Shown piece by piece: positions 1-64,000 of a DNA stretch of 64,000 nucleotides. Below the pieces are notes generated by a model. The model was given only the letters and a program-made list of their open reading frames with translations, was not told where the DNA came from and searched no databases. Where the stretch lies: positions 4,911,001 to 4,975,000 of the forward strand of contig NZ_CP059732.1 in the NCBI RefSeq assembly GCF_014117325.1. The letters run 5' to 3'. This DNA comes from Spirosoma foliorum (GTDB lineage: Bacteria; Bacteroidota; Bacteroidia; Cytophagales; Spirosomataceae). Each line of letters opens with the position of its first letter. Position 1 is the first letter of the stretch. Made by a program: the position numbers and the translations under genes.

Positions 1-923
1 AGGGCGGGCGCCTTACCACTGCTCATAACTGAAACTCCTAATGGGTTAGCCGCAAACAAACCATATCCGCGAGCATGCCAATACGTTGGGTAACCTACAT
101 TTTTGGCATGGTCAAATAAAACAACAGAAAGGTCTTCTCCGTTAATCGTACCCGTCAGTTTCATCCATTGCGCCCGTGTTCCCCAAACGGCATCGCCCTC
201 TATACCTTCGCTGCTGTGGTATAAACCTGTTACGCCTTTATTATTCAATATAGGTACTTTGGTCTCCACACCTTGCGCATCAGTAAAAACCTCCGGCTTA
301 GTAGAGGGCTGCTCAAGTTGGCGGGCAACACGCAAAGCAATCATTCCTTCTTTATTGTCTTTAAAAACAACCTCTTTATCGGTCGCTTTCAGAGTTGTAA
401 TTCGTTCAATCGTGCGATTAGCTGCGGTAGCCAGAAATTCATAGGTGGTTGTTTCCTGAAGCATTGCTTTTCCATCTTTATCGAGCCAATCGGCTGTCAC
501 GACCAAGGTCGCTTTTCCTTTCCCACTTTTCATGGACTTTACGCCAGTATGAACGATCGTACCAAATGGACCTTTATGTTCGGGACCAACCTGAATAGAG
601 TTATTCCAGAAATCGTGGCCATTCACATCACCATAGTTGAACCACATACCCACATGGTGCGGGTGATCGATGCGTTCATCGGGCCGAGGGTCAAGTGGCC
701 AGCCTCGCGTAATAAAGTTTCCTCCTGCCGACACAATGGGATACAGAACTGGCTTTTTCAACACTGTCGGTCCTGGATAAATGTAGGCGGTAAATGGCTT
801 TCCATCGACTGTTACAGAAATACGTTTCTGGGCTTCGTCGTGAGTCAGTTGAATCTGATTCGATTGGGCTCGGCTGGCAAGGATCGTACTGAAAAGGAAG
901 AACGCAATGAAATAGTAACGCAT
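1..923 (-). CDS. PmoA-like (DUF6807) secreted protein, 3'-truncated by window edge
   Basis: The reading frame is open from an ATG at 921-923 down to base 1, so the C-terminus lies outside the window. The N-terminus has a short signal peptide (hydrophobic run ending SRAQ). The rest reads as a DUF6807/PmoA-type protein, with the conserved HPHHVGMWFNYGDVNG stretch and later GDAVWGTRAQW and YPTYWHARGYG segments. The family is common in Bacteroidota and Planctomycetota next to carbohydrate-degradation genes. Its biochemical role is not established despite the methane-monooxygenase-derived name. A TACTTTTG element at 940-947 could be its own -7 box. Family call is fairly secure; function is unknown. 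Confidence 0.85.
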   Translation of the reverse strand, partial: MRYYFIAFFLFSTILASRAQSNQIQLTHDEAQKRISVTVDGKPFTAYIYPGPTVLKKPVLYPIVSAGGNFITRGWPLDPRPDERIDHPHHVGMWFNYGDVNGHDFWNNSIQVGPEHKGPFGTIVHTGVKSMKSGKGKATLVVTADWLDKDGKAMLQETTTYEFLATAANRTIERITTLKATDKEVVFKDNKEGMIALRVARQLEQPSTKPEVFTDAQGVETKVPILNNKGVTGLYHSSEGIEGDAVWGTRAQWMKLTGTINGEDLSVVLFDHAKNVGYPTYWHARGYGLFAANPLGVSVMSSGKAPA

Positions 924-939
924 CAGCTAATTAGTTAGT

Positions 940-947
940 CAAAAGTA
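940..947 (-). promoter_or_regulatory. Candidate -7 promoter element (TACTTTTG)
   Basis: On the minus strand this reads TACTTTTG, matching the Bacteroidota -7 consensus TAnnTTTG, about 17 nt upstream of the PmoA-like start. The nearest TTG that could serve as a -33 box is about 24 nt away, longer than the usual 19-21, so support is partial. Confidence 0.4.
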
Positions 948-970
948 GGAATCGAAAGGATAAAGGAAAC

Positions 971-1015
971 GCAAACAAATCGCCCCAAACTAAGAAGCTG
1001 GGGCGATTTGTTTGC
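971..1015 (-). terminator. Hairpin terminator after the LEA-type lipoprotein gene
   Basis: Perfect 17-bp inverted repeat (971-987 with 999-1015) with an 11-nt loop, starting 27 nt past the stop codon of the gene at 1042-1659. The stem has a GC core (GGGGCG) and A/T-rich ends, the shape of an intrinsic terminator. It separates the DUF3857 cluster from the PmoA-like gene. Confidence 0.7.
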
Positions 1016-1041
1016 TACTGAATACAAAGATATAAAGCTGC

Positions 1042-1659
1042 TTAATTACCTAATAAAATTTTATTCGTTACGTCCTGGTCAATTGTGATATACCCTGGAT
1101 AATTCACCTGCTTACCCAGCAAATCCAACGTTGGTTTAATCTTAATTGTCAGTTTAGAAGGCTGGGTTCCGGTTGCACCCGATAGGTTTTGTACCAATTG
1201 CGTAAAAGCATCACGCGTCTTGCTGTCTGTAAGCAACTGATAGGCATTGGTGTTCAACTGGACCGGAACGCGCGTACGACCACCGCCGGGTTGCACCTCG
1301 ATACGCTGATTCAAAAAACCATTGAACAACTCCTGTCCGGCCAATAGAATCCGGTATTCCAGTTGATTGATTCCAGCCAGTTTATTGGTTGGGTTGGTGA
1401 TATCAATATTCAGACGGGCGTTCAGCGGTACATTACGTGTTAACAACCCAGTTGCTAATCGTGGAAACTGAGCCGGATTAATATCCTCCACTTTGCGTAG
1501 TTGTCGAACATCGATGCCTGCTAAATAGATGCTATCGGCAGACGCAATCGTATAACGGCAAGCGCCAAGCGTTTTGGCCTGAGAAATCTGGTTATTGACA
1601 CTGCATTGGCTGAACAATAAGGGCAATGCTGCCAGTAGTATAACAAGTGCTTTTTTCAT
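1042..1659 (-). CDS. LEA-type-2-like lipoprotein
   Basis: 205 residues. The N-terminus is a lipoprotein signal with Cys at about residue 19 (FSQC), so the protein probably sits in the outer or inner membrane facing the periplasm. The middle part (about 60-160) has the pattern of LEA-2/WHy-type beta sandwiches: NVPLNARLNIDITNP followed by LEYRILLAGQELFNG. Such domains in bacteria are poorly characterised. The gene lies 54 nt downstream of the first DUF3857 gene and ends in a strong hairpin, so it is likely the last gene of that transcription unit. The family assignment is from pattern recognition only. Confidence 0.65.
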   Translation of the reverse strand: MKKALVILLAALPLLFSQCSVNNQISQAKTLGACRYTIASADSIYLAGIDVRQLRKVEDINPAQFPRLATGLLTRNVPLNARLNIDITNPTNKLAGINQLEYRILLAGQELFNGFLNQRIEVQPGGGRTRVPVQLNTNAYQLLTDSKTRDAFTQLVQNLSGATGTQPSKLTIKIKPTLDLLGKQVNYPGYITIDQDVTNKILLGN

Positions 1660-1713
1660 AGTTGACTTTAGTCCTTTTTGTATAAACGTTCGACAGTACG
1701 AAAAGGGTTTGGT

Positions 1714-3624
1714 TTAATTGTTTTTAACGAATACCATTTGTGTCCGGTCGGCTTTGGCTACCTTCTTCCGGAAATCAACCCACTCGGCATAAGCAGTTGC
1801 CGGAAATTTTCCACCATGCATAGTTATATGACGGACATACGTGATCTGGTCACCGTTAATTGTTAACTCTGCTGTATATCGCCCAAATTTAGATTCTATC
1901 GCTACGGGAGCTAGTTTAAATTCAGGGGTATAGCCTTGAGGAAGCTGGTAGGAAATGGTGTCACTATCGTCAAAATCGTAGTTCGTCCCTAAATCAACAG
2001 GTGTTTTGCGCGCTTGCGTTAGTGGCGTTGCAGGCAGAAGAGCCGACATCAGGTTAAGCGGCAGAAACAGCCGACTACCGCTGATCGTTGCCCACTGACG
2101 AACATCTAGCGCAAGGTTCTCGGTGACTGCCGGAATAATTCCGGGCTCTTCTTTATAGCCAAACGTGTTCAATTCAAAAGCAGGAATACGAATGCGTTTG
2201 AGTAACCAACTACGCTGGTCATCGCGATTAAGGTGATGAAGTGCGTCGACATAAGCATCTTGCTGGAGGCCCGTATAGCGGGTTCGAACATCGGCAGTGG
2301 CATCGCCCTGTTCAGTAACCTTGACCCTAATCTGCCGTTGCTGCCGATTATCTGCTGATTTATAAACAGGCGTTTTTATTAATCGACTACCGTCAGGCAT
2401 AATAAGTAGGGCGTGTCGATTACCCGTAAAATCGCTAACATAGCCTGCTGGACTGTTTCCGCTTGTGCACTCCAGAAAAAGCGTGTCACGCCCGTCAGGT
2501 ACACACAGAATAACATGATTAAACTGGAAGCTTGGAAAATCGACTAAGGCATCTGGTTCATCGTCTCCAGCCCGAACCAGCGCTGGATAAGCCGTAACTC
2601 CAACTGCTTTTAACAACGCCTTGGTATAATTGGTTAGCGCTTTGCAATCACCGTATTTACTGGCGGCTACCTTATCGGCTTCAATGGTTTGCCAGCCGCC
2701 AATACCTAGCTGAACACTAACGTAACGGGTATGATCCTGTAAAAACTTATATAGTTTCTGTACTTTTCCACGTGTAGTTGATTCTGTTTTCGTCAACTCG
2801 AGTACTCGTTGCCGTAAATCATCAGGAATGAGGTCACGACCTTCATTAAGCGTGTGGTAAAATTTCCCTAAATCATTCCAGGTCGTTACTTTCCCTTTGT
2901 AACTCTGCACCTCAAAATCCGTAGGAGCTGTATAAACAATCGGCACCTGCTCCCGCGCAGGAGGTGACAAAGGTTCAAATTCAAGAGCCGATTGATTGGC
3001 CAACGTCCAGGTATAGGTTTTCCCACCATCGGGCGACGACGTAACGACTCCGGGTGTTGGGAGATTCATTTCTTTATAGCGCAACGCCATCGTTGGCGGC
3101 AATGTTACTGTATACGTCGCCTGTTCAACAGACAAGTGTTGCCCGGATTGTGGTACCCAGGTTGGGTAAAACATCAGGTTCCGCTCAGTCGTCTCGACCA
3201 GAAATTCTACCGTATACGGATAGCTTGGCTGCTTCGGGAAAGCCGCGGCTTTCATCCGCTGATCATCGAAAAGATTATAATCGGAATAGGTACTGTAATC
3301 GCTAATGTCGGCTTTCTTTAGCTTCTTAATCAGCTTCCCGTCTGCGTCATAAAGCGCCCCTTCCATATTGGTTATTTTCGAAAGCTTATCATAACCTACC
3401 ACTTTCGTTGCCTGCTTATCGCCTTCTTTATCCAGCACAGTAACCACCGTATATTCCCGTTGAGCAGCTTCTCCTGGTGATTTTACAGCGAATACCGTTT
3501 CGTGCCGACGAACCACCGCGTGCGCATTTTCTTTTAATGTGGCAGGAATAGACGCTGCTTTATAATCGATTTGTGCCCAAGCCGTCTGGCTTATTAGCAG
3601 CACTACCAGAAAAAAGTTCTTCAT
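1714..3624 (-). CDS. DUF3857 / transglutaminase-like secreted protein (catalytic Cys and His present)
   Basis: 636 residues with a signal peptide (cleavage near AWAQ). An N-terminal DUF3857 beta domain (about 30-230) is followed by a transglutaminase-like core (about 270-400) and a C-terminal beta region. The core keeps the Cys (C327 in YGDCKAL) and His (H370 in FNHVIL), but the third triad position appears to be Glu (E385) where Asp is usual. It is the last of three tandem paralogues; only 2 nt separate its start from the stop of the middle one, so they are very probably co-transcribed. Substrate unknown. Of the three it is the only one likely to retain cysteine-dependent chemistry. Confidence 0.85.
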   Translation of the reverse strand: MKNFFLVVLLISQTAWAQIDYKAASIPATLKENAHAVVRRHETVFAVKSPGEAAQREYTVVTVLDKEGDKQATKVVGYDKLSKITNMEGALYDADGKLIKKLKKADISDYSTYSDYNLFDDQRMKAAAFPKQPSYPYTVEFLVETTERNLMFYPTWVPQSGQHLSVEQATYTVTLPPTMALRYKEMNLPTPGVVTSSPDGGKTYTWTLANQSALEFEPLSPPAREQVPIVYTAPTDFEVQSYKGKVTTWNDLGKFYHTLNEGRDLIPDDLRQRVLELTKTESTTRGKVQKLYKFLQDHTRYVSVQLGIGGWQTIEADKVAASKYGDCKALTNYTKALLKAVGVTAYPALVRAGDDEPDALVDFPSFQFNHVILCVPDGRDTLFLECTSGNSPAGYVSDFTGNRHALLIMPDGSRLIKTPVYKSADNRQQRQIRVKVTEQGDATADVRTRYTGLQQDAYVDALHHLNRDDQRSWLLKRIRIPAFELNTFGYKEEPGIIPAVTENLALDVRQWATISGSRLFLPLNLMSALLPATPLTQARKTPVDLGTNYDFDDSDTISYQLPQGYTPEFKLAPVAIESKFGRYTAELTINGDQITYVRHITMHGGKFPATAYAEWVDFRKKVAKADRTQMVFVKNN

Positions 3625-3626
3625 AC

Positions 3627-5654
3627 CTATTTTTTATCCGCAATTACTCCCCGTTTCAAAACAACCTGCTCAGCATGCTTCGCTACAATTCGACTGAACA
3701 GTTCCCGTAACGGCCCGTATTCGCCAGCGTAGAACATCGGTTTGCGTAATAGAATCCGACTGATAACCTGGAGCTTGTTGCCGTCGTTTACAGAAACCTG
3801 ATAAATAAATCGACCGCCATTTTCGGGTAACACCATAGAAACAGGTTTGGGCATTTCTTCGACTGTAAATCCCTGGGGCAATGTATAGGTGGCGATGAAG
3901 GTCTCTTCGCTCTGCACGCCAAAATCGACCGGATAAACCCGTTCTGGCTCTTTAAACGGATTAATAGTATGCGCCTGCGTAATCATAGGTCGGAAATAAA
4001 GGCGATCTCCAGCCCGGCCGCAGGCTTCCGGAATAGTTAATGTATAGTCTTCGTTGAAGGCACTGCTTTTAACTTCGGTTCCCGAAAATTCAGCCTTTTC
4101 AATTTGCCAGGCAGGCTGCTTTTTTCGAATACCATCCAGGTACTTCGTTTTCCCGTCAGTCGTAAACGATTTTCGAGCGCTTAGGGCATCGTACCCGCCA
4201 TGCGAATGCCGAATTGTTCCGGATAACTCGCCGTCCTCATCCAGTGTAAATGTTCCTGTATAGGCTTCAATATCACGCTCTACCGGAACGAGGGACACAA
4301 AACGGGCTTTTTTCGAATCTACGAGTCGACCTGTCTGGTTCAGGCTATGGAGGGGCAACATACCTGGCACCAGAAAATCATCGGTTGCATCCAAAAGCAC
4401 ATCTTTTCCGCCAACCCAAACCTGCGCTACCACGTAGTTGAATTTCTTGATCAATGCATAAGCCTCATTGATACGCCCGTGGTCTCGGGTACTCAAAATC
4501 ACCGGATTGGCGTCAATATCCATCTCCCTGAGTAGCGCAACGAGCATCAGATTAATGTCAGCCGCGTCGCCTTTTTTATTCTCAAATACTCTCCTTAAAT
4601 CCTGTGAGGCTACCAATCCGGCCTCATTATTCCACTTGATATTTTTCTGAATGAACTCATACGCAGCCGTAATTCGCCCGAGTGTATCGGCATGCTGACT
4701 TAGCAATGTTTTGGCCGTTTCTCGAAGAAAACCAGCTCGTTTAATCTGACCACCAAAATCGGGATGCTCCAGTAGAGTACGATCTAGATCAGGCCAATCG
4801 ACCGAGAAGTCCTGCGTTCGTTGTCCTGGCCGTTGATATCTGGCTAATTCAAAGTCAATTTTGGCCAGATAATCTTCATCGTTAATTACATAAGCCTCGT
4901 CGCGAAAGGCTGGAATATCTTTCATCGCAAACCGATAAGCAGATGCAGAAGCCCCATTCTCACCCGCAAACAAATCAACACTGGTCTTTTTATGTTCATT
5001 AACCAACATTAACAAGTAGCCACTCTGGAGCATCTTGTAATAAAAGTAATCGGGAATAGTAATCCGGTATTCGCTCCACTTGACGGGTATGTCCTGCTGG
5101 AATCGCCACGTACGCGGATTGTAATTCACGCTAAAAGGCGTATGACGCGTGTATCGGTATTCAATAATAGATCCTTCATGAACATTGGGAAGCGTGTATT
5201 TCTCCATCCAATACTCAGTAGACGCTTTCTCGGTAAAATGACCAGATTTGCTTAACGGATCAATCGAGATGTCTCCGTTGGCCTTATTATAGGTATAACC
5301 TTCAAAATTAGAGATAAACTCATGTTGACCAGAGGTACCTCGGCGAGTAGTGAGTTGAAGTGTAGCTCGGCCATAGGCGGATTTCTTACAGATTTTTGTC
5401 CGAACGTGGTGGGTAACGGTAAGCCATATATTACCAGACTCTGCTTCAAACGATGCTTCGCCATAATCATACAAGACTACGGCTTCAGCGGTCGAATCGG
5501 CAGTTGCGTTAACAAATTGATCTGGAGTTACGACTCCGAATTTGATCTTTGGAGCTGGATCAGCGAGTTTCTGGGCGAAAGCCAGCGTTAGGCCAGCAAG
5601 AAAAAATACAATGGTCAGCACCGAAAAACGGTAGCCAGGCTGGAGGGAGAACAT
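3627..5654 (-). CDS. DUF3857 / transglutaminase-like protein, catalytic Cys and His missing
   Basis: 675 residues with a signal peptide (LTLAFAQ) and the same architecture as its neighbours. At the position of the transglutaminase Cys this copy reads KKGDAADIN (Ala364), and the His position is Tyr407 (KKFNYVVA). The Asp is kept (D422 in LLDATD). It is therefore expected to be a non-catalytic transglutaminase fold, perhaps a binding or structural protein. It closely resembles the third paralogue (shared blocks RNPRTWRFQ-type, SAYGRAT, FTEKA), so these two look like a more recent duplication than the first copy. Confidence 0.85.
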   Translation of the reverse strand: MFSLQPGYRFSVLTIVFFLAGLTLAFAQKLADPAPKIKFGVVTPDQFVNATADSTAEAVVLYDYGEASFEAESGNIWLTVTHHVRTKICKKSAYGRATLQLTTRRGTSGQHEFISNFEGYTYNKANGDISIDPLSKSGHFTEKASTEYWMEKYTLPNVHEGSIIEYRYTRHTPFSVNYNPRTWRFQQDIPVKWSEYRITIPDYFYYKMLQSGYLLMLVNEHKKTSVDLFAGENGASASAYRFAMKDIPAFRDEAYVINDEDYLAKIDFELARYQRPGQRTQDFSVDWPDLDRTLLEHPDFGGQIKRAGFLRETAKTLLSQHADTLGRITAAYEFIQKNIKWNNEAGLVASQDLRRVFENKKGDAADINLMLVALLREMDIDANPVILSTRDHGRINEAYALIKKFNYVVAQVWVGGKDVLLDATDDFLVPGMLPLHSLNQTGRLVDSKKARFVSLVPVERDIEAYTGTFTLDEDGELSGTIRHSHGGYDALSARKSFTTDGKTKYLDGIRKKQPAWQIEKAEFSGTEVKSSAFNEDYTLTIPEACGRAGDRLYFRPMITQAHTINPFKEPERVYPVDFGVQSEETFIATYTLPQGFTVEEMPKPVSMVLPENGGRFIYQVSVNDGNKLQVISRILLRKPMFYAGEYGPLRELFSRIVAKHAEQVVLKRGVIADKK

Positions 5655-5690
5655 GAGTGGTGGGAGAGATAAGTAAGCGTTAGTGAATAG

Positions 5691-7706
5691 TTATTTTTTT
5701 TCGGATATCCTCTGTTTGAGTACAACTGACTCTTTGTGTTTAGCAACAATCTGGATAAACAATTCTCGCAACGCAGGGTACTCGTTAGGATTATATATTG
5801 GCTTACGTAAGATAAAGCGACTGTTTACGCGCAGTTGATTTGTATCGATTGATACCTGATACAAGAATCGACCACTATTTCCGGGCAGTGCTATTGATAC
5901 CGGTTTAGGTAGGGCTTCAACTTGAAAATCGTTCGGTAACACATAGGTTGCCGTAAAGGCTTGGTCAATAGGGGTTGTAAAATCAATAGGATATCGCCGA
6001 AAAGACTCTTTGAATGGGTTTTCCTGATAGGCTTCGGTTAACATCGGTTTAAAATAAAGACGATCCCCAGCCTTAGTGCAGGCATCTGAAATTATAAGTT
6101 TATAATTGACTCCGAAACTCTCCTCTGATTGATTTGTATCTGTAAACTTTACATCCTCTACCTGCCAGTCATTATGAACTTTATGAATTGCTTCTACATA
6201 GTTGGCCTGCCCAGCACTGGCTACTAATTTATAATTTATCCAGGCGCCATAACCACCATATGAGTTAGACATTGTACCCATTAGCTCGCCAGATTCATTA
6301 AGTGTAAATTGGCCTGTAGTAACTTCACTTAGTCGCTCTGTAGGAACCAATGATACAAATCGACTATTAGGAGGATTGATTAATCGACCTACCCCATTAA
6401 GACAATGAAAAGGTAACATTCCAGGCTTTATATATGGGTCCGTCGCATCTAACAATATCTCTTTCCCATCTAGTTGAACCAAGGCAATCACGCAATTAAA
6501 TTTCCTAAACAATGCATGCTCTTCTACAATTGAGCCATGTAAACGAGTACTTAAAATGACGGGATAAGCCTCTATGTTAGCAGCTCGCAACAGGGCTATA
6601 AGGAATAAATTAATATCACCTGTATCTCCTTTTTTACTTGTTAAAAGTTGTTTTGCATCAAGACCCCAGATAGAGAATTCTTGATTCCAGGTCATGGTGT
6701 GTCGTACAAAATTATAAACCAATATAGCACGACTAAGCATATCTCCCTGGCTCGGGAATAGCCTCTCGGCCTGTTTTCTTAACCAGTTAGAAGGAGTAAG
6801 TCGATCACTGAAATCTATGTTAGTTTGTAGTCGTTTGTCGATCCCTTCCCAACTATACGCAAACTCTACATTAGCTACATTATTCAAATAATTAGGAGGT
6901 TCAAAATCAATTTTTGATATATAGTCGTCTTCATTGGAGGTATAACTTTCATGTTGAAACGCAGGCACATTCTTAATTGCACAGAAATGCTCTTCGGCAT
7001 CACTTTGTCTTTGCCCCGGAATAAGACTGATTTTCACCGCCTTTGCTTCATCGATAGTCAATTTTAAAGAACCACTCAACAGCAATTTGTATGAATTACC
7101 CGGAAGAACAATTCGATATTGACTCCAATCAACGGGTATATCACGCTGAAACCGCCATGTTCGTGGATTACGATCTATATTGTAAGGTGTTCGGAGTGTG
7201 TATTTATAGTCAATAATTGACCCTTCTCGAACATTAGGCATCGTAAATTTTTCAATCCAATACGATTCTGTTGCCTTTTCAGTAAAGTGAGCTGATTTTA
7301 TATCCAACTGGTCAGTTAATACATGCCCATCAACCAGATTATACGTATACCCTTCCAGTTCATCCATTTTTTCGTTTAGCGTTCCAACTCCCCGGCGAAC
7401 AGGAAGTTGTACAGTTGCCCGACCATAGGCTGATTTTCGACGGATAAGGATACGGATATAATGTGAAAAAATGATCCAGCTTGCATCGACATTAACTTTA
7501 AAGGAAACATCACCTGCTTCATACAGCACCACAGCCTCAGCAGTGGAATCAGCAGAACGATTAATAAATTGATCAGGAGTTAATTTACCGAATTTGATGT
7601 CAGGTGGTGCATCAACGGGTTTCTGAGCAAGACCAAAACCACTCCAAAGCAGAAAACAGGCCGTAGTGAACACGGCCAATCGGTGGCAGGACAGGAAACT
7701 GAACAT
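5691..7706 (-). CDS. DUF3857 / transglutaminase-like protein, third paralogue, active site lost
   Basis: 671 residues from the ATG at 7704-7706 (a TTG just upstream is in frame but less likely). Signal peptide ends near GFGLAQ. The transglutaminase Cys is Thr362 (KKGDTGDIN) and the His is Cys405 (RKFNCVIA), while Asp420 (LLDATD) remains. It is first in the apparent operon, with 36 nt to the next gene. By eye its base composition is more AT-rich than the middle copy, although the proteins are clearly related, which may mean different age or relaxed selection. Function unknown. Confidence 0.85.
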   Translation of the reverse strand: MFSFLSCHRLAVFTTACFLLWSGFGLAQKPVDAPPDIKFGKLTPDQFINRSADSTAEAVVLYEAGDVSFKVNVDASWIIFSHYIRILIRRKSAYGRATVQLPVRRGVGTLNEKMDELEGYTYNLVDGHVLTDQLDIKSAHFTEKATESYWIEKFTMPNVREGSIIDYKYTLRTPYNIDRNPRTWRFQRDIPVDWSQYRIVLPGNSYKLLLSGSLKLTIDEAKAVKISLIPGQRQSDAEEHFCAIKNVPAFQHESYTSNEDDYISKIDFEPPNYLNNVANVEFAYSWEGIDKRLQTNIDFSDRLTPSNWLRKQAERLFPSQGDMLSRAILVYNFVRHTMTWNQEFSIWGLDAKQLLTSKKGDTGDINLFLIALLRAANIEAYPVILSTRLHGSIVEEHALFRKFNCVIALVQLDGKEILLDATDPYIKPGMLPFHCLNGVGRLINPPNSRFVSLVPTERLSEVTTGQFTLNESGELMGTMSNSYGGYGAWINYKLVASAGQANYVEAIHKVHNDWQVEDVKFTDTNQSEESFGVNYKLIISDACTKAGDRLYFKPMLTEAYQENPFKESFRRYPIDFTTPIDQAFTATYVLPNDFQVEALPKPVSIALPGNSGRFLYQVSIDTNQLRVNSRFILRKPIYNPNEYPALRELFIQIVAKHKESVVLKQRISEKK

Positions 7707-7739
7707 CAATGGTGGGTAAATTAAATTTTAATTAACGCG

Positions 7740-7770
7740 GCAAGATAATCGTTTCGTCAGATACCGCCAA
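7740..7770 (-). promoter_or_regulatory. Candidate promoter for the DUF3857 cluster
   Basis: On the minus strand a TTG (7768-7770) is followed, after exactly 20 nt, by TATCTTGC (7740-7747). Spacing fits the Bacteroidota -33/-7 promoter, but the -7 box deviates from TAnnTTTG at its last two positions. Confidence 0.35.
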
Positions 7771-7810
7771 CGCCCAAAATGCAACATAGGATGTTATCTG
7801 CTATACGGTA

Positions 7811-9517
7811 TTATTCCCACGAAAACTTCAGCAAAGACACGCCCTGACGAGGCAACTCCATTGTCAGATTTACAGCACCATCTTTCACCGTAATCCATTC
7901 GGGCGATGTGAGTAGTTGCAGTTGGCCTGCCTTTTCCAATTCAGCAATTTGTTCGGACGTTGGCGTTTTAGGGGAGCCCATCTTTTTCCAGGCTTCGTAG
8001 GAATTACTAAACTGCTTGTCGATCCGGTAATGTTGCAGCAGAACTTTGGCCCCCGGAATGCCTTTTACCTGCACAGTAACGGGGGCATCTGGCGCAGGTA
8101 AATTATCATCATGATAATTCCAGACCATAACCGAAGCCGTTTTCGAATCTTTCGTTGCAAAAGCATTGATATCATCTTCAGCCCGAACACTCTGATCCCG
8201 AATTCGGGCATAATCGTAGGCAAGGCCGCCTTTCACCGCCACCCGATTGCCCTGCATCATGCCAAACATCCGGAATACATTCAGCACCGGTTTATCGACG
8301 CCATTAGTCGCCAGATCGCGAAAACCCCGGAACCAGGCTTGATCTTCAAATTCGAAAGCCCAGGTAACAGCCCCCTCCAGATTAACCCCACGAGCCTGCG
8401 CCAGATCATATTTACGAGCAAACGAGGCCGCTGTATAGCTTGAATACATAGTGCCATTTCGATAGGCGTTCTGGGGATGCAAATCCTCCGAACAGGCCGC
8501 GCAGCCTTCGGGGTCAGATTCGCCAATGATAATTGGTAGATGTTTCAACGTTGGGTAAGAGGCCACAATTTCAAAGCCTTTGTCGATGTCTCGAAGCTGT
8601 GTGCCCATGTTCATCTGCACCGCTCCGTTCACCAGTTTTGGCGCCCCCTTGGCATGAAACGTAATGAAATCAATGGGTGTACCCGTTTTGCCCGTTACGT
8701 AGTTTTTGCCACTAACCACGTGATCCATAAAGGCTTTAAAAAACTTAGCCGATACATCCCAATTTGGGCCCGTCACTTCAGGACCGCCTACTTTAGCCGT
8801 TGGCAAGGCGCGTTTTACAGCATCGGCCGTGTAATCATAGAGTTTGATGTACTCCTCGGTTGTGCCTTTCCAGTAACTAATGTTGGGCTCATTCCACAAC
8901 TCCCAATACCAGCTTTCCACTTCTTTCTGGCCATACCGACTTACCGAATGTTTGACCCATTGGTAAACCAGCTCTCCCCATTTCACATAGTCTTTCGGTG
9001 GATAGGCCCAGCCGGTATAAATATCATTGTAATTATCTCCGGGCTTCCAGTTGTGCCGATAGGGTTGTGGGTGCGTTGAGAGTGCCTCAGGCATGAAACC
9101 AATCTGGGCAATGGGCTTCATACCGCGCTCTATATACGTATCAAAGATTTTATCGACAATCGTCCAATCGTAAACTGGATTTCCTTTTTTGTCTTCGGTA
9201 TACGCGTTGGTCGACCCCCATTTTAGGGCTGCTTTTCCATCGCCCGTAACCAGCAAGCTATGCGCCCGAACGTTGACTGGCACTTTGCTCAATTGCGAAA
9301 TTTCGGTAAGCAGCTTCTTACCATCTTTCATGTAAGTGTAGTTCGGTTCGTCGTAGCCAAACCACGCCCAGATAGGTTTAATCGGTCCTTTATCAACAGA
9401 CAAATCGACCTCGATGGCAACGGGCTTTTGCGGGGTAACTTGTGCCAAACTGGTATTGAGTAACCCAATGCTAAGTAGTGTGGAGAATAATCGAGCAATC
9501 TGGTTTTGCTGCATCAT
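7811..9517 (-). CDS. GH39 glycoside hydrolase (beta-xylosidase-like)
   Basis: 568 residues from the first of two adjacent ATGs at 9512-9517; a longer in-frame start at 9607 would put 30 extra residues ahead of a clear signal peptide (cleavage near SLAQ), so the shorter start is preferred. The (beta/alpha)8 fold carries WELWNEPN with the predicted acid/base Glu210 and IIIGESDPEG with the predicted nucleophile Glu333, the arrangement of GH39. Known members release xylose or act on related glycosides. The neighbouring GH16 gene supports a plant or microbial polysaccharide diet. Exact substrate cannot be read from sequence. Confidence 0.85.
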   Translation of the reverse strand: MMQQNQIARLFSTLLSIGLLNTSLAQVTPQKPVAIEVDLSVDKGPIKPIWAWFGYDEPNYTYMKDGKKLLTEISQLSKVPVNVRAHSLLVTGDGKAALKWGSTNAYTEDKKGNPVYDWTIVDKIFDTYIERGMKPIAQIGFMPEALSTHPQPYRHNWKPGDNYNDIYTGWAYPPKDYVKWGELVYQWVKHSVSRYGQKEVESWYWELWNEPNISYWKGTTEEYIKLYDYTADAVKRALPTAKVGGPEVTGPNWDVSAKFFKAFMDHVVSGKNYVTGKTGTPIDFITFHAKGAPKLVNGAVQMNMGTQLRDIDKGFEIVASYPTLKHLPIIIGESDPEGCAACSEDLHPQNAYRNGTMYSSYTAASFARKYDLAQARGVNLEGAVTWAFEFEDQAWFRGFRDLATNGVDKPVLNVFRMFGMMQGNRVAVKGGLAYDYARIRDQSVRAEDDINAFATKDSKTASVMVWNYHDDNLPAPDAPVTVQVKGIPGAKVLLQHYRIDKQFSNSYEAWKKMGSPKTPTSEQIAELEKAGQLQLLTSPEWITVKDGAVNLTMELPRQGVSLLKFSWE

Positions 9518-9548
9518 GAATTGGGAAAGCCTTATTAAAGTTATAGAA

Positions 9549-9650
9549 CGCAGATTTTTATGATTCTTACGAGCAAGTATGATTTTCAATCTCACAGGAA
9601 AAATCATGACAAATCCAGACTGATCATAAGAATCAGCGGGCTATCGTTTC
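9549..9650. repeat. Imperfect inverted repeat between GH16 and GH39
   Basis: The motif CGCAGATTTTTATGATT (about 9549-9566) recurs in inverted orientation near 9627-9645 (as CGCTGATTCTTATGAT), the last part overlapping the GH16 stop region. It is a weaker example of the hairpins that fill many gaps in this window. Confidence 0.4.
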
Positions 9651-10480
9651 TGATAAACCCGCACATAATCAATCTCGTACCGGCTAGGAAATGAGGTTGT
9701 CGATGGGTCGCCCCCATTATCGCCACCAATGGCGAGGTTGACTAGTAGATAATGAGGCTGGCGAAACGGATTTATACTCGTTCCATCTTTATTGATGGTC
9801 TCCGAGAGCATGACCGTATTTAACAACGTATCATCCACATAGAGTCGAATGGCAGTCTCATCCCAATCCATACGCCATACGTGGAATTTCTTCGACCAGT
9901 CAGGATCGTTAAAAGAAGCCATTGGCTTTTTAGTACTGCGCCATTCAGCGGTGTAGCGTTTACCGGTTGCCCAGGCAACATTGGCCAGTAGCATATTCCG
10001 ATAATACTCCATAATGTCGATTTCTCCGTTGGCAGGCCACTCGCCTTTCACGCCCAAAGTCCAGAAAGCAGGCCACAAGCCGGACTTGGTTTCAATACGT
10101 CCTCGCATCTCAAACCGACCATATTGCCAACTATGCAACCCATTGGTATGCAAGCTGGAAGACGTGTAGTCAATAGTTGGCCTGTTGGTTTGCCAGTTAG
10201 AGCTGTTAGCCTGATACGTTGGATTGGGCTTTTGTTCGCGACGCCCTTCAATGATCAGAAAGCCATTTTCGCAGAAGGCATTGTCTGGCTGATACCACTG
10301 GATTTCATGATTTCGGACAAAGCCCGTTTCAAATTTCCAGTTCTTCGGATTTGGCGGTCCAGCCGTTTCAAATTCATCAGCCCAAACTAATTTCCAGTCT
10401 TTATCTGATTGAGTCGATTGACCAAAGCTGTTGAAACAACCGATTATTAGAAAAGCCCAAAGAAAGGATAAGCGACCCAT
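9641..10480 (-). CDS. GH16 endo-beta-glucanase (laminarinase-like)
   Basis: 279 residues from the ATG at 10478-10480, chosen because it directly precedes a signal peptide (LSFLWAFLIIG...FGQ); an in-frame upstream start would add 19 unlikely residues. The catalytic signature GEIDIMEYY gives Glu153 (nucleophile), Asp155 and Glu158 (acid/base) in the ExDxxE form. The C-terminus SRYEIDYVRVYQK is typical of the family's last beta strand. Members cleave beta-1,3 or mixed beta-1,3/1,4 glucans. Single domain with no carbohydrate-binding module, so secreted or periplasmic action is expected. Confidence 0.88.
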   Translation of the reverse strand: MGRLSFLWAFLIIGCFNSFGQSTQSDKDWKLVWADEFETAGPPNPKNWKFETGFVRNHEIQWYQPDNAFCENGFLIIEGRREQKPNPTYQANSSNWQTNRPTIDYTSSSLHTNGLHSWQYGRFEMRGRIETKSGLWPAFWTLGVKGEWPANGEIDIMEYYRNMLLANVAWATGKRYTAEWRSTKKPMASFNDPDWSKKFHVWRMDWDETAIRLYVDDTLLNTVMLSETINKDGTSINPFRQPHYLLVNLAIGGDNGGDPSTTSFPSRYEIDYVRVYQKR

Positions 10481-10524
10481 AAGTAGTTGATTCGTTTTAA
10501 ACACATAGATCCCGCAACGCCGAA

Positions 10525-10751
10525 CCGCAGAGAACACAGAGTTTTTAATCGAAGCCGTTTAAACTTTTCTTGTTAAAGAAAAATGGGATTGCTTTTTGTC
10601 ATTCCGACGACAGGAGGAATCTCAAGCCTCCTATTAGCCAAACTTGAGATTCCTCCTGTCGTCGGAATGACAAAAAATGCTTCGATTTCAACAGAAATAA
10701 GAAAGTTTAAACACCTTAACTAATAATGATAGAACTCTGTATTCTCTGTGG
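10525..10751. repeat. 227-bp nested quasi-palindrome containing a family A hairpin
   Basis: Three nested inverted arms are visible. The outer arm is 10525-10546 with 10731-10751 (motif CAGAGAAYACAGAGTT). A middle arm is about 10557-10571 with about 10699-10712 (GTTTAAACTTTCTT type). The inner hairpin is 10592-10676, which starts TTTTTGTCATTCCGACG and has near-perfect arms. Together they fill nearly all of the gap between the semialdehyde dehydrogenase and GH16 genes. No gene is seen in this stretch. Confidence 0.8.
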
Positions 10752-10763
10752 ACATATATATCA

Positions 10764-12320
10764 TTACGCATTCACGCGTTTGCCATCAACCAAGCGCCAG
10801 ATGTTCAGCGGATTGGCCGCTTTCAGTTCGTCGGGGAGCAGCGCATCGGGGAAGTTCTGATAGCAGACTGGCCGGGCGAAGCGCAAGATAGCATTTGTAC
10901 CAACCGACGTCGAACGGGAATCGGTTGTAGCCGGATATGGGCCGCCATGTTGCATAGCATGACTGACTTCAACACCCGTTGGAAAACCGTTAATCAACAA
11001 CCGACCTACTTTCTGTTCCAGAATTTCGAGGAGGTCGGCATACTCCAGCAACTCGGCATCAGTGCCCCATACTGTAGCCGTCAGATGGCCTTCCAGCCCA
11101 CGTGCTACGGCCAGTAATTGCTCACGGCCAGTTGCTTCGACTAGAACACTGCTTGGTCCAAAGACCTCTTCGGCAAGAACCGGGTTGGCTAGCAAAGCTT
11201 CGGCAGAGGTTTTCAGAAGCGTTGGCGTACCATTAGCAAAACTCTCCGTTGAGGTAGCTTGCCCAACGATTTCTACCCCTTCGGCAGCCGTTAATTTATC
11301 AATACCTGTTGTAAACGCTTTTTGAATACCCTGCGTGAGCATCGTTGCGGGTTGGCTATTGGTTATACCTTGAGCCGTTGCTTGTATAAACGAGTCGGCC
11401 TCTGCCGATTGCTCAACTACAGCCAGACCCGGATTCGTACAGAATTGCCCAACACCCAGGGTAATCGACCCCACAAAGCTCTGAGCCAGTGCACCACCTT
11501 TTTCTTTAAGTAATTGAGGAAGAAAGAAAACAGGATTCGTACTACCCATTTCGGCATAGACAGGAATCGGTTCAGGACGGCGGGATGCCGCATCGAACAA
11601 GGCTTTCCCACCCCGGAATGAACCCGTAAAACCAATAGCTTTAATAGCCGGATGCTCTACAATAGCCATTCCTACAGCTATCGTTCGTCCCTGCACCAGC
11701 GAAAATGTGCCAGTGGGTAATCCACAGGCAACAACGGCCCGACTAATGGCATCGCCAACCAGTTGCGACGTACCCGGATGAGCCGGATGTCCTTTTACAA
11801 CAACTGGGCAACCTGCAGCCAACGCAGATGCGGTATCACCACCTGCTACCGAGAAAGCCAGCGGAAAATTACTAGCACCAAATACGCCAACAGGTCCCAG
11901 CGGACGCAGCATCTGCCGCAAATCAGGACGAGGCAAGGGTTGGCGATCGGGCAAAGCAGTGTCGATGCGGGCTTCTACCCAGGAGCCTTCACGCAGGTAT
12001 TCAGCAAACAGGCGAAGCTGGCCAGTTGTACGGCCACGCTCACCCGTCAGGCGAGCCAATGGCAAACCAGATTCTGCTTGTGCTCTCGTTAATAATTCGT
12101 CACCCAGCGCTTCGATTTCGGAAGCAATTTTTTCCAGGAAAGCGGCTTTCTCTGCGCCCGATTTCTTACGGTACTCTGTAAACGCTTCGGCAGCTCGCTC
12201 ACAGGCCTGTGCCACTTCGTTCGTGGTTGCTTCGTTAAATTGACCTGGCAATGACTCACCAGTAGCTGGATTGATGCCTTGAAATGATTCGGTAACGGGA
12301 TTTGTTAGGGAGTTTGTCAT
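10764..12320 (-). CDS. 2,5-dioxovalerate (alpha-ketoglutarate semialdehyde) dehydrogenase
   Basis: 518 residues, an NAD(P)-dependent aldehyde dehydrogenase with predicted catalytic Cys294 (GQFCTNPG) and Glu257 (AEMGSTNP). The ATP/ADP-independent ALDH subgroup with VFGASNFPLAFS and the HGGPYPATTD motif is typical of the KGSADH type. It would oxidise 2-oxoglutarate semialdehyde to 2-oxoglutarate, the last step of hydroxyproline (and pentose or aldarate) catabolism. Its position directly downstream of the FAD oxidase, epimerase and deaminase genes makes the hydroxyproline route the best reading. Confidence 0.85.
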   Translation of the reverse strand: MTNSLTNPVTESFQGINPATGESLPGQFNEATTNEVAQACERAAEAFTEYRKKSGAEKAAFLEKIASEIEALGDELLTRAQAESGLPLARLTGERGRTTGQLRLFAEYLREGSWVEARIDTALPDRQPLPRPDLRQMLRPLGPVGVFGASNFPLAFSVAGGDTASALAAGCPVVVKGHPAHPGTSQLVGDAISRAVVACGLPTGTFSLVQGRTIAVGMAIVEHPAIKAIGFTGSFRGGKALFDAASRRPEPIPVYAEMGSTNPVFFLPQLLKEKGGALAQSFVGSITLGVGQFCTNPGLAVVEQSAEADSFIQATAQGITNSQPATMLTQGIQKAFTTGIDKLTAAEGVEIVGQATSTESFANGTPTLLKTSAEALLANPVLAEEVFGPSSVLVEATGREQLLAVARGLEGHLTATVWGTDAELLEYADLLEILEQKVGRLLINGFPTGVEVSHAMQHGGPYPATTDSRSTSVGTNAILRFARPVCYQNFPDALLPDELKAANPLNIWRLVDGKRVNA

Positions 12321-12352
12321 AACGACAGGCAGGAGTTATAAATAGATTGGGG

Positions 12353-12360
12353 CAAAAGTA
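12353..12360 (-). promoter_or_regulatory. Candidate -7 promoter element (TACTTTTG) for the semialdehyde dehydrogenase
   Basis: TACTTTTG on the minus strand lies about 33 nt upstream of the ATG and matches TAnnTTTG. A TTTTG about 24 nt further upstream could be a loose -33 box. It would allow separate expression from the rest of the cluster. Confidence 0.4.
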
Positions 12361-12379
12361 GCCTGTTTTCGGGAATAGC

Positions 12380-13627
12380 TTACCCAAAACGTTCTGGTTT
12401 AAAAGCGACAATATCCATGCTTCTAACCGAATTGGTCAACAGTTCGCTCACTAATTTGCCAGTGGCAGGTCCTAAACTCAATCCCATCATGCCATGTCCT
12501 GTGGCCAGCACAACATTGTCATAACGCTCTGGTCGACCAATGTACGGCAAGCCATCGGGTGAGCAGGGACGCAAGCCACGCCAAACCGTATCGACGGCTG
12601 GCATACCAACTGTTATGTCTGGGTAATAATTGTTGATCGACTGAACGATACCACGTACCCGATTCATATTTACCGTCATATCGGTGCCAGCTACTTCGAG
12701 GGTTCCCGCGAAACGGAGATCGGCTCCCATAGGCGTCGCTGTAGCACGGGCTTCGAGCATGATGGCCGGTACCCGAACATTATTCGCTATGTTCCGAAGC
12801 ATAAAGCTGTATCCTTTTCCGCCCTGTAAGGATAGGTTTATATCCAGTTGCCGCGCAATTGTGGGCGACCATGCTCCACCCGCCACAACAACTGCATCAA
12901 CAGCATAATCACCCTGCGATGTATGCACAGCTGTTACTCGTGAACCTGTTTTTACGAAGCCCGTAACGGTATGATTTTCCAGTATGGCAACGCCAGCCTG
13001 ACGCAGATAAGCGACCAACGACCGAATCAATTCGTTCGGATTCAGATGGGCATCACCTGGATAAAAAATACCTCCCCGTACATCGACGCGTGTATCGGGC
13101 TCCAGATCCTGCACTTGCTGACCGTTAAGTTGCCGTGCTTCGATACCGGCATGATTAGCGACTTCAGCTTCTTCGGCCATTTCGTGTTCGGCCGATGCGG
13201 TTTTGTAGAGCATGAGTAAACCTCGCTCCTGCCATTCAAAATCCAGATCGCCATTAGCCGCCAAATCCTGATACAGCGTTTTGCTCAATAAGCTGAGGTC
13301 ACGCAAGACAGGAATCGAACGGTTAACATGTTCGGGTGTCGAATGGCGATAGAAGAGCCAACCCCAGCGCAGCAAATCGGCGTTCAGGCGTGGTTTGACA
13401 TAAAATGGGCTGGTCGATTTCAACATCCAGCGCATTCCCTTGGCAATCATACCCGGTTGGGCCAATGGAATAATGTGACTAGGTACAATCATACCCGCAT
13501 TACCAAACGAGCAGCCATCGGCAATAGGCCCCTGATCGAACAGCGTTACCCGATGTCCGGCTTTATGCAGATAATAAGCCGAACACAACCCAACAATGCC
13601 TCCCCCTACGATACCAATATGTGACAT
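12380..13627 (-). CDS. FAD-dependent D-amino acid (cis-4-hydroxy-D-proline) dehydrogenase
   Basis: 415 residues of the DAO/DadA family. The N-terminus has the dinucleotide-binding motif GIVGGGIVGLCSAYYL at about residues 4-19 and Asp31 at the end of the second strand; a C-terminal GLRPCSPDGLPYIG and ATGHGMMGLSLGPATG complete the FAD site. In hydroxyproline degradation this enzyme type converts cis-4-hydroxy-D-proline to 1-pyrroline-4-hydroxy-2-carboxylate. It lies between the epimerase and the semialdehyde dehydrogenase, so this role is favoured over general D-alanine oxidation. Confidence 0.85.
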   Translation of the reverse strand: MSHIGIVGGGIVGLCSAYYLHKAGHRVTLFDQGPIADGCSFGNAGMIVPSHIIPLAQPGMIAKGMRWMLKSTSPFYVKPRLNADLLRWGWLFYRHSTPEHVNRSIPVLRDLSLLSKTLYQDLAANGDLDFEWQERGLLMLYKTASAEHEMAEEAEVANHAGIEARQLNGQQVQDLEPDTRVDVRGGIFYPGDAHLNPNELIRSLVAYLRQAGVAILENHTVTGFVKTGSRVTAVHTSQGDYAVDAVVVAGGAWSPTIARQLDINLSLQGGKGYSFMLRNIANNVRVPAIMLEARATATPMGADLRFAGTLEVAGTDMTVNMNRVRGIVQSINNYYPDITVGMPAVDTVWRGLRPCSPDGLPYIGRPERYDNVVLATGHGMMGLSLGPATGKLVSELLTNSVRSMDIVAFKPERFG

Positions 13628-13635
13628 TGATACAA

Positions 13636-13719
13636 TGATTGAATGATAGAGTGATTAAATGATAGAATAAAAATTGTCGACTTAAGAACCATTCAGTCAT
13701 TCTATCATTTAATCATTCA
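13636..13719. repeat. Inverted repeat of ATTCAATCA-type units
   Basis: Arms made of TGATTAAATGATAGAAT (left) and ATTCTATCATTTAATCA (right) flank a short AT-rich centre. It sits between the stop of the epimerase gene and the start of the FAD oxidase gene. Similar low-complexity hairpins recur at 27674-27761 and 38725-38816. Confidence 0.7.
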
Positions 13720-13723
13720 AAAC

Positions 13724-14729
13724 TTAGATTACCTGAAAACCAGACACGTACGGATCGTCTTCGTCGAGAATAATGTGATTGTAACCGTGAATACGGGCCC
13801 AGCCTTCAATGCTTGGCACAATGGCTGGTCGATTGGCCAATTCAGTTTCCTGCTCGATACGTCCGTTGAAAATTGACCCGATGATGCTTTCGTGCACAAA
13901 TGTATCGCCCGGTTTCAGTCGCCCCTGTGCATACCACTGCGCCATTCGGGCTGATGTACCGGTTCCACAAGGCGAACGGTCGATGGCTTTGTCACCATAG
14001 AAAACGGCATTTCGGGCGGTCGAGGCTTCTTTCAGCGGCTTACCCGTCCAGAGAATATGGCTCAGCCCGTTGATTGTCGGATTCTCGGGATGCACAAACG
14101 TGTATTGTTCATTCATCCGTTGACGCATTGTCCGCGCCCAGCCGATAAGCTGCTCCGCTTTGTAATGCTCCAGACCGGGGAAATTGGGCTGTGGATCGAC
14201 AATTGCATAGAAGTTTCCTCCGTATGCCACATCGACAGTGAGCGTACCCAGATCAGGGCATTCAACGGTCAGTTTTTCGGCGGCCAGATAGGATTTGATG
14301 TTCGTAATCTTTACCGACGTTACCTTACGCCCTTCCTGCTGGTACTCAGCGCGAACCAGTCCGGCCGGAACTTCCAGATTGAGAACGCCCGGCGTTTTGG
14401 GCGTAATCAGGTTTTGTTCGATGGCCACCGTTACGGTACCGATAGTCCCATGTCCACACATTGGCAAACACCCCGAAGTCTCAATAAACAACACACCCGC
14501 ATCATTCGCCGGATCGGTGGGCGGATAAAGAATACTCCCCGACATCATATCGTGGCCACGCGGTTCAAACATCAGACCCTTCCGAATCCAGTCGTAATCG
14601 CGCAGAAAATGCTGACGTTTTTCGCTCATGTTTCCGCCCTGCAAAAACGGAATACTCCCCCCCCGTAACCACCCGAACCGGATTGCCACAGGTATGCGCA
14701 TCAATACAGAAAAAATGGAATTCAGCCAT
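13724..14729 (-). pseudogene. 4-hydroxyproline 2-epimerase, frameshifted by one base in an 8-C/G run
   Basis: The natural start is the ATG at 14727-14729, giving a proline-racemase-type N-terminus MAEFHFFCIDAHTCGNPV. That frame runs into GGEYS after an 8-base G run (plus-strand C run at about 14657-14664), while the rest of the protein continues in the next frame as SIPFLQGGNMSEK. Seven G would restore a 334-residue protein. Both catalytic cysteines are present in the repaired protein (about C91 in PMCGHG and C254 in SPCGTGTS), which marks a Cys/Cys epimerase rather than the Thr-type trans-3-hydroxyproline dehydratase. It would convert trans-4-hydroxy-L-proline to cis-4-hydroxy-D-proline. A miscalled base is the likeliest reason for the break. 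Confidence 0.85.
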
Positions 14730-14730
14730 G

Positions 14731-14825
14731 TTAATGGATAATGTAAAATGAATAATGGCTAATGAAGAGGTTCATTTGATGTATGTCATTATGCATTGCA
14801 CATTGTTCATTATACATTAATCATT
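14731..14825. repeat. Imperfect inverted repeat between deaminase and epimerase genes
   Basis: Low-complexity left arm (TAATGGATAATGTAAAATGA) and right arm (TTCATTATACATTAATCATT) are partly complementary. The right arm overlaps the last codons and stop of the DHDPS-family gene. Confidence 0.5.
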
Positions 14826-15718
14826 GGACGCTTCGCCAAAGCCGTTTGAATCACCTCCAGTACCTGCTCGCGCTCGGCACCGATTAGGGGTAACCGTGGT
14901 GCGCGTACATACTCTGAACCCAGACCGGTTGCTGTAGCAGCCAGCTTAATATATTGGACTAGTTTTGGATGAATGTCCAATTCGAGGAGCGGCATAAACC
15001 AGCGATAAATCTCCAGTGCTTCGGCGATTTGGCCTGCTTTGGCTAATTCATAAATAGCAACGGTTTCTACAGGAAACGCATCGACCAGACCACCAACCCA
15101 GCCATCGCAGCCGAGCAGCAGTGCCTCCAGCGCCAGCGTATCGACACCGCCCAGCAGTTTGTAACGATCACCAAAGGCATTCCGCATTCGGGTTACGTTC
15201 GTCAAGTCACGCGTCGATTCTTTTACGGCCTGAATGTTAGGCAATTCGGCTAGTTCCTGAAACATGGCTACGGTTGTCATGATCTTGTAATCGTACGGAT
15301 TATTGTAGATCATGATCGGCAACGACGTTTCCTGCGCTATTGATTTAAAGTACGTAACCGTCTCACGGGAATCGGCGGGGTACCGCATTGGTGGTAGCAG
15401 CATAAGTCCGTCGGCACCGTTGGCTTCCGCTTCATGAGCACGGGCAATTGCTTGTTTCGTAGCCTGTTCTGCGATATTTACCAATACAGGCACTTTTCCA
15501 TCACTAACGGCCAAGCCAGACTTTAAGAGTTCGATTCGTTCCTCATTCAGCAGTGTGCTGGCTTCACCCAGAGAACCACCAATGATAAACCCATGTACAC
15601 CGGCATCGAGCTGAGCATGCAGATTTTTTTCAAAAAGAGGCAGATCGAGTTGATCATCGGCCGTAAATGGAGTCAATAACGCGGGATACACACCTTCCCA
15701 TTGCACAGAGACGTTCAT
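14810..15718 (-). CDS. DHDPS-family 1-pyrroline-4-hydroxy-2-carboxylate deaminase
   Basis: 302 residues, class I aldolase-type barrel of the DapA superfamily. The Schiff-base Lys166 lies in QAVKESTRD and the partner Tyr138 in IMIYNNPYDY; the GGSLGEASTL segment is the family's N-terminal loop. In hydroxyproline clusters this family member deaminates 1-pyrroline-4-hydroxy-2-carboxylate to 2-oxoglutarate semialdehyde. It is the first gene of the cluster. True lysine biosynthetic DapA is a less likely reading given the three neighbours. Confidence 0.83.
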   Translation of the reverse strand: MNVSVQWEGVYPALLTPFTADDQLDLPLFEKNLHAQLDAGVHGFIIGGSLGEASTLLNEERIELLKSGLAVSDGKVPVLVNIAEQATKQAIARAHEAEANGADGLMLLPPMRYPADSRETVTYFKSIAQETSLPIMIYNNPYDYKIMTTVAMFQELAELPNIQAVKESTRDLTNVTRMRNAFGDRYKLLGGVDTLALEALLLGCDGWVGGLVDAFPVETVAIYELAKAGQIAEALEIYRWFMPLLELDIHPKLVQYIKLAATATGLGSEYVRAPRLPLIGAEREQVLEVIQTALAKRPMINV

Positions 15719-15797
15719 GCGGTATAGTTGGTTGATTAAATTCAGTCGATCAAAGTTCTGTATTTCAGGTAAAATGCAAATACCAAGAATTAGTATA

Positions 15798-15829
15798 TTG
15801 TGGTACTATTTTCACCTTTTCTATATTTG
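15798..15829 (+). promoter_or_regulatory. Promoter for aat (TTG-N21-TATATTTG)
   Basis: TTG at 15798-15800 and TATATTTG at 15822-15829 are separated by 21 nt, a full match to the Bacteroidota consensus. The predicted start site near 15836 leaves a leader of about 17 nt. Confidence 0.65.
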
Positions 15830-15852
15830 TATACGACACATTTACAGTTTTC

Positions 15853-16461
15853 ATGAATAAGCTAACCGCTGATGACCTGATCTACGGGTACATAAACGGG
15901 ATTTTCCCAATGGCCGATGCCGACGGTACGCTTTATTGGTATGCCCCTGATCCTCGGGCCATTATTCCTATCCATAGTTATAAACCAGCTAAATCACTTC
16001 GCCCGGTTCTGAACCGCAATCAGTTCGAAATCCGCGTAAATACAGCCTTTTCTGACGTCATGCGCGCCTGTTCGAAGCCTCGCTCGGAAGATGATAGCGT
16101 CTGGATTTCCGACGAAATTATTGACGCCTACACCGAATTACATCACATGGGATTGGCGCATAGCGTTGAGACGTATATAGACAATCGGCTGGTAGGTGGT
16201 TTATACGGCGTGGCACTGGGCTCGGCTTTTTTCGGTGAATCGATGTTTAGTGCCGTTAGTAATTCCTCTAAAGTAGCCTTCCATAATTTAATCCTGATCC
16301 TACGCCAGCAAAAGTTTACATTGCTTGACACACAGTTCATTAACGATAACGTTCGGCGATATGGGGCTATTGAAATTCCCAAAGCCGACTACTTACGGCA
16401 ATTAAAAACAGCCCTCAAGCAAAAAGCCCGATTTGCCGCTCTGATACCTGAAAAGGTTTAG
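15853..16461 (+). CDS. aat: Leucyl/phenylalanyl-tRNA-protein transferase
   Basis: 202 residues, GNAT-like fold. It transfers Leu or Phe from aminoacyl-tRNA to N-terminal Arg/Lys of proteins, feeding the N-degron (ClpS/ClpAP) pathway in the cytoplasm. Diagnostic blocks are GYINGIFPMAD near the N-terminus, WYAPDPRAIIP, GLAHSVETY, GGLYGVALGSAFFGESMFS and the C-terminal LLDTQFINDN. Length matches the family. It has its own promoter and is followed by an imperfect hairpin and proB. Confidence 0.95.
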   Translation: MNKLTADDLIYGYINGIFPMADADGTLYWYAPDPRAIIPIHSYKPAKSLRPVLNRNQFEIRVNTAFSDVMRACSKPRSEDDSVWISDEIIDAYTELHHMGLAHSVETYIDNRLVGGLYGVALGSAFFGESMFSAVSNSSKVAFHNLILILRQQKFTLLDTQFINDNVRRYGAIEIPKADYLRQLKTALKQKARFAALIPEKV

Positions 16462-16468
16462 ATAAATC

Positions 16469-16553
16469 ACGGTTTTCGATATATGGTTTTCGGTTGCTGC
16501 AAGTTGGACTTACCCAGCCTACCGAAAACCAAAAACCGTATACCCAAAACGGT
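16469..16553. repeat. Imperfect inverted repeat between aat and proB
   Basis: The left arm (ACGGTTTTCGATATATGG..., from 16469) and right arm (16521-16553) are complementary with several mismatches and a length difference. It may act as the aat terminator. No run of T follows. Confidence 0.5.
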
Positions 16554-16560
16554 AAATCCC

Positions 16561-16568
16561 TATCTTTG
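16561..16568 (+). promoter_or_regulatory. -7 box immediately before proB (TATCTTTG)
   Basis: TATCTTTG matches TAnnTTTG and ends only 5 nt before the proB ATG. Transcription would begin at or within a few bases of the start codon, so proB mRNA may be leaderless. No clear -33 TTG is seen at the right distance. Confidence 0.45.
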
Positions 16569-16573
16569 CCCGC

Positions 16574-17608
16574 ATGTCAAAACCCGTTCTTGTCCTGAAG
16601 TTTGGGACTGCTTCGATTACAAAACCTACCGGTGAGCCCAATGAGCCCGTTATGGTCGATATTGCCCGACAGGTGGCTGCGCTGCATCCTCACTTTCGTA
16701 TTGTGCTTGTTTCATCGGGGGCAGTGGGGGCAGGAAAGTCCCTAATTCGTGATTATAAAGGCGATATTACCCAGCGCAAAGCCGCTGCGGCTGTCGGTAA
16801 TCTTCTGTTACTCAATCAATATTCTCGTTTCTTTTCCATATACGGCATTTCCATTGCCCAAAGCCTTTGCGAGCGTCATCACTTTGCTAGTCGCGACCAG
16901 TTTCTTCAATTAAAGCAGACGTACGAAGAATTGTGGGCCAACGACCTGATTCCGATTGCCAACGAAAACGATGTAGTTAGCAATCGTGAATTGAAGTTTT
17001 CCGATAATGACGAATTAGCAACGCTTATCGCTGTAGGCTTCGGGGCAGAAGCGTTGATGCTTTGTACATCGGTAGGCGGTTTATTAGACGCCAATGGGAC
17101 GATTATTCGGCAGGTTGTGGAGTTCGACGAAAGTGTATTTGGCGTTGTCCGGACCGATAAGTCATCGTTAGGTTTGGGTGGCATGGCCTCTAAATTAACG
17201 TTCGCCAAACTCGCTACCCGAATGGGCGTTCGTGTCGTTATTTTCGGTCTAAATGAACCAGATGGTATCGGTCGGGCTTTACAAGGGGAAATAGGTACTG
17301 AGTTTACGCCCCATCCAATAGCCCCCTCTGCGCGAAATCGATGGTTAGCCAGCGGTAGTTTAGCCGTTGGGCGTGTACAGATTGATGCTGGTGCCGTACG
17401 CGCGTTGAAACAACGTAAGAGTTTACTGGCAGTGGGCGTACGAAAAGTGCTCGATGAATTTACAGCTGGCGAAATGGTGGATATTTTAGATGAAGACCAG
17501 GAAACGATAGCTGTAGCCCGAGCGCGAATTTCGTCGGAAGAATTATTGCAACAGCTTAATCAGCAAAATGTTGAGATTGCCAATGCGAATGATATTGTAC
17601 TTTTGTAA
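16574..17608 (+). CDS. proB: Glutamate 5-kinase
   Basis: 344 residues. An amino-acid kinase domain (VLKFGTASIT, SSGAVGAGK, GMASKL) is followed by a C-terminal PUA domain from about residue 255. It phosphorylates L-glutamate to gamma-glutamyl phosphate, the first step of proline biosynthesis and the usual target of proline feedback. The stop is 2 nt before the proA ATG, so the two are co-transcribed. Confidence 0.95.
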   Translation: MSKPVLVLKFGTASITKPTGEPNEPVMVDIARQVAALHPHFRIVLVSSGAVGAGKSLIRDYKGDITQRKAAAAVGNLLLLNQYSRFFSIYGISIAQSLCERHHFASRDQFLQLKQTYEELWANDLIPIANENDVVSNRELKFSDNDELATLIAVGFGAEALMLCTSVGGLLDANGTIIRQVVEFDESVFGVVRTDKSSLGLGGMASKLTFAKLATRMGVRVVIFGLNEPDGIGRALQGEIGTEFTPHPIAPSARNRWLASGSLAVGRVQIDAGAVRALKQRKSLLAVGVRKVLDEFTAGEMVDILDEDQETIAVARARISSEELLQQLNQQNVEIANANDIVLL

Positions 17609-17610
17609 TT

Positions 17611-18861
17611 ATGACTCCAATTACGCCACTTCTCCAGGCTACTCAGCAAGCTGCAGCAGCCGTTCGGCGGCTTAGCCCCGCTGAAAAAACTGATTTACTC
17701 AATCGGCTCGCCGATGTTTTGGCAGAACATACTGCCGAAATCGTTGCTGAAAATCAGAAAGACCTCGATCGAATGCCGGCAACCGATCCTAAATACGACC
17801 GGCTTAAACTGACTGAAGCCCGCGTAGCTGATCTTTCGAAAAGTTTACGTGAAGTGGCTATATTGCCCGATCCGGCAGGGGAAGTTATTTTTGAACGTAC
17901 CATTGAACAGGGGTTACAACTCAAGAAAATTGCTGTACCGCTGGGCGTGGTAGGCGTTATTTACGAAGCTCGTCCAAACGTAACGGTCGATGTTGCGTCG
18001 TTGTGTCTTCGTTCTGGCAATGCCTGTGTGCTAAAAGGTGGTAAAGAAGCCGATTTCTCGAACCGATACCTGATTAGTCTGATTCAAAGCGTACTCGTTG
18101 AGTTTGGGGTACCCAAAGCCGCCGTGACCTTGCTCCCACCCGACCGGGCGGTTGTCAATGAGTTACTCACGGCTACGCGTTACGTAGACATCATTATCCC
18201 ACGTGGTTCGGAATCACTGATTCAGTTTGTGCGTAAAAACTCACTGGTACCCACGATCGAAACGGGTGCTGGCGTTTGCCACGCTTATGTTGAACAAACT
18301 GCTGATTTAGATAAAGCAGCCGCTATTGTTGTGAATGCCCGGGTTTCGCGCCCATCGGTTTGCAACTCCCTCGACTGTGTGTTGGTTGACGAAGCCATTG
18401 CCGAGCGTTTCCTGCCTATGCTAACTGCCGATTTCAACAAGTGGAACGTAGAAGTTTTTGCCGATGAGCCGTCTTATGCCATTTTCGAGAAAGCGGGCTA
18501 CACAAATCTGCAACACGCTCAACCTAAAGACTTCGGCCGCGAGTTTCTGGATTATAAATGCGCCGTGAAAGTTGTGGCTGATCTGGATGAAGCGCTGTCG
18601 CATATCCAGGCGTATTCATCTCGCCACTCCGAAGCGATTATCTCTCAGGATCAATCACTTATTAACCAATTCCTACGCGAAGTCGATGCAGCTGCCGTCT
18701 ACGCGAACGCGTCGACCCGCTTCACCGATGGCGGTGTCTTTGGCCTAGGTGCTGAAATCGGCATTTCGACCCAAAAGCTCCACGCTCGCGGCCCATTCGC
18801 GCTGGAGAAACTCGTAACGGAGAAATGGATTGTTGTGGGCGACGGGCAAGTTCGGTGGTAG
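17611..18861 (+). CDS. proA: Gamma-glutamyl phosphate reductase
   Basis: 416 residues of the aldehyde-dehydrogenase superfamily. It reduces gamma-glutamyl phosphate with NADPH to glutamate 5-semialdehyde. Visible signatures are PLGVVGVIYEARPNVTVD, KGGKEADFSN, the catalytic Cys in SRPSVCNSLDCVLVDE, and ASTRFTDGGVFGLGAEIGISTQKLHARGP near the C-terminus. It forms an operon with proB and points away from the hydroxyproline-degradation cluster. Confidence 0.96.
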   Translation: MTPITPLLQATQQAAAAVRRLSPAEKTDLLNRLADVLAEHTAEIVAENQKDLDRMPATDPKYDRLKLTEARVADLSKSLREVAILPDPAGEVIFERTIEQGLQLKKIAVPLGVVGVIYEARPNVTVDVASLCLRSGNACVLKGGKEADFSNRYLISLIQSVLVEFGVPKAAVTLLPPDRAVVNELLTATRYVDIIIPRGSESLIQFVRKNSLVPTIETGAGVCHAYVEQTADLDKAAAIVVNARVSRPSVCNSLDCVLVDEAIAERFLPMLTADFNKWNVEVFADEPSYAIFEKAGYTNLQHAQPKDFGREFLDYKCAVKVVADLDEALSHIQAYSSRHSEAIISQDQSLINQFLREVDAAAVYANASTRFTDGGVFGLGAEIGISTQKLHARGPFALEKLVTEKWIVVGDGQVRW

Positions 18862-18909
18862 TGCGTTGACTATTTATTGGCCTAAAGGACAACTTATATA
18901 CCCGAGAAA

Positions 18910-19920
18910 ATGCTTCAATACATCATCTGGAATGTTGATCCCGAAATCTTTCGTATTGGCTCCTGGCCTGTGCGCTGGTATGGTTTACTGTTTGCTACTG
19001 GCTTTTTGCTGGGGGTTCGGGTTATGAATTACATCTTCCGGATCGAAAAGAAGCCGCTCGCGGATCTCGACCCGCTGCTCGTTACAATGGTGCTTTCGAC
19101 GGTTTTGGGTGCTCGATTGGGTCATTTTTTATTTTATGAGCCCTACATGTTCATTCAAAATCCGTTGCGCATTATAACACCACCCTTCGACGGATTGGCT
19201 AGTCATGGCGGTATTATAGGCATCATTATTGGCCTTTGGCTTTATACCCGTCGCCAATCTAGCCAGATGAGTGGTCAAACGTTTCTGTGGGTTATTGATC
19301 GCATGTGCATTGTGGCAGCTTTAGCGGGGGCATTTATTCGGTTTGGAAATCTAATGAATTCCGAAATATTCGGAAAGCCGACCAATGTCCCCTGGGCGTT
19401 TGTCTTTCTGAGAGATCATGAGTTCAGCCAGGTTCCCCGGCATCCTACACAGGTATACGAATCCCTCTCCTGTCTACTTCTTTTTGTTGTTTTATTTTGG
19501 TATTGGAAAGCGTACAGAAATCAATCAGCACCCGGCACCATGCTTGGTATAGCCTTAATTTGGGTATTTGGCTTACGATTCGTTTGGGAGTTTTTCAAAG
19601 AAAACCAGGTGGCCTTTGAGGACAGTATGAGTTTCAATATGGGTCAGCTACTAAGTCTCCCAGCTATCCTCTTAGGTCTGGTTTTACTTTTACGAAACTT
19701 TATCAGACCTGCTTCATTAATTCCCGTAGCCCTGGTTATTCAGTCATCAAGTCTTTGTTATCAATGCGATTATCAACCAACCTTACCTTCTACCAGCAAG
19801 GTCGATTCTAACAATTGTGAAAATTTAATTGCGACTAAGCGACTCGTTAACCCAGGACATTTCCCAAAGCGTATAACAGCTACAAAAAGGTCTGCTTCTC
19901 AATCGAATATATTAGTGTAA
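18910..19920 (+). CDS. lgt: Prolipoprotein diacylglyceryl transferase with a long C-terminal tail
   Basis: 336 residues. A polytopic inner-membrane enzyme that adds diacylglycerol from phosphatidylglycerol to the lipobox Cys of prolipoproteins. Signatures include VRWYGLLFATGF, GLASHGGIIG, the Lgt segment RFGNLMNSEIFGKPT, HPTQVYES and a C-terminal WEFFKENQ. The recognisable enzyme ends near residue 265-275. The last 60 or so residues are hydrophilic, rich in Ser/Thr/Lys/Asn with three Cys, and are not part of the usual Lgt core (family members are mostly 260-295 residues). Confidence 0.92.
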   Translation: MLQYIIWNVDPEIFRIGSWPVRWYGLLFATGFLLGVRVMNYIFRIEKKPLADLDPLLVTMVLSTVLGARLGHFLFYEPYMFIQNPLRIITPPFDGLASHGGIIGIIIGLWLYTRRQSSQMSGQTFLWVIDRMCIVAALAGAFIRFGNLMNSEIFGKPTNVPWAFVFLRDHEFSQVPRHPTQVYESLSCLLLFVVLFWYWKAYRNQSAPGTMLGIALIWVFGLRFVWEFFKENQVAFEDSMSFNMGQLLSLPAILLGLVLLLRNFIRPASLIPVALVIQSSSLCYQCDYQPTLPSTSKVDSNNCENLIATKRLVNPGHFPKRITATKRSASQSNILV

Positions 19921-20019
19921 CAGGCTAATACATTCGAGAAGTATTACAATCTGCAAGCTGAGATTACATCTTATTAAAGTCCGGTTGTTATGGCAAGTTG
20001 ATTGCTAGTAGTAGGCAAT

Positions 20020-20080
20020 TCAATACCCATACCAGCCTCCCCACCACTTCTGCAAACTCCGGCGGATTTCGGCTTCACGG
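20020..20080 (-). pseudogene. Duplicated 3' end of rarA
   Basis: This 61-bp stretch repeats the end of the rarA gene (20545-20605) with three mismatches. In the rarA frame it encodes REAEIRRSLQKWWGGWYGY and a stop, differing from the real C-terminus by one residue (Gly for Asp). It is detached from the rest of rarA by about 460 bp that hold the DUF4926 gene and a palindrome. It looks like a scar of insertion or tandem duplication. Confidence 0.85.
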
Positions 20081-20110
20081 TAGACAATGGGAACCTAAGT
20101 TGTTTACTGA

Positions 20111-20323
20111 TCAAGCTTCAATAGGCTCTTGATATACTTTTATCAATTGTGTTGATGACAGTGTAGACAGAGCGTAAGTAATGCCATTCATATTGGCAAA
20201 TTCAACAAGAAAGTCACCATTATTAAATACCTCAACAATTGTCCCTAAACTGCCTTTTTTAAGTTTTTCAGCAGGCAAATCTGTGGCTAAGACAACCACA
20301 TCTAATAAATTCAACGAATCCAT
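20111..20323 (-). CDS. DUF4926 small protein
   Basis: 70 residues. It reads as a DUF4926 domain: a short beta-rich unit (NLLDVVVLATDLPAEKLKKGSLGTIVEVFN then LVEFANMNGITYALSTLS). The family often sits beside small uncharacterised genes in variable regions; a partner is not present here. The gene lies inside the segment bounded by the two copies of the rarA 3' end, which suggests it arrived as part of an insertion. Function unknown. Confidence 0.75.
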   Translation of the reverse strand: MDSLNLLDVVVLATDLPAEKLKKGSLGTIVEVFNNGDFLVEFANMNGITYALSTLSSTQLIKVYQEPIEA

Positions 20324-20383
20324 AATTTATCAGTTTAATTGTTCACATAAAAATCTTACGCAGAGTTAAACTGAGCGGTATGC

Positions 20384-20461
20384 TGTGTGACCCCGATGGG
20401 GTCAGATGTTTATAGAGAGCCTGTAATTTCTATAGACATTTGACCCCACCGGGGTCACACA
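20384..20461. repeat. Palindrome built on GTGACCCCG...GGGGTCAC (family C)
   Basis: The outer arms TGTGTGACCCC (from 20384) and GGGGTCACACA (to 20461) enclose a second pair, GACCCCGATGGGGTC and TGACCCCACCGGGGTCA, and an inner pair TCTATAGACATTTGA with TCAGATGTTTATAGA. It lies between the DUF4926 gene and rarA. One copy in this window. Confidence 0.75.
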
Positions 20462-20544
20462 AGAATTAGGTAATTGAATATGGACGATACCTGTTTAGCT
20501 ATAGCCTTCCTTTAGTGCCAGTGTAAAGGTGTAACTAAGTAACC

Positions 20545-21817
20545 TCAATACCCATACCAGTCTCCCCACCACTTCTGCAAACTTCGGCGGATTTCGGCTT
20601 CGCGGGCGTTGTGGCCGGGCTCATAGAGTTTGTGCCCTTTTAGGTCGTCGGGAAGGAAGTTTTGCTGGGCAAAATTGCCTTCGTGAGCATGTGAATACTG
20701 ATAGTCTTTCCCGTAGCCAATCTGCTTCATCAGCTTGGTAGGCGCGTTACGTAGATGGAGAGGTACAGGCAAATGAGCCGTTTGCTCCGCCAGAGCGATG
20801 GCCTCATCGATAGCAACATAACTCGCGTTGCTCTTTGGCGATGTTGCCAGATAGACCGCTACCTGCGACAGAATAATCCGACCTTCGGGCATGCCAATCG
20901 CGCGAATTGCCTGTACCGCTTCCGAGGCCATAATCATCGCCGTTGGGTTGGCATTCCCAATATCTTCCGAGGCCATAATCAGCATACGTCGGGCAATGAA
21001 AATTGGATCTTCTCCCGCTACAATCATCCGGGCCATCCAGTATAAAGCCGCGTTTGGATCGGAACCGCGCAACGATTTGATAAAGGCCGAAATAATGTCG
21101 TAATGCTGCTCGCCTGATTTATCATATCGGGCAATATTCTGCTGCGCTACGGTCGTTACGCCTTCATCAGTAATCACTAACGGATCAGCAGATACGTGAG
21201 CCGATGCAACCAGTTCCAACAGGTTCAGTAGCTTTCGCCCATCGCCACCCGATAACCGAAGCAACGCATCGTACGAGTCAACTGTAATTTTTTTTGATTG
21301 CAAAAAGGCGTCCTGAGCAATAGCCCGGTCAATTACCTGAATCAGTTCTTCTCGATCAAGCCCTTCCAGAATATAGACCTGACAGCGCGATAGCAACGCA
21401 CTGTTTACCTCAAACGAAGGATTTTCGGTGGTAGCCCCAATGAGTGTAATCTGCCCTTTCTCAACAGCTCCGAGCAAAGCGTCTTGCTGACTTTTATTGA
21501 ATCGGTGAATTTCGTCGATGAAAACCACGGGGGGGGAATATTCCACTTGGGCGGCTCAACACATCCCGAATTTCCTTAACGCCCGAATTGATGGCACTCA
21601 GAGCAATAAAAGGTCGTTTAACCGCTTCGGCTAATAATAGTGCCAGTGTAGTTTTACCAACACCAGGAGGTCCCCATAAAATCATGGAGGGCAAACGGCC
21701 AGACTCTACCGCCCGTCGAAGCGCTCCATTAGGTCCAATAAGTTTACGCTGACCAATAACATCATTGAGTGTGCGAGGGCGTACCCGCTCGGGTAAGGGC
21801 GTTGAGTCCGTATTCAT
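20545..21817 (-). pseudogene. rarA: Replication-associated recombination ATPase RarA/MgsA, frameshifted in an 8-base G/C run
   Basis: AAA+ ATPase of the clamp-loader-like RarA family that acts at stalled replication forks. The N-terminal part (start 21815-21817) carries Walker A GPPGVGKTT and stays in frame to SRPSGIFPP. At plus-strand positions 21529-21536 there are 8 G; the downstream part then continues in another frame from PPVVFIDEIHRFNKSQ (Walker B). Removing one base gives an intact protein of about 424 residues with the usual C-terminal tetramerisation region ending WWGDWYGY. The extra base is more likely an error or a recent indel than a genuinely old pseudogene, since all the rest is conserved. 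Confidence 0.88.
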
Positions 21818-21850
21818 TCAACGAAGTTACGAAAGTAACGTGGATGGAAA

Positions 21851-21918
21851 TCCGCGTAGCCGAAGACTAACATGTAGCTATCAATTTTACTCGACCAATT
21901 AGTCTTCAGCTACGCGGA
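21851..21918. repeat. Inverted repeat between rarA and the sigma factor gene
   Basis: TCCGCGTAGCCGAAGACTA (21851-21869) pairs with TAGTCTTCAGCTACGCGGA (21900-21918) with a single mismatch; the loop is 30 nt. A related CTACGC-containing fragment follows near 21940. Confidence 0.7.
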
Positions 21919-21961
21919 CTGGAACGCCAGCTCGGTGGAAGTCTACGCTACCTAACCAAAG

Positions 21962-21995
21962 AAAAACCCAATAGTTCGTAAAGAACTACCGGGTT
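21962..21995 (-). terminator. Intrinsic terminator of the ECF sigma factor gene
   Basis: On the minus strand the hairpin AACCCGGTAGTTC / GAACTATTGGGTT is followed directly by TTTC, 27 nt past the stop codon. Classic intrinsic terminator form. Confidence 0.75.
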
Positions 21996-22021
21996 GGAGA
22001 ATAGGTTAAGAATAGTCAGCG

Positions 22022-22621
22022 TTAGAGCGACACATTTTCGAGCGTAACATAACGCTTGAGGTTGCTCATGGCTCCGAAAATCAAATTGTAAACAGACTGA
22101 ATGTTAATGTGCATGAGAGCCGAAATTTCTTCGTTACTCATATTTTGAAAATACCGCAGGTGAACGGCTTCACGCTGACGGCGGGGAAGTTTTTCGAGGG
22201 CCTGATGCAGGCAGTCGTTCATAAACGAATCTTCCTCATGGGCAATCAGTAAATTTTCGTGGGATGGATCAGCGCCAGGAAGCGTGTCGCCAACGCGTCG
22301 GCCATTTACCATATCATCCTGACTCACCAATTTCTGTTCGGCCGTTAGGTGGCGAACCAGCTTACGTTTAATCGAAGCCATCAGATAAAAACGTACGGAA
22401 GTCGTTGGTCCGATGGTCGTGCGGTGCTTCCAGAGCTCAACAAATAGATCGTGGATGCAGTCTTTAATCAGCGCCCGGTCGGTAGCAAAGTGGGCGCAGT
22501 AATGGTAAAGGGTTTGAACATAATTTTGGTACAGTCGGGCAAACGCATTTTCATCACCGCTACGAAACAAATTCCAGAGAGTTTCGTCGTCGGGTCCGAT
22601 TTGAGTACGGGAGCGAGCCAT
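22022..22621 (-). CDS. ECF-type RNA polymerase sigma factor
   Basis: 199 residues. The sigma-2 region (NAFARLYQNYVQTLYHYC to DCIHDLFVELWKHR, about 25-70) and sigma-4 region (EKLPRRQREAVHLRYFQNMSNEEISALMHINIQSVYNLI, about 142-182) are clear. It belongs to the Bacteroidota ECF group that often controls SusC/SusD systems, but no FecR-like anti-sigma gene or SusC/D pair is next to it here, so its target is not visible. It has its own terminator and stands alone between rarA and ade. Confidence 0.9.
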   Translation of the reverse strand: MARSRTQIGPDDETLWNLFRSGDENAFARLYQNYVQTLYHYCAHFATDRALIKDCIHDLFVELWKHRTTIGPTTSVRFYLMASIKRKLVRHLTAEQKLVSQDDMVNGRRVGDTLPGADPSHENLLIAHEEDSFMNDCLHQALEKLPRRQREAVHLRYFQNMSNEEISALMHINIQSVYNLIFGAMSNLKRYVTLENVSL

Positions 22622-22716
22622 GATAGAGAGGGTAAAGGTTAGGAATAGCCTTGGAGTGTGTAAACTTACCCATAAAAAATAGAATTTAAAAAAGTACTCA
22701 AAAATTTTTTTTATGG

Positions 22717-24540
22717 TTACTGATTTCCCGTTTGAATAGATACAAAAGTGAACCTTTTCCCATCAAACAGTCCCTTATCGCTTAATTTTAGGGCTGGGAT
22801 AACCAGCAGAGCCATAAAGGATAAGGTCATAAATGGTGCAGCAAGTGTACTTCCTAATTCTTTCTTCGCGAATTGGTCCAGCAATGTATATTGACCGGCT
22901 ACATCATACCCATCTACATCCGTCATCAGACCAGCTACTGGTAACGAAAGCAAGTGCGACTCAGGTGTAGTCGTTAAATGCAAAAACTCACGGCGGCTCA
23001 TCACTTCATCATCATGCTCATGCGGTTTCGTACCAGCAACGGCCGATAAGCCACCCCGAGATTCGATCACCAAATTAACCGCCTTGCAAATACTGTCATC
23101 ATCACACCCAACCACTGTAATATTGTGCGAATCGTGACCAACCGACGAGGCAATAGCGCCGTGTTTTAAGCCAAAGTTTTTGATAAATGCAATCGCAGGT
23201 GGCGCATCCTGATACCGATTGACAACCGCCATTTTCAGAATATCCTGTTCTAGATCAGGTACGATTTGATTGTTCTCTAGTTTAGGTTCAAGATGAAGTT
23301 CATTGGTGATGAGCTGGCCGTCGAGAGCTTCGATGACGCGGATTGTACTTTCCCTCACCGACCCGTCGGACCGCCCCGGCCCCTCTCCCAAAACGGGAGA
23401 GGGGTGTAGAACTGCCCGATTTTCTCCCCTCTCCAGTTCTGGGAGAGGGGCCGGGGCGGTCCGACGGGTCGGTGAGGGAAAGGTCACCACAAAGTCCTCC
23501 GGCTTCTTAGGCGAACAACTAAACTGATTAACATGCTCGCTCCGCAAATCCGGAATATTCGACTTACCATCTTCGGCAACAATACCCCCATTAATAACCG
23601 TTTTTTGAACCGTGAACGACTGTAAATTATCAACCACGATATAATCGGCAGGGTCACCTTCACGCAACAGACCAACTGGTAATCGATAATGCAGGACGGG
23701 ATTCAGGCAAGCAGCCCGAAGTACATTCCAAAGCGAATGGCCTTTTGCCAAAGCGCGTACAACGAGTTGATTGATATGCCCTTCCGCCAATGTATCCGGA
23801 TGCTTATCGTCCGAGCAGAACATAATTTGCTGAGGAAACTCAGCCAGCAAGGGAATCAGAGCCTCGAAATTACGGGCGGCACTGCCTTCTCGAATAAGAA
23901 TGTTCATACCCCGTTGCGCCTTATCAAGACCCTCTTCATAGGTAAAGCATTCATGGTCGGTAGTGATACCAGCATCAATGTATTGCTGGGCATCGTCGCC
24001 CATTAAACCCGGTGCGTGGCCGTCAATAGGCTTATTAAATGCATTGGCCAAGGCGATTTTAGCCATTACATCGGGGTCCTGGTTTAGTACGCCAGGGAAA
24101 TTCATCATTTCAGCTAAATAGCCTATTTCCTTTAATGCCAGCAGTTTTCGGACATCCTTAACACTAATAGTAGCACCCGCCGTTTCGAACGTGGTAGCCG
24201 GAACGCAGGAAGGTGCCCCAAACATAAATTTGAAGGGAACACGTCGAGCCTCTTCAATCATGTAATGTACGCCCGCAACGCCAAGCACATTCCCAATCTC
24301 GTGTGGGTCCGAGACGGTAGCAACCGTTCCATGAACAACGGCCAGCCGCGCAAACTGCGGTGGGGTCAGCAACGAGCTTTCTATATGAACATGGGCATCT
24401 ACAAAACCCGGCAATACATAAGATTCGCCCGAGCGTTCAGGCCCAAGGCGCTGAATCTCGTTAATCCGCCCATTTTCGACGGTGATCGAGCCATAAAAAA
24501 TCGTTTGGTCAAAGAGATTCAGGATATTAGCCGTGATCAT
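22717..24540 (-). CDS. ade: Adenine deaminase with an in-frame palindromic insertion
   Basis: 607 residues. Amidohydrolase that converts adenine to hypoxanthine; the metal-binding start of the barrel is GFVDAHVHIESS, and DGHAPGL and CSDDKHPDTL hold further ligands. The C-terminal domain has SSVGHDSHNITVVGCDD. Residues about 353-398 (TFPSPTRR... to ...SVREST) are encoded by a 135-bp palindrome at 23348-23482 and do not look like part of the enzyme; without them the length would be about 562. The insertion falls between EDFVV and IRVIEALDGQ. Gene lies 3 nt downstream of the acyltransferase gene stop, so the two are probably one operon. Confidence 0.92.
   Translation of the reverse strand: MITANILNLFDQTIFYGSITVENGRINEIQRLGPERSGESYVLPGFVDAHVHIESSLLTPPQFARLAVVHGTVATVSDPHEIGNVLGVAGVHYMIEEARRVPFKFMFGAPSCVPATTFETAGATISVKDVRKLLALKEIGYLAEMMNFPGVLNQDPDVMAKIALANAFNKPIDGHAPGLMGDDAQQYIDAGITTDHECFTYEEGLDKAQRGMNILIREGSAARNFEALIPLLAEFPQQIMFCSDDKHPDTLAEGHINQLVVRALAKGHSLWNVLRAACLNPVLHYRLPVGLLREGDPADYIVVDNLQSFTVQKTVINGGIVAEDGKSNIPDLRSEHVNQFSCSPKKPEDFVVTFPSPTRRTAPAPLPELERGENRAVLHPSPVLGEGPGRSDGSVRESTIRVIEALDGQLITNELHLEPKLENNQIVPDLEQDILKMAVVNRYQDAPPAIAFIKNFGLKHGAIASSVGHDSHNITVVGCDDDSICKAVNLVIESRGGLSAVAGTKPHEHDDEVMSRREFLHLTTTPESHLLSLPVAGLMTDVDGYDVAGQYTLLDQFAKKELGSTLAAPFMTLSFMALLVIPALKLSDKGLFDGKRFTFVSIQTGNQ
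23348..23482. repeat. Family B palindrome inside ade (two perfect 43-bp arms)
   Basis: Arms at 23348-23390 and 23440-23482 are exactly complementary over 43 nt; the 49-nt centre contains another GGGAGAGGGG / CCCCTCTCC pair. The total of 135 nt is 45 codons with no stop in the ade frame. A related but degraded copy lies in the intergenic region at 61143-61231 (shared CCCGGCCCCTCTCCC core). Confidence 0.92.
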
Positions 24541-24543
24541 AAA

Positions 24544-25755
24544 TTAGATTCGGATAAATAGGTTACGGCGGTACATCCACCAGAGAATTAGATAAAAAAT
24601 AGCCAGCGTAGCGAAGCCAATTAGCAGTGGCTCATAGGTGGCCCCAAACACCAGAAAAGGCCCATGCCCCAGGTGGGTATAGAAGGATTTGATTATGAAC
24701 TTGTCGATAAGGTGCACCAGGCAATAAATCGCGATGGAGTTCGTGCCCACCACAACCAGCGGAAACGCCCATCCCCGACGACCGGCCACATCGATAACAC
24801 CATAAAAGAAAGCGAGCAGCCAAAAGCACCAGCCACCACTGAATAATACCCACGCTGGTGTCCAGATTCGTTTCACAATAGGGCAAATTCCGGTCACATG
24901 CAGCAAGATACCGCTAGCCAGCCCTATGGCGCCGGCAATCAGGAAGTATTTCAGAATGTCGCGCTGTGTCATTCCAGACCGCAACCATAAACCCGCCTGC
25001 AACCCTAGCAACATTGTTCCGAGGGTAGGAATGAAACTAAGCGTAGCATAACCGCCACCGTTAAACAAAAATGGATTTTCGCGAGGGAACAGGTTCAAAA
25101 ACCAGGTATCAAAAGCCCAGGCCAGGTTACTATTCTTATTAAAATGGGCCATCAATCCAGTATAATGCTCTGGCCAGTCTGCCGGAACACCCACGGCGCT
25201 ATAATCAAAAGCTATGCCATTCGGGACAGGATAAAGCAAAAATGCTAGCCAATAACCCACTAAAATTACACCTAACGCAATCCAGGCGGTTCGAGCTTTA
25301 GAAGCACTTCCGATTAAGAATAGAAATGTATAACCCATACCGATTTGGGTCAGCGTATCCTCAAACGTAAATCTCGTTTGATCGGCATGTGTAGATCGCA
25401 GAAAAATTCCGAGCAAAATTAAAATCAGCGACCGCCGAAACGCATGCCACAACTGCACAGAAAACGATTGCCCTTGTTTAACCCGGCTCGCAATTGAATA
25501 CGGGAGAGCCACGCCAACCAAAAATGAAAAAGAAGGCTGAATCAGATCGTGCAACGAACAACCAGCCCAGGCAACGTGGCTCTGGTGGTGAGCTAGAAAT
25601 GCCCAGAAACCACTATCCGGAAAAGCTTCGTGGAGATGATCAAATTGCAGAATTTCGGCGGCCATCAAGGTCATAACAAAACCCCGATAGGCGTCCATAG
25701 ACATTAGTCGACCAGCCAGGAAGCCGGTTTTGTTTACATCAGAAAGTGGAGGCAT
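24544..25755 (-). CDS. HGSNAT-like multi-pass acyltransferase (DUF5009/COG4299)
   Basis: 403 residues with about ten to twelve hydrophobic segments. The N-terminal [13 protein letters not shown] and the following [19 protein letters not shown] are hallmarks of the heparan-alpha-glucosaminide N-acetyltransferase-like group, which moves acetyl groups across membranes to sugars. The bacterial substrate is unknown. A paralogue is present at 59903-61129. Here it is upstream of ade in a likely operon, a pairing whose logic is not obvious. Confidence 0.8.
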
Positions 25756-25876
25756 CGGTAACGGGTAGGAATTAAGTCTTAAAACTTGGCAATGGCATCC
25801 ACATTCGCAACAACATGAATAAAGTTTTTGTGGAGAGGTGGTATATTTCGGCTTATTGCGTCTCTTTAATGAATTA

Positions 25877-25982
25877 GTCAGATGGTGGTTAGACGTGGCC
25901 AGGTAGGGTCAGAAGCAGTGAAAGGTTGTTAGTAGCCTGATAATTCCTGACCCTACCTGACCAACCTTGACCACCATCTGAC
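25877..25982. repeat. Inverted repeat upstream of the altronate dehydratase gene
   Basis: Left arm 25877-25912 (starts GTCAGATGGTGGTTAG) and right arm 25948-25982 (ends CCACCATCTGAC) are complementary over about 35 nt with few mismatches. It lies in the 252-bp gap between two divergent genes, so it is not simply a terminator. Confidence 0.75.
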
Positions 25983-26007
25983 CAGCTATTTTAAACCAGT
26001 TTTTCTG

Positions 26008-27666
26008 ATGAATGCCCGTGTATTGAAAGTTCATCCCGGCGATAACGTCATTGTGGCACTTCGCAACCTCTCGGCGGGAGAGCACATTGAATTTGAGAAC
26101 GATACCTACGTTTTGCCTTATGCCGTTGGCGCTAAGCATAAATTCGTGACCGAAGACCGTCAACCCGGCGACCCGATCACTATGTATGGTGTACTGGTTG
26201 GTAAAGCAACTCAGCCCATTCGGCGGGGAGAACCGATTACTACCTTCAATTTAAAACACGATTCCGAGCACTACGGCCTCGACAAAAAACAACCTTTTTC
26301 CTGGAAACCACTCGATGTCTCGAACTGGCAGGATCGGACGTTTATGGGTTATCATCGGGCAGATGGCAGCGTTGGTACGCGCAATTACTGGCTGGTTGTG
26401 CCACTGGTTTTCTGCGAGAATCGGAATGTGCTGATCATGAAGGATGCTTTTGAACGTGAGTTAGGTTACGCTCAACCTGAAATCTATCGCGAAAACGTTC
26501 ATGAGTTATTGAGCCTTTACAAAGCGGGCGAAATGGATGTCATTAAAAAGATGCAGCCATTTATCGAGCCTAACCAAACAGGTAACCACGCACAGAAACG
26601 GACTTTCAAAAATGTCGATGGCATCAAGTTCCTGACGCACGAAATGGGTTGCGGAGGTACTCGTCAGGATTCGGCCTATTTAGGCTCATTGCTGGCTGGT
26701 TTCATCAACAACCCTAATGTGGCGGGCGCAACCGTGTTGAGTCTGGGATGTCAGCATTTGCAAACCGATATGATTTCGGTAGAAATTAAACGGCAGAATC
26801 CGAAGTTCGATAAGCCTCTTCTTTTATTTGAGCAACAGGCTGGTACCGAATACGCGCTCATGTCGGAGGCTATCAAGGAAACGTTTCTGGGTCTGATCGA
26901 AATCAATAAAATTGAACGAAAGCCCGCTCCATTAAATGCATTGACCGTTGGGTTAAAATGTGGTGGCTCCGATGGTTTTTCGGGCATTTCGGCGAATCCA
27001 GTATTGGGGCATTTGTCGGATACAATTGTATCATTAGGTGGCAAAACAGTGCTGGCTGAGTTTCCCGAACTAAACGGCGTAGAGCAGGAACTCATCAACC
27101 GTACAGAAGACACAGCTAAAGCTCAGAAATTCATCACCTTAATGGGCGAGTACTCAGCTCAGGCAGAAGCCGTTGGGTCAGGGTTCGACATGAATCCGTC
27201 GCCAGGAAATATCAAAGATGGCCTCATCACCGATGCGATTAAGTCGGCAGGAGCAGCAAAAAAAGGCGGAACGGCCCCGGTAGCCGATGTACTGGACTAC
27301 GCTGAGCCAGCCACAACGCCCGGCCTTAGTCTTCTATGTACACCCGGCAACGATGTTGAAGCAACCACAGGTATGGCGGGTTCAGGCACAAACGTCATTC
27401 TATTTACCACTGGCCTCGGTACCCCGACAGGCAATCCCGTTTGCCCGGTTGTTAAGGTTTCGACAAATACGGTCCTTAAAAATCGGATGCCCGATGTGAT
27501 TGATTTCGATAGTGGCCCCATCATCGACGGCGAACAAAGCATTGCTCAAAATGCCGACGCTCTGCTGGAATACATTATCCAACTGGCGTCGGGCGAAACA
27601 ATCACCCAAGCTGAACGATTAGGCCAAGACGACTTTATTCCCTGGAAACGGGGTGTTTCACTCTAA
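26008..27666 (+). CDS. uxaA: UxaA-family altronate/galactarate-type dehydratase
   Basis: 552 residues. An N-terminal SAF domain (about 1-90, VHPGDNVIVALRNLSAGEHI) is fused to a C-terminal GD_AH domain, the full-length altronate dehydratase layout. The iron-site region shows HEMGCGGTRQDS, SLGCQHLQTD and KCGGSDGFSG. It would dehydrate a sugar acid such as D-altronate to a 2-keto-3-deoxy acid. The following SDR gene, probably co-transcribed, would supply an oxidation step of the same pathway. Which sugar acid is used cannot be determined. Confidence 0.88.
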   Translation: MNARVLKVHPGDNVIVALRNLSAGEHIEFENDTYVLPYAVGAKHKFVTEDRQPGDPITMYGVLVGKATQPIRRGEPITTFNLKHDSEHYGLDKKQPFSWKPLDVSNWQDRTFMGYHRADGSVGTRNYWLVVPLVFCENRNVLIMKDAFERELGYAQPEIYRENVHELLSLYKAGEMDVIKKMQPFIEPNQTGNHAQKRTFKNVDGIKFLTHEMGCGGTRQDSAYLGSLLAGFINNPNVAGATVLSLGCQHLQTDMISVEIKRQNPKFDKPLLLFEQQAGTEYALMSEAIKETFLGLIEINKIERKPAPLNALTVGLKCGGSDGFSGISANPVLGHLSDTIVSLGGKTVLAEFPELNGVEQELINRTEDTAKAQKFITLMGEYSAQAEAVGSGFDMNPSPGNIKDGLITDAIKSAGAAKKGGTAPVADVLDYAEPATTPGLSLLCTPGNDVEATTGMAGSGTNVILFTTGLGTPTGNPVCPVVKVSTNTVLKNRMPDVIDFDSGPIIDGEQSIAQNADALLEYIIQLASGETITQAERLGQDDFIPWKRGVSL

Positions 27667-27673
27667 ATAATTT

Positions 27674-27761
27674 TGAATGATAGATTGATTGAATAGCTGA
27701 CGCAAAGATGCTCCGCCGGATGGTATTCACTCATTCAATCAATCACTCATTCAATCATTCA
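27674..27761. repeat. Inverted repeat of ATTCAATCA-type units between uxaA and SDR
   Basis: Left arm TGAATGATAGATTGATTGAAT and a longer right arm of TCATTCAATCAATCACTCATTCAATCATTCA flank a GC-rich centre. It ends 4 nt before the SDR ATG and shares units with the hairpins at 13636-13719 and 38725-38816. Confidence 0.75.
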
Positions 27762-27765
27762 GACT

Positions 27766-28540
27766 ATGTTCTCACTCAAAAACAAAACCGCCCTCGTTAC
27801 GGGGGGGAGCCAGCGGTATTGGGCTGGCCATTTCAAAGACGTTTGCCCAGGCAGGTGCTTCTGTCTATATCCTTGATCTTAATAAAGATCAGGCTGATCA
27901 GGCCGTTAATGAGATAAAACAGGCAGGTGGTCAGGCCGTTAGCCATGCGATTGATGTCTCGAATCAGCAACAGACGGTAGAAATCATCAACCAGATTGCC
28001 GAACAGGGACCGATTCATATTCTGGTCAATAATGCAGGTGTCTCGCACATAGGTACGGTAGAAACGACGACTGAAGCCGACTTCGACCGGATTTACCGCA
28101 TTAACATTAAAGGTGTCTACAACTGCCTTCATGCGACTATTCCGCATCTGAAAGCCAACGGGGGCGGTGTAGTTCTGAATATGGCATCGATAGCCGCTAC
28201 CATCGGTATACCCGATCGTTTCGCTTATGCCATGAGTAAAGGTGCCGTGCTAACGATGACCTTATCCATTGCCAAAGACTACCTGAAAGATAATATTCGC
28301 TGCAATTGTATTTCGCCTGCGCGGGTGCACACGCCCTTTGTTGATGGGTTCATTGCCAGAACGTATCCGGGTCGTGAAGCGGAGATGTTTGAAAAACTCT
28401 CGAAAACGCAACCCATCGGCCGAATGGCTGAGCCCGAAGAAATTGGTGCTCTGGCTTTATACCTCTGTTCCGACGAGGCCGGTTTCATAACCGGATGCGA
28501 TTATCCAATTGATGGTGGCTTTACACGGCTGAATAATTAG
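27766..28540 (+). pseudogene. Short-chain dehydrogenase/reductase, frameshifted in a 7-G run
   Basis: The ATG at 27766-27768 begins MFSLKNKTALVTGG, the nucleotide-binding start of an SDR. At 27801-27807 there are 7 G; with 6 the frame would read VTGGASGIGLAI and continue to the stop at 28540 (about 257 residues). The remainder holds LVNNAGVSH, the catalytic YAMSK, and a C-terminal FITGCDYPIDGGFTRL, all intact. Probable NAD(P)-dependent sugar-acid or alcohol oxidoreductase working with the upstream dehydratase. As with the other two broken genes, one extra G is the only defect. Confidence 0.85.
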
Positions 28541-28629
28541 TTTTTTGTCATTTCGACCGTAGGGAGAAATCTCAAATTTGACCAATGAGGGAATTTGAGA
28601 TTTCTCCCTACGGTCGAAATGACAAAAAA
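28541..28629. repeat. Family A hairpin (TTTTTTGTCATTTCGACC) after the SDR gene
   Basis: Near-perfect arms start at TTTTTTGTCATTTCGACC and end GGTCGAAATGACAAAAAA. It begins directly after the SDR stop and resembles a strong terminator. Sequence inside the arms differs from the copies at 10592, 43451 and 63106, but each arm matches its own partner. Confidence 0.85.
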
Positions 28630-28764
28630 CTTTCTCATCTATTTACTTCAACAAAAGACATATATCGTAGTTAAGTACGTCTATTTAAAACTGCCCCAAT
28701 TCAACATATCGCACGGCAAGCCATTGCAGACTTGTAACACATTTATCAAATAATACTCTTTTTA

Positions 28765-29382
28765 CTAGGATTGCGTCCTATATAAAATATCAAACTCGTG
28801 CTCTGTTGCATAGATTGGCAATTTCCCCCAAGATAAATCTCTTAGATGTGCTTCCTTATGAGCCGCTTCAACTAATTCCAGAAATCTTAAGAGTACTAGC
28901 AATTCAAACCAATCCCAAGCTGGAGCATTTTTTTCCTCTTCAGCTTGTAATCTCTCGAATTCTTTTGGGTCATAATTTTCGGGATCAAATTCAGTCCATA
29001 CGGATTCCTGAATATCTTCAAAACCTGTTAATGTAAAATCGTTATCCGTAGAGCCACTCCAAGACGCTAGCCAGTCTATATCATCCAAGCCATTATCAAC
29101 TTCATAAGCAAATCCATCGCAATACCAGCGATCTCTGTTTATATCAAACTCATTTATCTCAAAATACATACACACTACTACACTTTTGGAACACATTGAT
29201 GCGTAAAAAGCATCTATCCAGTTAAGTAATGGTTCGGTCTGCGCTAAAAAGTCTCTATCTAGGGCTTGATGATAAATTGATGCATTGAGTTTACCTATTT
29301 CGGTCTTACAATACTGAATTGCATCCTTCAGATTACCAGCTTTTATATAAGGATGGATTTCTTCAAAATTGTCAAAATTCAT
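28765..29382 (-). CDS. Uncharacterised acidic protein
   Basis: 205 residues, soluble, rich in Asp/Glu and Trp (for example DDIDWLASWSGSTDNDF and TEFDPENYDPKEFERLQAEEE). No signal peptide or membrane segment. I do not recognise a family. The composition resembles immunity-type proteins of polymorphic toxin systems, but no toxin is adjacent, so this is only an impression. The gene is more AT-rich by eye than uvrB next to it and is divergent from it. Confidence 0.6.
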   Translation of the reverse strand: MNFDNFEEIHPYIKAGNLKDAIQYCKTEIGKLNASIYHQALDRDFLAQTEPLLNWIDAFYASMCSKSVVVCMYFEINEFDINRDRWYCDGFAYEVDNGLDDIDWLASWSGSTDNDFTLTGFEDIQESVWTEFDPENYDPKEFERLQAEEEKNAPAWDWFELLVLLRFLELVEAAHKEAHLRDLSWGKLPIYATEHEFDILYRTQS

Positions 29383-29447
29383 GGTTTTAGGCCCTTTGAT
29401 CTAAATCTGTACGAATTAGGGAGCTAAAATAGAACATTAAATTGCCC

Positions 29448-29478
29448 TTGCAATCCACCCCAAATCTTCGTAAATTAG
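29448..29478 (+). promoter_or_regulatory. Candidate uvrB promoter (TTG-N20-TAAATTAG)
   Basis: TTG at 29448-29450 and TAAATTAG at 29471-29478 are 20 nt apart. Spacing is ideal; the -7 box differs from TAnnTTTG at one position. No LexA-type palindrome was recognised by eye. Confidence 0.45.
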
Positions 29479-29498
29479 CCAGATTCTAAACGCAACTA

Positions 29499-31520
29499 AT
29501 GAACTTCAAATTAACTTCTGAATTTCAACCCACCGGCGACCAACCCAAAGCGATTGAGAAGCTGGTCAAGGGTATAAATGAAGGCGAACCAGCGCAGGTA
29601 TTACTCGGGGTTACTGGCTCAGGCAAGACCTTTACCGTAGCAAACCTCATTGCACAAACCAATCGGCCAACGCTCGTATTAAGTCATAACAAAACGCTGG
29701 CGGCTCAGCTTTACGGCGAATTCAAGCAGTTTTTTCCCGAAAATGCGGTTGAGTACTTCATCTCTTACTACGACTATTATCAGCCGGAAGCGTTCATCGC
29801 TACCACAAACACCTACATCGAGAAAGACCTTGCCATCAATGAAGAGATCGACAAACTGCGACTCGCGGCAACGTCGGCGCTCATGAGCGGTCGGCGCGAT
29901 GTGATTGTTGTGGCTTCAGTTTCATGCATCTATGGTATGGGAAACCCTGAAGAATTTAAACGGAACGTGGTCCGAATTGGGGTGGGCGAACAAATGAGCC
30001 GCAATCAGTTTCTACATCAGTTAGTTAGCATCTTATACAGTCGCACGGAAGGTGATTTTCAACGAGGTAACTTTCGCGTCAAAGGCGATACGGTTGATCT
30101 CTATGTTGCCTATGCCGACTTTGCTTATCGGGTCATTTTCTTCGGCGACGAGATTGAAACAATTCAGCAGATTGACCCCAGCACTGGCCGCAAGATCTCG
30201 AATGAGACTATGGTTACAATCTTCCCCGCCAATCTGTTTGTCACGGGCCGGGATACGCTGAACAATGCCATCCACGAAATTCAGGACGACATGGTAGCGC
30301 AGGTGCGGTACTTCGAATCGGAGATGCGGGAACAGGAAGCTACGCGTATTCAGGAACGTACCGAGTTCGATCTTGAAATGATGCGGGAGTTGGGCTATTG
30401 CTCGGGTATCGAGAACTATTCGCGTTATTTTGATCGACGCCAACCCGGTCAACGCCCCTTCTGTTTGCTGGATTATTTCCCGGACGATTTCCTGATGGTG
30501 ATTGACGAAAGTCACGTAACGATTCCGCAAATCCGGGCCATGTGGGGTGGCGACCGTTCTCGTAAAACAGCGCTTGTCGATTACGGCTTCCGATTGCCGT
30601 CGGCAATGGACAACCGACCGCTAACGTTCCAGGAGTTTGAAGATTTGTCGGGTCAATCGATTTACGTATCGGCTACTCCTTCCGACTACGAACTTCGTAA
30701 AAGCGATGGCGTTATCGTAGAGCAACTTATCCGGCCAACGGGCTTGCTAGATCCTGAAATTGAGGTTCGCCCAAGCCTTAACCAGATTGATGATCTGCTC
30801 GAATCCATCGATGGCCGTATCAAAAATGGAGAGCGTGTTTTAGTTACCACCCTCACCAAACGGATGGCCGAAGAGCTGACTAAATACCTCGACCGCGTCG
30901 GCATTAAAACCCGTTACATTCACTCAGAAGTAAAAACCCTGGATCGAGTCGAAATTCTGCGCGATTTACGATTGGGCAACTTCGATGTATTAGTCGGTGT
31001 CAACCTATTGCGTGAAGGGCTTGATTTACCCGAAGTATCGCTGGTAGCCATTATGGATGCCGATAAAGAAGGCTTCCTCCGCGACATTCGGTCACTCATT
31101 CAGACCATTGGTCGGGCAGCCCGAAACTCGAATGGCAAAGTAATTATGTATGCCGACCGGATTACAGGTTCGATGGAGAAAGCCATTGATGAAACCAACC
31201 GTCGGCGGGCCATCCAGATGGAGTATAATACTGATAATGGTATCACACCAATGACCGTGTTGAAATCCAAAGAAGCCATCATGGGCCAAACCAAAGTGGC
31301 CGACTCAAAGGCGAAACATTTCTACGTCGAACCCGAAGAAATCCGCATTGCTGCCGATCCTGTGGTCCGGTATATGGGCAAAGGCGATCTGGAAAAAATG
31401 ATTAACGAAACGCAATCGAAAATGGAACGGGCCGCCAAAGACCTTGACTTCCTGGAAGCCGCTCGCTTACGCGACGAGTTGTTTCAATTGCGGGATAAAC
31501 TGAAGAAAGAGACGGCGTAA
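29499..31520 (+). CDS. uvrB: Excinuclease ABC subunit B
   Basis: 673 residues, the usual length. Nucleotide-excision-repair helicase-like subunit that verifies damage and loads UvrC. Walker A is GVTGSGKT (37-44), the damage-probing beta-hairpin region SYYDYYQPEA lies at about residues 87-96, and the C-terminal UVR motif (KMERAAKDLDFLEAARLRDELFQL) binds UvrC. Apparently single-gene transcript, followed by a 16-bp perfect hairpin. Confidence 0.97.
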   Translation: MNFKLTSEFQPTGDQPKAIEKLVKGINEGEPAQVLLGVTGSGKTFTVANLIAQTNRPTLVLSHNKTLAAQLYGEFKQFFPENAVEYFISYYDYYQPEAFIATTNTYIEKDLAINEEIDKLRLAATSALMSGRRDVIVVASVSCIYGMGNPEEFKRNVVRIGVGEQMSRNQFLHQLVSILYSRTEGDFQRGNFRVKGDTVDLYVAYADFAYRVIFFGDEIETIQQIDPSTGRKISNETMVTIFPANLFVTGRDTLNNAIHEIQDDMVAQVRYFESEMREQEATRIQERTEFDLEMMRELGYCSGIENYSRYFDRRQPGQRPFCLLDYFPDDFLMVIDESHVTIPQIRAMWGGDRSRKTALVDYGFRLPSAMDNRPLTFQEFEDLSGQSIYVSATPSDYELRKSDGVIVEQLIRPTGLLDPEIEVRPSLNQIDDLLESIDGRIKNGERVLVTTLTKRMAEELTKYLDRVGIKTRYIHSEVKTLDRVEILRDLRLGNFDVLVGVNLLREGLDLPEVSLVAIMDADKEGFLRDIRSLIQTIGRAARNSNGKVIMYADRITGSMEKAIDETNRRRAIQMEYNTDNGITPMTVLKSKEAIMGQTKVADSKAKHFYVEPEEIRIAADPVVRYMGKGDLEKMINETQSKMERAAKDLDFLEAARLRDELFQLRDKLKKETA

Positions 31521-31559
31521 CGTTTCAGAAATGCAACCATTTCTTGCATTTCTGAAACG
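31521..31559 (+). terminator. Hairpin after uvrB
   Basis: CGTTTCAGAAATGCAA pairs exactly with TTGCATTTCTGAAACG (16 bp, 7-nt loop), starting directly after the uvrB stop. No T-run follows. Its right arm also contains the TTG of the promoter described next. Confidence 0.6.
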
Positions 31560-31574
31560 TTACTACTATATTTG
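31544..31574 (+). promoter_or_regulatory. Consensus promoter (TTG-N20-TATATTTG) with no ORF behind it
   Basis: TTG at 31544-31546, then 20 nt, then TATATTTG at 31567-31574. This is a full match to the Bacteroidota promoter, yet no protein-coding gene starts downstream on this strand until 32310. Confidence 0.6.
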
Positions 31575-31580
31575 CAACGG

Positions 31581-31647
31581 TCAGGGAGAGATCCCAGGCC
31601 CCTCCTTGAGGTGATGCGGTTCGGCCGTGTCACCTCATTGTATTTTA
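31581..31647 (+). ncRNA. Candidate small RNA ending in a terminator-like hairpin
   Basis: Downstream of the promoter lie a small hairpin (GGGAGAGATCCC, about 31584-31595) and a larger one formed by TGAGGTGA (31607-31614) and TCACCTCA (31630-31637) around GCGGTTCGGCCGT, followed by TTGTATTTT. A transcript of about 60-67 nt is predicted. Its 3' end is antisense to the last codons and stop of the convergent nuclease-like gene. No known RNA family was recognised. This is inference from promoter plus structure. Confidence 0.4.
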
Positions 31648-32120
31648 CGCTCAATCGTACCATCCCGAATTTCAGTCGGTGTAAGGCGATATAATTTCTC
31701 TTCCCAGATTATCCATACCTCAAGTACATTTTCCGCTCGGTGAATCTGCAACTTTAATCCTCGAATCAATTCTCCTTTTGTAATGCTACTCATGGCATGA
31801 ATCAAGATATGGTCGGCCTGTTTTTTAGCATTGCGCACTTCACGCTCAATTGCCGACGCCGTAGGTGTATAGTTATGTTTGAACTCAACCACTACATCTT
31901 GGTCAATTAAATAGGCATCTGGATTTTTAATATGCGGTGTGTTATCAATAGGTAGAAGTCGCACTTTAAAGCCCTGCTTAGCTAAAACAATAGCTGTTTC
32001 AATATTTCTGGCAGCTTCGTGCGAGGCATGTGTAATGTGCATTTCTACATAACCACCAGACGACTCAGTTTCTTTCTTCCGGAGGTCTGGATATACAAGT
32101 AAATAATCGATTCTGGACAC
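31635..32120 (-). CDS. Orphan CdiA-CT-like nuclease domain protein
   Basis: 161 residues from a GTG at 32118-32120; an in-frame TAA lies two codons upstream, and the first ATG would give only 135 residues. The C-terminal half has the pattern of the CdiA C-terminal tRNase/BECR-type domain: GFKVRLLPID...NPDAYLIDQDVVVEFKHNY, then IEREVRNAKKQADHILIHA and GELIRGLKL. Such domains are usually carried at the end of large secreted or phage proteins and paired with an immunity gene; neither is present. No signal peptide. Either a stand-alone (possibly degraded) toxin module or a housekeeping relative. Confidence 0.55.
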   Translation of the reverse strand: MSRIDYLLVYPDLRKKETESSGGYVEMHITHASHEAARNIETAIVLAKQGFKVRLLPIDNTPHIKNPDAYLIDQDVVVEFKHNYTPTASAIEREVRNAKKQADHILIHAMSSITKGELIRGLKLQIHRAENVLEVWIIWEEKLYRLTPTEIRDGTIERKIQ

Positions 32121-32309
32121 CCTTTATTTTGTATCTATTTTTAGGCCATAAAGCTACATATTTATTTTACTACACAGAATCTGTTATTTTCACTTGTAGA
32201 GACTTGGGGCTTGCTAAGCCCCTTTTGGCTTTAGTCAAATTCGACTGCTATACGCAAATTACAAATTATCCTTACCTTGCAGGCCATCAGGTTAAATCAC
32301 GAAACCTCT

Positions 32310-32849
32310 ATGAAACGTCTACTGCTTATCCTCGGCATTATCGCAGCCGTTGTACTTATTGGTTATTTCTCTCTGCGTAGCTGGACCAAATCCAGCAGTC
32401 CCGAAGCCGTAGCACAGGTCGACCAGAATGGTCTGAAAATAAAAGTAGATTACTGTCAGCCTTACAAGAAAGGACGCAAGATTTTCGGCGGGCTAGTGCC
32501 TTATGGAAAAGTCTGGCGGACCGGCGCAAACGAGGCTACGATCATTGAATTCGATCAAAATGTGGTTATCGCTGGACAGCCTTTAGAGAAAGGTGAGTAC
32601 ACACTTTGGACGATTCCGTCTTCCGATGGATGGATCGCTATTTTTAACAGTGAGACTGGCCAATGGGGTACCAGTTACGATCAAACAAAAGACGTACTCC
32701 GGGTGCCGGTAGCATCGCGGAAACATAGCCCAATGGCCGAACAATTTTATATCAGCTTTTCGCCATCGACAACAGGTACCGATATGGTTCTGGCGTGGGA
32801 CGAAACCGAAGCCATCATACCAGTTCAGAAACGAACAAATAATGATTAA
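32310..32849 (+). CDS. DUF2911 membrane-anchored protein
   Basis: 179 residues from the ATG at 32310, which opens directly into one N-terminal membrane or signal segment (LLLILGIIAAVVLIGYFSL). The rest is a DUF2911 domain: GLKIKVDYCQPYKKGRKIFGGLVPYGKVWRTGANEATIIEF and LEKGEYTLWTIPS. The family is widespread in Bacteroidota, of unknown function, probably periplasmic. A clear terminator follows. Confidence 0.85.
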   Translation: MKRLLLILGIIAAVVLIGYFSLRSWTKSSSPEAVAQVDQNGLKIKVDYCQPYKKGRKIFGGLVPYGKVWRTGANEATIIEFDQNVVIAGQPLEKGEYTLWTIPSSDGWIAIFNSETGQWGTSYDQTKDVLRVPVASRKHSPMAEQFYISFSPSTTGTDMVLAWDETEAIIPVQKRTNND

Positions 32850-32868
32850 GCATAAACATTAATGACAT

Positions 32869-32903
32869 GAAAAGCCGCCTATCGAATAGCTAGGCGGCTT
32901 TTC
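32869..32903 (+). terminator. Intrinsic terminator after the DUF2911 gene
   Basis: GAAAAGCCGCCTA (32869-32881) pairs with TAGGCGGCTTTTC (32891-32903), loop 9 nt, with a T-rich tail (ATTTT). Because the stem starts with AAAA it could also work from the other strand. Confidence 0.85.
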
Positions 32904-32908
32904 ATTTT

Positions 32909-32942
32909 AAACCTATAAGGTTTTTAGAAACCTTATAGGTTT
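32909..32942 (-). terminator. Hairpin after the esterase gene
   Basis: AAACCTATAAGGTTT and AAACCTTATAGGTTT form a short inverted repeat 7 nt past the esterase stop on the minus strand. It lies back to back with the DUF2911 terminator. Confidence 0.6.
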
Positions 32943-32948
32943 GGAAAT

Positions 32949-33896
32949 TTAATGGTGAAAGCTTTCCCCTATAAACTTTAACGCATCAGGCAATCCACTA
33001 CGCCAATACGACCAGGTATGTGCGCCATCACGGGACCGATACTCGTGCGGTATTTTTCGCTCCAACAGGGCAATGTGGAGCATGGCATTGCCAACAGTCA
33101 GTGCATCATCATCACCACAATCAAGATACCAACGTACTTTCGTCAGATCGCTTTCTGGAGCTGATTTTGCCAGCGTAATAGGACTATTCCGTTTCCAGGC
33201 AAGCGTTAGTCGCTCCTGGCCTTTAACGGGGCCGCTAAATATGGGCGCATAAACCGTATTATAACGCTCATCAGGTACACTGGCGAATGTTTCGTCGGTT
33301 CGGACGGCTGCACTGAGAGCCGCACAGGCACTGAATAATTCGGGGTGATGCATGGCTAATGTCAATGACCCGAACCCTCCCATCGATAACCCCGAAATAG
33401 CCCGATACGTACGTTCGGTACGGGTCCGGAACATGGAATCGATGTGGGGAATCAGTTCCTGTACAAACATGTCCTCATACCGAACTTTGTTCTGATAATC
33501 ATTTACATAAAAGGTAGCCCAGGCATTGGGCATGACAATAATCATTGGCGGCAGTTGGCCTGATTTAATACCTTCGTCGGCAATTCGATCGGCTTCGCCA
33601 AACTGCACCCAGCCGGTTTCGTTGTCACCTAAGCCGTGTAACAGATAAACAACTGGATACCGCCGGTTCGACACAAAGTAATCAGGGGGCAGATAAATCG
33701 AGAATTTGACAGCCTGGTTCATCAGCGAACTATTCATAACCATGCTCTCTAACAGCCGAACTTGCGGGGCGGCTACTACCGGAACAGGGCCATTACTTTG
33801 CGGGGTTGTTAGCTGAGCACGTCGGCGAGATTGGGCCGAAGCGGTTAATGTCAGCACGACCAGGTACGAACAAATTAGTAAACTACGTATCGACAT
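32949..33896 (-). CDS. Secreted alpha/beta-hydrolase esterase (esterase D / feruloyl-esterase-like)
   Basis: 315 residues with a signal peptide (LTASAQ). Catalytic Ser171 lies in GLSMGG, the acid is probably within CGDDD (262-264), and His293 is in GAHTWSYW, the layout of the putative esterase/CE1-like family. YLLHGLGDNETGW holds the oxyanion loop. It may cleave acyl groups from polysaccharides, which would fit the divergently placed GH2 enzyme, but no substrate can be read from sequence. Confidence 0.82.
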   Translation of the reverse strand: MSIRSLLICSYLVVLTLTASAQSRRRAQLTTPQSNGPVPVVAAPQVRLLESMVMNSSLMNQAVKFSIYLPPDYFVSNRRYPVVYLLHGLGDNETGWVQFGEADRIADEGIKSGQLPPMIIVMPNAWATFYVNDYQNKVRYEDMFVQELIPHIDSMFRTRTERTYRAISGLSMGGFGSLTLAMHHPELFSACAALSAAVRTDETFASVPDERYNTVYAPIFSGPVKGQERLTLAWKRNSPITLAKSAPESDLTKVRWYLDCGDDDALTVGNAMLHIALLERKIPHEYRSRDGAHTWSYWRSGLPDALKFIGESFHH

Positions 33897-33957
33897 GGGC
33901 TTATAGACAGTGAAAGGCGGTTAATTTATGCGAAATTTACGCCGTAGAAGCCATTGA

Positions 33958-37335
<3,378 letters not shown>

Positions 37336-37571
37336 TCACTCGAAGCAAGTATCAAAGTCAGCAATTAGGTTAATTTATAACACCTGATTCTCACCGCACT
37401 AGGCTCTATTGAATAAATAGAAATTGTACGGTATACTGGGGTAAATGACCTTATTTCATTAAGAAAGACAGAGTTTTTATCAAATTTAGTCACCAAAATA
37501 ACGGATGCCGATAGAAAATACCCTATTTTCGGGCTGTGCATAATCTATATGTTTAAATTTATCCCTTTTGT

Positions 37572-38723
37572 ATGGCCAAACTGATTATCGTGGACGACGA
37601 ACAGAAAATTCGTGCGGCTCTACGCGATATTTTAGAATATGAAGGCTACGATGTTGACGAAGCGAAAGATGGTGAAGAAGGGCTGGATATGATTCTGCGC
37701 GGAAGTTACGACGTAGCTTTGTGCGATATTAAAATGCCCAAAATGAATGGCCTTGAGGTACTGGCAAAAGTTAGCGAAGCCGAGAAAAGTACACAGGTTG
37801 TCATGATCTCAGCCTTTGGCAACGTCGAAAATGCCGTTGAAGCAACCAAACGCGGAGCCTTTGATTTCATTACCAAACCACCCGATCTCAACCGCCTTTT
37901 AATTACCGTCCGCAACGCCATTGAGCGGGCCAAGCTGGTTCAGGAAACCAAAACCCTGAAGAAGCGTATCTATAAACTGAATGAAATTGTTGGCGAGTCG
38001 GAGCCTATCAAGAAAGTTAAAGATACGATCAATCGAGTTGCGGCTACTGAAGCGCGTGTGCTGGTAACAGGGGCCAATGGCTCCGGTAAAGAGATGGTAG
38101 CCAAGCAGATTCATGAGAAAGGTAGTCGCGCTAACCAGCCTTTAGTGGAAGTAAACTGCGCTGCTATACCAAGCGAACTCATTGAAAGTGAGCTATTTGG
38201 CCACGAAAAAGGGTCATTTACAGGAGCTGCTGCCCGCCGGGTCGGTAAGTTTGAGCAAGCCGATGGCGGCACGCTGTTCCTTGATGAGATTGGCGATATG
38301 AGTTTGTCGGCACAGGCAAAAGTGCTACGGGCTTTGCAGGAAAACAAGATTACACGCGTTGGTGGCGATAAGGAAATTAAAGTCAACGTGCGGGTCATTG
38401 CGGCTACGAACAAAGACCTTCGACAGGAAATTGTCAACGGCAACTTCCGGGAAGACTTATTCCACCGCCTAAGTGTTATCATGATTCACGTGCCCCCCTT
38501 AGCTGAACGGCGGGTCGATATCCCTCTCCTCGCCGATAAGTTTTTACACGATATCGCTACAGAATACGGTGCACCCCCTAAAGACCTGACAAGCGACGCC
38601 ATGAACTTCCTTCAATCGCTTCCCTGGACAGGAAATGTTCGGGAATTGCGGAACGTCATCGAACGCCTGGTGATCATGTGTGGCGATGATATTACACTGG
38701 AAGATGTGAAGCTTTATGCGTGA
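37572..38723 (+). CDS. NtrC-family response regulator lacking the DNA-binding domain
   Basis: 383 residues. Receiver domain (1-120, phosphoacceptor Asp52) followed by a sigma-54-activator AAA+ domain with Walker A GANGSGKE (about 168-175) and the sigma-54 contact loop GSFTGA (214-219, Ser for the more common Ala). The protein ends at LEDVKLYA just after the AAA+ lid, so the usual Fis-type helix-turn-helix is absent. Either it activates without specific DNA binding, or it relies on another protein. The histidine kinase gene at 40534-41736 is close but on the other strand, with LuxE and lipoprotein genes between. Confidence 0.9.
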   Translation: MAKLIIVDDEQKIRAALRDILEYEGYDVDEAKDGEEGLDMILRGSYDVALCDIKMPKMNGLEVLAKVSEAEKSTQVVMISAFGNVENAVEATKRGAFDFITKPPDLNRLLITVRNAIERAKLVQETKTLKKRIYKLNEIVGESEPIKKVKDTINRVAATEARVLVTGANGSGKEMVAKQIHEKGSRANQPLVEVNCAAIPSELIESELFGHEKGSFTGAAARRVGKFEQADGGTLFLDEIGDMSLSAQAKVLRALQENKITRVGGDKEIKVNVRVIAATNKDLRQEIVNGNFREDLFHRLSVIMIHVPPLAERRVDIPLLADKFLHDIATEYGAPPKDLTSDAMNFLQSLPWTGNVRELRNVIERLVIMCGDDITLEDVKLYA

Positions 38724-38724
38724 C

Positions 38725-38816
38725 AATGAGTGAGTGATTGAGTGATAGAATGATTGAATAGCTATGATAAACTATTCAATCATTCTATCACTCAATCATT
38801 CAATCACTCACTCATT
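38725..38816. repeat. Long inverted repeat of ATTCAATCA-type units overlapping the luxE-like stop
   Basis: Left arm 38725-38761 and right arm 38772-38816 are built from GAGTGATTGAGTGATAGAATG units and their complement; the right arm covers the stop codon of the LuxE-like gene at 38812-38814. It separates two convergent genes. Same unit type as at 13636 and 27674. Confidence 0.8.
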
Positions 38817-39930
38817 CAATCATTAAGTTACAGCCCCTTACGTCAGAATTATCGAAGCGGCCGATCACCCGAAAATCGCCTTCCGCACCAACATATTGTC
38901 CCAAATCCTGGGTTTCAATAAATGAACAGGAGTCCAGATTGGCTAAATCGACAACGTTTATTCCTCCCGTTTGGCGCGAGCCGACATCTGTCTGTTTTTC
39001 TGGATGAAGTGCAAACGGGTCGTTGATGTCCCGCAAGAAAATTCGGAGCGTTGAGCTAGGCCGAAATACACCATTCCCCATTGAATAAGCCTGCGATAGC
39101 AATTCGGTCATACCATACTCGGAATGAACGGCTTGTATCCCTAATTGCTCCGTCAGAATCTCGTGTACCTCTTCGCGTAGTAGCTCCTTCCGACGGCCCT
39201 TCATACCACCTGTTTCCATTACAATAAGATTGGGAAACTTTCCCAGAAATGACAAATCCGATGCTGACTCAGCCCAATCCAGCAAACCAAATGTAACCCC
39301 AATGAGCAAAATCTTTTTCTGATCAGGTTGTTGGGAGAGTTGTCGTAGGTGTTGCGTCAGTTCAGCATAGTTGTTGAGAAAAAAACCGGATGTGGGTTCA
39401 GTGGCTTGCACACCTCCACTCTGCGCCATAAATTGCTGAACCATATACACGAGCGAGGAGTTATTTCGTTCAAGGTAAGACGGCAGCAACGCCAGAATAT
39501 GGAAGTCGCGGAGTAGACCATACGTTTGCTCAAAAATTTGCGTACTGACGGCGTCGTAAAGAGCTAAATCGGGCACAAAATGGCGGCTGGTCTGTTCACC
39601 GGTAGTACCGCTACTGGCAAAGGTAAGCGTATCTGTTTTAGCTGGATTGCAACTTGAGTCGATGCCCGTTAAAACCGAATGAGTTTTAAAAAAGCCAATC
39701 GGCATAAACGGCACCTGATGCAACCTGGTTATCTCGTTAGGCTGACAATTCAGGTGGTGCAGATAAGCCTTATATAGAGGATTGTAAGCTGCCTGATACC
39801 GAAAAACGGACATTGCCAGCGTTTCGAAGGCCGCTCGATCTGGAAAGTTCGACACAAGTTCCAGAACTTGCTGTCGGAGTGATTGCCGAAGCGGGGCCGC
39901 AGCGGCTGAAAGTGTTAATGAAAAAGACAA
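38812..39930 (-). CDS. LuxE/PaaK-family acyl-protein synthetase
   Basis: Up to 372 residues. An acyl-adenylate-forming protein of the LuxE group: TFASSGTTGEQTSRHFVP is the nucleotide-binding loop, and VHSEYGMTELLSQAYS the A5-type motif. The longest frame starts at a TTG (39928-39930); the first ATG is at residue 41 and would remove only the variable N-terminus, so the true start is uncertain. In other Bacteroidota the family is tied to surface polysaccharide or aryl-polyene type clusters; nothing similar is next to it here. Confidence 0.82.
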   Translation of the reverse strand: MSFSLTLSAAAAPLRQSLRQQVLELVSNFPDRAAFETLAMSVFRYQAAYNPLYKAYLHHLNCQPNEITRLHQVPFMPIGFFKTHSVLTGIDSSCNPAKTDTLTFASSGTTGEQTSRHFVPDLALYDAVSTQIFEQTYGLLRDFHILALLPSYLERNNSSLVYMVQQFMAQSGGVQATEPTSGFFLNNYAELTQHLRQLSQQPDQKKILLIGVTFGLLDWAESASDLSFLGKFPNLIVMETGGMKGRRKELLREEVHEILTEQLGIQAVHSEYGMTELLSQAYSMGNGVFRPSSTLRIFLRDINDPFALHPEKQTDVGSRQTGGINVVDLANLDSCSFIETQDLGQYVGAEGDFRVIGRFDNSDVRGCNLMIE

Positions 39931-39968
39931 AATAACAAAAGCGTTTATTGCACAACGAGTACAACAGT

Positions 39969-40508
39969 ATGCGACGGCAACAAATTCAAACCTACTTATT
40001 CGTTTTCGGCATTGTCCTAACCGTATCGGCCTGCTTTACCGAACCAAATTACTCAAATACCCCAGCCATCGACTTTAAGGGGCTATTTAAATACTCAATT
40101 GCAGCAAGTAGCGGAGTGGGCCAAGCTAAGCGGGATTCAATTGTGATTACTATCGGCTTCAAAGATGGTGATGGCAATCTCGGTGTCGACAATCCCTCGA
40201 CGGCAACGATTACCAGTTATACAAGCAATGGTGGTTGGGGAAATTACGAAATCAGAACATTTCGATTCATCAACAAGCAATATGTAGAGTACACGCAAAC
40301 AGATCTCACATCCTTGTTTTTCCCGGATCTGACAAAAAACAAACCCAAAGGCCCTATTGAGGGAACACTGGATTTCAATCAAACTTTTACGTACGGTACA
40401 TCCAATGTATTTTACCCGACCAAGTTTCAAATTCGCATTCGAGATCGGGACCTGAACGTCAGCAATGTCATCGAGACGGATACAATAACATTGCCTTATC
40501 TGCGATAG
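39969..40508 (+). CDS. Uncharacterised lipoprotein
   Basis: 179 residues from the ATG at 39969, 38 nt from the divergent LuxE-like gene. The N-terminal signal ends in a good lipobox (TVSAC). The rest is beta-rich, with repeated patterns KDGDGNLGV and FQIRIRDRDLNVSN, as seen in many small Bacteroidota surface lipoproteins. No function assigned. Confidence 0.75.
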   Translation: MRRQQIQTYLFVFGIVLTVSACFTEPNYSNTPAIDFKGLFKYSIAASSGVGQAKRDSIVITIGFKDGDGNLGVDNPSTATITSYTSNGGWGNYEIRTFRFINKQYVEYTQTDLTSLFFPDLTKNKPKGPIEGTLDFNQTFTYGTSNVFYPTKFQIRIRDRDLNVSNVIETDTITLPYLR

Positions 40509-40533
40509 TATTCTGAATACGGATCAGAGCAGA

Positions 40534-41736
40534 TTAATCTGCATTCAGAATAATCCGGAACGTTGTTCCTTTCCCGACTTCCGAGCTTTTGACATAAAGT
40601 CGACCACTGTGGTATTCTTCTACAATGCGTTTGGCTAGGGTCAGTCCCAGTCCCCAGCCCCGTTTTTTGGTACTAAAACCTGGCGAAAATACTTTTTGCA
40701 TATTGGCTTTAGAAATCCCCTTGCCCGTATCCGTAATGTCAATTGCCACTTGCTGCTGTGATAAAGGCACAATATTGAGTCGCAATTCGCCAACTCCTTT
40801 CATGGCATCGACTGCGTTTTTGCATATATTTTCGATGACCCACTCAAAGAGTAGCTTATTGATTTTGACCATCTGATCGGACGGCAGTTGGCTGGCCAGG
40901 CTCATTTTCACTTTCGTCGAAATACGTCTCGCCAGATAATCCGTAAATTGCTTAACTACCTCATTTAGATTTTCTTCTTTCAAGGTAGGCACAGAGCCAA
41001 TACTCGAAAAACGAGCAGTAATAGTCTCCAGTCGCTGAACGTCTTTTTCAATTTCATCGGTTATCGATCCGTCATACTGGTCAGGATCGGAGCGCATATA
41101 CTCGACCCAGGCCATCAATGATGACATGGGCGTTCCTAACTGGTGCGCCGTTTCTTTCGCCAATCCAACCCATACACGGTTCTGCTCCGCCCGTCGCGAC
41201 GAACTAAACGATAGATAAGCCAATACCCCAAGGGCTGTCAGAATTGCCAATAGCGCATACGGCAGGTACGTAATTTGTCGTAATACATCTGAGTTAGAAT
41301 AATAAACCTTCCCGTGTTTACCATCATTCATCACCACAGGTATAGGCGGGTGATTCTTACCCATTTCAATCATTTTATTGCGAAGCAAAGCATGCTCCTC
41401 GGCCTGCGTAAGCCCTTTCGTTAAGCCATCGATATTCAGCTTGGCCAATACTTGATTATTATGATCGACATAAATAACTGGTATGGTCTTGTTTGCCTGC
41501 AGAATTTCACTCGTAACAAACGTTAAATCACCACTATCGGCATCAGGACGACTTGAGCTATACAAATACTCTACGGCCTTTACATAGAGCTGTACATATT
41601 GCTCCTCACGAGCTTCGAGTTTTAAAATAAGGCGATTGGTATAAAGCAGCGATCCTGTTCCAACTAACAATAGGTTCAGAGCCAAAATAATTTTCAGAAT
41701 ATTATTCTGATTATAAATATCGAATGACTTTAACAT
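40534..41736 (-). CDS. Sensor histidine kinase
   Basis: 400 residues. Two membrane segments (about 13-33 and 158-178) enclose an extracytoplasmic sensor region. HisKA phosphoacceptor His198 in KETAHQLGTP; HATPase_c with N-box ENICKNAVDAM, G1 DITDTGKGIS and G2 GWGLGLTLAKRI. The HQLGTP form of the H-box is common in Bacteroidota kinases. No receiver gene is directly adjacent; the NtrC-like regulator about 2 kb away is a candidate partner. Confidence 0.9.
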   Translation of the reverse strand: MLKSFDIYNQNNILKIILALNLLLVGTGSLLYTNRLILKLEAREEQYVQLYVKAVEYLYSSSRPDADSGDLTFVTSEILQANKTIPVIYVDHNNQVLAKLNIDGLTKGLTQAEEHALLRNKMIEMGKNHPPIPVVMNDGKHGKVYYSNSDVLRQITYLPYALLAILTALGVLAYLSFSSSRRAEQNRVWVGLAKETAHQLGTPMSSLMAWVEYMRSDPDQYDGSITDEIEKDVQRLETITARFSSIGSVPTLKEENLNEVVKQFTDYLARRISTKVKMSLASQLPSDQMVKINKLLFEWVIENICKNAVDAMKGVGELRLNIVPLSQQQVAIDITDTGKGISKANMQKVFSPGFSTKKRGWGLGLTLAKRIVEEYHSGRLYVKSSEVGKGTTFRIILNAD

Positions 41737-42075
41737 GTGGTCTTATAAGCTGCCATCACTGAAATAGGTTTGGCTTAAAAGCAGCTTTTTGAGAATAAAA
41801 TGTGGAGGTATTACAAAACTAAACAGATTGTTGACCTATTACGTCGCTCAGCAGATACCTTCTGTACGTTAAACGATAAAAAGCAGGCAAACTATCTAAA
41901 TCGGAACGACTGCGCTACGCTTACTGTTACAAAATCGAATAGGATTGAACAAAGAACCCAACCCTTTGTTTGGATGTATTCTAAATAACACACCACTTAG
42001 ATGGTGCCTGTTTATATCCGATAAATATGCCGTAATTTTGTAAAGGCTTAAGGCCAATAAAGGTGATTTGTTACC
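41737..42075. other. 339-bp intergenic region with the hemA promoter
   Basis: Holds the divergent upstream regions of the histidine kinase and hemA. The only recognisable signal is the TAATTTTG box at 42033-42040. A 62-codon open frame on the plus strand (41800-41988) has no coding character and was not accepted. Confidence 0.6.
42033..42040 (+). promoter_or_regulatory. -7 box upstream of hemA (TAATTTTG)
   Basis: A full match to TAnnTTTG, 36 nt before the hemA ATG. A weak TG at the expected -33 position gives only partial support. Confidence 0.5.
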
Positions 42076-43359
42076 ATGTTAGATACCTTCAAAGCAATTA
42101 GTTTATCTTATAAGATGGCCCCGTTGCAGGTGCGGGAACTAATTGCACTAAACGAAGAAGAAGCCAAGCGGCTGATGATTCGGTTGCGTGACTTTTTTGG
42201 GTTGACCGATTTGCTTGTTATCTCAACCTGCAATCGTACAGAAGTATATTATGCCTTCGAACAGGATCTCAATAGTGATATTGCCCGTTTATTACTGATC
42301 GAAAAAGGGCTGACAGATACCGCTAATTATTTGCCTTATTTCCAGTTTTTTGAGGCAAATGATCAGGCTGTTCGGCACTTGTTCGAAGTATGCGTTGGCT
42401 TACACTCGCAGGTAGTGGGCGATATGCAGATTCCGAATCAGGTGAAACAATCGTATCAATGGTCGGCGGATCTGGAAATGGCGGGGCCGTTTCTGCACCG
42501 ACTCATGCACACGATTTTCTTTACCAACAAGCGGGTTGCTCAGGAAACACCTTTTCGTGACGGAGCGGCTTCGGTCTCTTATGCTGCCGTTGAGCTGATT
42601 GATGAGCTGGTTGGCGAACATAAGAACCCCAATGTACTGGTTATTGGCCTCGGAGAGATTGGAACCGACGTTTGTAAAAATCTCGAAGACCGCAAGTTGA
42701 CCAACATTACCCTTTGCAACCGTACGCAAACAAAAGCCGAAGCCCTGGCTGAGCAATACGGTTTCCGGGTTGCTGACTTTGATAATCTTACGGACGAAAT
42801 TCGCCGGGCCGACGTAATCATTTCGTCGATCATGCGCGACGATCCGCTCATTACGCCTGAATTTCTTCGGGAAATCAATGTGCTAACGTTCAAATATTTC
42901 ATTGATTTATCGGTTCCACGTAGTGTAGATACTGCCGTTGAGCAGATTCCGGGAGTACTGGTCTATAACATTGACCATATCCGTAATCGTACCGATGAAG
43001 CCTTAAATCAGCGATTGGCTGCTATTCCTCAGGTCGAAGCCATTATCACACAAGCTGTGACTGAGTTTGGCGACTGGTCGAAGGAAATGGTGGTATCACC
43101 AACCATCAATAAACTTAAAAATGCCCTGGAGCAGATTCGTCGTGACGAAATTGCCCGGCATTTGAAACACCTGACTCCCGATGAGTCGGAAAAAGTGGAC
43201 AAAATTACGCGCGGCATTATGCAGAAGATCATTAAGCTGCCTGTGCTGCAACTGAAAGCTGCCTGCAAACGTGGAGAAGCCGAAACCCTGATCGATGTCT
43301 TAAATGATCTGTTTGACCTAGAAAAACAAGCGGCAGGTGATTCAAAACACTCCTATTGA
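42076..43359 (+). CDS. hemA: Glutamyl-tRNA reductase
   Basis: 427 residues. Reduces glutamyl-tRNA(Glu) to glutamate-1-semialdehyde, the first step of C5-pathway tetrapyrrole synthesis. Catalytic Cys52 lies in the conserved STCNRTE; the QVVGDMQIPNQVK segment and the NADPH domain VLVIGLGEIGTDVCKNL follow, and a C-terminal dimerisation helix ends the protein. Has its own -7 box and terminator. Confidence 0.95.
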   Translation: MLDTFKAISLSYKMAPLQVRELIALNEEEAKRLMIRLRDFFGLTDLLVISTCNRTEVYYAFEQDLNSDIARLLLIEKGLTDTANYLPYFQFFEANDQAVRHLFEVCVGLHSQVVGDMQIPNQVKQSYQWSADLEMAGPFLHRLMHTIFFTNKRVAQETPFRDGAASVSYAAVELIDELVGEHKNPNVLVIGLGEIGTDVCKNLEDRKLTNITLCNRTQTKAEALAEQYGFRVADFDNLTDEIRRADVIISSIMRDDPLITPEFLREINVLTFKYFIDLSVPRSVDTAVEQIPGVLVYNIDHIRNRTDEALNQRLAAIPQVEAIITQAVTEFGDWSKEMVVSPTINKLKNALEQIRRDEIARHLKHLTPDESEKVDKITRGIMQKIIKLPVLQLKAACKRGEAETLIDVLNDLFDLEKQAAGDSKHSY

Positions 43360-43373
43360 TACATAACTTCCAT

Positions 43374-43413
43374 TAAAAAAAGCTCCTCGATCAGACTGAT
43401 TGAGGAGCTTTTT
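43374..43413 (+). terminator. Intrinsic terminator of hemA
   Basis: AAAAAAGCTCCTC...GAGGAGCTTTTTT: a stem of about 18 bp with one G-T wobble and T-run, 15 nt past the stop. The A-run on the other side makes it potentially bidirectional. Confidence 0.9.
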
Positions 43414-43450
43414 TGTTGAACCTATTTAAACCTCCATTCAACCTGAATCG

Positions 43451-43537
43451 TTTTTTGTCATTCCGACGTCAGGAGGAATCTCAAAGTTGAGTATTAGTCA
43501 AGCTTGAGATTCCTCCTGACGTCGGAATGACAAAAAA
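43451..43537. repeat. Family A hairpin (TTTTTTGTCATTCCGACG) between hemA and ompH
   Basis: Near-perfect arms of about 30 nt around a short centre. It ends 8 nt before the stop of the convergent OmpH gene, for which it is probably the terminator, while hemA has a separate one. The closest relative is the copy at 10592-10676. Confidence 0.85.
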
Positions 43538-43544
43538 TAGGCTA

Positions 43545-44150
43545 TTATTTCTTTTTGGGAGCAGCCTTCTTAACGGGTGCTTTGGCAGTAGGTGTAGCAG
43601 GTGACGTTGTAGCTGGTTTTTCATCATTCTGCCCCGGCGTAATTCCCAATCGCTTAAGGACTAGCTCCGTGATGTTATTTTCCTCAGGTGCATACAGAAT
43701 GTCGGTCGAATTACCAGTATTCAGAATGTGCGTATAGCCATTTTCTTTAGCTACCGAATCAATCGCCTGTTGGATTTTACTCAGTGTTGGGCTAACTAAC
43801 TGCTTGTACTTACTCTGAATCGATTCATCGGCATCACGGCTAAACACCTGAATACGGTTTTGTAAAGTCTGCAACTCGGTCTCTCTATCTTTCCGAATCA
43901 CATCGGTCATTTGAGCTCCCTCTTTTTGATAAGCTGTGTACTTCGCCTGAAACTCTGTCTGCAATCGCTTAAGCTCTTCCTGCGCCTTATTTTGCTGAAC
44001 CATCAACAAGTCAGTGATTACCTTATTTTCAGGGGTTTGAGACAAGATATAATCTATCCGTGTGTGGCCTACTTTTACAGTCTGGGCTTGCAGTCCTAAA
44101 GCAGTCAGGGATAAAGCCACCACAAGCACGTAATTAAAAATCTTCTTCAT
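43545..44150 (-). CDS. OmpH/Skp-family periplasmic chaperone
   Basis: 201 residues with a signal peptide (GLQAQ). Long coiled-coil helices (about 60-130, rich in KAQEELKRLQ and QTLQNRIQVF) between beta strands (VKVGHTRIDYIL and THILNTGNSTDILYA) are typical of Skp, the trimeric chaperone for outer-membrane proteins. The C-terminal tail (TTSPATPTAKAPVKKAAPKKK) is low-complexity and lysine-rich. No BamA gene is adjacent. A TAATTTTA box at 44212-44219 may be its -7 element. Confidence 0.85.
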   Translation of the reverse strand: MKKIFNYVLVVALSLTALGLQAQTVKVGHTRIDYILSQTPENKVITDLLMVQQNKAQEELKRLQTEFQAKYTAYQKEGAQMTDVIRKDRETELQTLQNRIQVFSRDADESIQSKYKQLVSPTLSKIQQAIDSVAKENGYTHILNTGNSTDILYAPEENNITELVLKRLGITPGQNDEKPATTSPATPTAKAPVKKAAPKKK

Positions 44151-44421
44151 TTTAACGGTTAGTTTAATCTAAATTAGGTAGGTACACCTCTTGGTTTGAG
44201 GAGTTAACGTGTAAAATTATGGACGATAAGCATTAGTCAACCCTACAACCCGAAAGACAACGGTCAGCCTGCCATCGATCCGGCTATAACTCTCAAATTT
44301 AGCAATAAGGGCTCGGCTTTAATAAGTTAAATATTGTTAAGTTCAGCTAAGTTTGATAAAATGATCTTACTGATCTCATCGAATCTGTGTTTATAAACGA
44401 ATAAGCGACTCTTCCCTACAA

Positions 44422-45015
44422 ATGACCCGACTGATTAACGCCCTGTTTCGTTTGTTTCTTATCGCGGTGCTGGTTGCCGGTCTTATTGCCATTTGGGAGC
44501 AGATTCGTGGGAATAGCCTGCTCAGTCGTTTCCGACGAGGTGATAACACGACCCAACGCATTGTCCTGAAGGAAATTACAGCTCTGGGAAAACTGGAACT
44601 CGTCAAATACACTTTCAAAGACATTGTTGAACACGAGCAGGTGAATACGTTTTTGCCCAATGCAAACGCTATATTAATTGTAGAAGGCGAAGCCACCGGC
44701 TGTATTGACCTAACCAGAATTTCGGCAACTGACATCGTAGCCGAAGGTGATTCAATAACTGTCCAACTACCGAAACCGGAACTCTGTAGTTGGAAAATCA
44801 ATCACGACCGGTCGAGGGTGTACGATACTCACTTTTCGTTTCTGGACCAATCTCAGCTAGTGAGCGACGCTTATCGGAAGGCCGAACGGCAGGTTCGCCA
44901 GTCGGCACTTGACGGCGGCATCCTTAACCAAACCCGCCAAAATGCTAACCAGATTCTCCGCCCCATGCTCGAACGTATTTCGGGTAAAAAGGTAGGGTTG
45001 GCCTTTCGGGAATAG
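44422..45015 (+). CDS. DUF4230 protein
   Basis: 197 residues with one N-terminal membrane anchor (LFLIAVLVAGLIAIW) and a DUF4230 domain (ITALGKLELVKYTFKDIVEHE and NANAILIVEGEATGCIDLTRI). The family is widespread, membrane-associated, and of unknown function. The gene stands alone and is followed by a hairpin at 45030-45069. Confidence 0.85.
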   Translation: MTRLINALFRLFLIAVLVAGLIAIWEQIRGNSLLSRFRRGDNTTQRIVLKEITALGKLELVKYTFKDIVEHEQVNTFLPNANAILIVEGEATGCIDLTRISATDIVAEGDSITVQLPKPELCSWKINHDRSRVYDTHFSFLDQSQLVSDAYRKAERQVRQSALDGGILNQTRQNANQILRPMLERISGKKVGLAFRE

Positions 45016-45029
45016 TAAATTCTGTTTCA

Positions 45030-45069
45030 GGTTCCATGCTTTGCTCTTCACGAAGATGGAACCTGAACC
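45030..45069. terminator. Inverted repeat between DUF4230 and cytochrome genes
   Basis: TTTCAGGTTCCAT and ATGGAACCTGAAC enclose an 18-nt loop in the short gap between two convergent genes; plausible bidirectional terminator. Confidence 0.55.
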
Positions 45070-45079
45070 TTGAACAATT

Positions 45080-45493
45080 TTAATCTAGTTTATACCACTT
45101 CACATCTTTCAACGGAGCACGACGAAAAGCGGCCTTAGTATCTCCCGTTGATGGCCCGTAGTATTTTTCGAGGTAATCTAAAACAATCTTTTCCGATTCG
45201 CCTAAGTCCCAAAGTTTGTGGTATTTCTGCATCCATCGAATGCGCTCCGTCCAGCCTGCCCGCGTAAAACGATGCTGCAAGATAAGTTTCGAGGAATGGC
45301 AGGCTGTACACTGTGCTTTTACCATCATCAGGCTCGGCGAATCAATTAACCCACTTTCGGCATCAATTTTTAGCGAATCGGTTATCCTCCCGCTAACTTC
45401 TGCCGTTGATCGCGGATATACAGTAACTGTCTGGAAGCTAGCCAATCCAATCACAGTAGCTCCAATAAGAAATAAACCTATTACTATCTTCAC
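45080..45493 (-). CDS. Mono-haem cytochrome c, SorB-like
   Basis: 137 residues with an N-terminal signal or anchor (VIGLFLIGATVIGLASF). A single haem motif CTACH at 62-66; Met in RWMQKYH is a possible axial ligand. It directly follows the molybdopterin oxidoreductase gene on the same strand (109 nt apart), matching the SorA-SorB pair of sulfite dehydrogenases, in which the cytochrome takes the electrons. Sulfite as substrate is inferred from context. Confidence 0.8.
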   Translation of the reverse strand: MKIVIGLFLIGATVIGLASFQTVTVYPRSTAEVSGRITDSLKIDAESGLIDSPSLMMVKAQCTACHSSKLILQHRFTRAGWTERIRWMQKYHKLWDLGESEKIVLDYLEKYYGPSTGDTKAAFRRAPLKDVKWYKLD

Positions 45494-45601
45494 GCTCTTC
45501 TAGACCTAAAAAACTACTACTAGTCTAATTTTGATTCTATTGATTTTATCGCATTGAGAATCAGAAACTATAGAATAAAAAGAATCTAGTTTACCAAAAT
45601 A

Positions 45602-46837
45602 CTAGGTTGCTTTTACGGCAATTCGATGACAGGCATTATTAAGATAGCCACCCGGATTCCACTGTGGAATGACCATTGGCTGCGTAACGCCACTACTATC
45701 GGTAGCACGCACCCATATTTCATAATAACCTACTTCTGGAAATTTTATTTCCGACGACCATTGCTGCCACGCTAGTCGGTTTTTGGCTGGCTCCAGTTTA
45801 CTTTTTTGCCAGGTTGCACCATAGTCGATGGATGTATGTACCTCTGCAACAGCGCGGTCTCCGGCCCAGGCATGTCCTCGTAAAGCCAGCGACTTCTTCT
45901 TGTCAAACATAGCTCCCGTTTTCGGGTATGTAATTATTGACTTTACGGGCATCGACTCGATAATCCGGAAATTCTCGGGTGTCTCAGCAATTTTTTCACC
46001 TGGCTGTACCGGGCGAATCGGCATTCGGTAACTATGTCCTTCCATCTTGGCACCGTCATGCTCTTTATTGCGAACAGCAATCGTATGCAGCCATTTCCCG
46101 GATACCGAAGCGGGCCAGCCACCAATAACCAGCCGCAATGGATAACCATGCACTAACGGAATGTCCTCACCATTAACAGCCCAGGCAAGTAATACCTCAT
46201 TTTCAAGGGCTTTTTTAATAGGTACCCCACGCGAAATAGACACTTTAGTAGGGTCTTGACTCAGGTGTGGGTCTTTACCGTAATAACCAATATACACGGC
46301 ATCGTCTTTCAATCCGACATCCGCCAGAATATCTTTTAGCCTAACCCCAGTCCAGGCAGCGCAGCTTACCGCTCCCTGATCCCAGGGGTTACCCGTTGTT
46401 TGGGGTTCATATCCCGATCGACCATTGCCTCCACATTCCAGTACGAGTTGGTAGGTATGCGTTGTAAAACGTTTTTTGAGTTCGTCCAGCGTATAGGTTT
46501 TTGTGGCTTTTACCGACTCCCCTTTGATCGTTAGCGTCCAGGTTTTGGGATTAATGGGTTCTGTAGGAATCAGGCCGTTATTCCGAATAAACATTTTATC
46601 GACGGGTGTAACGGCATCATCTAACAGATGAATAGGTGATTCAACATTCCAGGGTTTATCGCCTAACACCTTCATCTCAGCACTTTTACCCTTAAGAGGG
46701 TCATAGTCAAACGCCAATGGCGTATAACCTGCCGGTATTTTATCGGCGAAAACGACATCTGTTCCTATCAAAGCGGTCAGCGTTGCCAACGCACTTTTTT
46801 GAAGAAACCCCCGCCGGTCATGAAGCTGATTCTGCAT
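45602..46837 (-). CDS. Molybdopterin-dependent sulfite dehydrogenase-like oxidoreductase
   Basis: 411 residues. The N-terminus has a Tat-type signal (DRRGFLQKSALATLTAL), so it is exported folded with cofactor. The sulfite-oxidase molybdopterin domain has the ligand Cys135 in LVLECGGNGRSGYEP; a C-terminal Mo-co dimerisation domain starts near 300 (residues with VAEVHTSIDYGATWQKSKLE). Belongs to the sulfite oxidase family (SorA/SoxC/YedY-like); the adjacent cytochrome favours SorA. Confidence 0.88.
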   Translation of the reverse strand: MQNQLHDRRGFLQKSALATLTALIGTDVVFADKIPAGYTPLAFDYDPLKGKSAEMKVLGDKPWNVESPIHLLDDAVTPVDKMFIRNNGLIPTEPINPKTWTLTIKGESVKATKTYTLDELKKRFTTHTYQLVLECGGNGRSGYEPQTTGNPWDQGAVSCAAWTGVRLKDILADVGLKDDAVYIGYYGKDPHLSQDPTKVSISRGVPIKKALENEVLLAWAVNGEDIPLVHGYPLRLVIGGWPASVSGKWLHTIAVRNKEHDGAKMEGHSYRMPIRPVQPGEKIAETPENFRIIESMPVKSIITYPKTGAMFDKKKSLALRGHAWAGDRAVAEVHTSIDYGATWQKSKLEPAKNRLAWQQWSSEIKFPEVGYYEIWVRATDSSGVTQPMVIPQWNPGGYLNNACHRIAVKAT

Positions 46838-47210
46838 AGCATTAACGTTCTTATAGCAGGCAAATTAGCGCCTTTATTTACCGATTACTTGTTCAATTTT
46901 GTTTCTATCGATTCTTTGGATTCTATTGTACTGATAACCAGCGATAATAAAATCTACCACAAGGGCATCCCCGAGAATCCTCCAGAATTCATTTCGTCAA
47001 TGCCCTAGATTATACTCAAAGCATATTTTCTGACAAAAGTAATGTTCTCTCGGCCGAAATTATGTGATTTGCCTCTACCCAAACTTTACTCGCTTAATTG
47101 GCCCGTACAAACATTATCCTGTTTCCGAGTAGTGTATTTAACAGTTTTTAATGAATATAGCGTCTGAAAAAGCGTTTTGGCTATACTAGGAATTAATTGC
47201 CCGATGTGCT
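46838..47210. other. 373-bp divergent intergenic region
   Basis: Between the sulfite dehydrogenase (minus) and YqgE (plus) genes. On the minus strand a TACTTTTG box is present at 47034-47041, which would give the oxidoreductase a leader of nearly 190 nt; there is no -33 TTG at the right spacing. No gene or hairpin was found. Confidence 0.45.
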
Positions 47211-47771
47211 ATGAATACGACCCCACCAACCGTCACAAATGGTGATCTTCTGATTGCCGAACCATTCATGGGCGACACTAATTTTGAGCGTAGTGTAGTT
47301 TTAGTCTGCGAACACAGTCAGGCTGGCACCTTTGGGCTGGTCCTGAATCAGCTTACCGATATTCACCTGAGCGATGTAATCGAAGAAATTCATCCCGATT
47401 TACCCTTATTTGTAGGCGGGCCTGTCCAGCAAAATACGCTGCATTTCATCCATCGTCGCCCCGATCTGATTGACGGATCGATACGGGTTGTCGATGGCTT
47501 GTACTGGAGTGGCGATTTTGAGCAGATCAAACGAGCGGTCAATCTGGGAACGCTTACTGAGCGCGACATTCGTTTTTTTATTGGCTACTCCGGTTGGAGC
47601 GAAGGACAGTTAGATGACGAACTTAGTCAGAAAGCCTGGATCATTAGCCGTATCACTGCCGATTTCCTATTTGATACCCCAACGAAAGAATTTTGGCGGG
47701 GTGTTCTCAAGCGAATGGGGGGCGAATACAAATCAATAGCCCACTATCCGGTCGATCCACGACTTAATTAA
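47211..47771 (+). CDS. YqgE/AlgH family protein
   Basis: 186 residues. The N-terminal NGDLLIAEPFMGDTNFERSVVLVCEHS and FGLVLNQLTD and the later FFIGYSGWSEGQLDDEL are diagnostic of the UPF0301/YqgE family. A small soluble protein of uncertain function, nearly universal in Gram-negative bacteria. Confidence 0.95.
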   Translation: MNTTPPTVTNGDLLIAEPFMGDTNFERSVVLVCEHSQAGTFGLVLNQLTDIHLSDVIEEIHPDLPLFVGGPVQQNTLHFIHRRPDLIDGSIRVVDGLYWSGDFEQIKRAVNLGTLTERDIRFFIGYSGWSEGQLDDELSQKAWIISRITADFLFDTPTKEFWRGVLKRMGGEYKSIAHYPVDPRLN

Positions 47772-47913
47772 CAATTTTAAACATTTCCCGAACCAGACGA
47801 ACGGCGGCTTCTTAACTTTTTTTCGCCAATTTTGTGGCGGTCGGCAGGCCGCATCCCCGATGTTTCGGATAAAAAACGTTATCGAAGGGTTAACTTCCTT
47901 TCTGCAGTTCCGT

Positions 47914-48525
47914 ATGTACATGTACCGATTACTACTTCTTATTACTATAGTAACCTCGCCTTTCATCGCGAAGGCACAAAGCGATAAACCTATTGGTGGC
48001 CATTTTGGACTAAAAGTCGGAGCATCGTTCACCCAAATAGCCATATCCGGATCTACAGTCAATATCCCTCACCGGGCATTAGAGCCGCATCTGGGGGCAA
48101 TCTATCGGTATCGGTATAACCGCTGGGTAGTTCAGCCAGAAGCCATCCTATCGATCCGGGGAGGTACCTTTCAGCAGGAACAATCCAATGGAAGCCGCAC
48201 TACAACAGGGGTTTCTTATTATTATGCCAGCCTTCCTTTCATGTTAGGCTATATTCCAACCGAGGGGTTGACTGTTCAGGCTGGCCCAGAGTTCAGTTAT
48301 GCGCTTAACGCCGGCCAAACAGGTGGTCCTAGTGCTAATAATGATCTGGGACTTGCCGTAGGGGTTCACTACGACTTCTTAGACATGCTGAACAAGTTTA
48401 GTCTAAACGTCCGCTACATTTACGGCTTTACCAACGTATCGCCCGAAGCAACAGCTGCCTATTATAACCGAAATCTTCAGGTGTCGATGGTGTATAACCT
48501 GTTTCCGAAGAAGAAGAAAAAATAA
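47914..48525 (+). CDS. PorT-like outer-membrane beta-barrel protein
   Basis: 203 residues from the ATG at 47914 (a second in-frame ATG is at 47920); these are the starts that directly precede a signal peptide (ending AKAQ). Beta-barrel pattern with GGHFGLKVGASFTQI and WVVQPEAILSIRGG, ending in a polylysine tail KKKKK after the last strand (LQVSMVYNLF). Small outer-membrane barrel of unknown function. Confidence 0.8.
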   Translation: MYMYRLLLLITIVTSPFIAKAQSDKPIGGHFGLKVGASFTQIAISGSTVNIPHRALEPHLGAIYRYRYNRWVVQPEAILSIRGGTFQQEQSNGSRTTTGVSYYYASLPFMLGYIPTEGLTVQAGPEFSYALNAGQTGGPSANNDLGLAVGVHYDFLDMLNKFSLNVRYIYGFTNVSPEATAAYYNRNLQVSMVYNLFPKKKKK

Positions 48526-48533
48526 TTTCGTAT

Positions 48534-48598
48534 TAGAAGCGAGGAGTGCGTAAGTAGGATGTGTTGAACAGTATTCTACTACGCACTCCTCGCTTCTA
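48534..48598. repeat. Inverted repeat between the barrel gene and nuoA
   Basis: TAGAAGCGAGGAGTGCGTA (48534-48552) with TACGCACTCCTCGCTTCTA (48580-48598) are perfectly complementary. It ends 14 nt before the nuoA ATG. Confidence 0.75.
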
Positions 48599-48612
48599 GT
48601 ACTATTCAAACT

Positions 48613-49080
48613 ATGCTCTCCGACTTCGGCGTTCTCCTGCTCTTTATTGTAGGTGCGTTTGCGTTTATCGCAATCGTACTTTTTATAGCGCGCTTACTTC
48701 GCCCTAACAAACCGAATGTCGAGAAAAATAGCACTTATGAATCGGGAGAAGAGCCTGTTGGTAATGCGAATATTCAGTTCAACATTCGTTTCTACGTTGT
48801 AGCACTCGTATTTGTTCTGTTTGATGTTGAGTTAGTTTTTTTATTTCCGTGGGCAACTGTATTTGGTCAGGAACAGCTTATTAAGGAAACTGGAGGCCTT
48901 TGGGGTTGGTTTGCATTAGGAGAAGTAACCTTGTTTGTCATTATATTATCGTTAGGGCTTGCCTATGTTTGGGTGAAAGGTTATCTTGATTGGGTAAAAC
49001 CCCAACCGAAAGTACCAACAGTGGAAACGAAGGTTCCTGCGGAGTTGTACAGGAAAGTAAATGAGAAATATCAGCGGTGA
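48613..49080 (+). CDS. nuoA: NADH-quinone oxidoreductase subunit A
   Basis: 155 residues, three membrane helices. The motif [44 protein letters not shown] is the NuoA signature (ESG..., FDVE). Membrane-arm subunit of complex I. The 3' end overlaps the next gene by 20 nt. It has about 30 extra C-terminal residues ([21 protein letters not shown]) past the last helix. Confidence 0.95.
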
Positions 49081-49627
49081 CAGGACTTTATTAAAGCTCA
49101 TTCTTCTCCTTACCTTATTATCCTCTCCTATCAGAGGACTAGCTCAACGCTACGAAATAGGAACCTACAAAATCCGTGTTCTTCTGGATTCGGGCGAACG
49201 AATCAACGGAGTTTTATCGGGTGTGAGCGAATCCACCTTGTATTTTGAGGATAAACGACGGGACATCATTAAAATACCGTTAACTTCGATTCGGAAGGTG
49301 AAGCTCATTGATGTCAATAATGTACGATCCCGAATCATTACGGGTGCTATTTTGGGGGCGTTGGCAGGCGGATATGCTTCGTATCAGGGAAATAACCGCA
49401 GCCCCGGTAACAGTAGAAGTCCTATTTTATTAGGCGTTACGATTGCCTTTGGGGCGGCAGGAGGAGCCGGTTTCGGCGCCCTTATAGGAAAATTCAGTGC
49501 GAGTATAGGGCGCGCCCACTTCACCTTTCGCTCTGTAGGCGATCCAGAATCCGTAAATCGTTTATACCATCTTTTAGAACCTTTCAGCGAAACGTTTCAA
49601 AAAGACGTTATTAACCAATATCCTTAA
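49061..49627 (+). CDS. Uncharacterised signal-peptide protein between nuoA and nuoB
   Basis: 188 residues, start overlapping nuoA by 20 nt. Signal peptide ([15 protein letters not shown]). A beta-rich N-terminal domain ([48 protein letters not shown]) resembles RNA-binding-like or Sm-like small barrels found in several Bacteroidota secreted proteins, followed by a Gly/Ala-rich, glycine-zipper-like hydrophobic stretch (about 95-150). It is not a known complex I subunit. Its translation is probably coupled to nuoA. 5 nt separate it from nuoB. Confidence 0.8.
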
Positions 49628-49632
49628 CGTAT

Positions 49633-50127
49633 ATGACTCCTCAACCAACAACTGATAAATCAGGTGAAGCCAGCGTTATGCTGATGCATTCCGAAGACTT
49701 ATTAAACTGGTCGCGAGAGAAATCGCTGTGGCCGCTTACCTTTGGACTTGCCTGTTGCGCCATTGAAATGATGGGGGCTATGACTGCCAGTTATGACCTT
49801 GAACGGTTTGGAATTTTTCCGCGCCCTTCCCCACGACAATCCGATATTATGATTGTATCGGGTACGGTTACCTATAAAATGGCCGATCGTATCCGGCGAC
49901 TTTACGAGCAAATGGCCGAGCCTCGCTATGTCATTTCAATGGGGTCGTGCTCCAACTGCGGGGGGCCTTACTGGCAACACGGTTATCATGTGGTGAAAGG
50001 AGTCGATCGCATTATCCCGGTTGATGTGTATGTACCCGGTTGCCCACCGCGTCCCGAAGCGCTGATCGACGGATTCCTGAAATTGCAGGAAAAAATACGA
50101 ACCGAGCACCCGTTGTCCAGAGGTTAA
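49633..50127 (+). CDS. nuoB: NADH-quinone oxidoreductase subunit B
   Basis: 164 residues. Cluster N2 ligands are visible as the adjacent Cys41-Cys42 (LACCAIEMM), Cys106 (GSCSNCGG) and Cys137 (PGCPPRPE). Peripheral-arm subunit next to the quinone site. The remaining nuo genes (C to N) do not follow: the next gene encodes an unrelated membrane protein, so the complex I operon is split. Confidence 0.95.
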
Positions 50128-50145
50128 ACGTTTAATGTTTCAACC

Positions 50146-51087
50146 ATGAGCACCCTTTCTGTTTCCCTTCGCCAAACTCTTGGGTCAATCCGGCTTTTGT
50201 GGCTGATCTATGGCATCAATCTGGTACTAGGCTTACTGGCAGCTCTCCCCTTCTACAATACCCTTAAGATAGAGGATCAGAATTCGCTTGCGTTTATGAA
50301 CCTGCTCGATGGGTTCGACTATACCATTTACTCCGACTTTATGCATCGCAGCGAGCGCGTAATTGCCCCGCTGTTAAGTGTCGGACGCTGGTTAGGCCTG
50401 GCGTATATTTTTCTAAGTGTTTTTTTTGCGGGAGGAATTTTACTTCGCTTCGCTCAACCCAACTCTCGCTTCAGTGCTGGCTTATTTTGGCAGGGCTGTA
50501 GCCATTACGTAGCCCGGTTTCTACGACTGTTTGCTGTTACGCTCCTGTTTGTTGTGGTGGGTGCCGGCTTCTGGCTCGTTGCAGGTTCGTTAGTGGGTGT
50601 GGCGCTAAACAATACTTTAACCGAACGAGGTGAATTCTGGATTGGTTTGGTGTTTTTTGTACTCTTCGCCTTTACCGCTACACTCCTGTTCTGCATCGGC
50701 GATTACGCCAAAGTTTTGATGTTTCGGGAAGATGAACAGAATGCCTTTCGCGCATTTGGGCAAGCCGGTCGATTAGTCCTTCGCAATCCCATTCGAACCT
50801 ATGGTTTATATGGAATGCTGATTGCGATTGGCACCGGTTTATTCGGAATTTATTTCCTTCTGGACGAAGCCATTTTAATGAGCAACTGGCTAACTATTTT
50901 GCTGATGGCTGTTATTCAACAAATATTGATTTTCGGTCGTGTTGGTCTGAAAGTCTGGTCATTAGGAACAGCTTACAACCAGTATGAAAAGTTGCCTAAA
51001 CCCGTCTTCATTCCACAGCCTGTTCAGATAAGCCAGCCTGCCAGCGAACCTGACAATGAAACTCCACTAGGTGTCATAGAGCCATAA
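50146..51087 (+). CDS. Uncharacterised multi-pass membrane protein
   Basis: 313 residues with about six hydrophobic segments (for example LIYGINLVLGLLAALPF, LGLAYIFLSVFFAGGILLRF, LLFVVVGAGFWLVAGSL). A soluble Pro-rich C-terminal tail (KPVFIPQPVQISQPASEPDN). No family recognised. Begins 18 nt after nuoB and is likely in the same transcript. Confidence 0.75.
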   Translation: MSTLSVSLRQTLGSIRLLWLIYGINLVLGLLAALPFYNTLKIEDQNSLAFMNLLDGFDYTIYSDFMHRSERVIAPLLSVGRWLGLAYIFLSVFFAGGILLRFAQPNSRFSAGLFWQGCSHYVARFLRLFAVTLLFVVVGAGFWLVAGSLVGVALNNTLTERGEFWIGLVFFVLFAFTATLLFCIGDYAKVLMFREDEQNAFRAFGQAGRLVLRNPIRTYGLYGMLIAIGTGLFGIYFLLDEAILMSNWLTILLMAVIQQILIFGRVGLKVWSLGTAYNQYEKLPKPVFIPQPVQISQPASEPDNETPLGVIEP

Positions 51088-51100
51088 AGAAGAACTGGTT

Positions 51101-52351
51101 CTAGAAACTAACATCCGAAACAAGTTCTTCTCTTTTTTCGGTTTTGCTCAATGGCCAGTGTTTGTCAAACATTGTAAGGAGCCAAAGAGTCGCAATAGTG
51201 GGCAGCAAATACTTATCCCAACCAATGTGTGCCTTCCCCATCAGGATCAGATTGAGAAGAACCACCCAGCCTGCCATTCCACTTTTAGGGCTAGCAAAAC
51301 GTAGAATAGTGAGTAGCATAAAAAAGCCAAAAATGAGCTGCTTGGCTATTCCTTTAATCCCAATTAGTTCCAGATGTCGATCAAAGAAGCCTAGGTTCTT
51401 GACAACAAAAAAACCATCGTACATCTGTTCGGCAGGAAAAAAAGCGATCAGTAAACCAATTAATATAACCCAGCCAATTAACCACGGGCGTTGTTGGGAC
51501 TCTAACCCGTAAAATTGGAGCTTTCGGGTTAACACTATTTCGGGCAATACATAATAAAGTCCAAGACATGCCGATGCGTAAAGGACAAACCCAGGCTTAT
51601 ACATCAACTTATGTACTGTATCGTTGTATTTCTGCCGGGCAACCTCAGGAGCAGGCCCTAATCCACCCCAAAATAGCACCCAGGCAATAAGTGCCAATCC
51701 GGCAATCACATAATAAATAAGGTAAGGTCTGTCGAGTGCCCAACGCACCGATGCCTGCCAGCTACTAAACCGAAATACGGCTGGGCCTAGCTCATAACAT
51801 AAAATAACGGCCGGAAAAACTACGGCATATTGCCTGGAACTAATAGCCGCAATAAAGAATAAGCAACTAGCCCAATGCACTTGTTTCAGGTAACAAACCC
51901 AGCCCAGAAGAATGAACGAAAGGGCGAGAATGTCGGTATAAAAAATAGTGCTACAGAAGTAATAGTAAGGGAAAAGAATCAGGCCTAGAGCTGCCAGCCA
52001 GAACCGCCCCGGGTTAGGGCTAATTTTGAGAAAGAGCATTAGAATAGCGAAACTCAGGCCCAAATTGAGGATTCTCAAATACTGAACGGAATGGCCAAAT
52101 ATATTGATCACCCAGCCCGCAATCATAAATGGCAATGGGGCAATAACTTCAGGATAATTATTTAACAGGTGTACAGATGGTAGCGGCTCTTTACTGAATA
52201 GAAGAACAGTATCCCAAAAATGAACTTCATCGCCAAAAAGCGTAAAAGCCAGGTTTTCTCTATAGAAAAATACGAACGTATAAACGAGAGCAAGAGCAAT
52301 AACAGCAATAAGCCAATTAAAACGCATAAGGAAAACTTTTAAACTATTCAT
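51101..52351 (-). CDS. GT-C-like membrane glycosyltransferase (ALG10-like)
   Basis: 416 residues, about ten membrane helices. The first periplasmic loop carries FGDEVHFWDTVLLF, an acidic motif in the position where GT-C enzymes hold their catalytic Asp/Glu, and a later SSRQYAVVFPAVILCYEL resembles the RQTN-type segment of DIE2/ALG10 glucosyltransferases. It would use a polyprenyl-phosphate sugar. This is a fold-level inference. Convergent with the membrane protein gene before it. Confidence 0.6.
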   Translation of the reverse strand: MNSLKVFLMRFNWLIAVIALALVYTFVFFYRENLAFTLFGDEVHFWDTVLLFSKEPLPSVHLLNNYPEVIAPLPFMIAGWVINIFGHSVQYLRILNLGLSFAILMLFLKISPNPGRFWLAALGLILFPYYYFCSTIFYTDILALSFILLGWVCYLKQVHWASCLFFIAAISSRQYAVVFPAVILCYELGPAVFRFSSWQASVRWALDRPYLIYYVIAGLALIAWVLFWGGLGPAPEVARQKYNDTVHKLMYKPGFVLYASACLGLYYVLPEIVLTRKLQFYGLESQQRPWLIGWVILIGLLIAFFPAEQMYDGFFVVKNLGFFDRHLELIGIKGIAKQLIFGFFMLLTILRFASPKSGMAGWVVLLNLILMGKAHIGWDKYLLPTIATLWLLTMFDKHWPLSKTEKREELVSDVSF

Positions 52352-52731
52352 TCCATAAACATCGAAAGCTTACAGTCCAAACTGTACAGAAATGTCAACT
52401 TTCTAATTCATGTCACATAGTAGGGGCGGATATCGTAAATACACAGGCTCAACCTGAAATCGGTGGAAAAATGACCGTTCAAAATTCCGCTATTTAAGGT
52501 AAGCTAGTGCCGCTTTAACAGAATAAAGATAGTGAGGATTGTATACGTAGCCAAAAGCCGGTAGTTTTTAGCCTTATTTTTTGAGGCTAGTGGTAGTGTA
52601 ATGGTCAACATCCATACTAAACCTTTGTGCTTATGACAGGCTAAAATTGATCAAAACCTTGCCTAAAAAATGCCAGGATAGATAAGTAGTAACCCTATTT
52701 AGTAGCTTTTATCTCCAATAACATCAGGCAA
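52352..52731. other. 380-bp intergenic region
   Basis: No coding capacity. Contains small inverted motifs (ACAGTCCAAACTGT near 52371-52386; TAGCCT...AGGCTA near 52570-52590) but no consensus promoter box and no long hairpin of the kind seen in the other gaps. Confidence 0.5.
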
Positions 52732-53526
52732 ATGCATACAAGCAGTAACATTGTTTTAATGAGTCTTATTCTTTTGATCACGCTTGCCTTTAAGCAGGAC
52801 GTACCACCCCAATTGCAGCTATTTTTGCTCATTGGCCAATCGAATATGGCAGGTCGAGGTGTTCCCGAAGCCGAAGATCAGCAGACCAATCCACACATCT
52901 GGATGCTGACAAAAGAGTTAAGTTGGGTACCGGCTCGCGATCCGATGCACTTCGATAAACCAGCTGTTATAGGTGTTGGTCCTGGATTTTCGTTTGCGAA
53001 ACGACTGGCCGAAACTTACCCAGAAATGAATATCGGATTAATTCCCTGCGCCGTTGGTGGTTCGGGCATTGATGTCTGGAAACCAGGTGCTTATTACGAA
53101 CCTACCCAATCACATCCTTACGATGATGCTTTACGACGGGCAAAAAAAGCACTTGAAAATGGGCAGCTAGCCGGTTTTATCTGGCATCAGGGTGAATCAG
53201 ATTCAGAGCCAGAGAAAGCCATCGTTTATGAAGAAAAACTCGCTGAACTAGTCCAGCGATTCCGGAAAGATCTGAATGCACCCCATGTACCGTTTGTAGT
53301 AGGAACACTAGGTGATTTTGTCGTAAATCGAGACCCAGAGGCTAAAATCGTCAATGAAGCACTTCAACAGGCAACCAAACATATCCCAAATTCCTATTGC
53401 GTAGTATCAGAAGGGCTAACAGACAAAGGAGATTCAACCCATTTCGACACTCACTCAGCCCGAATTCTCGGCCAGCGGTATGCTGATGTATTTATCCATA
53501 AGAAGTTAATAACAAGCAAACCGTAA
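52732..53526 (+). CDS. SASA-domain carbohydrate acetylesterase (CE6/sialate O-acetylesterase-like)
   Basis: 264 residues, signal peptide at the N-terminus (LILLITLAF). SGNH-type esterase: catalytic Ser in IGQSNMAG, glycines in AVGGSGID, the WHQGESD block, and the His/Asp pair in STHFDTHSARI. Removes acetyl groups from xylan or related sugars. Confidence 0.85.
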   Translation: MHTSSNIVLMSLILLITLAFKQDVPPQLQLFLLIGQSNMAGRGVPEAEDQQTNPHIWMLTKELSWVPARDPMHFDKPAVIGVGPGFSFAKRLAETYPEMNIGLIPCAVGGSGIDVWKPGAYYEPTQSHPYDDALRRAKKALENGQLAGFIWHQGESDSEPEKAIVYEEKLAELVQRFRKDLNAPHVPFVVGTLGDFVVNRDPEAKIVNEALQQATKHIPNSYCVVSEGLTDKGDSTHFDTHSARILGQRYADVFIHKKLITSKP

Positions 53527-53658
53527 GTCGGTGCTAGCTAAAAAATCTGCGCAAAATCAACATATCAGCAGTATCAGCCATTGGGTAGGCCTAATCTTCT
53601 TTGGCCATTTCGTATTATTGCAAAACTATTTCCCTTTCATAACCATTGATTGTGCCGC

Positions 53659-54942
53659 ATGGCTAATCCTACTGTTTCTTCTAAACCGTCCGACGAGGCT
53701 AAGTCGACTCAGGCGGGACTATTTGGCTTGCCAGTCATTGTAGCCGCACTAGGCTACTTCGTTGATATTTACGACCTCCTTCTGTTTGGCATAGTTCGCG
53801 TACCCAGCTTAAAAGATCTCGGTCTTGCTCCCGATCAAATATCCAGTGTTGGAGCCAGCATTATCAATTGGCAAATGGGTGGTCTACTGCTCGGCGGCAT
53901 CCTTTGGGGTGTTATTGGCGACAAACGTGGGCGTTTATCTGTTTTGTTTGGCAGCATCATTACCTATTCCATTGCCAACATTGCCTGCGGGTTTGTCAAG
54001 AACATCACGTTTATGGACCCAACGATGTATTACGCTCTTATGCGTTTTATAGCAGGCATTGGGTTAGCGGGTGAACTTGGAGCTGGTATTACGCTTGTCA
54101 GTGAGGTCTTGCCTAAAGAAAAGCGAGCTATTGGCACATCTCTCGTAGCAGGAATTGGCCTGTTTGGTGCCGTAGTGGCTTATTTTACCGTTAAGCTATT
54201 CGACTGGCAAATGGCCTTTTTTGTGGGTGGAGGCTTAGGATTTGGGTTATTACTACTACGGGTTGGTGTAGTTGAATCCGGTATGTTCAAAGATGTATCT
54301 GACCAGAAACACGTCAGTCGGGGTAATTTCCTGTCCTTCTTTACAAACGCAGACCGACTGTCGCGCTATCTCAAGTGCATTGGCATCGGCTTGCCAACCT
54401 GGTTCGTCATTGGCATTCTGGCTACTTTTAGTAACGAATTTGGTAAAGCATTAGGCATTGCTGAAGAAATTCAGCCGGGTCTGGCTATCATGTGGTGTTA
54501 CGTTGGCCTGGCTGTGGGCGATTTAGCCAGCGGATTCATCAGCCAATCTTTCTCCTCACGAAAAAAAGCAGTGGCATTGCTCATGGCCGTTGCGCTCGTG
54601 TTTGGCTTAGTTTATTTATACCTCGGGGTTAAAAGCGCAACCGTTCTGTACAGCTTATGTCTGGCAATGGGCTTTGGTATTGGCTATTGGGCCATGTTTG
54701 TCACTATCGGGGCTGAACAATTCGGGACGAATATTCGCGCTACGGCGGCTACTACGATTCCCAATATGGTACGCGGCCTAGTCATCCCAATGACCATTGG
54801 CTATCAGGCGCTGAAGCCCTCATTAGACATCATTAATGCCGGGGCAGTTATCGGGCTGATTAGTTTTCTGCTTGGTTTTTATTCCATCCTGAGCATTCCC
54901 GAAACCCACGGCAAGGATTTGAATTATCTGGAAGAGAGCTGA
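53659..54942 (+). CDS. MFS transporter (first of a tandem pair)
   Basis: 427 residues from the ATG at 53659 (an in-frame TTG three codons upstream is less likely). Twelve membrane segments, with the MFS loop motif GDKRGRLSVLFGS between helices 2 and 3 and VDIYDLLLFGIVRVPS in helix 1. Resembles the metabolite/aromatic acid:H+ symporter branch. The next gene encodes a close paralogue. Its stop codon lies inside a perfect 33-bp-armed palindrome. Substrate unknown. Confidence 0.88.
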   Translation: MANPTVSSKPSDEAKSTQAGLFGLPVIVAALGYFVDIYDLLLFGIVRVPSLKDLGLAPDQISSVGASIINWQMGGLLLGGILWGVIGDKRGRLSVLFGSIITYSIANIACGFVKNITFMDPTMYYALMRFIAGIGLAGELGAGITLVSEVLPKEKRAIGTSLVAGIGLFGAVVAYFTVKLFDWQMAFFVGGGLGFGLLLLRVGVVESGMFKDVSDQKHVSRGNFLSFFTNADRLSRYLKCIGIGLPTWFVIGILATFSNEFGKALGIAEEIQPGLAIMWCYVGLAVGDLASGFISQSFSSRKKAVALLMAVALVFGLVYLYLGVKSATVLYSLCLAMGFGIGYWAMFVTIGAEQFGTNIRATAATTIPNMVRGLVIPMTIGYQALKPSLDIINAGAVIGLISFLLGFYSILSIPETHGKDLNYLEES

Positions 54943-55016
54943 TGTATGATATAGGATGTATGATGTATTTCTATCACGTTAACTACATCATACATCCTAT
55001 ATCATACATCAGCTCT
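54935..55016. repeat. Perfect inverted repeat spanning the first MFS gene's stop codon
   Basis: AGAGCTGATGTATGATATAG... (54935-54967) is exactly complementary to 54984-55016 over 33 nt, with a 16-nt loop. The left arm contains the last codons and the TGA stop at 54940-54942. The arms themselves consist of short direct repeats (GATGTATGAT). Confidence 0.9.
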
Positions 55017-55033
55017 CCCTTTCCTCCCTCTCT

Positions 55034-56281
55034 ATGCAAACCCTCACCCCTACGCCCACCCGAGTTTCATTCCGTCCGTTATTTGCCCTGCCCGTTATTG
55101 TGTCGGCGTTGGGCTTTTTTGTGGATGTGTATGATATGCTTATTTTCAGCATTGTACGCGTTCCAAGTTTGCAGTCGCTGGGGTTATCGGAAGACGAGGT
55201 ATCAAAAGCAGGGACGTTTATTATCAATTTTCAGCAAGCGGGCCTGGTTGTTGGCGGTTTCCTGTGGGGTGCGCTGGGTGATAAACGCGGACGTATGTCG
55301 GTGCTATTCGGGAGCATTATTACGTATTCGCTTACCAACATTGCCTGCGGATTTGTACAGGATATAAATACGTACGCCTTTCTGCGGTTTCTGGCTGGCG
55401 TTGGCCTCTCCGGCGAAATTGGGGCGGCTATTGTGTTAGTGTCCGAAACCCTGCCCAAAGCCATTCGAAGCTATGGTTCTGCTGTTGTAGCGGGCATTGG
55501 CTATCTGGGCGCTGGTGCGGCTTATTTCACCGTTGAATATTTCAACTGGCGAACAGCCTTTTGGGTAGGTGGTGGCATGGGAATTGCCTTGCTGTTGCTT
55601 CGCGTCAGCGTATTTGAATCGGGCTTGTTCAGTCGAATGAAGACGGAGCATAAAGAGGTCAGTCGGGGCAATGTCCTGCATTTTTTTCGAAGTTGGCCAG
55701 AAGCTATCAAATACTTACGCTGTGTAACGGTAGGCATGCCAACCTGGTTTGTGGTCGGCATTCTGGCTACGTTTGCCAATGAACTTGGTCAGGCATTGGG
55801 TATCGACGAGGTGGTAAAACCGGGTCGATGTGTTATGATGATTTATGTGGGTATGGCCGTAGGAGATTTACTAAGTGGGCCACTCAGTCACTGGCTAAAA
55901 TCGCGCTTAAAAACAATTACGGGCTTGCTAGTTTTGGGTACCATTATGAGCGGTATTTATCTCTTTGGTGGCATTCATACTGCCAGCGGCATCTACACAG
56001 TCTGCTTGATTTTGGGTTTCTGTACAGGCTACATCGCTATGTTCCTGACTATGGTTGCTGAACTCTACGGAACAAACCTCCGCAACACAGCCACCACCTC
56101 AGTGCCGAGTGTAGTTCGAGGTACACTTATTCCCATGACGTTGTTTTTTCAGGCTTTGAAACCATCTCTAGGTGCTTTAGTTGCTGCTGGAATTCTGGGC
56201 GTCCTTGTTTATGGGCTTTCCTTCTGGTCGCTAAGCCGAATGGAAGAGACATTTGGGAAGGATCTGGACTTCGTGGAGTAA
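55034..56281 (+). CDS. MFS transporter (second of a tandem pair)
   Basis: 415 residues, same architecture as the preceding protein, with shared blocks (VRVPSLQSLGLSEDEVS, LWGALGDKRGRMSVLFGSIITYSLTNIACGF, NLRNTATTSVPSVVRG). The two are evidently a local duplication that has since diverged. Followed by another hairpin at 56288-56362. Substrate unknown. Confidence 0.88.
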   Translation: MQTLTPTPTRVSFRPLFALPVIVSALGFFVDVYDMLIFSIVRVPSLQSLGLSEDEVSKAGTFIINFQQAGLVVGGFLWGALGDKRGRMSVLFGSIITYSLTNIACGFVQDINTYAFLRFLAGVGLSGEIGAAIVLVSETLPKAIRSYGSAVVAGIGYLGAGAAYFTVEYFNWRTAFWVGGGMGIALLLLRVSVFESGLFSRMKTEHKEVSRGNVLHFFRSWPEAIKYLRCVTVGMPTWFVVGILATFANELGQALGIDEVVKPGRCVMMIYVGMAVGDLLSGPLSHWLKSRLKTITGLLVLGTIMSGIYLFGGIHTASGIYTVCLILGFCTGYIAMFLTMVAELYGTNLRNTATTSVPSVVRGTLIPMTLFFQALKPSLGALVAAGILGVLVYGLSFWSLSRMEETFGKDLDFVE

Positions 56282-56287
56282 ATCAAT

Positions 56288-56362
56288 GGAAAATGGGTAA
56301 TGTAGGATGAATAATGGTAAGCCTCTGATTATCATTATTCATCCTACATTACCCATTTTTCC
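56288..56362. repeat. Inverted repeat after the second MFS gene
   Basis: GGAAAATGGGTAATGTAGGA (from 56288) and its complement ending TTTTTCC at 56362 form arms of about 33 nt with one or two changes and an 8-nt loop; TTTTTCC gives it a terminator-like end. Confidence 0.8.
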
Positions 56363-56487
56363 TTTTTACGTCACATAAACCACTCATCATTTATTTAAAC
56401 CGTTTCTCCAGATTACCAGCGTTCAGAGGGCATATCGGCATCATTGGGTTGACAGCTAAAGGTTAAAAACTTAAAACATTCAACTCA

Positions 56488-56895
56488 ATGAAAACGACCA
56501 TCAAATTACTCGCTAGCGCTTTTGCAGTTGCTTTAACTATCTCAACATCAACCGTTTCATTCGCTACCGATGGCAGTCCAAAGCAAAAAGCATTTGCTGC
56601 CGTAGTGTTCCCTTCTGCCAATGCATCCAAAATTTGGGTGTGTCTGGAAAAATACCAATCCGAAAATAAAATCACCCTTCAGTTAGTCAATCAAAAGGGT
56701 GATGTACTATTCGATGAAGTGATTTGCAACAAAAACAGCAAAGACCGTGCGGTTCGTCAGCAGTTTGATGTGAACGAGCTTGGCGATGGCAATTACACAT
56801 TCCGGATCACGGCTGGCGATCAGAAAGAAGAGATTTCTGTTAAACTGGCCACGCCATCAGTAGAGGCCCCAACCCGGATGATCGCTATCAAATAG
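56488..56895 (+). CDS. Uncharacterised secreted protein
   Basis: 135 residues with a signal peptide (ending VSFA). Beta-rich, like the extracellular domains that follow Por-type or SusE-like proteins (IWVCLEKYQSENKITLQLVNQKGDVLF and LGDGNYTFRITAGD). No family assigned. Followed by an intrinsic terminator. Confidence 0.75.
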   Translation: MKTTIKLLASAFAVALTISTSTVSFATDGSPKQKAFAAVVFPSANASKIWVCLEKYQSENKITLQLVNQKGDVLFDEVICNKNSKDRAVRQQFDVNELGDGNYTFRITAGDQKEEISVKLATPSVEAPTRMIAIK

Positions 56896-56926
56896 ATTTG
56901 CTAAAGCTTACCGAAAATTATTCGTT

Positions 56927-56966
56927 AGCTTCCCGAAGGCTCTAAACTTTCGGGAAGTTTTGTTTT
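56927..56966 (+). terminator. Intrinsic terminator
   Basis: CTTCCCGAAG (56929-56938) and CTTTCGGGAAG (56947-56957) form the stem, followed by TTTTGTTTT. Confidence 0.8.
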
Positions 56967-56985
56967 GATGAAGGCGGAACTCTGT

Positions 56986-58497
56986 TTATTCCCGATCAAT
57001 TAGTTTCAGGGTGAAGTTCAGTTCTGTATCCACTCCCTGAAGTAGATCGCCAATAGTAGGCTCAATCCAATAATCGGGAATCACCCCTCTTCCTTTCGTA
57101 TAGGTCACAGCATTAACCGTTTTAGTTAAAGGTACGACAATGCTGATATGTGTATTGGGTAACGTTAATTTCGTGAAAGACCGCGCAGTAGGGCCTTCCA
57201 TAGCTCCGCCGGTTTCTTCGCCCACAAAAACCGCCCGCTGATTCGATTTCAGAAAACTACAAACTACGGCAGCCATTGAGCCCGAAGCCCCGTTGGCCAG
57301 TACAGTCAATTGTCCATCAAAATGATTGGCCTTAGGTTGCTGTTCCAGCAAAAGAGGTGTCCAAAGACGGTAGTATTCTGACTTGGGCCGATAACTGCCG
57401 GCAGCGGTTTTATACACAGTTGAGTCCGCAACATAAAGTTGCTTTCCATTCTCCAAATACGCACTTACTGGGGGGAGACCAACATATTTTTTCTCGATGT
57501 AATCAAAGTACCGATAGGGCTTTTTAAGCAGGTAAGCAATCAGTTCTTCGCCCGTGCCGTCTCCACCCTCATTATTTCTCAGATCCAGAATCAGGTGAGG
57601 GGTCTTCCTGAATTTGAGTTCATCAAAAACAGCCTGGTATAGTGAGTCAAAATTTTGTTTAAACACTCGTCGATGCCATCCGAGAAACGAACTAATCTTT
57701 AAATACGCTACGCCTTCTTTCAAATAGGTGAACGTAAGCGGTTTATCAAGAGTCCGTCTCTCTTTGTAAAATTTTCGATATTCATCCCTTGTCAGCCCCG
57801 CAACAACTACCGTTTGTTTGGTCGACGGTTCATCAACCGGAATGTACTCCAGACGGCAAGAAGTCGCTTCTTCTATAAAAAGAGGATAAATTATATCAAA
57901 CAGATTCTCCTCCTGGGTAGTAGAGTAATCTTCCAGATGCCGGATTTTAAACGTCTGGATATAGCCATCGGCAGGAATAGCGGGAAGCAACAAATTCAAC
58001 ATCTCTTCCATTGACCGGCCATTAATCGAAATAAGCTCGGAACCTGCTTTAATGGGCGATGGACTGAAGGCACTTTTTAGAATATAAAACCGGCGATTTA
58101 TAATTTTGAACGTAAAGGGGAATGGCCTGGCCTTGTTGAAAAACTGATTCGTAAGATAGTCCGGCGAAAGTTTAGCAATCAGATGTTCGTCGTTTACGCG
58201 CGCACAGGAGAGCGCAATTAGTTTATAAAATTCAGATTCGCTCATCGGCCTATTGAGTAAGCCAAATTGCTTATCCAGATAGGCATTCATTGTAACCGAG
58301 TCCGTATAGCGATATAAACTGGGATACGTAGTTTCCAACGTCTTTCTGAAAATCAGAAAGTCTTCCTGTAACGCCTTAGGCAGGTATTGTTTGGAATTGT
58401 CTACGGCCGCTTTTTTCTGGGCCAGTGTGCTTTCTGACAATCCCAGTAGCATAAGTAGACACGAAAATTTCATTCCTGTCCAGAAAACAGATTTCAT
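56986..58497 (-). CDS. S41-family (C-terminal processing-like) peptidase
   Basis: 503 residues, signal peptide ending TLAQ. N-terminal region with a PDZ-like part (SPIKAGSELISINGRSMEEML), then the S41 domain with VAYLKISSFLGW, ILDLRNNEGGDG and the Ser-containing VLANGASGSMAA, with GEETGGAMEG downstream. Predicted serine/lysine protease acting in the periplasm; substrate unknown. Confidence 0.85.
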   Translation of the reverse strand: MKSVFWTGMKFSCLLMLLGLSESTLAQKKAAVDNSKQYLPKALQEDFLIFRKTLETTYPSLYRYTDSVTMNAYLDKQFGLLNRPMSESEFYKLIALSCARVNDEHLIAKLSPDYLTNQFFNKARPFPFTFKIINRRFYILKSAFSPSPIKAGSELISINGRSMEEMLNLLLPAIPADGYIQTFKIRHLEDYSTTQEENLFDIIYPLFIEEATSCRLEYIPVDEPSTKQTVVVAGLTRDEYRKFYKERRTLDKPLTFTYLKEGVAYLKISSFLGWHRRVFKQNFDSLYQAVFDELKFRKTPHLILDLRNNEGGDGTGEELIAYLLKKPYRYFDYIEKKYVGLPPVSAYLENGKQLYVADSTVYKTAAGSYRPKSEYYRLWTPLLLEQQPKANHFDGQLTVLANGASGSMAAVVCSFLKSNQRAVFVGEETGGAMEGPTARSFTKLTLPNTHISIVVPLTKTVNAVTYTKGRGVIPDYWIEPTIGDLLQGVDTELNFTLKLIDRE

Positions 58498-58776
58498 GAT
58501 TGGTTACAGTAAGTTTAGTAGTAAACAGATTGACGTCGAGCTGGAAACTGCCATCCTTCCAGAAGGTTACGAGCGAAATAGGTATCCTGTGTGAGACGTA
58601 TTGCTGCGAGCTTTGCGAATACTCCTCCGCTCTTTGAGGTTAGACGCTAAACCGTTAACCAGCTTCATGATTTACTTCAGACTTTTGAGGCCCTTCTCAA
58701 TAGAATTAGCTCGTATTTGGCTTATAAGAGAAGCTCCTTTAACTTAGGAACGCACCAATACTTAAACCCGATTTCA

Positions 58777-59892
58777 ATGACCAGGCTCTACTTTTTGTTT
58801 GCATTCTTGGCTAATCTCCTTTCCTGCTCGTTGGCAATAGGTCAAACTAAAATCGATAGCCTGTTGCCCATTCGCGGGTTTTGCATTGCAGCACCACAGC
58901 CCAAACAGCTCGATACGTTTATCAAGTTTATCAACGAAGAACTAGCTCCTCGTCAGGTCAATACGTTAATTCTGCGCGTCGATTTCAATTACGAATTCGA
59001 TAGTCATCCTGAGTTGCGAGACAGTATTGCTTTATCGAAACGGGAGGTCAAAAAACTAGTGAAGGCTTGTCGGCAACATAACATCAGGTTGATTCCCCAA
59101 ATCAATTTGCTTGGTCATCAATCGTGGGCAAACAAGACCACCAACCTGCTTCGTGTATACCCCGACTTCGACGAAACGCCCCAGGTCAAAATGCCCGAGA
59201 AATACGTCTGGCCCAATCCAGATGGGTTGTATTGCAAGAGTTATTGTCCGTTACATCCGGGGGTTCACGGGGTGGTATTTGGATTGGTCGATGAAATCTG
59301 CGAGGTGTTTGAAACCGATGCCTTTCATGCGGGTATGGACGAAGTATTTTACATCGGCCATGAAAAATGCCCTCGTTGTTCAGGCCGCGACAATGCTGAA
59401 TTGTTTGCGGGCGAAGTCAACCTGATTCGGAATCATCTGGCGGAGAAAAATCGGAAACTCTGGATTTGGGGCGACCGACTTATCGATGGAAAAACGACAG
59501 GCATTGGCATGTGGGAAGGCAGTTTCAACAATACTTACCGTGCTATTGACCTGATTGCCAAAGACGTTACAATCTGCGACTGGCACTACGAGCGACCTGA
59601 CCAAACCGCCGTGTATTTTGCGACAAAGGGTCTGAGTGTAATCACTTGCCCCTGGCGAAAGCCCGGCTTTGCAGTAACTCAAACGCAGGATATGATCAAA
59701 TTCAGAAAGTCCGTTACGCCCGTTATGAAAGAGCGATTTCAGGGTATGATGCAAACCGTATGGTCAGGTGCGGGGCCGTTTCTGGATGAATTCTATGGGG
59801 TGAAAGTAAACCCAGACGCTGGTGAAGATACCGCCAGCAACTGCTTTAGAACCTTATTTGGTGAAATAAAACGACTAAGCGAAGCGAATTAA
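58777..59892 (+). CDS. GH20-like beta-N-acetylhexosaminidase
   Basis: 371 residues from the ATG at 58777, chosen over an in-frame upstream start because a signal peptide follows it (LSCSLAIGQ). Single TIM barrel with the GH20 Asp-Glu pair D188-E189 in HAGMDEVF, plus LIPQINLLGHQSW and LWIWGDRLIDGK. It lacks the N-terminal GH20b domain. An unusual cysteine-rich piece (EKCPRCSGR) lies after the acid pair and may bind a metal. Its gene is 10 nt before the HGSNAT-like acyltransferase, suggesting joint work on amino-sugars. Confidence 0.82.
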   Translation: MTRLYFLFAFLANLLSCSLAIGQTKIDSLLPIRGFCIAAPQPKQLDTFIKFINEELAPRQVNTLILRVDFNYEFDSHPELRDSIALSKREVKKLVKACRQHNIRLIPQINLLGHQSWANKTTNLLRVYPDFDETPQVKMPEKYVWPNPDGLYCKSYCPLHPGVHGVVFGLVDEICEVFETDAFHAGMDEVFYIGHEKCPRCSGRDNAELFAGEVNLIRNHLAEKNRKLWIWGDRLIDGKTTGIGMWEGSFNNTYRAIDLIAKDVTICDWHYERPDQTAVYFATKGLSVITCPWRKPGFAVTQTQDMIKFRKSVTPVMKERFQGMMQTVWSGAGPFLDEFYGVKVNPDAGEDTASNCFRTLFGEIKRLSEAN

Positions 59893-59902
59893 TTATTCTA
59901 TC

Positions 59903-61129
59903 ATGGTATCAGCTCCACCGAAAGTAAGTACTGGGAATCTGACCGGAAAGCGCGTGTTTTCTATCGATGTGTTCCGGGCGTTAACGATGCTCACGATGAT
60001 TTTTGTCAATGACTTGGGAGCCTTGTCAGGTATTCCGCTCTGGCTCGAACATTCGCGCGCCGATCAGGATTTTCTGGGATTTGCCGACACGGTTTTCCCG
60101 TGCTTTCTGGTCATTGTTGGCATGTCGATTCCTTTTGCCATTCAGCAACGACTCGATAAAGGCGATTCTTATACCCAGATCATTGGACACATAGCTCTCC
60201 GATCGGTAGCCTTACTAGTTATGGGCGTTTTCTTTGTCAACGTCCACGATCTGAATCCCGCTGCAACTGGCTTCTCGATGGACTGGTTTGTCATTCTGAT
60301 GATTACGGCATTTTTCCTGATCTGGAATCAATACCCTAAACAGGAAGGCACGACAAAAACCATCTTCACTGGTCTTCAGGTAGTTGGCGTAGGCATACTC
60401 GTTTATCTAGCTATCCGTTTTAAAGGAGGTAGCAACGATCATTTGGTTGGTCTGACACCACAGTGGTGGGGCATTTTAGGGCTCATTGGCTGGACGTATC
60501 TTACCTGCGCCGTTCTTTATTTGTTCCTTCACAAACAGCCAATTCTGCTGATCGCAGCCTGGGCATTTTTTACGTTACTAAATATTGCCGGGCATTCAGG
60601 ATGGTTGCACGCCTTATGGCCTAATGGACCGCGCACCTGGATTCCCGACAATGGTGCATTTGACTCCCTCGCTTTTGCGGGTATACTCGCTACCCTATTC
60701 CTGAAACGGCTACAACAGACTGAAAAATCGCAACAGGTACCGATCCTGTTTATCGGCATAGGCGTCCTGTTTTTGGTAGCCGGATTGTTAGCCAGAAACT
60801 TCTTTATCATCTCGAAAATTCAGGCTACTCCTACCTGGATTTTCCTGTGCTGTGGCATCGCGTTCATTGTCTACGCCGGTATTTATTGGTTAGTCGATTT
60901 GAACGGCAAAGCCCATTGGTTCGACCTAATAAAAACTGCCGGAACCAGCACATTGACCTGCTATCTGATCCCAGATCTTTATTACAGTATAGCTACTCTA
61001 GTCGGCATTACACTCCCTGAGTGGCTAACAACCGGCGGAGTTGGATTACTCAAATCACTCCTGTTCGCTCTGCTGATTATTGGTATTACGGCGGTGTTGG
61101 GTAAGATGCGGATAAAGTTAAAGTTGTAG
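59903..61129 (+). CDS. HGSNAT-like multi-pass acyltransferase (DUF5009), second copy
   Basis: 408 residues, about twelve membrane segments, with SIDVFRALTMLTMIFVND and DTVFPCFLVIVGMSIPFA as family signatures. Related to the protein at 24544-25755. Here it follows a GH20 gene by 10 nt, as would fit acetylation of amino-sugar units released by a hexosaminidase. Confidence 0.82.
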   Translation: MVSAPPKVSTGNLTGKRVFSIDVFRALTMLTMIFVNDLGALSGIPLWLEHSRADQDFLGFADTVFPCFLVIVGMSIPFAIQQRLDKGDSYTQIIGHIALRSVALLVMGVFFVNVHDLNPAATGFSMDWFVILMITAFFLIWNQYPKQEGTTKTIFTGLQVVGVGILVYLAIRFKGGSNDHLVGLTPQWWGILGLIGWTYLTCAVLYLFLHKQPILLIAAWAFFTLLNIAGHSGWLHALWPNGPRTWIPDNGAFDSLAFAGILATLFLKRLQQTEKSQQVPILFIGIGVLFLVAGLLARNFFIISKIQATPTWIFLCCGIAFIVYAGIYWLVDLNGKAHWFDLIKTAGTSTLTCYLIPDLYYSIATLVGITLPEWLTTGGVGLLKSLLFALLIIGITAVLGKMRIKLKL

Positions 61130-61142
61130 TTTACCCTCATGT

Positions 61143-61231
61143 ACCCTCCCCCGACTCCTCTCCCAAAACAGGAGAGGGGAGTTCAATTGTCTTTTTTCTC
61201 CCGTGTTCGGGAGAGGGGCCGGGGGTGAGGG
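61143..61231. repeat. Family B palindrome (intergenic copy)
   Basis: CCCTCCCCCGACTCCTCTCCC and GGGAGAGGGGCCGGGGGTGA arms, degraded in the left arm, with the same CGGGAGAGG inner motif as the copy inside ade (23348-23482). Confidence 0.8.
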
Positions 61232-61353
61232 AACCCGCTATTTTCAAACCACCTCGCTTTCTGATTAGTTAAAATCGCGTACTTGTCTGGCAGAACAATG
61301 CCCTGTATAAGTCAGCTCTATTCACAATAGTCGACTAACACATCTTCATCCTC

Positions 61354-61824
61354 ATGAAATCCCTGATTCAAGCGCTCGTTGGAACCTGGTTTATTTGCAG
61401 TACAAGCTTCCCGATGTGGCTAAAGGGCGATAAAACGAATCCTACCTTTACGTACTCGATCACTGACAAAAAAGGGGAAACGAATGTCTTGCTGGATGAG
61501 GTGAAGTACCAACACAAAGGCGAGTCGAAAACACTCACGGGCTTCGATTACCAGAATCCAGCCGATTCGGCAGCTTTTGTTTGGCGAGGCAAAGGGGTAT
61601 TAAGTCTGGTGCGGAGCAAATGGAAAGTTGTTTTGCAAGACCCTGATGGGCAATGGGCAGTTATCTGGTTTTCAAAAACACTGTTTACACCCGAAGGTGT
61701 CGATATCATCAGCCGCACCCCACAACTCCCAGAAAAGACACTCAACCATATTAAATCATTGATGGCCGATACACCTACGTTAGCCAAACAGTTGGCCAAT
61801 GTGCGAGACTTGCCAGTTCGATAA
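61354..61824 (+). CDS. Lipocalin-like protein
   Basis: 156 residues. GTWF near the N-terminus, WAVIWFSKTLFTPEGVDIISRTPQLPEKT near the C-terminus and alternating beta strands resemble the lipocalin/Blc fold (the SRTP segment follows the last strand). No lipobox was seen; the N-terminus may be a weak signal. Function not known. Confidence 0.65.
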   Translation: MKSLIQALVGTWFICSTSFPMWLKGDKTNPTFTYSITDKKGETNVLLDEVKYQHKGESKTLTGFDYQNPADSAAFVWRGKGVLSLVRSKWKVVLQDPDGQWAVIWFSKTLFTPEGVDIISRTPQLPEKTLNHIKSLMADTPTLAKQLANVRDLPVR

Positions 61825-61825
61825 C

Positions 61826-61914
61826 GTCTGGCGCGAGTATTCACTCGTGCCTAAGCATGAATGCGAGCGTATGCTCGCCATATTAATAGGCACGAGTAAA
61901 TACTCGCGCCAGAT
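61826..61914. repeat. Palindrome with GTCTGGCGCGAGTA arms and a nested GCGAGCGTATGCTCGC hairpin
   Basis: Outer arms 61826-61852 and 61888-61914 are complementary with few mismatches; an inner hairpin (61863-61878) sits in the centre. It lies between the lipocalin-like and aminotransferase genes. One copy in this window. Confidence 0.8.
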
Positions 61915-61932
61915 TGCCCCACCAGAAAATTT

Positions 61933-63054
61933 ATGAACTACACCCGAATGCCGATAGAAATCGAATCGCCGGAAGAGATCGGTTATTCAACTATCCAGTA
62001 CAATCTGGCCGAAAGTTCGGTGCGCGACATCCATGTGAAAGATCTGAATATCAAGCTAGACGACTTACTGCTGTGTTATGGGCACCATCGTGGCCACCCC
62101 GATTTGCTTACCAGTATCGCCGACGAGAGTTCGATTCTAAAGTCTGAGGATGTGCTGGTTTGCAGTGGAGCGGCTACCGCTTTGTTTATAGTAGCTACTA
62201 CCCTGCTCAGCGAGAAAGACCATTTGGTGGTAGTGCGACCGAATTATGGAACGAACCTCGAAACACCGCGCGCCATCAACTGCGCTATGAGTATTATCGA
62301 CCTAACGTTTCAAAACCAATTTGCCCTAAACGTCGATCAGATACGACAAGCCATTCGGCCTAACACGCGACTCATCAGCATCACTAATCCGCACAATCCT
62401 ACAGGAACGGTTATTTCTGAAGATGTTCTCAATGAATTAGTTGAACTAGCCGAGACAAATAATTGCTATTTGCTTGTTGATGAAACGTACCGATATCTGA
62501 ATTTCCAGACACCACTCCGCCCCTACTTGGCGGAAAAAAGTAAGCGCGTTATTTCGGTCAGTTCGCTATCGAAAGCATTTGGTGTACCGGGTATCCGCAT
62601 TGGCTGGATTATTTGTCAGGAGGCAGGACTTATGCATCAGTTTCTGGCAGCAAAAGAACAAATCATGATTACCAATTCGGTGGTGGATGAGCAGATTGCT
62701 CTACATATTTTACAAAATCAGGAACCTCTTTTGCGGGAAGCTCATCACCATATCCGAACCAATTTTGCCATTATCAAACGATTCTTCACCGAAACAGCCT
62801 ACCTCGATTGGGTAGAACCAACAGCAGGCGTTGTTTGCTTCCCGCGCCTGAAAGCGGGTTACTCCATCAATGCCGAAGCGTTTTATAAATCCTTGTATTC
62901 AACTTATCAAACCCTTGTTGGGCCAGGACACTGGTTTGAACAGGACAAAATCTATATGCGCATTGGCTTTGGTTACCCTACTTCCGATGAGTTGGCAACC
63001 GGTCTGCAAAACCTGGAACGCTGTTTGGAGGAGCATTTGACGAAAAATGAATAA
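61933..63054 (+). CDS. PLP-dependent aminotransferase, class I/II
   Basis: 373 residues. PLP Lys214 is in SVSSLSKAFGVPGIRIGW; the fold signatures VVRPNYGTNLETPR, TNPHNPTGT and LVDETYRYL are present. Fold-type I aminotransferase related to the aspartate/kynurenine branch; substrate cannot be given. Followed by a family A hairpin. Confidence 0.85.
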   Translation: MNYTRMPIEIESPEEIGYSTIQYNLAESSVRDIHVKDLNIKLDDLLLCYGHHRGHPDLLTSIADESSILKSEDVLVCSGAATALFIVATTLLSEKDHLVVVRPNYGTNLETPRAINCAMSIIDLTFQNQFALNVDQIRQAIRPNTRLISITNPHNPTGTVISEDVLNELVELAETNNCYLLVDETYRYLNFQTPLRPYLAEKSKRVISVSSLSKAFGVPGIRIGWIICQEAGLMHQFLAAKEQIMITNSVVDEQIALHILQNQEPLLREAHHHIRTNFAIIKRFFTETAYLDWVEPTAGVVCFPRLKAGYSINAEAFYKSLYSTYQTLVGPGHWFEQDKIYMRIGFGYPTSDELATGLQNLERCLEEHLTKNE

Positions 63055-63105
63055 TGCTTACTAAAGCTGTTTTAAACGTTCCAAATCCCGTTAAAGCTGG
63101 ATAGA

Positions 63106-63205
63106 TTTTTTGTCATTTCGACGCAGGAGAAATCCGCTCCGGCAGCCCGGTCAAGCTTAACTATTGCGAAACCTGAGATTTCTCCTGCGTCGAAATGACA
63201 AAAAG
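63106..63205. repeat. Family A hairpin (TTTTTGTCATTTCGACGC) after the aminotransferase gene
   Basis: Arms TTTTTGTCATTTCGACGCAG and CTGCGTCGAAATGACAAAAA are perfect, around a longer, less regular centre. Fourth copy of the family in this window; it differs in its core (GCAGGAGAAATC) from the others. Confidence 0.85.
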
Positions 63206-63267
63206 CTGCCTGACTTTTTCTATAAAAGTTAAGACAGTTTTACGGTAAATTATTCATTATTCATTAT

Positions 63268-64000
63268 TCATTTCCCCTGCATTTCATACTGATAAATCCA
63301 CTCCGAAACCGTAGCCATCACGCCCGATGTAAGTTTATCATCTTTGATGTCTTTCGATAGCAGAACCAATACATACTGTCGCCCATCGGGTAAAATAACA
63401 ATGCCCGAATCGTGCCGGACGCCCGTAATGGAGCCCGTTTTGTGTGCTACTTTCACATTGTTAGGCAGCTTGGCCGGAATCGCGTCGTTGAATTTCTGAT
63501 CCAGCAAGATAGCAATCATCGCCTTCGAAGCCTCGGGGCTTACTGCCTGACCCGTCGCGATTTTATCAAAAATCAGCATCAGGTCGTAGGCCGTGGTCGA
63601 GTTGTTGAGCCCTTTGGCAAAGGCTTTTGAATCTTCAACACCCCGCCGAACCTGAATGTCTTTGGCCCCCAAATCGCGCATGGTTTGGAGTACGTTTGGC
63701 GCTCCTACGAGTTCAATAATCAAGTTCGTTGCCAGGTTACTGCTAACGGTAATCATGTCATAAACCAGAGAAGCCAGCGTTCGTTTCGTTCCAATCTGTT
63801 TATACGTCACGGAATCACTATCCGATGAAACCGGAAGTGTATACGGACTGCCATCGACAATACTTTTGAACTCGGTCTTGATCAGAATGGAATCCGATAG
63901 TGACAGTTTACCCTGAGCCTGTTGCTTATAGACCTCAATCATCACCGGCGTTTTCATGGTACTAGCCGCATGAAATACCTCTCGCTCCCGAATCAGCAAT
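63268..64000 (-). CDS. Class A beta-lactamase-like serine hydrolase, 5'-truncated by window edge
   Basis: The frame is open to base 64000; the true start lies beyond the window. Active-site SxxK is STMK, the SDN-like loop reads SSN, and KTGS is the third motif, all in the right order (about 240 residues visible). A penicillin-binding-type domain: either a beta-lactamase or a PBP-like hydrolase; without the N-terminus the class cannot be settled. Confidence 0.8.
   Translation of the reverse strand, partial: LLIREREVFHAASTMKTPVMIEVYKQQAQGKLSLSDSILIKTEFKSIVDGSPYTLPVSSDSDSVTYKQIGTKRTLASLVYDMITVSSNLATNLIIELVGAPNVLQTMRDLGAKDIQVRRGVEDSKAFAKGLNNSTTAYDLMLIFDKIATGQAVSPEASKAMIAILLDQKFNDAIPAKLPNNVKVAHKTGSITGVRHDSGIVILPDGRQYVLVLLSKDIKDDKLTSGVMATVSEWIYQYEMQGK

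Follow-up and report, generated by a model that had tools for sequence, protein, structure and literature searches.

In-frame pairs of a TM-type repeat at common linker sites of conserved Spirosoma genes, as seen from the adenine deaminase gene

Several families of small palindromic repeats are close to the element described here; the statements on them hold for the accessible parts of the sources cited. The G/C-rich intrastrand-triplex motif TM (TMECO, earlier PIT) occurs in more than 260 genomes, and the 23 TM copies of E. coli MG1655, in which five inverted pairs combine a type A and a type B unit, are always intergenic; the triplex is stable in vitro, stable triplexes in vivo found no support, and a link to genome instability was drawn (PMC4666352). 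In Enterobacter sp. 638, a palindromic repeat of the form CCCTCTCCCXX(X)GGGAGAGGG was described in one hundred copies, often in duplicate or triplicate (PMC2869309). REPINs, or REP doublets, are made of two inverted REP-like units forming one hairpin (PMC3116915), and REPs and their dimers were reported inside ORFs of many species, flexible linkers being proposed as tolerant places and two Xanthomonas species carrying different REPs at about the same site of recB (PMC3733652). In-frame palindromes are known from Rickettsia (RPEs; PMC10969869) and are cited as losing their arm identity over time in PMC6649704, a study of nematomorph mitochondria in which perfect coding palindromes led to the proposal of arm conversion by template switching.

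The element studied here lies in the adenine deaminase gene (ade) of a Spirosoma genome made of a single 8.85-Mb contig, of which positions 4911001-4975000 form the window, i.e., the whole stretch of 64,000 nucleotides that was analysed. We take G000 to be this genome, G003 to be S. arboris HMF4905 and G032 to be S. telluris HMF3257. The features of the locus, in window positions, are the following:

22717..24540, minus strand: ade, adenine deaminase, 607 aa, host gene of the element (ORF; Pfam Amidohydro_1 41-321, Adenine_deam_C from 409; TIGR01178; PDB relative 3nqb)
23348..23482, no strand assigned: palindromic element, inverted pair of TM-like units, in frame, ade residues ~353-398
23348..23390, plus strand: left exact 43-bp arm (self-comparison of the palindrome)
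23440..23482, minus strand: right exact 43-bp arm (self-comparison of the palindrome)
23356..23376, plus strand: left 21-mer with the extra arm block, exact copies at pabB of G003 and pbpC of G022
23454..23474, minus strand: mirrored 21-mer in the right arm (exact 21-mer search)
23381..23403, plus strand: left TM-type hairpin, CCCTCTCCC-AAAAC-GGGAGAGGG (genome 4934381-4934403)
23427..23449, minus strand: right TM-type hairpin, one stem base altered (genome 4934427-4934449)
23405..23425, no strand assigned: 21-nt spacer separating both units
61136..61239, no strand assigned: intergenic relative, TM-like family (covariance model match; element also at the orthologous S. arboris place)

An earlier sequence-only reading had described a palindrome of 135 bp whose two 43-bp arms match exactly, and its extent, arms and coordinates were all reproduced on re-measurement; the intergenic relative which it had placed at 61143-61231 is also present, within the model match listed above. 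Compared with its reverse complement, the palindrome has 15 deviating positions out of 135; two base pairs of the inner stems account for 4 of them, and the central 21-nt spacer, flanked by the two inverted units of 57 nt, accounts for the other 11. The minus-strand palindrome has a folding energy of -79.1 kcal/mol with DNA parameters, and none of 200 shuffled sequences was as stable (z = -16.6). In an Rfam scan of 22600-24700, none of the nine listed matches reached the gathering score, and these sub-cut-off matches, which resemble chance hairpins, were set aside.

The ade ORF scores 568.8 bits against the TIGR01178 adenine deaminase model (cut-off 472.5) and remains open across the palindrome over its 607 aa. 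The proposal that the palindrome is an in-frame addition at a loop is borne out, the frame being intact and the insert lying in the interdomain loop. This is illustrated by an AlphaFold2 model of Ade built from 36 sequences (mean pLDDT 85.2), in which residues 360-393 of the insert, between the amidohydrolase part and the C-terminal domain, have a pLDDT below 50. Such a very low model confidence can fit a disordered loop, with the sparse aligned sequences covering the insert as an alternative cause. The net gain at ade of G000 amounts to 120 nt and not 135 (201 vs 81 nt between the same landmarks, the near relatives G022 and G032 having an empty site), because the natural length of the linker varies. 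A second variable linker of Ade, at residues ~505-520, differs strongly in length and composition among relatives and shows low confidence at 507-514.

Judged by its sequence, the ade element is a face-to-face pair of the published motif TM (CCCTCTCCC-loop-GGGAGAGGG-CCGGGGTGAGGG). The hairpin CCCTCTCCC-loop-GGGAGAGGG is exact in the left unit and one stem base off in the right unit. The contiguous third strand CCGGGGTGAGGG (or TTAGGG...) is absent from the G000 ade copy, where an extra 15-nt block, mirrored in both arms, interrupts it; it is unbroken in the S. arboris ade copy, whose matching unit is 42 nt long against 57 nt in G000. The commonest unit form in G000 is CCCTCACCCCCGGCCCCTCTCCCAAAACGGGAGAGGGG, and its other strand, CCCCTCTCCC-GTTTT-GGGAGAGGGG-CCGGGGG-TGAGGG, corresponds to the E. 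coli TM in Table 1 of PMC4666352. As far as the accessible text of that paper goes, the two repeats are alike in the stem CCCTCTCCC/GGGAGAGGG, in the third segment CCGGGG(G)TGAGGG, in forming inverted pairs and in having two types each (CCG and TTA in E. coli, CCGG and TTGG-like in Spirosoma), whereas the Spirosoma pairs are often alike (both of the CCGG type), several of them stand in frame in genes, and the third strand is split in ade. The earlier statement that no description was known in this group does not hold for the repeat as such, which is already in print as the TM family (PMC4666352), and REPs in ORFs were reported from many species in PMC3733652.

The hairpin core is also that of the Enterobacter sp. 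638 repeat, which, in the available text of PMC2869309, stands at gene 3' ends with a presumed role in termination, whereas the Spirosoma element is in frame within genes. With the intragenic GTAG/CGTC REPs, as partly described in PMC3733652, it shares the occurrence of REPs and dimers in ORFs, the proposed tolerance of linkers and the presence of differing REPs at one site, as in recB. The Spirosoma units start with CCCTCACC, which contains CCTC, one variant of the terminal tag of these REPs (GTAG or CGTC, also TGTC/CCTC), while by eye their stem and tail seem not to fit the GTAG/CGTC description; occupation of the same site in several genes across the genus and mirrored arm subtypes are further differences. 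By description, the ade element is like the RPEs in that a palindrome was inserted in frame into a conserved ORF whose orthologues have empty sites. It differs from them by its host group and by its perfect arms at a site that may be old, given the loss of arm identity mentioned in the accessible part of PMC6649704. In the nematomorph palindromes of the same source, both arms encode conserved protein, whereas the Spirosoma element is a linker insert.

A covariance model made from nine copies gave, at E <= 0.001, at least 46 strand matches in G000 and at least 62 in S. arboris, the listed places mostly matching on both strands, and at E <= 1e-9 the model matches at least 25 of the 36 genomes of the genus; all these are minimum values, because first-look candidates were scored in part (150 and 108 per genome) and only listed matches were counted, and the E-values are rough. 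The reading frame was then considered for 18 places of G000 plus ade and for 31 places of S. arboris. In G000, 5 of the 19 places are in frame within long ORFs, namely ade, pbpC (over the TIGR02073 cut-off), pabB (over that of TIGR00553), a TrmN-like tRNA methyltransferase gene whose profile score is below the model cut-off, and a sulfatase-like ORF, also below its cut-off, with the element near the ORF start. The search for further coding genes with the element, which had been suggested from the ade locus, therefore yielded additional in-frame hosts in G000. In S. arboris, 4 of the 31 places are in frame (ade, pbpC, pabB and a YdiJ-type FAD/FeS dehydrogenase gene below its model cut-off), the copy L154 being left out of this count as its open frame is short.

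The linkers of orthologous genes were then scored, a site with at least two family words being called filled. Filled sites were found in 2 of 29 genomes for ade, 2 of 30 for pabB, 3 of 30 for the TrmN-like gene, 3 of 29 for the YdiJ-type gene and 7 of 29 for pbpC; some of the 36 genomes gave no locus for some genes. From the separate comparison of translated linkers, L233 (pbpC) and L304 (YdiJ-type) were dropped, since neither yielded an ORF bearing the motif. As a control for the word count, 1 of 1223 off-site 150-nt windows scored filled (four genes, ade excluded). The two filled ade sites are those of G000 and its sister S. arboris, and 25 of the 29 ade sites examined are free of any family word. 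Most relatives examined thus have an ade site without the element, in line with the empty site expected by the sequence-only reading; the opposite case, in which the 45 residues would be an old, non-palindromic loop of orthologues, was looked for and did not occur. Sites with a single word were seen at ade of G001 and G019, pabB of G011 and G023, and pbpC of G006, G008, G019, G020 and G035, and by eye some of these (e.g., pbpC of G006 and G035) are elements too. In G032, the pbpC element is present, although cut off in the word count, and the frame is broken just upstream of it; this break beside a G run may be a sequencing error. The pbpC linkers of G013, G015, G017 and G027 are short, with SDRRT- or PTRR-like peptides which resemble remnants of the extra block.

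In a tree of five genes from 32 genomes, computed on sequences with linkers removed by a quick method without bootstrap, G000 and G003 are sisters (SH-aLRT 99), followed by G022 and G032. On this tree the filled sites need one change each for ade and pabB, two for the YdiJ-type gene, three for the TrmN-like gene and four for pbpC; for ade the number rises to three if G001 and G019, with single-word sites of decayed appearance, are also taken as filled. Eight orthologous places are occupied in both sisters (34 loci of G000 against 31 of G003), the pairs L022/L160 (820 aligned bases) and L008/L176 (763) being excluded from this count. At ade, the arms are perfect in both genomes, over 43 bp in G000 and 45 bp in S. 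arboris, and the 15-nt block is found in both G000 arms and in neither G003 arm. The reverse is seen at pabB, with the block in both G003 arms and in neither G000 arm, and at pbpC the two genomes carry differing subtypes. The TrmN-like gene, too, holds other versions of the element in relatives. Meanwhile, fourfold sites differ between them at 140 of 255 positions in ade (55%), 188 of 347 in pbpC and 88 of 178 in pabB. The chance that 43 pairs remain intact by passive decay since one shared ade insertion is ~1e-15 under a neutral Jukes-Cantor model, to be read as an order of magnitude only because the fourfold divergence is near saturation. By this rough neutral estimate, passive keeping of perfect arms since one shared insertion in ade would be excluded. 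Perfect ade arms in both sisters together with near-saturated silent sites therefore call for arm renewal, element replacement or repeated insertion. Perfect arms had been taken as a sign of either recent insertion or arm correction: perfect arms do not by themselves point to a recent insertion, as the sister's arms are also perfect despite this divergence, and arm renewal stands as one option.

Arms are more similar within than between elements, both in G000 (0.843 vs 0.762, with 1 of 2000 shuffles as high) and in G003 (0.868 vs 0.816, with 0 of 2000). No significant difference in arm perfection was observed between genic and intergenic elements (p = 0.075) among 41 elements (16 of G000, 25 of G003), after removal of those which the cutting rule could not split (w61, L155, L157 (genic), L172, L174, L176, L179, L186, L187 and L188). 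Many intergenic elements have unequal arms, so that correction is not universal, and by eye the orthologous intergenic pair L007/L153 differs only by unmirrored changes on one side. At pbpC, the right half of the G032 element has 30 identical nt in common with G000 and its left unit 21 nt (family consensus) in common with G003, while G001 and G021 have 31 nt in common; such long common stretches indicate that the pbpC site is at least partly inherited. The ade spacers of G000 and G003 reach homology ranks of 13 of 66 from one side and 2 of 66 from the other, so that their homology is not demonstrable and descent from a single insertion is not shown by them. Spacer homology was dropped as a descent clock because spacers carry the family consensus, and whole-element length modulo 3 (38 of 41 scored) was uninformative because element ends differ from insertion ends.

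The reading that fits best is that the in-frame site persists while its palindrome is renewed, through copying of one arm onto the other or through exchange with other copies, and we give it about an even chance of being right. According to this reading, an inverted TM/REP-type pair would have inserted into the linker between the Ade domains before G000 and S. arboris split, in the simplest case by a single event; its in-frame translation would presumably add a flexible loop of ~45 residues, which Ade would tolerate. The ade site would have stayed occupied since the split while the DNA of the element is renewed, either when hairpin formation by a strand at the replication fork lets one arm serve as the template for the other (template switching), or when the arms recombine with other genomic copies and take on their subtype; members of the family may also reach new genes, in frame, and intergenic places. 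Such renewal would explain the perfect arms of both species as well as the mirrored differences between them, and the mosaic pbpC element of G032, with its right half close to G000 and its left unit close to G003, is as expected from single-arm exchange. A bolder form, which we put forward tentatively and consider rather doubtful, is that some linkers of Spirosoma proteins are permanent landing pads, where an in-frame palindrome is kept at one codon position through speciation and undergoes repeated rewriting of its DNA. Hairpin-templated copying would change the two arms jointly, and a coding sequence would thereby evolve as a palindrome that corrects itself.

The persistent, renewed site has to be weighed against the possibility that several species independently acquired recent insertions at one codon, owing to a site-preferring putative mobilising enzyme or to the tolerance of such linkers only. 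Such insertions would directly predict perfect arms, spacers without demonstrable homology and differing subtypes at one place. The YdiJ-type linker, with a TM pair in G003, 40-bp arms in G011 and a 27-bp perfect palindrome in G030, agrees with them, as does the count of three changes at ade when the decayed-looking sites are included. However, ade, pbpC and pabB sites are common to two genomes with only 5 (of 19) and 4 (of 31) in-frame elements, a coincidence that would not be expected by chance under uniform insertion, and the 30 nt and 31 nt in common at pbpC are also against it. We regard independent insertion as less likely than the renewed site, but the spacer result, the unequal arms, the pair L007/L153 and the non-significant genic contrast leave it a substantial share. 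The YdiJ-type linker (L280, G000:C1:8399989-8402889; L281, L292, L295, L296) is hypervariable, and the palindromes that it contains in species other than S. arboris include, besides those of G011 and G030, inverted repeats in G000, G022 and G034 that by eye are purine-rich.

The two inverted REP-like units forming one hairpin, with units of 57 nt and a spacer mostly of ~21 nt, recall the REPINs of PMC3116915, as far as its accessible text goes, and G000 has ten Y1_Tnp matches; a strict REPIN moved by a RAYT (Y1-type) transposase of this genome nevertheless seems improbable, as no TM-like unit flanks any of the 9 scanned Y1_Tnp loci of G000 (~1.5 kb on each side). The intragenic position of Spirosoma copies is a further difference from REPINs. 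One Y1_Tnp gene, at G000:C1:4299255-4299580, was matched in two pieces, one of which has an in-frame TAG. Selection of the hairpin or peptide because it serves, e.g., to pause translation or to link domains could account for elements in the pbpC linker of 7 of 29 genomes plus G032. It is still less probable, given that the peptide reading frame, subtype and length vary between species and that most relatives examined are free of the element at ade, pabB and the TrmN-like gene. Palindromes are prone to assembly errors, and an artefact of this kind is very improbable here: the genome is a single contig, in the separate S. arboris assembly this place is likewise occupied by an in-frame element, and the frame is intact.

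Within the limits of the literature search, what seems new is the combination of common sites and mirrored arm differences with in-frame TM-type pairs, present in several conserved genes within a single genus. Among the matches listed from the open-licence literature, as represented by titles and the starts of abstracts, TM-type repeats within Spirosoma genes are undescribed, which is weak evidence of absence, and the accessible part of PMC12306157 makes no mention of Spirosoma. The persistent, renewed site would join three topics that are usually kept apart: REP-like repeats that form triplexes, Rickettsia-type palindromes in coding frames, and the homogenisation of arms. With orthologous copies in frame and many sequenced genomes in the genus, it can be tested directly whether palindromes of bacterial genes are renewed in place, and the same copies offer a test of the amount of foreign loop that a conserved enzyme accepts.

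As for the extra block, its exact 21-mer occurs in ade of G000, pabB of G003 and pbpC of G022 and nowhere else in the four genomes searched; several near matches within conserved-looking coding sequence were, on inspection by eye, not taken as elements. L160 (G003:C23:717721-717833) has a different mirrored extra block, GCAACGGCGGACCGC, in both arms at another position of the unit. The extra block is also found in other S. arboris palindromes: one of 82 bp at ~1077-1158 of L312, lying in frame within an ORF that has histidine-kinase sequence, and another at ~1073-1140 of L313, in an ORF resembling nitrate reductase, both ORFs being named by eye.
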